From Nitrosospira sp. (GTDB lineage Bacteria > Pseudomonadota > Gammaproteobacteria > Burkholderiales > Nitrosomonadaceae), in contig JACDSH010000043.1 in assembly GCA_013450215.1 (NCBI GenBank), positions 1 through 40,288 on the forward strand: DNA of 40,288 nucleotides, read 5' to 3'. Below the pieces are notes generated by a model. That model was not told where the DNA came from. It saw nothing but the letters and a program-made list of their open reading frames with translations, and made no database searches. A program made the position numbers and the translations under genes. This document shows positions 1-40,288 of this stretch, piece after piece. The first letter of the stretch is position 1, and each line of letters begins with the position of its first letter.

Positions 1-16
1 AGATTCCCCTTAGAAA

Positions 17-45
17 TTGTGAAGAAACGGTAACCAGTCTAAAAT
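17..45 (+). promoter_or_regulatory. Candidate sigma-70 promoter of the yqgE-ruvX-pyr operon
   Basis: TTGTGA at 17-22 and TAAAAT at 40-45 are separated by 17 bases, close to the sigma-70 consensus. The predicted start near position 52 would leave a leader of under 20 bases before the yqgE ATG at 70. No attenuator or PyrR-binding leader fits in that space, so any pyrimidine control of the downstream genes would have to act elsewhere. The call rests on pattern only. Confidence 0.45.
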
Positions 46-69
46 AGCAAACATGCATCTAACTCGTCC

Positions 70-630
70 ATGCAAAGCATCAATCTGACTCACCATTTTC
101 TGATCGCCATGCCCGCCATGGAAGATCCTTCATTTTCTAAGACCCTCACCTATATCTGCGAACACAACGAACAAGGCGCACTAGGATTGGTAGTCAACCG
201 GCCCACTGACCTGATGTTGGAATCCATGTTTAATGAGCTTGGTATCCCCTTTAATAACCCTTCCATCAGAGGCTTACCCGTACTATTTGGCGGACCAGTA
301 CAGCTTGACCGCGGTTTCGTATTGCATCAACCAGTTGATGGCTGGCAATCCACCATGGCCGTAAATGAAGAGGTGAGCCTCACTACTTCTCTTGACATCC
401 TGCAGGCTATCGCAGATGGAAGGGGCCCCAAACAGGTGCTCGTAACGTTGGGGTACTCAGGTTGGGCGCCTGGCCAACTTGACTACGAGCTGGCCCATAA
501 TGCTTGGCTCACCGTACCAGCATCACCAAGCATTATGTTCGAACTGCCGCCAGAAAAACGATTAGCTGCAGCGATGGATTTACTGGGAGTTAACTTCTCC
601 AGCCTATCCAATGAGGTAGGTCATTCGTGA
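70..630 (+). CDS. yqgE: YqgE/AlgH family protein
   Basis: This 186-residue protein has the usual length of the YqgE/AlgH family (DUF179). The N-terminal stretch with [10 protein letters not shown] and the following [10 protein letters not shown] are family hallmarks, as is the central FGGPVQ segment. The family is a compact cytoplasmic fold. AlgH was linked to alginate regulation in Pseudomonas, but its biochemical role is unsettled. The ATG at 70 is the first in frame and lies 25 bases after a plausible -10 box; no clear Shine-Dalgarno is seen. It heads the operon with ruvX, an arrangement common in proteobacteria. Confidence 0.93.
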
Positions 631-693
631 AGACTGCATTCATCGTTGAGCGACTGTCTCATGGGGAGTACGGTCTATCAGCTCTCGACATCT

Positions 694-1134
694 ATGTCTC
701 ATAAGACTCTTATGGGGACAGTGATGGCATTCGATTTCGGTGAGAAGAACATCGGCGTAGCGATCGGCGAGATGCAACTCCGGTTAGCACATCCTCTTGC
801 CACAGTGAATGATGTACATACCGAGCGCCGTTTTGATAGCATCGCCTTACTGATCGATGAATGGAAGCCGGTACTGCTGGTGGTTGGATTACCCACCCAC
901 GCTGACGGGACTGAGCACGAACTCACCCGTCTGAGCCAACGATTCGCACGTCGCCTTAAGGGACGGTTCGACATCAAGACTGAGCTAGTGGATGAGCGTT
1001 ATACTTCCATTACCGCCGGTGTAGCGCTGCGAGAGTCTGGCATCAGGGGGAAGAAACAAAATCCGCTATTAGACCAAGTGGCGGCGCAGCAGATTCTGCA
1101 ATCTTATTTCGATGGACACTATGCAACTGCCTGA
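694..1134 (+). CDS. ruvX: RuvX (YqgF) family RNase H-fold nuclease
   Basis: The protein belongs to the YqgF/RuvX family, RNase H-like nucleases proposed as Holliday-junction resolvases and shown in E. coli to act in 16S rRNA 5' maturation. The first catalytic Asp lies in MAFDFGEKNIGVAIGE, the VVGLP strand follows, and VDERYTS is the conserved central motif; the final acidic site is in LLDQVAAQQIL. The start is uncertain. The frame is open from a TTG at 646 with ATGs at 661, 694, 712 and 724. I chose 694 because it leaves a short tail before the conserved core (146 residues, near the usual size). The 3' end overlaps the pyrR start by 23 bases, implying translational coupling. Confidence 0.9.
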   Translation: MSHKTLMGTVMAFDFGEKNIGVAIGEMQLRLAHPLATVNDVHTERRFDSIALLIDEWKPVLLVVGLPTHADGTEHELTRLSQRFARRLKGRFDIKTELVDERYTSITAGVALRESGIRGKKQNPLLDQVAAQQILQSYFDGHYATA

Positions 1135-1630
1135 CGCAGAAATATTACTCACACGCCTGATCGGGGAGATACAACCCGAGATTTCAGGCAGCACTGCCTT
1201 GGTGGGGATCTATACTGGCGGGGTATGGCTGGCGGAACGGATGCATCAGAGTCTAGGGATCAGGCTCCCGTTGGGAACGCTGGATGTTTCATTCTATCGA
1301 GATGATTTTGATCAGATCGGACTCCACCCTAAGGTCAAGCCTTCGGACATCCCTTTCGAGGTGGAAGGGAGCCACATCATCCTAGTGGATGACGTACTCT
1401 ACACCGGTCGTACTATCCGCGCCGCCATCAACGAGCTATTTGATTACGGCCGGCCGGCTAGCATCCGCCTTGCTACATTGGTAGACCGCGGTGGGCGGGA
1501 AATGCCCATCACTGCTCAGTTTGTGGGGGCAACGATTGTCTTACCAGAAGAAAAGATGTTGGCCTTGGAGCAGGGGAATGACGGAAGATTGAGCCTGAGC
1601 CTGTACAACAAGAACCCCGTAGAACAATGA
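1112..1630 (+). CDS. pyrR: PyrR, pyrimidine operon regulator / uracil phosphoribosyltransferase
   Basis: This 172-residue protein matches the PyrR family. The PRPP-binding loop [15 protein letters not shown] lies at residues 91-105, and [13 protein letters not shown] near residue 33 is typical of the N-terminal part. PyrR converts uracil and PRPP to UMP. In Bacillus it also binds pyr mRNA to cause attenuation. Here the gene sits inside the operon and no PyrR-type antiterminator is visible before pyrB, because the ATG of pyrB overlaps the pyrR stop. RNA-level regulation at this junction is therefore unlikely and the enzymatic role is the safer call. An alternative ATG lies at 1121. Confidence 0.93.
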
Positions 1631-2577
1631 ATAAAAATCCACAACTAAATAAGCATGGTGAGCTACAACACCTCCTCACCACCGAGGGGCTCCCGTCTCC
1701 CATTCTGCTGAATATACTCGATACTGCTGAATCCTTTGTCGGCGTCACCGAACGAGATATCAAAAAGGTCCCGCTACTGCGCGGAAAATCCATATTCAAT
1801 CTCTTCTTTGAGCCGAGCACTCGTACCCAAACCACCTTTGAAATCGCAGCCAAACGACTGTCAGCAGATGTGGTCAATCTCAATATTGCTGCATCTTCCC
1901 AGTCCAAGGGAGAAACACTTCTGGACACGGTGGATAATCTCTCGGCCATGCATGCGGATATGTTTATCGTACGACACTCGCAAAGTGGTGCAGCACACCT
2001 AATAGCACGTCATGTACGACCTGAGATTCATGTCATCAATGCCGGTGATGGGCGCCACGCTCACCCCACTCAGGCATTACTTGATATGTTCACTATCCGT
2101 CACTACAAACGTGACTTTAATAATCTACGCGTAGCTATCGTTGGAGATATCCTGCACTCACGAGTAGCGCGCTCTCAGATTCATGCCCTGACCACGCTTG
2201 GGGTGCCAGAGATCCGCGTCATTGCACCCAAGACCTTGCTGCCTAACAAGGTTGAGCGTTTGGGAGTGCATGTCTACCATGACATGGAACAGGGGTTAAA
2301 AGATATCGATGTGCTATTGATGCTGCGCTTACAAAATGAAAGGATGTTAGGTGCAAGCCTCCCGAGCTCTGAGGAGTATTTCAAGTACTACGGATTGACT
2401 CAGGAGAAGTTATCACTTGCCAAGCAGGATGCCATCGTTCTGCACCCCGGCCCGATGAATCGAGGCATCGAAATTGATTCTGCGGTGGCCGATGGAAAGC
2501 AGTCGGTGATACTGCCTCAAGTGACATTCGGTATTGCCGTAAGAATGGCAGTGATGTCGATCCTGACGGGGAACTGA
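1627..2577 (+). CDS. pyrB: Aspartate carbamoyltransferase catalytic subunit
   Basis: The enzyme condenses carbamoyl phosphate and aspartate to N-carbamoylaspartate in pyrimidine synthesis. The phosphate-binding STRT is at residues 64-67, HPTQALLD at about 146-153, [13 protein letters not shown] near 172, [10 protein letters not shown] with the Arg and Gln that contact aspartate, and HPGPMNRG near the C terminus. The residue after STRT is Gln where many relatives have Arg; it is not one of the standard catalytic residues. At 316 residues it matches class A/B catalytic chains. The ATGA overlap with pyrR and the 8-base gap to pyrX fit an ATCase complexed with a pseudo-dihydroorotase. Confidence 0.97.
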
Positions 2578-2585
2578 AGAGCTAT

Positions 2586-3860
2586 ATGAAAATTCAGATT
2601 AAGAATGGACACCTGATCGACCCTAAGAATGGGATTGATGCTGTGATGGACGTGTTCATCGCCGCCGGTAAGATTGTTGCTATCGGCTCAGCACCGAACA
2701 ACTTTCAGGCTAATCGCGTGATAGATGCTGAAGGATTGGTGGTATGCCCTGGCCTGGTGGATTTATCGGCACGACTACGTGAGCCCGGATATGAATACAA
2801 GGCCACTCTTGAGTCTGAAATGGATGCAGCGGTAGCGGGAGGAATCACGAGCCTTGCATGCCCGCCCGACACCGACCCGCCACTCGATGAGCCGGGTCTG
2901 GTGGAGATGCTCAAACACCGAGCACGGAGCCTGAACCAGGCCCGGGTCTATCCCATTGGCGCCCTGACTCAAGCGCTAAAGGGGAAACACCTAACCGAAA
3001 TGGCTGAGCTTAGAGATGCGGGTTGTGTCGCTTTTGGTCAGTCGGATGCGCCCCTCACTGATACGCTGGTAATGATGCAGTCGATGCAGTATGCCGCCAC
3101 CTTCGGCTTTGGGGTATGGCTGCGACCTCAGGATATGAGCCTCTCCAATAACGGAGTGGCGCACGATGGTGAAGTGGCGACCCGGTTGGGACTGCCACCA
3201 ATCCCCGTGTGTGCAGAAACGATTGCGCTATCGAATATCATAATGCTGGCAAGAGAAACCGGTGCTAAGGTACACCTGTGCCGACTATCCAGCGCTGAAG
3301 GGGTCTCCATGGTCCGGGCGGCCAAGAAGCAGGGTATGTCCATCACCTGCGATGTTGCGATCAATCATATGCATCTCTCCGAGATGGATATCGGCTTCTT
3401 TGATTCAAATTGTCATCTTGTACCGCCGCTACGCGGACTGAGTGATCGAGATGCGCTACGTGCGGGCCTGATGGACGGTACCATAGATGCAGTCTGTTCA
3501 GACCACACACCGGTGGATGAGGATGCTAAGCTACTGCCTTTCGGCGAAGCTGAGGTCGGTGCTACCGGTCTAGAATTGCTACTGCCGCTTACTCTAAAGT
3601 GGGCCCTAGAAATGAAATTGCCGCTGTCTACAGCCATCGCCAAGATTACCGTAGAGCCTTCAAAAATACTGGGTGTAGATACCGGTCATCTCTCCCCCGC
3701 TACCGCCGCTGATTTGTGTATTTTTGATCCAAACCAATACTGGAAGGTGGAGCCTGCCGCACTTAAAAGCCAAGGGAAAAATACACCATTCTTAGGAATG
3801 GAGTTACAGGGCAGGGTGAAATATACTCTGGTCGATGGCAGCATCGTATATGAACGTTAG
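2586..3860 (+). CDS. pyrX: Non-catalytic dihydroorotase homologue (PyrX / PyrC')
   Basis: This 424-residue amidohydrolase-fold protein aligns with type I dihydroorotases but lacks the zinc-binding motif. Active enzymes have DxHxHxR near residue 60; here residues 59-65 read DLSARLR, so both histidines are replaced (Ser61, Arg63). The downstream SDHTPVDED and GATGLELLLPL segments are kept. In Pseudomonas the equivalent PyrC' is catalytically dead and is needed to assemble the PyrB dodecamer. By analogy this protein is probably a structural partner of the adjacent PyrB, with the active dihydroorotase encoded elsewhere. A GAAGAG lies just before the ATG. Confidence 0.92.
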   Translation: MKIQIKNGHLIDPKNGIDAVMDVFIAAGKIVAIGSAPNNFQANRVIDAEGLVVCPGLVDLSARLREPGYEYKATLESEMDAAVAGGITSLACPPDTDPPLDEPGLVEMLKHRARSLNQARVYPIGALTQALKGKHLTEMAELRDAGCVAFGQSDAPLTDTLVMMQSMQYAATFGFGVWLRPQDMSLSNNGVAHDGEVATRLGLPPIPVCAETIALSNIIMLARETGAKVHLCRLSSAEGVSMVRAAKKQGMSITCDVAINHMHLSEMDIGFFDSNCHLVPPLRGLSDRDALRAGLMDGTIDAVCSDHTPVDEDAKLLPFGEAEVGATGLELLLPLTLKWALEMKLPLSTAIAKITVEPSKILGVDTGHLSPATAADLCIFDPNQYWKVEPAALKSQGKNTPFLGMELQGRVKYTLVDGSIVYER

Positions 3861-3929
3861 TCACTGCTTGCAATGTCTATCCGTTTCTCCCATCTCAAAT
3901 AGTCAAAATCGCCTTCCCCATAGGACAGT

Positions 3930-6113
3930 ATGATCAATCCCCTGCTTGATTTCTCCGGGCTACCGTGCTTTGCGGATATCCGTACCGAACACATCACCCC
4001 TGCAATAAAACAACTAATTAGCTCTGGCCGCGCAGCAACCGAACGAGTACGCAACGATAGCGTTGCCCCGACATGGCAAAACTTTGTTCTACCGATGGAG
4101 GATGAGAATGAGCGCTTATCACGAGCCTGGGGACAGGTATCTCACTTGAATGCCGTGATGAACAGCCCAGAACTGAGAGATGTGTACAACACCAATCTGC
4201 CACTGATCACCCAGTACTTCGCTGAACTGGCACAAGACCAAGTACTCTTCGAGAAATTCAAGCGACTCCGCAACAGTCTAGAATTTGACCGGCTAGACCG
4301 TGCCCGCAAAAAGATAGTTGAAAATGAGTTGCGAGACTTTCGTCTGGGTGGGGCAGAGTTATCATCCGAAAAAAAGGAACGCTTTCTCCGCATTCAGGAA
4401 GAGTTGTCTGCCCTCTGCGCCAGATTCAGTGACAATCTATTAGATGCAACTAATAGCTTTTCGCTGATTATCGATAACCCAGATGAAGTATCCGGCATTC
4501 CGGATGATGTACTACAAACGGCCCACGAGATCGCGGAAGATGACGTCACTCCCTCCGCGGCGCAGCAAGATAAAGAACAGAATCAAGATCACATGGAAGT
4601 TAAAGGCGTTACTCCAGTGAAAGATCGCTGGAAGTTCACACTTCATGCACCCTCCTATCAACCCATTATGCAGTATGCCGACTCACGAGAACTTCGTGAG
4701 AAGATGTACCGAGCCTACTCGACCCGCGCTAGTGAGATCGGCATAACCGCCCCCATCAATGATGGGGCGGATTGGGACAATACCCCCCTCATTGTTAAAA
4801 TCCTCACGTTGCACCAAGAGGAGGCACGGTTACTTGGATTTAACTGCTATGCTGAAGTATCTCTGGCAACGAAGATGGCCACCACTCCCGAACAGGTACT
4901 GGACTTCCTCAGCGAACTTGCTGCCAAGGCTCGACCTTATGCCGAGAGAGACCTGAAAGAGTTACGTCAGTTTGCTGCGAACAAGCTGGGGTTACAAAAT
5001 CTAGAGTCATGGGACCTGGCCTATGCCAGTGAAAAATTACGCCTTGAACGCTACGCATTCTCCGACCAAGAAGTGAAACAGTACTTCCCGGAAGACAAGG
5101 TCTTGCCGGGCATGTTCAAGTTGGTAGAAAGTCTTTACGACATTACCATTGCACCTGCAGAAGAATCCTCTGGCATTCAGCTCTGGCACCCTGATGTAAA
5201 ATTTTTCAATATCAGTGACGCTGAAGGGAGATTGATCGGTCAGTTCTACATCGACCTCTATGCACGCCCCAGCAAGCGCGGTGGTGCGTGGATGGACGAT
5301 GCCATCTCCCGTCGCCGCATTAGACTTGAAGGAAGCGACGATCATCATGTACAAGTACCGGTGGCCTACCTCACTTGTAATTTTGCTGCACCCGTCAATC
5401 TCAATGGCCAGATACGCCCGGCGCTATTCACCCATTATGAGGTCATAACCTTATTCCACGAGTTTGGCCATGGACTACACCACCTGCTCACCCGGATAGA
5501 GGATCTTGGTGTATCGGGCATTAATGGAGTGGAATGGGATGCAGTGGAGCTGCCCAGCCAGTTCATGGAGAACTTCTGCTGGGAATGGGATGTTCTGACC
5601 AATATGACCCAACACATAACGAGTGCAGAACCGCTACCTCGGGAATTATTCGACAAGATGGTGGCTGCTAAAAATTTCCAGAGCGGGCTCCAGACTCTAC
5701 GCCAGATCGAGTTTTCCCTGTTCGATATGCACCTCCACTTCGACTTTGACCCCAGTGGTGAAAGAACTGTGCTACAGCTACTGGATAAAATCCGTAAGGA
5801 GGTTGCGGTCATCTCTCCCCCAGAATTTAATCGTTTTCCTAACAGCTTCTCGCATATCTTTGCGGGGGGCTATGCAGCGGGTTACTACAGCTACAAGTGG
5901 GCAGAGGTATTATCTGCCGATGCTTACAGTCTGTTTGAAGAAGATAGTCTGGGCGGAGTGCCCAATGCTCAAACCGGTGCTCGCTTTCGCGATGAAATTC
6001 TTGCCGTAGGCGGAAGCCGGTCGGCATTGGAGTCGTTTATTGCATTCCGTGGACGTGAACCAAAGATCGACGCACTTCTAAGACACAGCGGCATGGCCGA
6101 TGCGCGTACCTAA
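3930..6113 (+). CDS. prlC: Oligopeptidase A (M3 family zinc metallopeptidase)
   Basis: PrlC/OpdA degrades short peptides, including cleaved signal peptides, in the cytoplasm. The M3 zinc motif HEFGHGLHH starts at residue 510; His510 and His514 are ligands and Glu511 the catalytic base. The SKRGGAWMDD and SHIFAGGYAAGYYSYKWAEVL segments are also characteristic. The protein has 727 residues against about 680 in E. coli. Some of the excess is a polar, Gln/Glu-rich stretch around residues 200-230 (including PSAAQQDKEQNQDHMEVKG), a likely flexible surface loop. No signal peptide is seen. It is followed by 257 bases without a gene, so trxA probably has its own promoter. Confidence 0.96.
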   Translation: MINPLLDFSGLPCFADIRTEHITPAIKQLISSGRAATERVRNDSVAPTWQNFVLPMEDENERLSRAWGQVSHLNAVMNSPELRDVYNTNLPLITQYFAELAQDQVLFEKFKRLRNSLEFDRLDRARKKIVENELRDFRLGGAELSSEKKERFLRIQEELSALCARFSDNLLDATNSFSLIIDNPDEVSGIPDDVLQTAHEIAEDDVTPSAAQQDKEQNQDHMEVKGVTPVKDRWKFTLHAPSYQPIMQYADSRELREKMYRAYSTRASEIGITAPINDGADWDNTPLIVKILTLHQEEARLLGFNCYAEVSLATKMATTPEQVLDFLSELAAKARPYAERDLKELRQFAANKLGLQNLESWDLAYASEKLRLERYAFSDQEVKQYFPEDKVLPGMFKLVESLYDITIAPAEESSGIQLWHPDVKFFNISDAEGRLIGQFYIDLYARPSKRGGAWMDDAISRRRIRLEGSDDHHVQVPVAYLTCNFAAPVNLNGQIRPALFTHYEVITLFHEFGHGLHHLLTRIEDLGVSGINGVEWDAVELPSQFMENFCWEWDVLTNMTQHITSAEPLPRELFDKMVAAKNFQSGLQTLRQIEFSLFDMHLHFDFDPSGERTVLQLLDKIRKEVAVISPPEFNRFPNSFSHIFAGGYAAGYYSYKWAEVLSADAYSLFEEDSLGGVPNAQTGARFRDEILAVGGSRSALESFIAFRGREPKIDALLRHSGMADART

Positions 6114-6370
6114 CAGCCCGTTCTTGGTATGTTCTGTAAGGATTTCAATAGCCTGATAACTAAATGGCACTATTGAAAGTATTGCCACCATCAACTACCA
6201 TTAATCTAATGCTTCCCTTCAACACATTTTTTAGATAGGATGTAGATAATTCACTATCAATTGCCCCTCTGTAACTACCCTATCCTGACCGACCCTGATA
6301 TAGCATTACCGATAGACTAAGCTTCTAACCCATCTACCATTAACAACTATAACGTTTACATGAGGATTCT

Positions 6371-6697
6371 ATGAGTGAGCATATCCATTACGTCTCCGAC
6401 GGAACATTTGAAACCGAAGTGTTGCAATCTGCCGTGCCTGTCCTCGTTGACTACTGGGCAGAGTGGTGTGGGCCATGCAAGATGATTGCCCCCATCCTGG
6501 ATGAGATAGCGAGGGAATATGCAGGTCGCCTTAAGGTGGCTAAGCTCAATATCGACGAGAATCAAGCAACTCCACTTAAATATGGGATCCGTGGCATCCC
6601 CACACTGATGCTACTCAAGAACGGCAATATTGAAGCAACTAAAGTCGGCGCCTTGTCCAAATCTCAGTTGACAGCATTTATTGACAGCCATATCTAA
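6371..6697 (+). CDS. trxA: Thioredoxin
   Basis: This is a 108-residue classical thioredoxin with the redox motif WCGPCK at residues 32-37 (Cys33, Cys36) and the cis-proline region [12 protein letters not shown] near residue 75. It reduces disulfides in the cytoplasm using thioredoxin reductase. GAGG lies eight bases before the ATG. It precedes rho, the same trxA-rho order as in E. coli. It could supply electrons to the Tpx peroxidase encoded in this window, but that is inference. Confidence 0.97.
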
Positions 6698-6853
6698 ACC
6701 CGTTAACCTTATAAACAGATATCCTCTTGAAGCGGGATAATAATAGAGTTGCCGCTTCTGGTCCCTGTCTCACCCCATCAGTAACTCCCTCAACCGCTCT
6801 CTAAAGTTTTACACCCTACGTTCTTCCACCTTTCCACCTGCGAGTTCCCGCCC

Positions 6854-8113
6854 ATGCATCTATCAGACCTTAAGAACCTCCATGTCACCGAACTGGTCGA
6901 TATGGCCATTACCAATGAAATCGACGGCGCCAACCGGCTACGTAAACAGGATCTGATTTTTGCTTTACTGAAAAATCAGGCTCGCAAAGGGGAGAGTATC
7001 TTTGGCGAGGGCACGCTAGAAGTCTTACAGGATGGTTTTGGTTTCCTCCGATCACCGGACACTTCATACCTAGCAGGACCAGATGATATCTACGTCTCAC
7101 CCAGCCAGATCCGGCGGTTCAATCTCCATACCGGCGATTCAATAGATGGGGAGATACGTACCCCAAAGGATGGTGAACGCTACTTCGCACTGGTGAAGGT
7201 AGACAAGGTCAATGGCGAACCCCCAGAAAATTCAAAGCACAAGATCCTGTTTGAAAATCTCACCCCGCTATTCCCCACCAAACGACTGCAACTTGAACGC
7301 GATATCAAGGCCGAGGAAAACATCACCGGCCGCATCATTGACCTTATAGCACCCATCGGCAAGGGACAGCGCGGTCTACTGGTAGCGAGCCCAAAATCTG
7401 GGAAGACGGTGATGTTGCAGAATATAGCGCACGCCATTGCAGCCAATCACCCAGAAACTATACTGATGGTGCTACTGATAGATGAACGTCCAGAGGAGGT
7501 GACCGAGATGATCCGCTCGGTCAGGGGAGAAGTCATCTCTTCCACCTTCGATGAGCCTGCGGTACGTCATGTTCAGGTAGCAGACATGGTGATTGAAAAA
7601 GCCAAACGCTTGGTAGAGCACAAGAAGGATGTGGTGATACTGCTGGACTCAATCACCCGTCTAGCACGGGCATACAATACAGTGGTTCCGGCATCCGGTA
7701 AGGTGCTGACTGGGGGCGTTGATGCCAATGCACTACAACGTCCAAAAAGGTTTTTTGGTGCCGCCCGTAATATTGAAGAGGGCGGCTCACTCACCATCAT
7801 CGCAACTGCACTGGTCGATACCGGTTCACGGATGGATGATGTGATCTATGAAGAGTTCAAGGGTACCGGCAATATGGAAATCCATCTCGACCGGCGCATG
7901 GCAGAGAAACGTACCTACCCGGCCATCAATGTCAATCGATCTGGTACACGTAAGGAAGAGTTATTAATCAAATCAGATGATCTACAAAAGATTTGGATAT
8001 TGCGCAAGCTTCTCTACCCGATGGACGACATGGACGCGATGGAATTCCTGCTCGATAAGATTAAGGCTACAAAAAGTAATGCGGACTTTTTCGATTCGAT
8101 GCGACGCGTCTAG
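6854..8113 (+). CDS. rho: Transcription termination factor Rho
   Basis: Rho is a hexameric RNA-dependent ATPase that ends transcription at unstructured C-rich RNA. The 419-residue length equals that of E. coli Rho. The N-terminal RNA-binding domain contains GFGFLRSP (near 61-68). The Walker A P-loop ASPKSGKT is at 178-185, Walker B is in [16 protein letters not shown], and the Q/R-loop region [15 protein letters not shown] follows. The E. coli P-loop has Ala where Ser182 stands here, a mild change. The 156 bases upstream hold the leader. Confidence 0.98.
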
Positions 8114-8243
8114 TTACTGCCTACACTAGCAACTCGTTACGCTGATGCCGATGCCATAGTTGCAACCCCTTCCAGATTAAAGGATAATGTTCTCTTTTGC
8201 GCTCTGCAATTCGCTGGGCGGGAGCAGATCAAGGATAAAAGTC

Positions 8244-8468
8244 ATGAAAGCAGAAATTCACCCAAGTTATCAGGAAATCACCGTGACATGTAGTTGTGGC
8301 AATACTTTCCAGACCCGTTCCACGATGAGCAAACCGTTGCATGTTGAGGTATGCTCAAACTGCCACCCATTCTATACCGGCAAACAAAAAATCGTGGACA
8401 CCGCAGGACGGGTTGAGAAGTTCCGCCAGAAATATGGCAAGAAATCGGAAGGTCAGGCAGCCGTCTGA
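8244..8468 (+). CDS. rpmE: 50S ribosomal protein L31
   Basis: This is a 74-residue L31 of the zinc-containing (C+) type. The cysteines fall in CSCG (residues 16 and 18) and CSNC (37 and 40), exactly as in the E. coli zinc form. The frame stays open upstream to an ATG at 8187, but L31 homologues begin MKAEIHP and an AAGGA lies just before the ATG at 8244, which fixes the start. A strong intrinsic terminator follows. Confidence 0.96.
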
Positions 8469-8491
8469 AGAATTTTTTTAGGCCCTCATGG

Positions 8492-8518
8492 AAAGGCAGC
8501 TGCGGGCTGCCTTTTTTA
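8492..8518 (+). terminator. Intrinsic terminator after rpmE
   Basis: AAAGGCAGC (8492-8500) pairs with GCTGCCTTT (8506-8514) across a five-base loop, giving a nine-pair stem that runs into TTTATT. It closes the rpmE transcript and lies upstream of the lipoprotein start at 8542, which also argues against the longer open frame from 8488. Confidence 0.85.
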
Positions 8519-8541
8519 TTGTCAACGAATCGAATGATGCC

Positions 8542-10011
8542 ATGCAATTCTCCATTGCACTCCGACTAACTGCCCTCCTCGTCAGCTTACTTCTACTGTC
8601 TGGTTGCGCGGTTAATCCGGTTACTGGCAGACAGAATTTCACCCTCATGTCGGAAGCAAAGGAGGTGAGCACCGGTCGGCAAGCTGATGCTGGCATCCGC
8701 AAGGAGTACGGTGTCTACAACTCACCCACTCTGCAGTCTTATGTCAACAAGATTGGGCAGAAGCTCGCAAAGAAAAGTCATCGCCCCAGCCTTAACTATC
8801 AATTTACCGTAGTCGATAGCCCTGAAGTAAATGCTTTTGCTCTTCCCGGCGGATATGTCTACATAACCCGCGGCATCATCTCTTATCTCAACTCAGAAGC
8901 AGAGCTCGCTGCGGTTCTGGGGCATGAGATTGGTCATGTCACAGCACGTCATGGGGTACAGCAATACACCGCCGCTACCGCAGCAAATGTAGGTACGGTG
9001 GTCCTGGGTATTCTGCTATCTCAATACATTGGCCCGGCTGGGAGTCAGCTCGGGCAGAGCGCTCTTAGCGTAATGGGTAACGCGATTCTCTCAGGCTATG
9101 GCCGCGAACATGAACTGGAAGCTGACCGTCTCGGTGCTGAGTATCTGGCACGCAGTGGCTATGACCCTCAAGCAATGATCAAGGTCATCAGCATACTTAA
9201 GAATCAGGAGCTATTTGATATTGAAGTCGCTAACCAGGAGGGACGGGAACCTCGTCGCTATCATGGAATTTTCGCCAGCCACCCAGACAATGACACCCGA
9301 TTGCACGAAGTCATTGATGAGGCCAAACAATTCGCCTTAGTAAATGCAGCCGATAACCGTGCCGAGTTTCTGCATCAGACTGAGGGTATGGCTTATGGGG
9401 AAAGCTCTGCTTACGGAATCATACGAGAGAATACATTTCAGCATGGGGAACTTGGATTCGGCGTGACATTCCCTCCAAGTTGGCACATCCGCAATCAGCA
9501 GGACAAGGTACAGGCGACTAGCCCGCAAGGCGAAGCATTGATGGAACTGACCCTGATTGATAATCCGCGCGGATCACCGGCTGACTTTGCCCGTCAGCAT
9601 TTTCAAGTAGGAGCCTCCGACGAAGTTTTAGCTATCAATATCAAAGGCCTCCCTGCCGCGATACTCACATCTGCAACGCATGACGGCAGACCCTTCATGG
9701 CAGGTGTATTTTACTATAATGGACAGGCATTCATCCTGACGGGGGTCGGCGCTTCTCTCGCCATATTCGATCAACACCATGCCGAGATTAACGATGCGAT
9801 CAGAAGCTTCCACGCATTAACTGCAGCCGAACGAAGATCCATCAAACCACTTGCAATCAGAACCATCACCGCTAGAAAAGGTTTGAGCTACGCTGAACTT
9901 GCAAGCCAATCGCCGCTGGGCGCGAATGCAGCAAACTATCTACGACTGATCAATGGACAGTATCCAGACGGTGAACCGGTAACCGGCCAGATAATCAAGA
10001 TCATCAAGTGA
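8542..10011 (+). CDS. M48 family metalloprotease, outer-membrane lipoprotein
   Basis: The protein has a lipoprotein signal peptide: a hydrophobic stretch ending in LLLLSGC with the lipidated Cys at residue 22. The M48 zinc motif HEIGH is at residues 128-132, and HELEADRLGAEYL supplies the third ligand (Glu193). The C-terminal half is a non-peptidase region of about 230 residues whose last 50 (TITARKGLSYAELA onward) look LysM-like. The family includes BepA/LoiP-type proteases that clear misassembled outer-membrane proteins, so a periplasmic quality-control role is likely, though BepA's TPR repeats are not obvious. The ATG at 8542 was chosen for the signal peptide and because earlier starts lie inside the rpmE terminator. 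Confidence 0.88.
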   Translation: MQFSIALRLTALLVSLLLLSGCAVNPVTGRQNFTLMSEAKEVSTGRQADAGIRKEYGVYNSPTLQSYVNKIGQKLAKKSHRPSLNYQFTVVDSPEVNAFALPGGYVYITRGIISYLNSEAELAAVLGHEIGHVTARHGVQQYTAATAANVGTVVLGILLSQYIGPAGSQLGQSALSVMGNAILSGYGREHELEADRLGAEYLARSGYDPQAMIKVISILKNQELFDIEVANQEGREPRRYHGIFASHPDNDTRLHEVIDEAKQFALVNAADNRAEFLHQTEGMAYGESSAYGIIRENTFQHGELGFGVTFPPSWHIRNQQDKVQATSPQGEALMELTLIDNPRGSPADFARQHFQVGASDEVLAINIKGLPAAILTSATHDGRPFMAGVFYYNGQAFILTGVGASLAIFDQHHAEINDAIRSFHALTAAERRSIKPLAIRTITARKGLSYAELASQSPLGANAANYLRLINGQYPDGEPVTGQIIKIIK

Positions 10012-10017
10012 ATCTTA

Positions 10018-10274
10018 TTATGTGATCGTCACGTCGGGTGATAGATACACATCCTGAATCGCGTTCAGCGACTTCACCCCTTCTGAAAATGGTTTCTGCA
10101 AAGCCTTACGCCCTGAAATTAGTCCCATCCCACCGGCACGTTTATTGATGCCGGCGGTACTCACCGACTGATGCAGATTATCCTTGCCAGACTCACCTTC
10201 AGAATTAATCATTCCGATTCGTCCCATATAGCAGTATCAGCCTCATCCCCAAACATTGCGCAAATTTCAGTCAT
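10018..10274 (-). pseudogene. fbaB: Internally deleted class I fructose-bisphosphate aldolase (FbaB type)
   Basis: Both ends of an FbaB-type aldolase survive but the middle is gone. Reading leftward from the ATG at 10274 gives [15 protein letters not shown], which matches the E. coli FbaB N terminus (MTDIAQLLGKDADNLL), preceded by an AGAGG ribosome-binding site. About 45 bases in, the homology jumps, in another frame, to the C terminus: [11 protein letters not shown], then [14 protein letters not shown] and NAIQDVYL, ending at the native-looking TAA. Intact relatives have about 350 residues, so some 260 codons are missing and the two parts are out of frame. The catalytic lysine region is absent, so no functional enzyme can be made. 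Confidence 0.85.
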
Positions 10275-10332
10275 CTTCCACCTCTTTACACTTATGAAAT
10301 CTGAATTTTCATAGTAGTTGATGAAACTGACC

Positions 10333-10992
10333 TTAGCTAAATATTTGCGCCAAAAGGGGGTGATCAGTGATCACTCCATCAATACCCACATCACGGCAGT
10401 GCTGGTGCTCGGATTGCGTCACAGGACCATAGACAAAGTTTCGAAAACCATCTGCAGTGGCCTGCTTTAATAAGAGTTCATCCAATACGTTGTAATCCCA
10501 GACGATATGATCAATCCTTGGACTCCCTTCACAATTAGCCAGTAAGGAGTCAAGAGTCTGAGGCCGATGTGCCACCAGCAAACCGCACTCCATCTGGAGG
10601 GATGCTGCGCAGACTGAAACCACATCGTGTCGGAATGAGGTGATGAGAATTCGATGTCCAACCTGATACCTTTTCAATACACCAATCACTAGGTCCAATG
10701 ACTGGGTGGTCTTGATCTCGATATTCCACAAAATGCCGGGGAAGCACTCTAAAGCCTCATCCAGAGTCGGCACCTTGTGACCGAGCACTTGTTCGATCTC
10801 ATCACGAGTAAGGTCTGCTACCGCGTGCCCAGATGCAATCACCCGATCATGCACCAGGACCGGTTGGCCGTCATGGCTGATCCGTACATCAGTCTCAATC
10901 CCATTAACTCCGAGTGTTATCGCCGCCTCGAACCCAGCCATAGTATTTTCTGGAACTGAGGCGTGAAACCCTCGGTGAGCAATTACCAGCAT
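10333..10992 (-). CDS. ugpQ: Glycerophosphodiester phosphodiesterase
   Basis: This 219-residue protein hydrolyses glycerophosphodiesters to glycerol-3-phosphate and an alcohol. The GDPD signature is complete: HRG at residues 6-8, PENT at 14-17, Glu33 and Asp35 in GIETDVRIS, and His48 in VHD. It ends with the usual GVDGVITDHP segment. No signal peptide is present, so it is cytoplasmic like UgpQ. It lies 16 bases after the DUF3025 gene on the same strand, probably in one transcript. Confidence 0.94.
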   Translation of the reverse strand: MLVIAHRGFHASVPENTMAGFEAAITLGVNGIETDVRISHDGQPVLVHDRVIASGHAVADLTRDEIEQVLGHKVPTLDEALECFPGILWNIEIKTTQSLDLVIGVLKRYQVGHRILITSFRHDVVSVCAASLQMECGLLVAHRPQTLDSLLANCEGSPRIDHIVWDYNVLDELLLKQATADGFRNFVYGPVTQSEHQHCRDVGIDGVITDHPLLAQIFS

Positions 10993-11008
10993 AATCTTCT
11001 CCTTCTCA

Positions 11009-11839
11009 TCAAACTGTAACGTGTATCGGTCGCGATCTGAAGTAATGGCTATCGTCGTAGTAGCTCTCGTTTAAGTTGTCTTCTGACCAACCGGGGTAAC
11101 CTAGAAGCGGTACCGGCGACAAAGTAAAATTTTCCACTTTCCCGCTGGATAATAAATCCTCAAGCATCGAATCAATCATAGCAAGCTGCACTGCCAAGGA
11201 TTGATTAAAAAAATCCCGCTCTACTGAAAGGATGATACCTTTTCCTGTCATGCCCACGTATGGTTTTAACGATTTCTCATAAAGCCCATGACCAAAAAGA
11301 AAGAACCTCATATGATTGCACACCGCCTTGCGCTGCTTCCAGAATAACTGCTTCCATTCGAAATCTTGTAGAAGATTACATAGCCCCGCATCACTGCTCA
11401 CAACGACCACCCCAGACTCGTCAAACATTGTTGCCGCATCACGCAGTGTGCCTCGTTGCTTTTTATCATTACCGTATTCCTGCAGCAATGCCTGATAGTG
11501 CAACCGGTTAAGTTCTGCCTTTGAACGGGCAAAGGTGAGCCATACCAGCGCATTAAATAGATCATGCCAGTTATTTGGGCGGGTCTGGACCTCTCCAGAG
11601 AGATAGATACGAGGCTCGTACTGTTGGGAAAATTCTTGGGGTGCGGCACTCTGAGGAACAAAGTGAACCAACTTCCCGGAGTAGGTCATGGGCTTTACGG
11701 TAGCGCTATTCCGCAAGCGCTCCAAAACTGAGATATCAGGCCAACCGTGAAGGTGCTCAAAACCTTGTGAGACGCGACTCAGCGGCATGAACATTGGTGA
11801 AGTCCGCAAAAAATAAGGTATCCAGCCGAGCGAACTCAC
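11009..11839 (-). CDS. DUF3025 domain-containing protein
   Basis: This 276-residue protein carries the DUF3025 signature NNWHDLFNALVWLTFARSKAELN around residues 90-114, with YEPRIYLSGEVQTRPNNWHD just before. The family is common in beta- and gammaproteobacteria and has no established function. No signal peptide or membrane segment is seen. Its start overlaps the stop of the upstream MFS gene by four bases, so the two are translationally coupled. Confidence 0.85.
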   Translation of the reverse strand: MSSLGWIPYFLRTSPMFMPLSRVSQGFEHLHGWPDISVLERLRNSATVKPMTYSGKLVHFVPQSAAPQEFSQQYEPRIYLSGEVQTRPNNWHDLFNALVWLTFARSKAELNRLHYQALLQEYGNDKKQRGTLRDAATMFDESGVVVVSSDAGLCNLLQDFEWKQLFWKQRKAVCNHMRFFLFGHGLYEKSLKPYVGMTGKGIILSVERDFFNQSLAVQLAMIDSMLEDLLSSGKVENFTLSPVPLLGYPGWSEDNLNESYYDDSHYFRSRPIHVTV

Positions 11840-13113
11840 TTGGCAATACCCTCTTCAAAAGAGCGCAACCTAGCTGTAAGACAAATACAGATAATAGTCG
11901 AGATAGCTGCGATGATTCCCACAATACCAAATTGCGTCAGCTCACCTTCAGCCGATTTCCCCATAATCGATCCCGCCATCAAGGAGGCGCATCCTGCGGA
12001 AATCTGTTGCACTGAGGAATTGAAACTCATAAAACTACCCCTTAACCTTGGCTCCACACTGGAAATTATCAAGGCCATCGCTGGCACAAAACGTCCCGAG
12101 ACAAAAATCATGAATAGCGTAGTCGTAGCAATTGCTAGAACTACCGGTACCTTTGTCATGTGCGTGACCAGCAGAATTGGCACGATAGAGATGACTGCAA
12201 TGATGCCAAACACCTTGCGATTACCGTGACGATCAGAATATTTGCCGATCAAGCGCGCGGTAAAAAATGTTGCCAAGCCGCCTGAAAAATAAAGATACGG
12301 GAGGTCTGTTTCTGTCAGTCCCACATTCGCTACCATATAGAGACTAATGAAGGGGATTACTGAGAAGCCAGCGAACATCAGCATAATTATTAAAGCGAAT
12401 GCATTTAGATGATTACAATTTGAGAAGATCGTCTTCAGCTGATTCAATGGGTCACTTTCACGATAGTGCTCAAGATGACCACGCAATGGTGGCAGTACCA
12501 AAAAAGTGGCGATGACCGTCATGACACCTAACGCAGTTAGAAAAAAGAATGGTGCGCGCCAATCTGAAAAATTGGAAAGAAATAATCCGATCGGCAACCC
12601 CACCACCGCTGCTAACGAAAAGGCTGACATTACCGTGCCGGTGGCAGCACCGCGGCGATATTCTGGAATGATGTCCCCTACGATAGAAAATACCATTGCA
12701 CCCATCACTCCACCAAACGCCCCCGCTACTGCTCTCGCTACCAGCAACATTGAATAGCTCGGTGCCAATGCACAAAACAGTGTGGCGCCAGAAAATCCGA
12801 CACACAGGACAATCAAAACTGCCTTACGGTCAAACCGATCAATCACAAGGGCAGCAAAGAAACCGCATACCCCTGCACTAAATGTATAAATCGACACCAG
12901 AAATCCGAACTGTGGTGGAGTAATCTGAAATACGCGCATGAACTGAGGGCCCAGCGGCATCATGATCATGAAGTCCATGATATGGATGAAATGCACCGCC
13001 ACTAGAATCGCTAGAACTGACCATTCGTGCGGAGGGGTCTGATGCGGAATTGCACCGCACTCCATCACTTCAGAGCTGTCACCCGCTTGAAGAATATCTT
13101 CGGTATTTTGCAC
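11836..13113 (-). CDS. MFS transporter
   Basis: This 425-residue polytopic membrane protein has about twelve hydrophobic segments. Family signs include the loop VIDRFDRKAVL after TM2 (MFS motif A-like), the charged IGKYSDRHGNRKVFG between TM8 and TM9, and VVGLPIGLFLSN. It resembles the drug/arabinose efflux-type (AraJ/YdhP-like) MFS group, but the substrate cannot be told. The long N-terminal tail of about 30 residues is hydrophilic. The ATGA overlap with the DUF3025 gene suggests a joint transcript. Confidence 0.88.
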   Translation of the reverse strand: MQNTEDILQAGDSSEVMECGAIPHQTPPHEWSVLAILVAVHFIHIMDFMIMMPLGPQFMRVFQITPPQFGFLVSIYTFSAGVCGFFAALVIDRFDRKAVLIVLCVGFSGATLFCALAPSYSMLLVARAVAGAFGGVMGAMVFSIVGDIIPEYRRGAATGTVMSAFSLAAVVGLPIGLFLSNFSDWRAPFFFLTALGVMTVIATFLVLPPLRGHLEHYRESDPLNQLKTIFSNCNHLNAFALIIMLMFAGFSVIPFISLYMVANVGLTETDLPYLYFSGGLATFFTARLIGKYSDRHGNRKVFGIIAVISIVPILLVTHMTKVPVVLAIATTTLFMIFVSGRFVPAMALIISSVEPRLRGSFMSFNSSVQQISAGCASLMAGSIMGKSAEGELTQFGIVGIIAAISTIICICLTARLRSFEEGIAK

Positions 13114-13267
13114 TTTTAGCCTCTATTCAGTGCGAACTGGTCCGGTGAGATTCATCTACACCGCACTCGCCCTAAATTATAAAGCGGCACCGTGTTCTCG
13201 CCAATGAAATCCCCAAACGCAGGGACCCATGTCTATAATGGCAATTATCTAGTCATCAGGTGAGAAA

Positions 13268-13816
13268 ATGAATCTTGATCGAGTAAATTCTGGCCGTGAT
13301 CTTCCCAACGATATCAACGTCATCATCGAGATACCGATGAATGCAGATCCCATCAAATATGAAGTGGACAAGGAAACTGGTGCCATGTTTGTGGATCGTT
13401 TCATGTCCACATCGATGCATTACCCATGTAACTATGGCTATATTCCACACACACTGTCGGATGATGGTGATCCTGTTGATGTTCTAGTTCTTTCGCCGGT
13501 GCCGCTGATCTCTGGCGTCGTGGTCCGTTGCCGGGCGTTGGGTATGTTAAAGATGACTGATGAGGCCGGTGAGGATGCCAAAATTCTAGCGATACCGATC
13601 GACAAACTTTGCAGTCTCTATCAAAAAAATAAATCGTACAAAGACCTCCCGGAACTAGTGCTCTCGCAAATTGCACATTTCTTTGCACATTATAAAGATT
13701 TGGAACCTGGCAAGTGGGTCGAGATAGTCGGCTGGGCTTCGGTCAAAGATGCCAATGCTGAAATTATGGCAGGGGTAAAACGCTATAAAGAAACCAAGAA
13801 GAAACCGATGTTCTAA
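13268..13816 (+). CDS. ppa: Inorganic pyrophosphatase (family I)
   Basis: The enzyme hydrolyses pyrophosphate to two phosphates. This 182-residue protein has the family I signature [11 protein letters not shown] at residues 65-75, which carries metal-binding Asp residues, and the conserved [10 protein letters not shown] and YPCNYGYIP segments. AGGTGAG lies just before the ATG. A TATAAT at 13234-13239 is a possible -10 box, although no good -35 is visible at the proper distance. Confidence 0.97.
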
Positions 13817-13968
13817 GTTTTTTAAAAGATCCTTACACTCGAACTGAGCTTATAAAAAGATACAAAATAACATTCAGAGCGCCCAAGACACCCGCTCCAT
13901 CTCCACCCTAATGACTAATTAGCAGTTACAGTCGCGTCTGTGAAGATCTCATACTCCCTAGCAATGTC

Positions 13969-15351
13969 ATGACCACCTCCCTTACTCGCCAGTGGGCATT
14001 GTTCGGAGGGCCCGTGCTCGCACTGGCAGTTGCAATGGCCATGAACTCGTTCGGATGGGAATCCAAGGCAAGCTGGACCGGGGCTGTCGCTATTCTGTGC
14101 GTAGTTTGGTGGGTCTTCGAGCCCATCCCTATTCCCGCGACCTCCATCATTCCTCTGGCAGTATTCCCGCTCGCTGGAGCTCTTCCGCAGGAGAAAATTG
14201 CCAGCGCCTACGGGAGCGATTTAATTCTTCTGTTGCTAGGTGGTTTCATCATCTCTACCGCTATGGAACGCTCCGGTGCGCACCGACGAATTGCCTTAGG
14301 CATGGTGAGTCTGGTAGGTGGGCACACCAGCCGTCGCATCGTATTAGGATTCATGTGCGCAAGTGCCGCACTAAGCATGTGGATATCAAATACGGCAACA
14401 GCACTCATGATGTTGCCGATCGCACTGGCAGTGCTAGAACGAAGCCAAGATAAAAAATTAGCTGTACCACTCCTACTAGCGATCGCCTACGGGTGTAGCA
14501 TCGGTGGCCTGGGAACGCCAATCGGCACCCCTCCAAATCTAGTATTCATGCAGCAGTATCAGATATTCACCGGGAACGCGATCGGATTTACACAGTGGAT
14601 GAGTTGGGGATTGCCAACTGTTTTGCTAATGCTCCCGCTTGCGGGTTTGTGGCTGACTCGGAACCTGAACTTCCATGGCGAGTTGGTTATTCCACCACCC
14701 GGCGCATGGCGTCCAGAAGAGAGGCGGGTGCTCGTCATCTTTGGACTTACGATCCTCGCCTGGATGACACGTATTGAACCCTTCGGGGGATGGAGCACTT
14801 GGCTCAATCTAAAAAGTGCAAACGATGCTGCGGTCGCATTAATCGCCGTAGTCATCATGTTTCTGGTTCCCAACGGGCGTGGTGGAAGACTTCTAGATTG
14901 GGAGACTGCGGAAAAAATACCGTGGGGCATACTCATTCTTTTTGCAGCTGGCATTGCAATCGCGCATGCTTTTGTTGAGTCTGGTATCTCGAGCTTCATC
15001 GGCGGTCAGTTGACAGTTCTGGCAAGATTGCACCCGCTGATCATTATCGGAGCCATCGCTCTGGTAGTAACATTTCTTACCGAGACAACCAGCAATACCG
15101 CGACCACTGTTCTATTGATGCCGATTCTTGCAACGGCCGGCGTTGCAGCTGGAGTCGATCCTAGTCTGATGATGGTACCTGCTGCCATGAGCGCGAGTCT
15201 CGCATTCATGCTGCCGGTTGCAACTGCACCCAATGCGATTATCTTCAGCACTGGAAAGGTGCCTATTACTGAAATGGCACGCGAGGGTCTGGCTCTTAAC
15301 TTTATTGGCGCTGCAGTCATTACTGTGGTCTGTTATTTTATAGTTGCATAG
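13969..15351 (+). CDS. DASS/SLC13 family anion (dicarboxylate or sulfate) transporter
   Basis: This 460-residue membrane protein of the divalent anion:Na+ symporter family has many hydrophobic segments. The two hallmark substrate/sodium loops are present: SNTATALMMLPIA (near residues 142-154) and SNTATTVLLMPILA in the second half. The C-terminal motif PVATAPNAIIFSTGKV matches the SLC13 signature. Whether it carries C4-dicarboxylates, citrate or sulfate cannot be decided here. The start is the ATG at 13969; the gene stands alone. Confidence 0.93.
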   Translation: MTTSLTRQWALFGGPVLALAVAMAMNSFGWESKASWTGAVAILCVVWWVFEPIPIPATSIIPLAVFPLAGALPQEKIASAYGSDLILLLLGGFIISTAMERSGAHRRIALGMVSLVGGHTSRRIVLGFMCASAALSMWISNTATALMMLPIALAVLERSQDKKLAVPLLLAIAYGCSIGGLGTPIGTPPNLVFMQQYQIFTGNAIGFTQWMSWGLPTVLLMLPLAGLWLTRNLNFHGELVIPPPGAWRPEERRVLVIFGLTILAWMTRIEPFGGWSTWLNLKSANDAAVALIAVVIMFLVPNGRGGRLLDWETAEKIPWGILILFAAGIAIAHAFVESGISSFIGGQLTVLARLHPLIIIGAIALVVTFLTETTSNTATTVLLMPILATAGVAAGVDPSLMMVPAAMSASLAFMLPVATAPNAIIFSTGKVPITEMAREGLALNFIGAAVITVVCYFIVA

Positions 15352-15461
15352 CAAGTGTCTGCACCCTCTGATATTGATGCCCGTACTCGCCTATGGCAAG
15401 ATTAAGGAAAATTTTATAGCACTGCATGAACCAAGCAAATAAAAGGATTAGGTGCCAGCTA

Positions 15462-16049
15462 ATGAATTGGTTAGAAGATATCGAACTCAGGGGATCGATA
15501 GTAACCCTTGAACCCCTCAATATGGACCATGTCGAGCCTTTACAGACTGCTGTTAAGGATGGTGAGTTTTGGAAACTCTGGTATGCACGTGTTCCCGCAC
15601 CTGAGCAGATGGAAGACTACGTAACAACTGCCATTGCTGATGCGGGGAGAGGAAATATCGCATTCGCCGTCAGAATCAATGAAACAAAAAAAATTGTCGG
15701 AACAACGCGTTTCTACAATGTCGACGGATTGAATAGAAGACCGATGCTGGGCTATACGTGGTACGCAGAATCGGCGTGCAGAACTGGAATCAATACCGAG
15801 ACCAAGCTACTACTATTGCAGCACGTCTTTGAACAAAAAAATGCTATCGCTGTGGAATTTAGGACGCATTTTTTCAATCAAACCTCCAGAACCTCGATTG
15901 AAAGATTGGGTGCGAAGCAGGATGGTATTTTACGCAGCCACCAGATCATGCATGATGGATCAATCCGAGACACCGTAGTCTATTCTATACTGAGGCATGA
16001 GTGGCCCACCGTCAAAGACAATCTTCTGAACAGGTCTAATCAAACTTAA
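15462..16049 (+). CDS. GNAT family N-acetyltransferase (RimJ/RimL-like)
   Basis: The protein starts with a RimJ/RimL-like strand pattern (IELRGSIVTLEPL). It has the acceptor-loop and acetyl-CoA regions typical of this group: VGTTRFYNVD, then GYTWYAESACRTGINTETKLLLLQHVFE and EFRTHFFNQTSRTSIERLGA. Such enzymes acetylate protein N termini or small molecules; the substrate is unknown. I prefer the ATG at 15462 (195 residues) because TAGGTG lies about seven bases upstream; the frame also opens at an ATG at 15426, which lacks a well-spaced site. Confidence 0.85.
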   Translation: MNWLEDIELRGSIVTLEPLNMDHVEPLQTAVKDGEFWKLWYARVPAPEQMEDYVTTAIADAGRGNIAFAVRINETKKIVGTTRFYNVDGLNRRPMLGYTWYAESACRTGINTETKLLLLQHVFEQKNAIAVEFRTHFFNQTSRTSIERLGAKQDGILRSHQIMHDGSIRDTVVYSILRHEWPTVKDNLLNRSNQT

Positions 16050-16053
16050 TTGC

Positions 16054-16287
16054 ATGGGTATGCCAGATGAATCTGATCCGACGGTTATCCCTATACTTAT
16101 TGACCCCGATAATTATCGCTGGGTGCTCTACAACAAAATGAAATGTTGTAGAGGGGGGTTACTGATTCCCTCTCAACAACTTTTCAATGCCCTTGCCGAA
16201 CTGGACTACTCTAAAAATACGCGACGTTTCGATGCAATAAAGGGACTGCTTATTTTCGATAAGAATGGATTCATCTATATGGTCTAG
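16054..16287 (+). CDS. Small hypothetical protein
   Basis: I do not recognise this 77-residue product. It begins four bases after the acetyltransferase stop and is probably co-transcribed. It is hydrophilic and mildly basic, with two adjacent cysteines in KMKCCRGG (near residue 30) and an aromatic C terminus (NGFIYMV). No signal peptide or membrane span is seen. An in-frame ATG at 16060 is an alternative start. No clear ribosome-binding site is visible, so it may rely on coupling or may not be a real gene. Confidence 0.45.
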   Translation: MGMPDESDPTVIPILIDPDNYRWVLYNKMKCCRGGLLIPSQQLFNALAELDYSKNTRRFDAIKGLLIFDKNGFIYMV

Positions 16288-16460
16288 AGTGAAATGAGCT
16301 CTGTCTTTGGCCGGGCCGACCCCTCTTCATTGAACGCTAAGTAGATTGAATCTATCCAGGATACATTGAACGTCCAAGAGACGGCATGACCTTAAAATAA
16401 AACACACCTCACCTGCTTAATAGTGATAATTAAGCTCACTCTTTTCCGTAGGAGTCCCTC

Positions 16461-16808
16461 TTGAAAAATAAGGCCACCGTAGAAGAAGTCTTATCCCATA
16501 TACCAGGGCCCATCACTGCAGAATGGCCCTTGGGAGAACCTTTTGCCGTAGCACTCTCTCATGGAACCATGTCGGTTGAGTATTATTCGCCGCTCGGTCA
16601 CGACCCTCAGACACCACACGAGCAGGATGAGGTCTATTTTATTCACCGCGGGATAGGCAAGTTAGTTATCAATGGCGCACACCATTCATTTAAAGCAGGA
16701 GATTGTCTATTCGTGCCAGCGAACGTCTCACACCGTTTTGAGAATTTTTCAGATGATTTTGGTGCGTGGGTCGTTTTCTGGGGACCGAAGGGGGGTGAGA
16801 AAGCTTGA
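16461..16808 (+). CDS. Cupin domain protein
   Basis: This 115-residue single-domain cupin shows the two conserved motifs in HEQDEVYFIHRGIGKLVING and AGDCLFVPANVSHRFENFS, containing the His/Glu/His metal ligands usual for the family. Small cupins of this type can be dioxygenases, isomerases or metal-binding sensors; the sequence does not say which. The start is a TTG preceded by TAGGAG at good distance, with no nearby ATG that preserves the N terminus. The downstream RND-pump remnant begins almost at its stop. Confidence 0.82.
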   Translation: MKNKATVEEVLSHIPGPITAEWPLGEPFAVALSHGTMSVEYYSPLGHDPQTPHEQDEVYFIHRGIGKLVINGAHHSFKAGDCLFVPANVSHRFENFSDDFGAWVVFWGPKGGEKA

Positions 16809-17310
16809 CCCTTGGCGCTACATTGAGCAACTAAAGACTGAGTTGGTTCTACATGCTCGGAAGCTTGCGAGACAATTTCTGATATTTACTGCAGCTCCAT
16901 TAGCAATCACAGGTGGCATCCTGGCTCTGTGGTTACGGGATATCCCATTATTCATTTCCGCTGGGGCGAGGTTTATTGCTATGTCGGGGGTGGCGGCACT
17001 AGATGGACTGGTACTGCTATCATTTATCCGTAGTCTGCGAGAAGAAGGTATGACACTAGAGGATCCCATCCCGACCGGATCACTCCTCAGGTTACGTCGA
17101 GTTTTGGTAACCACTTGGATTGAGACTCTCAGTTTCCTACCGAGGGCACTCAGCACTGGCACCGGTTATGAGGTGCAGCGGACCTTAGCAACAGTGATGG
17201 TCGGTAGCACCCTCTCCAAATCCTTGCTGACGCTGCTGGTATTGCCCGTACTGTATCAACTCGCACATCGACACGATGTTCCATCAGTTATCGTGGCACC
17301 CCAGAGCTGA
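16809..17310 (+). pseudogene. C-terminal remnant of a heavy-metal RND efflux pump (CzcA/CusA type)
   Basis: An open frame of about 165 codons encodes only the last part of an HAE-RND inner-membrane pump. FTAAPLAITGGILALWLRDI, SGVAALDGLVLLSFIRSLREEG and TGTGYEVQRTLATV, ending in LLTLLVLPVLYQLAHRHD, correspond to the final transmembrane helices of CzcA/CusA proteins, which are normally over 1000 residues. The first 20 or so residues (LDPWRYIEQLKTELV) are not recognisably RND. The frame is open upstream into the cupin gene but out of its phase. No periplasmic adaptor or outer-membrane gene accompanies it. It cannot be a working pump. Confidence 0.8.
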
Positions 17311-17311
17311 T

Positions 17312-18187
17312 TCAGGGAATCCTCTTCGGATCATGCTTTGCTGCGCTCATTGCCTTGAGGTAAGCAATGATCTCCTGTATGACCTGAGCCCGGTTTGGAG
17401 TCTCCTTAGCCAGTGCCGGCATCGTCGTGTTGTAGCGAATGCTGGTAGGATTCTCAATCCAGCGCACCAAGTAGTCCGGTTTAAAGTACTCGACCACGCT
17501 GTTTGGATAGTTGAGTTCTGGCGCTTTACCGCCGCCTTCTCCATTGATCGTGTGGCATGCCAGACAGTGTTTTCTAAAATGTAAAAACCCGCGCTTTACT
17601 TGTGGAGATACCTTTCCTACAGGGGAGAGATTCGGATAACGAATTGAGAATATCGTGGTCTCGATACCTATCACCTGGTAAGGCATCCCGGAAGCGCCAT
17701 CATTCAGCAAAGACTTTGACTGTAAGTTATCCCATACCAGATAGAGCGGCCCGAGCTTAACCAACTCATCATTCTGAAGGATGTTAATCAGCGTGAACGG
17801 CGTACCGTCAGCGCTGGCAAAAGCAAAATAGGCATCATGCGAGAGAAACCGCGCTACCGGGATACTCGGTTGGTATCCATCTGTGCTGGTAAATACAATC
17901 TCCTCCGATTGCTCCCAACTCTTACCAAAAATGGCATCCAATAGTTGGCGCACTGGGTAGGCGTGGTAGATCCGCTCTCTCTTCTCGTGTGCTTCGAAAA
18001 CCTTGAGCGGGATTGAGTCAGCCATGTTGCTTAATTCAGTCAGAGTCAATGTCCTGACAATCGAGCCCTGATCCTTAAACTCGATATTTATTCCATCCTG
18101 CGAGAATGCCGGCGCAGGCAAAAAAATATTGCCACTCGATAGGATCAACAGAAACAGAATGTAATAAGAACTACCCGGAATTTTCAT
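17312..18187 (-). CDS. Exported c-type cytochrome with an N-terminal molybdopterin-oxidoreductase-like domain
   Basis: This 291-residue protein begins with a Sec signal peptide (hydrophobic run FLLILSSGNIFLPAPAFS, cleavage near residue 30). Residues 45-185 resemble, weakly, the sulfite-oxidase-type molybdopterin-binding fold (DGYQPSIPVARFL, GPLYLVWDN). I see no certain cofactor cysteine there. Residues 195-285 form a class I cytochrome c with haem motif CLACH at 208-212 and probable axial Met256 in TTMPAL. It is likely a periplasmic electron carrier or oxidase subunit. An upstream in-frame start at 18253 would overlap pyrE and spoil the signal peptide, so 18187 is preferred. The gene follows pyrE by 25 bases on the same strand. 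Confidence 0.85.
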   Translation of the reverse strand: MKIPGSSYYILFLLILSSGNIFLPAPAFSQDGINIEFKDQGSIVRTLTLTELSNMADSIPLKVFEAHEKRERIYHAYPVRQLLDAIFGKSWEQSEEIVFTSTDGYQPSIPVARFLSHDAYFAFASADGTPFTLINILQNDELVKLGPLYLVWDNLQSKSLLNDGASGMPYQVIGIETTIFSIRYPNLSPVGKVSPQVKRGFLHFRKHCLACHTINGEGGGKAPELNYPNSVVEYFKPDYLVRWIENPTSIRYNTTMPALAKETPNRAQVIQEIIAYLKAMSAAKHDPKRIP

Positions 18188-18212
18188 GCCGTTGCTACCA
18201 ATTTTGTCGATA

Positions 18213-18860
18213 CTAGGCAACACCGTATTGCGCGCGGTATCTCTGCACCGCATTTAGATTATTCACCAGTCCGTCTCTATCTTGCAGGTAGTGCATGATG
18301 CTGTCCATATTAACGATGCTGATGACTGGAATTCCATACATATGCTGCACTTCCTGTACCGCAGACTTTTCTCCGGCGCCCCTCTCCATCCGATCAAGAG
18401 CGATGACAACCCCGCAAGGTTTTGCACCGGCTGAACGTATCAACTCGACCGACTCACGCACTGAAACACCAGCAGAGATGACATCGTCCACAATTAGCAC
18501 CCGTCCAGCAAGAGGCGCGCCAACGGTGTTACCACCCTCGCCATGATCCTTTGCTTCCTTACGATTAAAACAGAAGGAGTGGTTATGTCCACTCTCGGCA
18601 AGGGCGATGGTAATGGCGCTGACTAATGGGATGCCCTTGTAGGCCGGACCGAATAGCATATCAAACGGAAGCCGGGCACCGAGTATAGCTTTCGCGTAAA
18701 ATTGGCCGAGCCTCCGCAACGACTCGCCATCGTTGAATAATCCAGCATTAAAAAAATATGGCGAGATCCGACCTGCTTTGGTCTTGAATTCACCGAAGCA
18801 CAGTACATTACGTTGAATGGCGAACTCAATGAACTCCTGTCGGAAGTCGGACATGGCCAT
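18213..18860 (-). CDS. pyrE: Orotate phosphoribosyltransferase
   Basis: The enzyme converts orotate and PRPP to orotidine 5'-monophosphate. The PRPP loop VLIVDDVISAGVSVRES is clear, as are the FGEFKTKAGRISPYFFNAG N-terminal segment and FGPAYKGIPL. The 215-residue length is normal. A second ATG three codons in (18854) is an equally possible start. The gene is divergent from xthA, with only 20 bases between the two start codons, and is separate from the other pyr genes at 1112-3860. Confidence 0.97.
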   Translation of the reverse strand: MAMSDFRQEFIEFAIQRNVLCFGEFKTKAGRISPYFFNAGLFNDGESLRRLGQFYAKAILGARLPFDMLFGPAYKGIPLVSAITIALAESGHNHSFCFNRKEAKDHGEGGNTVGAPLAGRVLIVDDVISAGVSVRESVELIRSAGAKPCGVVIALDRMERGAGEKSAVQEVQHMYGIPVISIVNMDSIMHYLQDRDGLVNNLNAVQRYRAQYGVA

Positions 18861-18880
18861 GACGAATCAGAGAAATAGAC

Positions 18881-19654
18881 GTGCGAATTATAACGCTTAA
18901 CCTGAATGGTGTGCGCTCAGCCGCGACCAAAGGATTTTTCCGCTGGCTCCCTCTTCAGGGCGCTGACATTGTATGCGTGCAAGAGCTGAAGGCTCAGATC
19001 CCTGACCTCAGCGGCGAAATACTAAAGCCTGACGGATACCATGGTTACTTCCATTGTGCTGAGAAAAAAGGGTATAGCGGAACAGGTATTTACTCTCGCC
19101 ACAAGCCCGATCAGATTATCGAAGGAGTAGGCATTCCTGAGATCGATATAGAGGGTCGCTATATCCGTATGGATATCGGCAACTTGAGCGTGATTTCAAT
19201 CTACCTCCCCTCCGGCTCCAGTGGTGATCACCGGCAATCCGCCAAGTTCTTTTTTATGCGTGCATTTTTACCGATACTCAAACAACTGGCAGCCAGTGGC
19301 AGAGAGATCATTTTATGCGGTGACTGGAATATTGCTCACCAACAGATTGATCTAAAAAATTGGCGCGCCAATCAGAAGAATTCTGGCTTCCTCCCGGAGG
19401 AGCGTGCCTGGCTCAGCGAGATTCTTGACCGGTTGGGATGGGTCGATGTATTCCGCCGAATCAACCCAGACCCGGAGCAGTACACCTGGTGGTCCAACCG
19501 TGGGCAAGCATGGACCAAGAACGTTGGCTGGCGGATCGACTATCAAATCGCCACCCCTATGACTGCCAGCAAGGCTACGCAAGTTTCAATTTATAAGGCA
19601 GAACGTTTTTCTGATCATGCGCCCCTCATCATCGACTATGACTATGACCTATGA
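18881..19654 (+). CDS. xthA: Exodeoxyribonuclease III (AP endonuclease family)
   Basis: This 257-residue member of the exonuclease III/endonuclease-exonuclease-phosphatase fold acts in base-excision repair. The conserved sites are Asn in LNLNGVRSA, Glu in VCVQELKAQ, GDWNIAH, and SDHAPLIIDYD at the C terminus. The start is GTG at 18881, which gives the usual N terminus MRIITLNLNG. The stop overlaps the ampG start as ATGA, so the two are coupled. Confidence 0.95.
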   Translation: MRIITLNLNGVRSAATKGFFRWLPLQGADIVCVQELKAQIPDLSGEILKPDGYHGYFHCAEKKGYSGTGIYSRHKPDQIIEGVGIPEIDIEGRYIRMDIGNLSVISIYLPSGSSGDHRQSAKFFFMRAFLPILKQLAASGREIILCGDWNIAHQQIDLKNWRANQKNSGFLPEERAWLSEILDRLGWVDVFRRINPDPEQYTWWSNRGQAWTKNVGWRIDYQIATPMTASKATQVSIYKAERFSDHAPLIIDYDYDL

Positions 19655-21042
19655 CGCCAGTTGAGCCATCGAGTTGGCTGCAAGCCTTCCGTATTTACAC
19701 TCATCCTCGGGTGCTGGGAATGCTTTCACTGGGATTCTCTGCTGGACTACCGCTACTGTTAATCCTTGGCACACTGTCATTCTGGCTTCGGGAAGCCGGG
19801 ATAGACCGGTCGACCATCGGTCATTTAAGTTGGATCGGATTAGCGTATGGTTTTAAGTGGTTGTGGGCGCCATTGGTCGATCGACTGCCGCTGCCATTAT
19901 TAACCCGACTGCTCGGTCGTCGACGTGCCTGGCTGCTATTATCGCAAATAATCATCGCCATCGCGCTGATGGGTATGGCCACTACAGACCCGCTAGAAAA
20001 CCTGACGTACATGGTATTTTTTGCATTGGCAGTGGCCTTCGCCTCGGCCACCCAAGATATTGCACTTGATGCCTACCGCATTGAAGCCGTTGCCCCGAGA
20101 TTGCAAGGAGCGATGGCCGCCACCTATCAGGCGGGTTATCGCATGGCGATGATCCTAGCTTCTGCTGGCGTATTATGGATAGCCGCTGCGATGGCTCCGA
20201 CAGATGCAGTGTATGATCACGCGCCATGGCGAGCCGCCTATCTGGTGATGGCGGCCTGCATGATGGTCGGTATTGTTACCACACTCATCATCCGAGAGCC
20301 CGAGGTTCCTGTCAGTTACCTGGTCTCGGAAAATGAAGCACACGCTCGCCAAGCCATTGCCCACTGGAACTTGAGTCCCACACTCACGGCTATGCTGGCA
20401 TGGCTGTATGGAGCGCTAGTAGCTCCGTTCCGTGACTTCATCGTACGCCATGGTCGTCAGGCTCTGACGATACTGGGACTGATTGCGTTGTACCGTATCT
20501 CAGATGTGGTAATGGGCGTTATGAGCAATCCATTTTATGTGGATATGGGTTATACCAAGGACGAGGTGGCAACCGTGTCAAAAGTCTACGGCGTCATCAT
20601 GACCATCGTCGGAGCAGCCATCGGCGGAGTACTCACCGCTAAAATTGGAATCATGCGAACACTATTCATCGGGGCGATTCTGTCGGCCGCAACAAACCTT
20701 CTTTTCGTCTGGCTGTCTGGACGTGGTCACGATGTGGCCGGACTGGTGTTCACCATCTCCGCCGACAATCTGTCAGCCGGCATCGCATCGTCGGCCTTTA
20801 TTGCCTATCTCTCAGGCCTGACCAACTCAGCTTACTCCGCCACACAGTATGCGCTATTCAGTTCAGTGATGTTACTGCTGCCGAAATTCATTGCTGGGTT
20901 CAGTGGAGATTTCGTTGACGCCTACGGTTATGCGAGCTTCTTCACCGCCACAGCGGTACTTGGCCTGCCGGTGCTGGTGTTAGTGTGGTTAGCTGGGCGG
21001 GCACAGTTCGAGACTGTCAAGCCCCATCCTCCCCAAGAGTAG
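19651..21042 (+). CDS. ampG: AmpG-family muropeptide permease (MFS)
   Basis: This 463-residue polytopic MFS protein is typical of AmpG, which imports GlcNAc-anhydroMurNAc peptides for cell-wall recycling. Characteristic segments are LPLLLILGTLSFWLREAG at the first helix, GFKWLWAPLVDRL, and QDIALDAYRIEAV. It overlaps xthA by four bases. Its stop is only 14 bases from the stop of the convergent metW, with no obvious terminator in between. Confidence 0.92.
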   Translation: MTPVEPSSWLQAFRIYTHPRVLGMLSLGFSAGLPLLLILGTLSFWLREAGIDRSTIGHLSWIGLAYGFKWLWAPLVDRLPLPLLTRLLGRRRAWLLLSQIIIAIALMGMATTDPLENLTYMVFFALAVAFASATQDIALDAYRIEAVAPRLQGAMAATYQAGYRMAMILASAGVLWIAAAMAPTDAVYDHAPWRAAYLVMAACMMVGIVTTLIIREPEVPVSYLVSENEAHARQAIAHWNLSPTLTAMLAWLYGALVAPFRDFIVRHGRQALTILGLIALYRISDVVMGVMSNPFYVDMGYTKDEVATVSKVYGVIMTIVGAAIGGVLTAKIGIMRTLFIGAILSAATNLLFVWLSGRGHDVAGLVFTISADNLSAGIASSAFIAYLSGLTNSAYSATQYALFSSVMLLLPKFIAGFSGDFVDAYGYASFFTATAVLGLPVLVLVWLAGRAQFETVKPHPPQE

Positions 21043-21056
21043 TCCCGAAGGGTATT

Positions 21057-21674
21057 CTACTTCTGCTGTTCAAACCGATAGAACGCGAGCATTCCCAGTA
21101 GGTTAGGGAATAGGGTGACCTGATGGTCACCATTCATCACCCTGCGTTCGAGGACACGTACACCGTGTTGATGACAGAATACTTCAAAATCATTCAGCGT
21201 GCAGAGATGGGTGTTGGGGGTGTCAAACCATTGATAGGGTAACGCTTCCGAGATGGGCATGTGGCCGAATGAAACCTGCAGACGGTTTCTCCAATAACCA
21301 AAATTAGGGAAGGAAACAATACCCTCACAGCTAACCCGAAGCATCTCCCTAACTATGCCCTCGGTATGCTTCATTGCTTGTAAAGTCTGTGACAGAATTA
21401 CGTAATCGAATGATCCCGATTCGAAACTAGACAGTCCCGACTCCAGATCACTCTGGATAACATTTACCCCGTTACCGAGACACCTCAATACATTAGCATC
21501 GTCGATCTCAACTCCATATCCACGGATATTACGTACATCCTGCAGATAACGCAGTAGGGAACCATCTCCACAGCCAAGGTCGAGTACCTTCGTACCCGGT
21601 TTCACCCATGCCGCGATAGCAGCGAAATCGGGTCTAGAGAGGCTGGTTGGTGTAGTTACAACATTAGTGGCCAT
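21057..21674 (-). CDS. metW: MetW, methionine biosynthesis methyltransferase-like protein
   Basis: This 205-residue Rossmann-fold protein has the SAM-binding motif VLDLGCGDGSLLRYL near residue 30 and the family segments SFDYVILSQTLQAM, SFPNFGYWRNR and TPNTHLCTLNDFE. MetW partners MetX in many proteobacteria and is needed for its activity. It usually lies directly beside metX; here a HugZ-type gene separates them. It is the last gene of the leftward run. Confidence 0.94.
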   Translation of the reverse strand: MATNVVTTPTSLSRPDFAAIAAWVKPGTKVLDLGCGDGSLLRYLQDVRNIRGYGVEIDDANVLRCLGNGVNVIQSDLESGLSSFESGSFDYVILSQTLQAMKHTEGIVREMLRVSCEGIVSFPNFGYWRNRLQVSFGHMPISEALPYQWFDTPNTHLCTLNDFEVFCHQHGVRVLERRVMNGDHQVTLFPNLLGMLAFYRFEQQK

Positions 21675-21769
21675 ATCGTCAGATTAACATTAGCAGCAGC
21701 TGTTCGATGAATGGAGTGCAGTGAGTGCTCGCTTATTGTATCGTTGAAAATTGTAACTGTTGCGAAGTT

Positions 21770-22465
21770 TCATTGTATCCCCTGCGCCATCGAGACCAAA
21801 GCACTCCGCGCCTGCTGTGCATCCAATACCTCTTCTGCAAAATCGATCCGCAATATTTTGCTATCCGCGCACAGATCAAAACCATCACAGTCAATACCCA
21901 GCATCACCACTTTCAGCGCCGCATCTTGATGAAACGGCTTCCAGCAGCGGCTTAGCGTATCGCGGTGATCTGCGTTCATATGCGTGACGACATCATCCTC
22001 CTGCTCGGCCAGCGGATAAGATGGCATTAGATAACTATCCGCTGAAACCCAGTGAATCTTTCCAAAGCCACCAATAAATCGCAGTGTATGAGGAACAATC
22101 CGGTAAAAGGAAAAATCATCCATTGCGAAGAGATTCTGCGATTCCGGGAAGTAACGCAGATACCGCTTACCTATCTGAACTTTATTCGCCGCTGGTTGCG
22201 CCTCTCCCACTAAGGTGATACGCCCCTGAGACTGGATGTCCGGACTATCTTGACTATGAGTGACCAAGCTCACACGAGGGTCAAACTGAATGTTCCGGGT
22301 ATGCTCCGCCAAAGAACTGATCAGAATGAGCAGGCTACCATCATGATCCACTAGATACGGAACGATGGAGCCGAACGGATGACCATTGAACTTTTTGGAC
22401 AGGGTGCATAACGCACCATAACGGTGGGAGCGTAACATCTGACGAGCTGCATGCGCGTTACTCAT
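21770..22465 (-). CDS. HugZ-family PNPOx-like flavin/haem-binding protein
   Basis: This 231-residue protein combines an N-terminal pyridoxamine-5'-phosphate-oxidase-like split barrel (SHRYGALCTLSKKFNGHPFGSIV) with a C-terminal DUF2470 domain marked by HMNADHRDTL. Relatives include haem-utilisation protein HugZ, so haem or flavin binding is plausible, but the substrate is unknown. It sits four bases after metX and 95 before metW, all on the minus strand, so co-transcription is likely. Confidence 0.85.
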   Translation of the reverse strand: MSNAHAARQMLRSHRYGALCTLSKKFNGHPFGSIVPYLVDHDGSLLILISSLAEHTRNIQFDPRVSLVTHSQDSPDIQSQGRITLVGEAQPAANKVQIGKRYLRYFPESQNLFAMDDFSFYRIVPHTLRFIGGFGKIHWVSADSYLMPSYPLAEQEDDVVTHMNADHRDTLSRCWKPFHQDAALKVVMLGIDCDGFDLCADSKILRIDFAEEVLDAQQARSALVSMAQGIQ

Positions 22466-22469
22466 GGAG

Positions 22470-23597
22470 TTACGTAACTATATTATCCATATAGGCTCGA
22501 ACTATTTTATGGTAATGGTGGTCTTCCATCAGAAAGGAGTCATGACCATGACTGGACGTAATCTCTGCATAACTGACATTAAGTTCATTATCCAGCAACG
22601 CTTTGATAATGCTGCGTGACCGTTCTGGTGAGAACCTCCAATCCGAAGTGAACGATACCACCAGAAAGTCTGCAGTAGCTCCATGAAAGGCCGCAGTCAA
22701 GTCTCCATTATGCTCATGCGCCGGGTCAAAATAATCCAGCACCTTAGTCATCAGTAAATAGCTATTGGCATCAAACTGATCAGCAAATTTATCTCCCTGG
22801 TAGCGCAGGTACGATTCGATCTCGAACTCGACATCAAAACCAAAGGAGTAGGTACCATTACGTAACTCTCGTCCAAATTTGGCTGCCATCGAGTCATCTG
22901 ACAGATAGGTGATGTGCCCCAACATACGCGCAAGTCGCAATCCACGGCGGGGGATTGCGTCATGCGAATAATAATCTCCACCATGAAAGTCCTGGTCGGT
23001 GATGATCGCCTGACGCGCGACATCATTGAAAGCAATATTCTGTGCTGTCAGCTTAGCGGCAGACGCGATGACTAAGGCATGCTTCACCCTCTCCGGAAAA
23101 TCTATCGACCAGCGCATTGCTTGCATCCCACCCAAGCTCCCGCCCATGACTGCAGCGAAACAATTGATTCCAAGATGGTCGGCCAGCCTGACCTGCGTCT
23201 CTACCCAGTCTTCAACTGTCACCACTGGAAAGTCTGCACCATAGGGCTTGCCGGTATTGCCATTGATGCTGGTAGGTCCGGTTGAGCCATGACAGCCACC
23301 GAGATTATTGACTCCAATAACAAAAAATCTACTCGTATCGATCGGCTTTCCGGGGCCTATTATGTTGTCCCACCAACCCACGCTCTTAGTATCGTCCGCG
23401 TAAGATCCTGCGACGTGATGATTGCCGGATAGAGCGTGGCATACCAGCACGGCATTCGACTTAGTCGCGTTGAGCTCGCCATAAGTCTCATAAACTAGCT
23501 CGTAGCTATCAAGTACGGCGCCACTCTTCAGATGCAACGACGTATTAAAAATCGCACTCTGGGGGGTGACGATACCGATCGAAGTGGAATCTCGCAT
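22470..23597 (-). CDS. metX: Homoserine O-acyltransferase MetX
   Basis: This 375-residue alpha/beta hydrolase activates homoserine for methionine synthesis. The nucleophile Ser154 lies in [11 protein letters not shown]. The catalytic Asp is in [13 protein letters not shown] and the His in SSHGHDSFL near the C terminus. [14 protein letters not shown] is a family signature. Acetyl-CoA and succinyl-CoA users are hard to tell apart by eye, so the acyl donor is left open. It starts 27 bases after the ptsI stop and probably belongs to that transcript. Confidence 0.96.
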
Positions 23598-23624
23598 TTA
23601 CGTTATCAAGAGAACTAGAAAGGA

Positions 23625-25349
23625 CTAATCATTTAATTTTTTTAGCAACTGATGAATCTTTACTGGATCGTCAGCCTTAAGAATTTTATGCGTTAGTGGA
23701 GTAACCACGGGCACATTGCTCCTCAACACTTCCTGCTTTACTCGTAGCAGTTGGGCCGGGTGCATGGAGAACTGGCGCAACCCAAAACCCAGTAACAAAC
23801 GAGTGAATGAGATGTCCCCAGCCATCTCTCCACAAACTGCCACAGGGACCTTAGCACGACTGGCACTGCGAATGACATGAGCTACTAGCCTCAGCACTGC
23901 AGGGTGCAATGGATCATACATGTGCGCAACCGAATCGTCAGTGCGATCAATCGCGAGCGTATACTGGATCAGATCATTCGTTCCGATAGATAGGAAGTCC
24001 AGCTTGCGCATGAAAATATCAAGACTCAGTGCCGCAGCAGGAATCTCTATCATGCCCCCGACCTGTATCTTTTCGTCGAAGGTGATTTTTTCTTCTCGTA
24101 GACTTTGCTTGGCATTCTCAATCAGCCTGAGCGTCTGATCAATCTCTGAAACACACGACAGCATCGGGACCAGTATACGAATCTGGCCATGACGCGAGGC
24201 CCGGAGAATTGCTCGCAATTGAGTATGAAACATCTGCGGCTCAGCTAGGGATAGTCGGATGGCGCGGAGTCCCAATGCCGGGTTAACTGCAACACGCTTG
24301 GCACTGTCAAGATTCTTATCAGCACCAAGATCAAATGTGCGTATCGTCACCGGCAGACCCTGCATCTTACGCGCCACAGTCCGATACGCTTCAAACTGCT
24401 CGTCCTCGGTTGGCAGATCATCACGATTTAGAAATAGAAACTCGCTGCGAAATAAACCGATGCCAGTGGCCCCACTCTCCTTCACCTGCTCGATATCCTG
24501 CGGTAATTCGATATTGGCAAACAAATCCACAGAACAACCATCTAACGTTGTAGCAGCGGTAGTCTTGATACGCTTAAGCTTACGTTTCTCCAGCTCCAAC
24601 TGACTCTGACGTGACCGGTACTCCGACAGAACGTGTTTATCTGGATTTATGATTACCACACCCTGACTACCGTCTACGATCAGCAGATCATTATCTCGAA
24701 TCAGTTGTCTTGCATGGTGCAACGCGACGATGGAGGGGATGTTGAGACTACGTGCGACAATGGCAGTATGGGAGGTCAGTCCACCCAGATCAGTAAGGAA
24801 TGCGGTAAAGCGGTGCCGCTTGTACTGGATTACATCGGCGGGGCTTAGGTCATGGGCAACCAAAATACTGTCCCCATCATGCTTCACGGGGGGCGGAACA
24901 TAGCCAGGATGCCCCAGCAAGGCCTTTAGTACACGTTCAACAACCTGCACCACATCGGTTTTACGTTCTCGCAGGTAATCATCCTCAATCTGTTCAAACT
25001 GTTCCAACAATACGTTCATCTGCTGGGTTACGGCCCACTCGGCATTACACTGGTTCTGAGTGACGTAAGTCTTAGCTGCAACAGACAGCGTAGAGTCATC
25101 CAAAATCATACGATGCAAGTCGAGGAATGCACCGTACTCGGCAGCGGCGGGTCCACTGACAGAGGCGTGCAATGAATCGAGCTCTGCGCGTACCATATTA
25201 AAAGCACTATCCAGACGAGCTACCTCATTCTCGATCTCACTTTGCGGCACTGCATAATGTGCCACTTCTAGAGTGACATGCGATACAAGATGAGCATGAC
25301 CGATGGCAATGCCTCCGGAAACACCGACACCGCGCAATGTGAAACTCAC
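23625..25349 (-). CDS. ptsI: Phosphoenolpyruvate-protein phosphotransferase (PTS enzyme I)
   Basis: This 574-residue protein has full enzyme I architecture. The phosphorylated His194 is in GGLTSHTAIVARS; the PEP-binding part includes GIGLFRSEFLFL and the catalytic Cys in VAVCGEMAGD. It takes phosphate from PEP to HPr. No sugar-specific EIIBC is nearby, as in many betaproteobacteria where the chain appears regulatory. The gene overlaps the ptsH stop by four bases. Confidence 0.97.
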   Translation of the reverse strand: MSFTLRGVGVSGGIAIGHAHLVSHVTLEVAHYAVPQSEIENEVARLDSAFNMVRAELDSLHASVSGPAAAEYGAFLDLHRMILDDSTLSVAAKTYVTQNQCNAEWAVTQQMNVLLEQFEQIEDDYLRERKTDVVQVVERVLKALLGHPGYVPPPVKHDGDSILVAHDLSPADVIQYKRHRFTAFLTDLGGLTSHTAIVARSLNIPSIVALHHARQLIRDNDLLIVDGSQGVVIINPDKHVLSEYRSRQSQLELEKRKLKRIKTTAATTLDGCSVDLFANIELPQDIEQVKESGATGIGLFRSEFLFLNRDDLPTEDEQFEAYRTVARKMQGLPVTIRTFDLGADKNLDSAKRVAVNPALGLRAIRLSLAEPQMFHTQLRAILRASRHGQIRILVPMLSCVSEIDQTLRLIENAKQSLREEKITFDEKIQVGGMIEIPAAALSLDIFMRKLDFLSIGTNDLIQYTLAIDRTDDSVAHMYDPLHPAVLRLVAHVIRSASRAKVPVAVCGEMAGDISFTRLLLGFGLRQFSMHPAQLLRVKQEVLRSNVPVVTPLTHKILKADDPVKIHQLLKKLND

Positions 25350-25615
25350 TCGTTCTCTCCAAAATAACTACTGACCAGATCCACCAACGCCAGCATTGCC
25401 GCGTTTTCATCCTTGCCAGTGATCTCGACTCCCAGTGTGGAGCCCTTGTTCGCCGCCAGCATCATTACTCCCATGATACTTTTTGCATTTACTTTTCGTC
25501 CGTTACGCGATAGCCATACCTCACTCTGAAACTGACCGGCTAGCCGAGTGAGTTTCGCGGCTGCACGGGCGTGCAGCCCCAGCTTATTACGAATCTCAAC
25601 CTCCCTAGTCTGCAC
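25346..25615 (-). CDS. ptsH: Phosphocarrier protein HPr
   Basis: The frame is open from 25696, but the GTG at 25615 gives an 89-residue HPr in which the phospho-histidine becomes His15 (LGLHARAAA) and the regulatory serine Ser46 (NAKSIMGVMML), the canonical numbering. GGGAG lies a few bases upstream. The start lies inside the 3' end of the EIIA gene, overlapping it by 11 bases, so translation is coupled. Ser46 implies control by HPr kinase, not encoded in this window. Confidence 0.95.
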   Translation of the reverse strand: MQTREVEIRNKLGLHARAAAKLTRLAGQFQSEVWLSRNGRKVNAKSIMGVMMLAANKGSTLGVEITGKDENAAMLALVDLVSSYFGENE

Positions 25616-26009
25616 AATGGACTCCCGGATGAATATGCATGACACCCTCCCTTCCGCCGCTAAGCGCTTTCTCAACAACCACCGCCAGTGATTCATTTCG
25701 ATAAGTAAGCGCCCTCACCAGCATCGGCAGGTTGACGCCAGCGAGACATTCCACCTTGCCTGGATTACTCAATCGGCTGGCAATGTTGCAGGGCGTTGCA
25801 CCGCAAATATCACTCAGCACCAGCACCCCATCACCATGTTCAAGCTGCTGTATCAATGCCAAACCCTGGGACAGACTGATATCGGGATCGTCCTTGATCG
25901 TGACATCAAGATGCAGTAACTGTTGAGGCCTCTCTCCCATGACGTGATTGGCACAGTGGATTAGGCTATCGCCGAGATTTCCGTGAGAGATAATTAGGAT
26001 TCCAATCAT
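25605..26009 (-). CDS. PTS mannose-type EIIA component
   Basis: This 134-residue protein matches the EIIA-Man family: MIGILIISHGNLG with phospho-acceptor His9, and the central LSDICGATPCNIASRL. It stands alone, without IIB, IIC or IID partners. In betaproteobacteria this lone EIIA lies with HPr and EI and probably acts in signalling rather than sugar uptake. The 110 bases between it and gshB could hold a promoter, but I see no convincing one. Confidence 0.93.
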   Translation of the reverse strand: MIGILIISHGNLGDSLIHCANHVMGERPQQLLHLDVTIKDDPDISLSQGLALIQQLEHGDGVLVLSDICGATPCNIASRLSNPGKVECLAGVNLPMLVRALTYRNESLAVVVEKALSGGREGVMHIHPGVHCAD

Positions 26010-26119
26010 GTTTAATCTTGCTGTGTAGTATTGAAGGTTGAAAGGTGAAAAATGGAAAGTATATTATTCTAGCATTCCCGACGCCGTCTATTTGCTGTCC
26101 CTTTAATACTCAGAGAGTT

Positions 26120-27070
26120 CTAGTTACAGACCCTCTCGAGCGCATCGATCATCATTCCGGCCGCATTAAAACCAACCTGATCGGCGATCTCACGCATGCA
26201 GGTAGGGCTGGTAACATTGATCTCTGTGAGATAGTCGCCGATCACGTCCAGTCCCACCAGCAATAAACCCTGTTCGCGCAATATTGGGCCCAGTGAAGAT
26301 GCGATCTCACGGTCTCGATCACTGAGCGGCTGCGCTATACCCGTGCCACCCACAGTCAGATTGCCGCGTGATTCACCCGCCTTAGGAATTCTTGCTAATG
26401 AGTAAGGCACAGGCTCGCCGTCTATAAGCAGGATGCGCTTATCCCCCTGAGCAATCTCGGATATATAACGCTGGGCCATGATCGTTCGGGTACCGTAGTG
26501 CGTCAGAGTCTCGAGGATCACGCTGATATTATGATCAGCACTATGAACGCGGAACACACTCGCCCCACCCATACCGTCGAGTGGCTTCAAGACGATGTCT
26601 CGGTGTTCTGCCAAAAAATCACGGATCAAGCGCTCCTGCCGAGTGACCAGTGTTGGCGCAATAAATTGAGGAAAGCTCGCGATCGCTAACTTTTCATTAT
26701 GATCTCGTATCCCGCGTGGACTATTGAAAACACGTGCCCCCTGACTCTCCGCCAATTCCAGTAGGTAGGTGCTATAAACATACTCCATATCGAATGGAGG
26801 GTCCTTACGCATCAGTACTGCATCAAACTCCTGTAACGGGGTCTCCTTGGCCTCTTCTGCTCGGTACCACTCATGCCCGTCGCTCTCAACCCCCGTTAAT
26901 TTCAGTGGGCGCGCGAATCCGACCGTCATGCCACCCTTCCACGCCAAGTCTTCCTGATGCATAACAAATAATTTATGACCTCGAGCAGCTGCCTCGCGCA
27001 TCATAGCGAAGCTAGAATCCTTATAAGTCTTAATCGAATCTAGTCGGTCGAGGATGAAGGAAAGTCTCAT
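26120..27070 (-). CDS. gshB: Glutathione synthetase
   Basis: This 316-residue ATP-grasp enzyme joins gamma-glutamylcysteine and glycine. Family marks are the N-terminal MRLSFILDRLDSIKTYKDSS, the ATP-grasp loop VLKPLDGMGGASVFRV, and NVTSPTCMREI near the C terminus, which matches E. coli GshB. It follows gshA by 13 bases. Confidence 0.97.
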   Translation of the reverse strand: MRLSFILDRLDSIKTYKDSSFAMMREAAARGHKLFVMHQEDLAWKGGMTVGFARPLKLTGVESDGHEWYRAEEAKETPLQEFDAVLMRKDPPFDMEYVYSTYLLELAESQGARVFNSPRGIRDHNEKLAIASFPQFIAPTLVTRQERLIRDFLAEHRDIVLKPLDGMGGASVFRVHSADHNISVILETLTHYGTRTIMAQRYISEIAQGDKRILLIDGEPVPYSLARIPKAGESRGNLTVGGTGIAQPLSDRDREIASSLGPILREQGLLLVGLDVIGDYLTEINVTSPTCMREIADQVGFNAAGMMIDALERVCN

Positions 27071-27083
27071 TGCTGATCACGGA

Positions 27084-28376
27084 TTATGTTTTAGCGGGAG
27101 TGGCTACAACGCCCCTCTCCAGCTCACGGGCAGCGGCCAAAAGTGCCAACCGGGCCACAACTCCATAAGCATAGAAACGGTTAGGAGCGGAATCTGGGTG
27201 GCCCTCACGATCAGGCAACAAGCTCGTCGTTGCAAAGGCTAGGGGTTCGAAGTGCATACCCGGCGCGTTGAGGTTCTCGTCTATGCCTCGACCTGTGTGC
27301 ACCCGATAGAACCCCCCGACTACGTAACGATCGATCATATAAATTACCGGTTCTGACACCGCCTGATTAATACTTTCAAGGGTATATACCCCCTCCTGCA
27401 CCAGGATCTTAGTCACCGGTAGACCACCCTTGGCTACTGACATTTTATTTCGTTGTTTACGGCTCAGTGCCCGTACCTCGTCACCATCTCTCACCGTCAT
27501 AATACCCATTCCATAGGTACCAGTATCGGCCTTAACGATGACGAATGGATCCTGCTTCACACCGTACTGTGCGTACTTCTCCCGGATCTCACGCAGGATC
27601 TCATCTGTATTCCCAGAGACACAGTCCTCACCTTTTTTCTCATGAAAATTGATCTCCCCGCAATAAGCGAAGTAGGGATTAATAAGCCATGGATCGATAC
27701 CGATCAGCTTGGAAAATTCTTGAGCCACACCATCGTAGGCCATGAAGTGCTGAGATTTTCGCCGCGTTGCCCAGCCAGCATGTAATGGTGGGATGATTGT
27801 CTGATCCAGGTTCTGCAGAATCTCGGGTATTTCACTTGAGAGATCGTTATTAAGCAATACAGCACAGGGGTCAAACCCTTCAACACCTAGTCGATTCCCC
27901 TGTCTCAAGACTGGTTCGATCATGATGCCGCCTCCATTGGGGAGGTCGATCGTGGTCGCAATCGTGATCTCTGGCAGCAATGTCCCAATACGAACATTGA
28001 GTCCGGCATGCCGCATGATGGCCTGCAAAGTGGCCACATTTTGCAAATAAAAAATATTGCGTGTGTGATTCTCCGGGATCAGCAGCACGCTATGGGCATC
28101 TGGGCAGATTCTCTCAACAGCCGCCATCATTGCCTGGACACAGAGCGGCATGAAGTCTGGATTTAGATTATTGAATCCGCCAGGGAACAGATTGGTATCC
28201 ACCGGCGCCAGTTTGAAGCCACTGTTGCGAAGATCCACCGAACAATAAAACGGCACAGCATGCTCTTGCCACTGTCCACGCAACCAATGCTCGATAACAG
28301 GCATCGCATCAAGGATGCGCCTTTCTAGATCGAGTATCGGCCCGCTCAGAGCGGTGGTGAGATGAGGAACTAGCAT
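27084..28376 (-). CDS. gshA: Glutamate-cysteine ligase (betaproteobacterial type)
   Basis: This belongs to the GshA family (GshA_2 type) seen in betaproteobacteria and cyanobacteria-like lineages, distinct from E. coli GshA. Typical segments are FYCSVDLRNSGFKLAPVDTN, NLFPGGFNNL and VKADTGTYGMGIM. The reading frame extends to 28487, but homologues start at (M)VPHLTTALSGPILDLERR, so I use the ATG at 28376 (430 residues). No strong ribosome-binding site is seen there. An in-frame ATG at 28421 is an alternative. Confidence 0.93.
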   Translation of the reverse strand: MLVPHLTTALSGPILDLERRILDAMPVIEHWLRGQWQEHAVPFYCSVDLRNSGFKLAPVDTNLFPGGFNNLNPDFMPLCVQAMMAAVERICPDAHSVLLIPENHTRNIFYLQNVATLQAIMRHAGLNVRIGTLLPEITIATTIDLPNGGGIMIEPVLRQGNRLGVEGFDPCAVLLNNDLSSEIPEILQNLDQTIIPPLHAGWATRRKSQHFMAYDGVAQEFSKLIGIDPWLINPYFAYCGEINFHEKKGEDCVSGNTDEILREIREKYAQYGVKQDPFVIVKADTGTYGMGIMTVRDGDEVRALSRKQRNKMSVAKGGLPVTKILVQEGVYTLESINQAVSEPVIYMIDRYVVGGFYRVHTGRGIDENLNAPGMHFEPLAFATTSLLPDREGHPDSAPNRFYAYGVVARLALLAAARELERGVVATPAKT

Positions 28377-28620
28377 GGGGGAGGTAAGATTAATGCGCAC
28401 TGAACTGCTACATTGTAGCATCAGGGCTTGCTGGAACCTGTCAATGTGCGGCAAGAACGGCTTAGCGCTATCACATGCAGACCACATTCAGTCTGCGGCA
28501 CCCTCCTCACCCTCCGAGGAGAATTTATTCAGACCCCTAACCTCCTTCAGTCTGATATGGTAGAGGCATGCTGTACAAACAGATTCTTGCCCGGTCACCT
28601 CTTTCCCATGAACCTTATCC

Positions 28621-30603
28621 ATGCTTAGCTCTCTTGAGCTTGTCCTAGTCCTACTTGCCACCGCTGTGATGGCGGTTGTCGCCTTTCGTTTACTGCACCT
28701 GCCACCCATACTGGGCTACCTACTTGCGGGAATCGCTATTGGTCCGCACGCATTGGGTTGGATACCGGAGGCATCAGAGGCCCTCCATCTGGCAGAGTTT
28801 GGCGTTGTATTTCTGATGTTCAGCATCGGCCTCGAATTCAGCCTGCCCAAACTTGTCACCATGAAGAGCATCGTGTTTGGGTTTGGAGCAGCTCAAGTCG
28901 GCTTCACCATGCTGACCGTCATGGCCGCAACCTTCATGCTGGGATTGGATTGGCGAGTGGGGCTTGCTTTGGGGGGGGCATTAGCGATGTCCTCCACCGC
29001 CATTGTCAGCAAGATGCTGTCTGAACGGCAGGAGCTTAACTCCCCTCACGCGCGGCAGATTATCGGTGTGCTGCTATTCCAGGATCTGGCAGTTGTGCCG
29101 CTTCTGATCATGATTCCAGCTCTGGCTAGCACAGTTGACAGTGGTGGTGACAATCTCGCCATGACACTCGGTATTGCCCTACTTAAAGCAGTAGCGGTGC
29201 TTGCGCTTATTTTATTTTTTGGACAGCGACTGATGCGCCCCTGGTTTCATCTGGTAGCTCGGCAGAAATCCTCAGAGCTGTTTGTACTGAATGTTCTGAT
29301 GATTACTCTGGGTCTAGCCTGGTTTACCGATATTGCCGGACTGTCGCTCGCGTTGGGGGCATTTCTTGCGGGCATGCTCATTTCAGAAACCGAGTACCGC
29401 TATCAGGTCGAAGATGATATCAAGCCATTCAAAGATATATTGCTGGGCCTGTTTTTTGTGACCATTGGTATGCTACTGGACGTTCAGGTCGTCATGCAGA
29501 ATTTCTTGTGGGTTATGATCCTGCTGCTGGCACTGATAACCCTAAAGGCAGCATTGATCGCCGGACTGTCGCGATTATTCTCAGCTGATTCTGCTATGGC
29601 TGTCCGCACCGGACTTAATCTAGCCCAAGCGGGAGAGTTCGGTTTTGTCCTGCTAGCAGAGGCAGGCGCACTCAGACTGATCGATAACCCCACCATGCAA
29701 CCGGTACTAGCAGCGATGGTGCTATCTATGCTGGCTGCACCCTTCATTATCGAACGGAGTGAACAAATGGCGAGGCGTTTCTCCGCTGCCGAGTGGATGA
29801 ACCGGGCTCTCCAACTGACCACTATCGCCGCGCAAACCATGAAAGAAGAGAGTCACGTCATTCTCTGTGGCTACGGGCGTAGCGGGCAGAATCTGTCGCG
29901 CCTGCTAGAAAGAGAGTCAATCCCATTCATCGCATTAGATCTCGACCCTCAACGCATTCAAGAGGCAAGGGCCGCAGGTGAAACAGTGGTCTACGGTGAT
30001 GCGGCTAAGCGCGAGGTTCTGATTGCTGCGGGGCTGATGCGTGCCAAGGTGCTTGTGGTGAGTTATTCCGATACCGTTTCTGCTCTCAGAATTCTAAGCC
30101 ATGTACGGGCACTGCGCCCGGAGTTGCCGGTGGTGGTCCGTACACTGGACGATACGGATATCGATCGACTAAAAGAGGCGGGAGCAGCGGAGGTCGTGGC
30201 AGAGGTTATGGAAGGCAGTCTGATGCTTGCATCCCATGCATTGATGCTGTTTGGCCTGCCGATCAACCGCGTAATGGACCGCATCCAAGAAACGCGCGAA
30301 CAACGGTACAGTCTCTTCCGCGGATTCTTTCATGGCGTTACTGACGAGAAAAATCCAATCGAAGAGCAGATGCAGCCTCGGCTACATACCGTCCCAATCA
30401 CCCCCGGATCTGCTGCAATTGGCAAGACTCTTGGGGAGTTAGATCTGGGTGGTCTGTTGGTGGACGTCACCGCAGTTCGTAGGCACAATACACGCGAATT
30501 GCTGCCTAGTGACGCGACTCAACTGGAAATCGGCGATGCACTGGTATTACGAGGCACTCGGGAGGGCCTAGCAGCAGCCGAGATTAGGTTGATGCAAGGG
30601 TAA
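28621..30603 (+). CDS. kefB: KefB-type monovalent cation:proton antiporter (CPA2) with RCK domain
   Basis: This 660-residue protein has three parts. About 380 residues of membrane antiporter come first (PILGYLLAGIAIGPHALGW, AMSSTAIVSKML, LALGAFLAGMLISE). A TrkA-N/RCK nucleotide-binding domain has the Rossmann motif GYGRSG at residues 417-422 and a final acidic residue in IALDLD. A TrkA-C-like domain ends the protein. KefB/KefC are potassium efflux systems held closed by glutathione and opened by its electrophile adducts. The divergent position beside gshA-gshB supports a glutathione link, but regulation by glutathione is inference. Confidence 0.92.
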   Translation: MLSSLELVLVLLATAVMAVVAFRLLHLPPILGYLLAGIAIGPHALGWIPEASEALHLAEFGVVFLMFSIGLEFSLPKLVTMKSIVFGFGAAQVGFTMLTVMAATFMLGLDWRVGLALGGALAMSSTAIVSKMLSERQELNSPHARQIIGVLLFQDLAVVPLLIMIPALASTVDSGGDNLAMTLGIALLKAVAVLALILFFGQRLMRPWFHLVARQKSSELFVLNVLMITLGLAWFTDIAGLSLALGAFLAGMLISETEYRYQVEDDIKPFKDILLGLFFVTIGMLLDVQVVMQNFLWVMILLLALITLKAALIAGLSRLFSADSAMAVRTGLNLAQAGEFGFVLLAEAGALRLIDNPTMQPVLAAMVLSMLAAPFIIERSEQMARRFSAAEWMNRALQLTTIAAQTMKEESHVILCGYGRSGQNLSRLLERESIPFIALDLDPQRIQEARAAGETVVYGDAAKREVLIAAGLMRAKVLVVSYSDTVSALRILSHVRALRPELPVVVRTLDDTDIDRLKEAGAAEVVAEVMEGSLMLASHALMLFGLPINRVMDRIQETREQRYSLFRGFFHGVTDEKNPIEEQMQPRLHTVPITPGSAAIGKTLGELDLGGLLVDVTAVRRHNTRELLPSDATQLEIGDALVLRGTREGLAAAEIRLMQG

Positions 30604-30614
30604 CAAGGTATGCC

Positions 30615-30644
30615 TTGTCTTGACCCCTTCTGCTGGAGTATAGT
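30615..30644 (+). promoter_or_regulatory. Candidate promoter of the glycine-cleavage operon
   Basis: TTGTCT (30615-30620) and TATAGT (30639-30644) are 18 bases apart. Transcription would start near 30651, just ahead of the riboswitch at 30667, which fits the expected architecture. A TTGACC at 30620 overlaps it but is too close to the -10 box to use. Confidence 0.4.
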
Positions 30645-30666
30645 TACCACTCTGCCATATACATCC

Positions 30667-30864
30667 AAGCGGAAGAGCGCGCCGGTTTCTGCGGCGCCGC
30701 CGAAGGCGCAACCCCCCGGAATCGCTCAGGCATAGATCAGGTCAGCCCTGATCCCTAAAAACCGCTTGCGACAGGCATTCTGGAGAGCGCTTGGCATTTA
30801 GTCAGGCCACCGAAGGGGCACACGGAACAATGTTCTGTAATCTCTCAGGTAAAAAGGACAGAGG
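30667..30864 (+). promoter_or_regulatory. Tandem glycine riboswitch upstream of gcvT
   Basis: Two glycine aptamers lie in series. Aptamer 1 (30667-30767) has P1 AAGCGG/CCGCTT, an inner helix GAGCG (30675-30679)/CGCTC (30723-30727) and the conserved core GCCGCCGAAGGCGC. Aptamer 2 (30778-30864) has GAGAG/CTCTC and GCCACCGAAGGGGC, then the canonical CAGGTAAAAAGGACAGAG. Position before gcvT-gcvH and the ligand agree: glycine should switch on its own breakdown. Aptamer 1 is unusual in carrying an extra hairpin where aptamer 2 has AAAAAGGAC. Confidence 0.93.
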
Positions 30865-30865
30865 G

Positions 30866-30897
30866 GTGAGGTCATGTGACATGGCTTCACTTTTTTT
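30866..30897 (+). terminator. Riboswitch expression-platform terminator
   Basis: GTGAGGTCATG (30866-30876) pairs over a three-base loop with CATGGCTTCAC (30880-30890), an eleven-pair stem with two wobble pairs, followed by seven T residues. It begins right after the P1 strand of aptamer 2, so ligand binding can plausibly decide whether it forms. This indicates control by transcription termination ahead of gcvT. Confidence 0.85.
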
Positions 30898-30916
30898 AAT
30901 TCCAGGATAATCATCT

Positions 30917-32002
30917 GTGCTGAAAACAACGCCTCTTAACCAGACCCACCGAGATCAGAATGCCAAGATGGTCGACTTTGGCGGTTGGGATATGCCGCTG
31001 CATTATGGCTCGCAACTTGATGAGCACCACAAGGTGCGGAGTGATGCCGGTATGTTTGACGTGTCGCATATGCTGGCAGTAGATATCAAGGGCGATAGCG
31101 CTCGCCCTTTCCTGCGTCAATTGCTTGCCAATAACGTGGACAAGTTGACTCAATCAGGTAAAGCTCTCTACTCCTGCATGCTGAGCCCAGAAGGCGGAGT
31201 GATTGATGACCTGATTACCTATTACCTGACCGAGTCTTGGTTCCGGATTGTAGTGAATGCCGGTACTGCTGAAAAGGATATCGCATGGATACAGGCACGG
31301 CGTGATGATCTTGCCCCTGACTTGGAGATCACCCCTCGCCGTGATTTGGCTATGATTGCGGTGCAGGGGCCTAATGCTCGCGCCAAGGTCTGGCAAGTCA
31401 TTGCGGGCTCTCAAGCAGCGACAGAAGACTTGAAACTGTTCCAGGCGGTCACGTACGGTCAATATTTTATCGCGCGAACTGGCTACACTGGCGAGGACGG
31501 TTTTGAGATCCTGCTGCCTGCCGCTGATGCCCCCAGTTTTTGGAATGCGCTCTGTGATGCTGGTGTGGCCCCTGCTGGACTGGGAGCACGTGATACCTTG
31601 AGACTTGAGGCCGGCATGAACCTCTACGGCCAGGATATGGATGAGACCACCAATCCACTCGAGTCTGGATTGGCCTGGACGGTCGACTTGAAGAGCGAAC
31701 GAGACTTCATCGGCAAGCAGACTCTTCTAGAAAATCCAGCAAGACAGCAGTTAATCGGCCTCTTGCTGCTGGACCGAGGCGTGTTGCGTAGCCACCAAAA
31801 GATCGTCACGCAGTATGATAATAAAGAGGGTGAGATTACCAGCGGCGGATTCTCGCCCACACTCAATCTATCCATTGCACTGGCACGCTTACCGTCAGAG
31901 GTATCCCCTGGAGACGAGGTACAGGTAGTGGTTCGCGATAAGATGCTAAGAGCGAAAGTAGTGAAATACCCATTTGTGCGAAACGGCAAGAGCTTAGTCT
32001 AA
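30917..32002 (+). CDS. gcvT: Glycine cleavage system T protein (aminomethyltransferase)
   Basis: GcvT transfers the methylene group from the lipoyl-bound intermediate to tetrahydrofolate. This 361-residue protein has the family segments [58 protein letters not shown] and a C-terminal TSGGFSPTL. The start is GTG at 30917, with AGGA nine bases upstream. It is the first gene after the riboswitch. Confidence 0.97.
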
Positions 32003-32039
32003 AGAACAGAACAACATCACTTAATCCCGGAGCGAAGAC

Positions 32040-32429
32040 ATGGATATCCCAACCAACCTAAAATACACCAAGTCCCACGAGTGGGTGAGACTTGAGGACG
32101 ACGGCACTGCAACAATCGGCATTACCCAACATGCCCAGGAACTGCTGGGAGATATGGTATTTGCAGAAATCCCACCGGTGGGACGCAATCTCAAACAGGG
32201 GGAAGAGTGTGCCGTAGTGGAGTCTGTTAAGGCCGCTGCTGATGTGTATGCACCCATCTCGGGTGAAGTGACCGCAGTCAATACCGAACTTGAGTCTGCG
32301 CCTGAAAAAATAAATCAGGATGCCTATGCGGCTTGGCTCTTCAAAGTTAAGCCAACCAACACCTCCGATCTGAGTGGCCTAATGGATGCCGGAAGCTACC
32401 AGAAGGTACTTGAGAGCGAAGCACATTGA
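32040..32429 (+). CDS. gcvH: Glycine cleavage system H protein
   Basis: GcvH is the lipoyl carrier of the glycine cleavage complex. In this 129-residue protein the lipoylated residue is Lys64 in [32 protein letters not shown] near the N terminus is typical. GGAG precedes the ATG. It lies 37 bases after gcvT. Confidence 0.97.
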
Positions 32430-32531
32430 CAAGTCCGATCAGATACAAGTGAAGTGTGAGTGACATCTTCATACTTTCAACTTTTTGTACAGACCTTACC
32501 TTCCCTTATCCACGATTTACGGAAATAAACC

Positions 32532-33881
32532 ATGCCGTTCATTCCACATACTGAAGAAGACATCAGCACGATGCTTGCAAGCATCGGCGCAAACACGATT
32601 GAAGATCTATTCGATGAGATCCCCCTTGCCCTGAAGAGCGGGAGTCTCAAAGCCCTGCCTGGTCTGAGCGAGATGGAAATCTCACGTCTGATGCAGGATC
32701 GGGCAGAGGTGGATGGACGGTATCTCAACTTCATCGGTGCGGGCGCTTACGAACACCATATCCCCTCCGCGGTGTGGCAGATTACTACCCGGGGCGAGTT
32801 CTACTCCTCCTATACCCCTTACCAAGCTGAGGCAAGCCAGGGAACACTTCAACTGCTCTACGAATACCAGACCATGATGGCCTCACTAACTGGCATGGAT
32901 GTATCCAATGCCAGTATGTATGACGGCGCTTCTGCCCTTGCTGAAGCGGCATTGATGGCGGTACGTTCACACAAATCCTCTCGCCGCATACTGATACCCA
33001 CATCCTTGCATCCGATTTACCGGCGGGTGGTACGTGCCATTGTGAAGAACCAGGGTATCGAAGTTATAGAGATCCCCTACAATTTAGAGTGTGGTCACAC
33101 CCTGGTGGAGAGCCTCGCACCCTATGCTGGTCAAGATATTGCCGCCTTGGTCATCCCCCAACCAAATTTCTTTGGTGTGCTCGAACCGGTGGATGCCCTG
33201 ACAGACTGGGCACATGCCAATAGCGCGCTCGCCATTGGGGTGGTTAATCCCATGTCCCTAGCACTACTCACCCCTCCCGGCGAATGGGGCAGCACCGGCG
33301 CAGATGTGGCGGTGGGTGAGGGTCAGCCACTGGGAATACCACTCTCCAGTGGTGGCCCCTACTTTGGATTTATGGCCTGTAAGCAAGCCCTAATCCGTCA
33401 GATGCCGGGGCGTATTATTGGCCGTACGACCGACCTGAATGGCAATCCCGGGTTCGTCCTCACGCTACAGGCGCGTGAGCAGCATATCCGTCGCTCCAAG
33501 GCCACATCCAATATTTGTACCAACCAGGGTCTGATGGTCACTGCCGCCACCATCTACATGTCCTTACTGGGCCCGGAGGGTCTGAGACGGGTGGCCACCC
33601 AGTCCCACGCCAATACCTTATCACTGGTCGAACAACTGGAAACCTTGAAAGGGGTAAAAAGAATTTTTAGTGGAGACCTGTTCCATGAGACGGTAGTGAC
33701 ACTACCCGCACCGGTTGCGGGCGTACTTAAAACGCTTAAAAATCACGGGGTATTGGCTGGATTAGATTTAAGTGAGCATTACCCAGAGCTCGGCAATGCG
33801 CTACTGGTATGCGCAACCGAAACAAAAATAGCAAGTGACCTGGAAAAGTATGCATCACATCTGGCCCAAGCATTGAGTTAA
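32532..33881 (+). CDS. gcvPA: Glycine dehydrogenase (decarboxylating) subunit 1
   Basis: This is the alpha subunit of the two-chain P protein, 449 residues. [34 protein letters not shown] and [21 protein letters not shown] are characteristic. The PLP lysine is on the partner subunit GcvPB at 34487. An unrelated peroxidase gene stands between the two subunits. Confidence 0.97.
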
Positions 33882-33952
33882 CAGGCTGTACCGAAGTAAT
33901 TCTTAACGTAGTCTTGATCGACCTTTAATTATTCTTAACCAAGGAGAGAATC

Positions 33953-34447
33953 ATGGTCACTCTTGCAGGCAACCCCATTAGAGTTGAGGGCACCTTCCCG
34001 AAAGTTGGTGATAAGGCAGCTTCATTCTCGCTGGTAGGTAAGGATCTGAAGGATGTGACACTGACAGACTTTACTAGCAAGAAGAAAGTCTTGAATATTG
34101 TGCCAAGCTTGGACACGCCGGTCTGTGCTATCTCAACTCGTAAATTTAATGAGAAGGCCAGCAGCATGGATAATGCAGTTGTACTGATCATCTCAGCCGA
34201 TCTGCCATTTGCAATGGGCCGATTCTGTGATGCGGAGGGACTGGATAAGGTGGTGACACTCTCGACCATGAGAGGCGGCGAGTTTATGAAAAATTACGGC
34301 GTCGCGATCACCGACGGACCATTATCCGGTATCACTGCGCGTGCAGTGGTGATTCTGGATGAGAACAACACCGTGATCTATGCCGAACTAGTACCAGAAA
34401 TAAAAGATGAACCCAACTATGATGCAGCCCTGGCTGCATTGAAATAA
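33953..34447 (+). CDS. tpx: Thiol peroxidase (Tpx-type peroxiredoxin)
   Basis: This 164-residue atypical two-Cys peroxiredoxin reduces hydroperoxides with thioredoxin. The peroxidatic Cys58 lies in [16 protein letters not shown] and the resolving Cys92 in MGRFCDAEG, matching Cys61/Cys95 of E. coli Tpx. It has a strong AAGGAGAG ribosome-binding site. It sits between gcvPA and gcvPB on the same strand, with 71- and 39-base gaps, so it is probably read with the glycine-cleavage genes. Confidence 0.97.
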
Positions 34448-34486
34448 ACTTTATAAATACTTAACCGCAAAGGCGCGGATCTAACC

Positions 34487-35938
34487 ATGCTGATATTCGA
34501 ACACTCACGCCCCGGGCGACGCAACTACTCACAGGCTCCGACCATTGCTGCGGAAGTTAAAAATATTCCAGCGAAGATGCTGCGAAAAATACCGCCTCTA
34601 TTACCAGAAGTCTCTGAAATGGATACGGTCCGTCATTTCACCAGACTGTCACAATTAAACTTTTCAATCGACACACATTTCTACCCGCTGGGTTCTTGCA
34701 CCATGAAATACAACCCACGTGCGTGTAACTCACTGGCCATGCTGCCTCAATTTCTGGCGCGGCACCCCCTAGCTCCGGAAGATACCGGACAAGGTTTTCT
34801 GGCGTGTATGTACGAGTTGCAAGAAATACTCAAGGATGTAACTGGCATGTCTGGGGTGAGCCTCACGCCGATGGCCGGCGCACAAGGGGAACTGGTCGGT
34901 GTGGCGATGATTCGTGCCTACCATGAGTCTCGTGGAGATTTTGCCCGTACCGAGATTATCGTCCCCGATGCAGCTCACGGGACTAATCCAGCCACGGCGG
35001 TGATGTGTGGTTATACCGTGGTAGAGATTCCTACTGGCAAAGAGGGCGATGTCGACATGGACGCGCTGAAGGCTGCAGTAGGGCCAAAAACAGCCGGATT
35101 AATGCTTACCAACCCATCCACGCTCGGTGTATTCGAGAAGAATATTGCCGAGATGAGCAAGATCGTTCATCAGGCCGGTGGACTACTCTACTATGACGGC
35201 GCAAACCTGAACGCGATTCTTGGTAAGGTAAAACCGGGGGATATGGGCTTTGATGTGATTCATATCAATCTGCATAAAACATTCTCAACCCCCCACGGCG
35301 GCGGCGGCCCAGGATCTGCCCCGATTGGAGTTGCTGAGCGCTTATTACCCTTCATGCCGGTACCGATTGTGACGCTTGAAGAGGGAAAGTATCGTTGGCT
35401 GACGGAGAAAGAGATCCCCCTGTCCATCGGCAGACTTTCAGCTCATATGGGTAACGCCGGTGTACTGTTGCGGGCTTATATTTATATCCGTCTACTCGGT
35501 GCCGAGGGGATGTACCGAGTGTCAGAGTTCGCAACGCTCAATGCCAACTACTTAATGGCAGAATTGAGCAAGGCCGGATTTGAAATTGCCTACCCAACTC
35601 GCCGTGCCAGTCATGAATTCATCGTTACACTTAAAGATCTCAAGGATAAGACCGGCGTGACGGCGATGAATGTTGCTAAACGTCTGTTAGACAAGGGTTA
35701 CCATGCCCCAACCACCTACTTCCCGATGCTCGTACCAGAATGTCTGCTGATCGAGCCGGCTGAGACCGAGTCTAAGCAAACCCTCGATGCCTTTGTCTCA
35801 TCCATGAAGGAGATCCTAGCCGAAGCGTATACCGACCCAGAGATGCTTAAAGCTGCGCCGCATAATACACCGGTTCGTAAAATGGATGATGTAAAGGCTG
35901 CACGGGAACCGGACCTAACTTGGAAGCAGTCGCCCTGA
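34487..35938 (+). CDS. gcvPB: Glycine dehydrogenase (decarboxylating) subunit 2
   Basis: This is the beta subunit of the two-chain P protein, 483 residues. The PLP-binding Lys264 is in [34 protein letters not shown] and [16 protein letters not shown] are family signatures. Together with GcvPA it decarboxylates glycine and loads aminomethyl onto GcvH. No GcvL is present in this window. Confidence 0.97.
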
Positions 35939-36274
35939 TACCACTTGCACCGCCCCTTGTTAAAAAGGCTCATCCGTAATATATGTTGCATATCGGACTC
36001 ACCAAAATGATCGCCAGGTTCGCGGCCTCCCTGACCGCTACCAGTTATAGAGAGTCCGTCTAGGCATCGAAGTCCAATTTCTCAAACTAGCATGTTGCAT
36101 TAAACTGTCAGAAAATGCATGTGCAGAGTTCATCCACTGGACTTTCAAACCTGATCGCATAACAAAAAATCCAAGCAAGCTCCCACAACCTGCTAACGAC
36201 TCATTCCTCTTGAGCCGAAATCGAGTCGTGATACTGCTACTATAATTTAAACTCCTAGTCGCACACTTATAAAT
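35939..36274. other. 336-base intergenic region without a recognisable gene
   Basis: I see no convincing gene or structured RNA here. A minus-strand frame runs from 36367 to 36038 but overlaps the kinase start and looks like nothing I know. TATAAT at 36241-36246, 28 bases before the kinase ATG, is a perfect -10 hexamer, but no good -35 stands 16-18 bases before it. No terminator with a T tract follows gcvPB. Confidence 0.5.
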
Positions 36275-37210
36275 ATGCATACACTCATCTGCGGTTCGAT
36301 CGCCTACGACACCATCATGGTCTTTAAAGACCACTTCAAGAATCATATCCTGCCGGAGAAGATTCATATCCTGAATGTTGCCTTTCTTGTTCCTGATATG
36401 CGCCGAGAGTTTGGTGGCTGTGCCGGTAATATTGCCTATAATCTACAAATGATTGGGGGATCTCCCCTGATCATGGCTACAGTAGGGGATGACTATCAGC
36501 CCTATGACTATCGTCTCCAGAAACTGAATTTGGCACAGACTCATATCCGTCCCGTGAGTGACACTTTCACCGCACAGGCATTCATCACCACTGATCTGGC
36601 TGACAATCAGATCACTGCATTTCACCCCGGCGCAATGAATTTTTCTCATCATAATCACGTAACTGATGCCAAGGATGTAAGTCTCGGCATCCTCGCGCCG
36701 GATGGGCGTGATGGTATGTTGCAACATGCCCGCGAATTTCATGAGGCCGGCATTCCATTCCTGTTCGATCCCGGGCAAGGGCTACCAATGTACAACGGTG
36801 AGGAGCTGCTCGATTTCATCGATAAGGCCGATTACATTGCGGTCAACGACTATGAGGGTCAGCTATTGCAAGAGCGTACTGGTAAGACACTGGAAGCTCT
36901 GGCGAAACTAGTTCAGGGACTTGTGGTCACGAGAGGGTCAGAAGGGTCTATTATTTATGCTGATGGACAGCAAATTGAGATCCCCTGTGTCAAGCCTGAG
37001 GAGATGCTCGACCCGACAGGTTGTGGTGATGCTTATCGTGCCGGGTTGCTATACGGCATCGCAAACAACATGGACTGGCAAACAACCGGGTCCCTTGGAT
37101 CGCTCATGGGCGCTCTGAAAATAGCACGACGAGGCGGGCAAAATCACAATTTCAGCCGAGATGAAATCGGTCAGCGCTATTTTGAGGCTTTTGGTAATCG
37201 GATTCTCTAA
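36275..37210 (+). CDS. PfkB-family carbohydrate/nucleoside kinase
   Basis: This 311-residue ribokinase-fold kinase has the N-terminal GG region FGGCAGNIAYNLQMIGG and the C-terminal PfkB signature DPTGCGDAYRAGLLYGI, with catalytic Asp252. The pattern MHTLICGSIAYDTIM with the GNIAYN segment resembles proteins annotated as adenosine kinase in proteobacteria. The substrate is not certain; ribose, fructose or adenosine remain possible. A possible -10 box lies at 36241. Confidence 0.9.
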   Translation: MHTLICGSIAYDTIMVFKDHFKNHILPEKIHILNVAFLVPDMRREFGGCAGNIAYNLQMIGGSPLIMATVGDDYQPYDYRLQKLNLAQTHIRPVSDTFTAQAFITTDLADNQITAFHPGAMNFSHHNHVTDAKDVSLGILAPDGRDGMLQHAREFHEAGIPFLFDPGQGLPMYNGEELLDFIDKADYIAVNDYEGQLLQERTGKTLEALAKLVQGLVVTRGSEGSIIYADGQQIEIPCVKPEEMLDPTGCGDAYRAGLLYGIANNMDWQTTGSLGSLMGALKIARRGGQNHNFSRDEIGQRYFEAFGNRIL

Positions 37211-37219
37211 GGAGACGCT

Positions 37220-37671
37220 ATAAAAAATATTCTGGCGGCAATTTTGATTGGCCTATCCACAATCATACTGAGCGACTGAGCAACCGGCTTAGGGGGTGGC
37301 ACATATTCGCGTGATTAGGCCCGGCAAGAGCAGGTCGTTCGAACCGGCATAGTGGAGAGTGTGCGCGAGGTATAGATTGAGGGCCCCCGTAGCATGGTAG
37401 GCCCAGTTTCAGTTGGGGTGGCAGGTGGTATCGGGGGAAGTTATATGTGAGATGGCGCACTCGGCGCAGTACTCGGTGCTGTCGGAGGAGGACTGTCGGG
37501 GCAAGCAGTCGAGGGGGGGTAACTCGCAGGAAAGGGATAGAGATCACTATCAAACTCGATAACGGATCGCTAGTCGCGATCACCCTGGAATCTGAAGAAA
37601 ACGAAACTTTCAAGCCCGGTGAACGGGTCCGCATCCTGTCAGGAGGTGGAGTCTCACGGGTAAACCATTAG
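37220..37671 (+). pseudogene. Degenerate glycine-zipper 2TM lipoprotein gene (SlyB/Pcp-like)
   Basis: Conceptual translation gives a lipoprotein-like start (NILAAILIGLSTIILSD), then ATGLGGGTYSR, VGVAGGIGGSYM and GALGAVLGAVGGGLSGQAVEGG, and finally KGIEITIKLDNGSLVAITLE and RVRILSGGGVSRVNH, the order of glycine-zipper 2TM outer-membrane lipoproteins. GGAG at 37211 precedes ATA at 37220 where the start codon should be. In-frame stops occur at 37277, 37316, 37373, 37448 and 37520. The run of seven G at 37513-37519 appears to have lost one base, since one more G restores the C-terminal frame. It cannot make the full protein. Confidence 0.85.
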
Positions 37672-37712
37672 GGAAATCGTAAGACTGTCATTATTGATGC
37701 AATAATGGAAGT

Positions 37713-38513
37713 ATGAATAGCACTCCCAGTCTCCTGATACGAGTCTTCCGCGCAACTCGATTATTTCTGCATGTCCTTTCCGGACTCATTCAGTCCGCCA
37801 TATATCCACATCTCAGTCAGCCCACGCAGAAGAGAATGGCGCAGAAATGGTCATCCGGTCTGCTCGCGATACTCTGTATCAGATTACGCTGTGGCGGGAC
37901 GCCACCACCCATCTCGGTCCTGCGAGTGATGCTAGCAGCCAATCATGTCTCGTGGCTGGACGTGTATGCCCTCATCTCGTTGTGTCCTACTCGCTTCGTT
38001 GCTAAGTCTGAGATTCGCAATTGGCCTCTACTTGGATGGCTAAGTCAAAATGCGGGCACGTTATTCATTGAACGCACAAAGCGCAGCGACACTGCTCGTA
38101 TCAATAAAGATATCAATAATGCCCTGACTATTGGGGATCGAGTTGCAGTATTCCCGGAAGGTACCACCAGTGACGGTACCGAATTGCGGCATTTTCATGC
38201 TTCATTATTACAACCGGCAGTGATTGAAGAGACTTGGTTATACCCTGTCGCGATCCGTTATCATGATTCGACAGGGCAGATCAGTCAGGCGGCTGCCTTC
38301 GTTGAGGTCTCCCTGCTGGGCTCGCTTCAACAAATATTACGACAGCCTTGGATTGAAGTGGAATTGATCTTTTCTGATCCAGTCAATAGCATCGGGAAAA
38401 ATCGACGGGAACTGGCCCGCTTCGCTGAACATGCTATCGCCACCGCGTTATCCCTGCCGGTGCCTCACAAGCGACCTGAAAAACTTCCCGGTCTTCCAAC
38501 CGAACAGCTGTAA
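37713..38513 (+). CDS. plsC: 1-acyl-sn-glycerol-3-phosphate acyltransferase
   Basis: PlsC makes phosphatidic acid from lysophosphatidic acid at the inner membrane. The HX4D motif is at residues 78-83 (NHVSWLD), and the glycerophosphate-binding FPEGTTSDG begins at 147. A hydrophobic N-terminal stretch (LFLHVLSGLIQSAIY) should anchor it. The last 80 bases overlap the 3' end of apaH on the other strand. Confidence 0.94.
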   Translation: MNSTPSLLIRVFRATRLFLHVLSGLIQSAIYPHLSQPTQKRMAQKWSSGLLAILCIRLRCGGTPPPISVLRVMLAANHVSWLDVYALISLCPTRFVAKSEIRNWPLLGWLSQNAGTLFIERTKRSDTARINKDINNALTIGDRVAVFPEGTTSDGTELRHFHASLLQPAVIEETWLYPVAIRYHDSTGQISQAAAFVEVSLLGSLQQILRQPWIEVELIFSDPVNSIGKNRRELARFAEHAIATALSLPVPHKRPEKLPGLPTEQL

Positions 38514-39261
38514 GACTCCCTCCCCACAGACAGCCTGTATCCAGCGCAATAAGGTTGTCCCTTATCTGCAAACCCAATGCCGACCAGTGGCCACAAATGA
38601 CAGTAAAATTCTGGCTAGCCCGGTGCGGCATTTCAAACCATGGAAGATAGCCGGTCGGAATATCCTTCAACTGACCCTTGAACGCAAAATTCATTCTCCC
38701 ATCAGAGCTGGATACGCGCATACGAGTCATGGCATTGGTGACTACCCTCAAACGATTATATCCGGTCAGGCTGTCATCCCAACGATCAGGCTGATTGCCG
38801 TACATATGTGAGAGAAACTCATGAAATTTACTACCACGTAAAGCTGACTCAACCTCCTTAGCGAGCATTTCAGCCTGCGCTATACTCCATGATGGCAGCA
38901 GACCGGCATGCACCATGACAGAGTTATTCTCCACATACATCAGCCTCTGTTGCCGCAACCAGTGGAGTAGATCATCCCGGTCAGGGGCATTCAATATATC
39001 GTGAAATGTGTCGCTACCATACGGCTTTGCATAACCTCCTGCAACCATGAGCAGATGTAAATCGTGATTTCCCAGCACCATGACGACCGAATCGCCTAAT
39101 GACTTGACGAAACGCAACAGAGTTAAAGACTCTGGTCCACGATTGACGACATCCCCCACCAACCACAGCCTATCTGCCACAGCATCAAAAGTAAGCATGT
39201 CAAGAAGCTGTCTGAACTCTTTATAACAGCCCTGCAAGTCACCGATTGCGTAAGTAGCCAT
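38434..39261 (-). CDS. apaH: Symmetrical bis(5'-nucleosyl)-tetraphosphatase (ApaH)
   Basis: This 275-residue calcineurin-like phosphoesterase cleaves Ap4A to two ADP. The metal motifs are GDLQGC (residues 7-12), GDVVNRGPES and GNHDLHLL. LDTGCLWGGSLTAVRLEDRE near the C terminus is the ApaH end signature. Its last 26 codons run antisense to plsC. Confidence 0.95.
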   Translation of the reverse strand: MATYAIGDLQGCYKEFRQLLDMLTFDAVADRLWLVGDVVNRGPESLTLLRFVKSLGDSVVMVLGNHDLHLLMVAGGYAKPYGSDTFHDILNAPDRDDLLHWLRQQRLMYVENNSVMVHAGLLPSWSIAQAEMLAKEVESALRGSKFHEFLSHMYGNQPDRWDDSLTGYNRLRVVTNAMTRMRVSSSDGRMNFAFKGQLKDIPTGYLPWFEMPHRASQNFTVICGHWSALGLQIRDNLIALDTGCLWGGSLTAVRLEDREVFQVACEAPAGITRWR

Positions 39262-39290
39262 ATGGGGAATAAAAGAGGTAGCGTCAGACC

Positions 39291-39324
39291 TTACAAAAAA
39301 TAAAGGGCGGCTCCGGGCCGCCCC
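39291..39324 (-). terminator. Intrinsic terminator of the membrane cytochrome c gene
   Basis: Read leftward, GGGCGGC (39317-39323 on the minus strand) pairs with GCCGCCC (39305-39311) over a five-base loop and is followed by TTTATTTTTT. It lies 27 bases after the stop of the cytochrome gene at 39351 and before the apaH start, so the two minus-strand genes are separate transcripts. Confidence 0.8.
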
Positions 39325-39350
39325 TACATTGACCTAGATGTCACTACAAA

Positions 39351-39890
39351 TCATCTCGCCTGACTCAACATGTAGTCCACCACCGCCTTGACATCATCAT
39401 CGGACAGGCTAGCATTGCCACCCTTAGCAGGCATCGCATTCTTACCTTTGATTGCGCTGGCATAGAGCACTCCAATGCCGCTCTTGATTCGCAAGGCCCA
39501 TGCTGCCTTGTCACCCTGCTTAGGTGCACCCGCTGCCCCGCTTATGTGACACGCAGCACAACTAGCGTTATAGATTTCCTGGATCTTGTCTGCACCACTA
39601 GCAGCCGGGGTAGACGCTACTGATGCTATCTGAACAATTCCCGATCCCGAGTTCGCATCAGTTGGCGGCAAATCACTTGCCATCACCAACTCACCCACAG
39701 GCTTCAATCGTTTGGCTACTGACTCATCGGTCAAGGTGGGGTCATTTTTATCAACTGAAATACCGCCCGTGGCGTACTGTGCCAGCATCACGACAATCGC
39801 GATTGGGAACACAATAGCTAGCAGTAGAACTGTAATTAATTGTTTCGGCGTCTTGATTCCGCCGGAATCTTCTTCAGTATCGCTCACCAT
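39351..39890 (-). CDS. Membrane-anchored cytochrome c5-like protein
   Basis: This 179-residue protein has one N-terminal transmembrane helix (LITVLLLAIVFPIAIVVML, about residues 18-36), a linker rich in Ala, Ser and Pro, and a C-terminal class I haem domain with CAACH. The probable axial Met is in KNAMPAKGG, and DDDVKAVVDYML is the C-terminal helix typical of cytochrome c5/c555. The haem domain should face the periplasm. The ATG at 39890 (MVSDTEED) is chosen because the longer frame to 39956 adds an unlikely hydrophobic tail. It ends at an intrinsic terminator. Confidence 0.92.
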   Translation of the reverse strand: MVSDTEEDSGGIKTPKQLITVLLLAIVFPIAIVVMLAQYATGGISVDKNDPTLTDESVAKRLKPVGELVMASDLPPTDANSGSGIVQIASVASTPAASGADKIQEIYNASCAACHISGAAGAPKQGDKAAWALRIKSGIGVLYASAIKGKNAMPAKGGNASLSDDDVKAVVDYMLSQAR

Positions 39891-39961
39891 ATCTACCCAT
39901 AAAAAAACGGTTAATTGTATATCTTCAGATTCTATGATGCAAAAATAAGCACCCAACTGCG

Positions 39962-39991
39962 TTGGACGGACGCCACAAAAAAAGCTATCCT
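39962..39991 (+). promoter_or_regulatory. Candidate promoter of tRNA-Arg
   Basis: TTGGAC (39962-39967) and TATCCT (39986-39991) are 18 bases apart, followed by the G+C-rich AGCGCCCG, a discriminator of the kind seen at stringently controlled tRNA promoters. The predicted start is about 45 bases before the tRNA. Confidence 0.4.
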
Positions 39992-40043
39992 AGCGCCCGT
40001 TGCAGCACCAGGCTCTGTAATTAAGTCTGGTACTACTCCATTT

Positions 40044-40120
40044 GCGCCCATAGCTCAGCTGGATAGAGTACCGCCCTCCGAAGGCGGGGGTCACACGTTC
40101 GAATCGTGTTGGGCGCACCA
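40044..40120 (+). tRNA. tRNA-Arg (anticodon CCG)
   Basis: A 77-base cloverleaf including an encoded CCA. The acceptor GCGCCCA pairs with TGGGCGC; the D arm contains AGCTCAGCTGGATAGAGTA; the anticodon stem CCGCC/GGCGG encloses the loop CTCCGAA, giving anticodon CCG for CGG codons; the T arm contains GTTCGAATC. Confidence 0.96.
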
Positions 40121-40233
40121 AGACTCTAACCAGCGATTACTCCGGGCCCTCATCAACCCCATCACCGCCCGAGACTACCTGACTTTAAAAACTTTAAAGC
40201 CCTGTACGCACAGCCCCTTCAACCAACCTATCC

Positions 40234-40288
40234 TGGTAGGCGCGATTGGACTCGAACCAACGACCCCCACCATGTCAAGGTGGTGCTC
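40234..40288 (-). tRNA. tRNA-Val (anticodon GAC), 5' part beyond the window
   Basis: The last 55 bases, read leftward, give the 3' part of a tRNA: anticodon stem CCACC/GGTGG with loop TTGACAT (anticodon GAC, valine), T arm with GGTTCGAGTCC, acceptor strand CGCGCCT, discriminator A and encoded CCA. The D arm and the 5' acceptor strand are cut off by the window edge. Confidence 0.93.

What the first reader, a model, noticed from the sequence alone, without database searches (positions are those of the whole stretch)
30667..30767. First glycine aptamer carries an extra hairpin in place of the usual AAAAGGAC strand
Aptamer 1 has a perfect P1 and core, but between CAGGC and the 3' P1 strand it holds GATCAGG (30735-30741) and CCTGATC (30747-30753), a seven-pair stem with a five-base loop. 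Aptamer 2 keeps the canonical AGGTAAAAAGGACAG. Aptamer 1 may be a structural variant, a scaffold only, or ligand-blind.
Basis: partly seen in the sequence, partly recalled or inferred. Interest (0 to 1): 0.55.

Follow-up and report, generated by a model that had tools for sequence, protein, structure and literature searches.

The report
Known optional hairpin in glycine riboswitch
The extra hairpin in this glycine-sensing RNA is real and conserved in a family of ammonia-oxidising bacteria, but it is an optional side arm already known from the cholera bacterium's version of the same RNA, and the glycine pocket next to it looks intact.

Summary
[quoted passage not shown] It is conserved: 54 leaders of the same family (Nitrosomonadaceae, inferred) give 50 distinct aptamer 1 sequences, in which 85% of the stem's cells pair, with 20 two-sided changes against 8 in shuffles (0 of 500). 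The position is that of P4, the optional fourth helix of aptamer I in Vibrio cholerae, where aptamer I holds glycine. So it is a new taxonomic occurrence of a known peripheral helix. "Ligand-blind" is not supported: the three G-C pairs of the pocket stand in 50 of 50 sequences and the bulged U in 52 of 54 leaders. The C-tract of aptamer 1 could form the known P5 pseudoknot with the G-tract at the terminator base. Unlike V. cholerae, GGA before the 3' P1 strand is lost, but some leaders without P4 share that. One Nitrosomonas carries a repeated foldback element in P4. Glycine binding was not tested.

The parts
30615..30644 (+). promoter-like TTGTCT-18-TATAGT
   Evidence: consensus match only; a TATAGT-type box is seen at the same place in most leaders printed (by eye)
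30653..30656 (+). leader strand of P0 (UGCC), partner GGCA 30774-30777 in the linker
   Evidence: read; in G033 and G035 it is UGCU with AGCA, a two-sided change (read); P0/kink-turn is a known part of tandem glycine riboswitches
30666..30768 (+). aptamer 1 (P1 30666-30672 with 30762-30768)
   Evidence: P1 94.6% of cells paired, 4 of 7 pairs with two-sided changes
30679..30697 (+). aptamer 1 P2
   Evidence: 92.9% of cells paired, 3 of 5 pairs with two-sided changes
30699..30731 (+). aptamer 1 P3/P3a/P3b with the glycine pocket; P3a 30706-30708 with 30723-30725 (three G-C pairs), bulged U 30722
   Evidence: P3/P3a 99.8% of cells paired, 5 of 8 pairs never vary; U in 52 of 54
30714..30717 (+). 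CCCC of the P3b loop, 5' partner of the proposed P5 pseudoknot
   Evidence: sequence; C-rich tract in 54 of 54 family leaders; P5 described in PMC13104608 passages
30732..30761 (+). J3/1 of aptamer 1 (30 nt; about 7-10 nt in the other loci read)
30735..30753 (+). extra hairpin = P4 (7 pairs, loop UCAGC)
30770..30871 (+). aptamer 2, RF00504, 53.3 bits
30861..30897 (+). terminator-like hairpin (30861-30876 with 30880-30895, -18.5 kcal/mol) and T run 30891-30897; its GGGG 30863-30866 is the 3' partner of P5
   Evidence: fold; the pattern scan listed no terminator here
30917..32002 (+). gcvT; then gcvH 32040-32429, gcvPA 32532-33881, thiol peroxidase 33953-34447, gcvPB 34487-35938
   Evidence: ORFs; NCBIfam above curated cut-offs

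Best explanation
Aptamer 1 is an ordinary, probably glycine-binding first aptamer of a gcvT tandem ON riboswitch that carries the optional peripheral helix P4 in J3/1. P4 projects from the junction away from the pocket and bridges the stretch where about eight single-stranded bases usually run. Glycine binding closes both P1 helices and the P5 pseudoknot (aptamer 1 C-tract with the G-tract after aptamer 2), which takes the G-tract away from the base of the intrinsic terminator and lets gcvT be transcribed. Shown here: the hairpin, its conservation, its position, pocket and P1 conservation, the overlap of G-tract and terminator hairpin. Inferred: glycine binding, P5 formation, direction of the switch, and that P4 is a passive spacer or stabiliser.
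For: Two-sided changes in 4 of 7 P4 pairs, 20 cells. V. cholerae aptamer I is a 4-way junction with P4, glycine is modelled in its pocket, and P4 is in 13% of glycine riboswitches (PMC12060979); the construct printed there has its hairpin between CAGG and GAGGAC-P1, i.e. in J3/1 (that stretch folds at -12.3). Pocket: three G-C pairs in 50 of 50, U bulge in 52 of 54, matching the ON-switch signature cited in PMC13104608. RF00504 above cut-off for aptamer 1 in 39 of 54 leaders. P4 loop and stem sequence drift, and long inserts sit in P4 of two further Nitrosomonas loci with aptamer 2 letters following, printed in full for L170 and only their start for L155; this fits a peripheral role.
Against: V. 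cholerae keeps GGA-C after P4; here it is mostly RAA-C, so the junction is not identical. Window aptamer 1 is below Rfam's cut-off. G050 lacks a P4 hairpin and G031 has only a weak one. The MFE of isolated aptamer 1 (-46.2) beats the native fold (-37.2) and does not contain P2/P3. Two of five covariation measures are unexceptional and the +1 slide rivals the true register on two. No binding or expression data.
Confidence: 0.83

Rival explanations
1. Aptamer 1 is a scaffold: it dimerises with aptamer 2 but has lost glycine binding, and P4 marks its decay.
For: RF00504 misses window aptamer 1; GGA of J3/1 is gone; G031 and G050, the two leaders with U to C at the bulge, are also the two with weak or no P4; decay of the whole leader does occur in reduced-genome relatives.
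Against: Pocket pairs present in 50 of 50, bulged U in 52 of 54; RF00504 recovers aptamer 1 in 39 of 54; in B. subtilis gcvT aptamer 1 binding matters most (passages).
Confidence: 0.1
2. The altered J3/1 (P4 plus RAA-C) is a functional innovation that retunes glycine affinity or dimerisation in ammonia oxidisers.
For: A long J3/1 is in 54 of 54 leaders from four genera of the family and in 20 of 20 family loci, but in 0 of 49 resolved leaders of other families (33 of 82 unresolved) and 0 of 98 readable other loci.
Against: GG loss also occurs without P4 (L004, L026, L109, L156); stem and loop sequence drift.
Confidence: 0.12
3. The inverted repeat is a chance or mobile-element remnant with no structural role.
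For: Mobile or foldback DNA does sit in P4 of two Nitrosomonas loci.
Against: Conservation with compensatory changes across genera.
Confidence: 0.03

Closest known systems
P4 of aptamer I, Vibrio cholerae tandem glycine riboswitch (PMC12060979)
   Same: Hairpin in J3/1 of aptamer 1, between the P3 3' strand and the P1 3' strand; peripheral
   Different: V. cholerae J3/1 is longer (about 41 nt as printed) and keeps GGA before the P1 C; here GGA has become mostly RAA
RF00504 glycine riboswitch aptamer, tandem, upstream of gcvT
   Same: P1, P2, P3/P3a pocket, bulged U, tandem with aptamer 2, possible P0 leader-linker pairing, C-tract/G-tract
   Different: J3/1 AAAAGGA replaced by P4 in aptamer 1
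RF03166 glycine-GGAnGA
   Same: Window aptamer 1 happens to read GGAAGA at J1/2
   Different: 13.0 bits against a cut-off of 110; no match at E<=10 in the whole genome
Ghost aptamer of singlet glycine riboswitches (PMC6944388, PMC13104608)
   Same: Would sit beside a binding aptamer as a scaffold
   Different: A ghost aptamer is a short hairpin without the pocket; here the pocket is conserved

Membership tests
Tandem glycine riboswitch (aptamer 1) | P1 closing helix | tested here: met
   7 pairs in window; 94.6% of cells paired in 50 sequences
Tandem glycine riboswitch (aptamer 1) | Pocket: P3a G-C pairs and bulged U | tested here: met
   Three G-C pairs 50 of 50; U in 52 of 54, C in G031 and G050
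Tandem glycine riboswitch (aptamer 1) | Rfam RF00504 gathering score | tested here: inconclusive
   Window aptamer 1 below; 39 of 54 homologous leaders above, in L033 with the 5' half of the hairpin used as P1 strand
Tandem glycine riboswitch (aptamer 1) | Consensus J3/1 AAAAGGA (a consensus element, not universal) | tested here: not met
   30-nt J3/1 ending AAAAA before CCGC; V. cholerae aptamer I also departs here
Tandem glycine riboswitch (aptamer 1) | Second aptamer downstream and gcv genes | tested here: met
Tandem glycine riboswitch (aptamer 1) | Glycine binding | not testable with these tools
   needs in-line probing or ITC
P4 helix of aptamer I | Hairpin between P3 and P1 3' strands | tested here: met
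   compare
P4 helix of aptamer I | Conserved pairing | tested here: met
   84.8% paired, 0 of 500 shuffles reach the two-sided cell count; two of five measures unexceptional
P4 helix of aptamer I | GGA-C retained 3' of P4 as in V. cholerae | tested here: not met
   mostly RAA-C in the family (alignment)
P4 helix of aptamer I | Four-way junction in three dimensions | not testable with these tools
   needs cryo-EM or SAXS
RF03166 glycine-GGAnGA | Gathering score 110 | tested here: not met
   13.0 bits; none in genome at E<=10
Ghost aptamer | No pocket | tested here: not met
   pocket conserved

The most novel reading that the evidence does not exclude
In Nitrosomonadaceae P4 together with the GGA to RAA change forms a lineage-specific junction that shifts the load of glycine sensing between the two aptamers, and P4 serves as an open docking site in which new RNA (even a repeated foldback element) can be inserted without breaking the switch.
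Probability: 0.13. Interest if true: 0.45.

Novelty: new member of a known kind. Interest (0 to 1): 0.2.

Why it matters
It suggests that an Rfam miss of aptamer 1 can come from a peripheral P4 rather than from decay, so that apparent glycine "singlets" in ammonia oxidisers (15 of 54 leaders have aptamer 1 under the cut-off) are in fact tandems. It also offers natural insertions in P4 and a family in which intact and decayed leaders can be compared.

Tried and rejected
Rejected: RF03166 glycine-GGAnGA membership; ghost aptamer; chance repeat. Dead ends: two Salinivibrio gcvT regions fetched to look for a Vibrionaceae P4 had no glycine riboswitch; the terminator pattern scan found none, in my reading because the stem's G-U pairs run into the T run, so the hairpin was folded directly; scripts for J3/1 in other families were unreliable at first (in one search P1 was placed wrongly in several rows, which I read by eye), and the last resolved 49 of 82. 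In one search the script placed P1 wrongly in some rows; one search replaces it except for G044. Torgerson 2020, Huang 2010, Ruff 2014 and Butler 2011 are not held and were used only as quoted by PMC13104608 and PMC12060979. A search for papers with both 'glycine riboswitch' and 'Nitrosomonas' gave 0, in the held open library only.

Papers: PMC12060979 outline, Results, RNA preparation, figure legends, first part of references; PMC13104608, PMC5666159, PMC4495719, PMC12452182 and PMC8991567 passages; PMC6944388 outline and Introduction; all others search listings only or recalled.

Full report
What is there. [quoted passage not shown] gene names by NCBIfam above cut-off). Rfam reports only aptamer 2 (53.3 bits); aptamer 1 does not reach the cut-off.

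Relatives. The window's genome (1.6 Mb) belongs to a family whose named members found by pattern are Nitrosomonas, Nitrosospira, 'Nitrosovibrio sp. Nv4' and 'Nitrosomonadaceae bacterium' records. A search of 101 genomes with RF00504 held 61 of this family: 54 with a match, 7 without (G004, G007, G011, G017, G020, G029, G032). The 54 leaders (7, 22, 22 and 3 in four genera, window included) all have a long J3/1 in aptamer 1 (21-31 nt in the segments; G044 was cut there). They give 50 distinct aptamer 1 sequences (duplicates G006, G047, G053, G058 dropped), aligned as A1.

Covariation. On A1 the seven P4 pairs have 84.8% of cells paired (shuffled 81.7, 1 of 500 as high), 20 cells with two-sided changes (shuffled 8.0, 0 of 500) and covariation score 0.171 (2 of 500). 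Two other measures are not exceptional (54 and 62 of 500). Slid registers pair 34-51% of cells; the +1 slide has 5 pairs with two-sided change against 4 and a score of 0.176, but 7 such cells against 20. The clearest case is the sixth pair: A-U in 18, G-C in 13, G-U in 6, not paired in 11. In the Nitrosomonas group the lower stem has an internal loop (second pair a gap, third mostly U-U), so the helix is kept but not its details. A hairpin of four or more pairs is in 44 of 46 distinct segments; G050 has none, G031 a weak one (G044 counted). Single-segment z-scores average -1.29.

What it is. PMC12060979 reports that V. cholerae aptamer I is a four-way junction with a P4 helix, with glycine in its pocket, and that P4 occurs in 13% of glycine riboswitches, citing Torgerson 2020. 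The construct printed there has its hairpin between CAGG (P3) and GAGGAC before the P1 strand; that stretch folds at -12.3. The window hairpin is in the same place. Loci of other families read here lack it: 49 of 49 resolved tandem leaders, out of 82 loci of which 33 were not resolved, have a J3/1 of at most about 10 nt, mostly CAAAAGGA. Of the 119 stretches, 20 are from this family by title, contig length or letters (14 read, 6) and all 20 have the long form; of the other 99, 98 have the short form and one is cut by a contig end (by eye). Both samples favour canonical-looking loci.

Is aptamer 1 blind? The three G-C pairs of P3a are present in 50 of 50 sequences, P3/P3a as a whole pairs in 99.8% of cells, and the bulged U is kept in 52 of 54 leaders. 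PMC13104608, quoting Torgerson, gives three G-C pairs in aptamer 1 as a mark of ON switches and describes a P5 pseudoknot between the P3b C-tract and a G-tract after aptamer 2 in 66% of aminomethyltransferase riboswitches. Here the loop CCCC 30714-30717 faces GGGG 30863-30866; the script read a C-rich tract in 54 and a GGGG or GGGGG tract in 50 of 54 leaders (in 4 its G-tract pattern failed). That G-tract is also in the base of the terminator-like stem 30861-30895 (-18.5), so P5 or P1 of aptamer 2 would compete with it. In B. subtilis the gcvT riboswitch also acts through a terminator and depends most on aptamer 1. RF00504 scores aptamer 1 above its cut-off in 39 of 54 family leaders, in L033 by taking the 5' half of P4 for the P1 strand: I take the miss in the window as a limit of the model.

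What differs. V. cholerae keeps GGA before the P1 C; this family has mostly RAA. Four leaders without P4 also lack GG there (L004, L026, L109, L156), so the change does not depend on P4. The penultimate P1 pair is G-C in 26, A-U in 6, G-U in 3 and not a standard pair (A with C, by eye) in 15 of 50.

Tolerance of P4. L170 (Nitrosomonas sp. OFTM37 record) has a 176-nt foldback insert in P4 that matches about 40 places in its genome, itself included (my merging of 69 match rows on both strands), hence a MITE-like repeat; L155 (Nitrosomonas sp. HPC101) has a 142-nt foldback insert at the P4 loop, found once in its genome. The start of aptamer 2 follows in both.

Verdict. A known optional helix in a family for which one search of the open library found no paper that names both the riboswitch and Nitrosomonas; of low to moderate interest. 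The mechanism is inferred from anatomy and from related switches; no function was measured.

Noticed in passing
L170 6494-6669 (locus + strand; the riboswitch is on its - strand): A repeated 176-nt foldback element (about 40 places in that Nitrosomonas genome) has inserted into P4 of aptamer 1.
   Followed up: partly
L155 4035-4176: A 142-nt foldback insert, single copy in its genome, in the P4 loop of Nitrosomonas sp. HPC101.
   Followed up: partly
L284, L285, L286 (upstream of gcvT): Relatives of genus g4 without an RF00504 match keep gcvT and a terminator-like hairpin, but their tandem riboswitch looks decayed: G017 and G029 look like a fused remnant, G032 has lost the aptamer 1 pocket while P4-like pairing (AUCAA/UUGAU) remains. 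G011 (L287) could not be placed by my script; G020 was not examined.
   Followed up: partly
G031 and G050 leaders (L056, L074): The only two of 54 leaders with the aptamer 1 bulged U changed to C are also the two with weak or absent P4.
   Followed up: no
30653-30656 with 30774-30777: P0 leader-linker pairing, with a two-sided change (UGCU/AGCA) in G033 and G035 (read).
   Followed up: no
L035 (G005): Aptamer 2 of G005 reads AATGTGGAGAG where the window has ATTCTGGAGAG at P1, and was not listed by RF00504.
   Followed up: no
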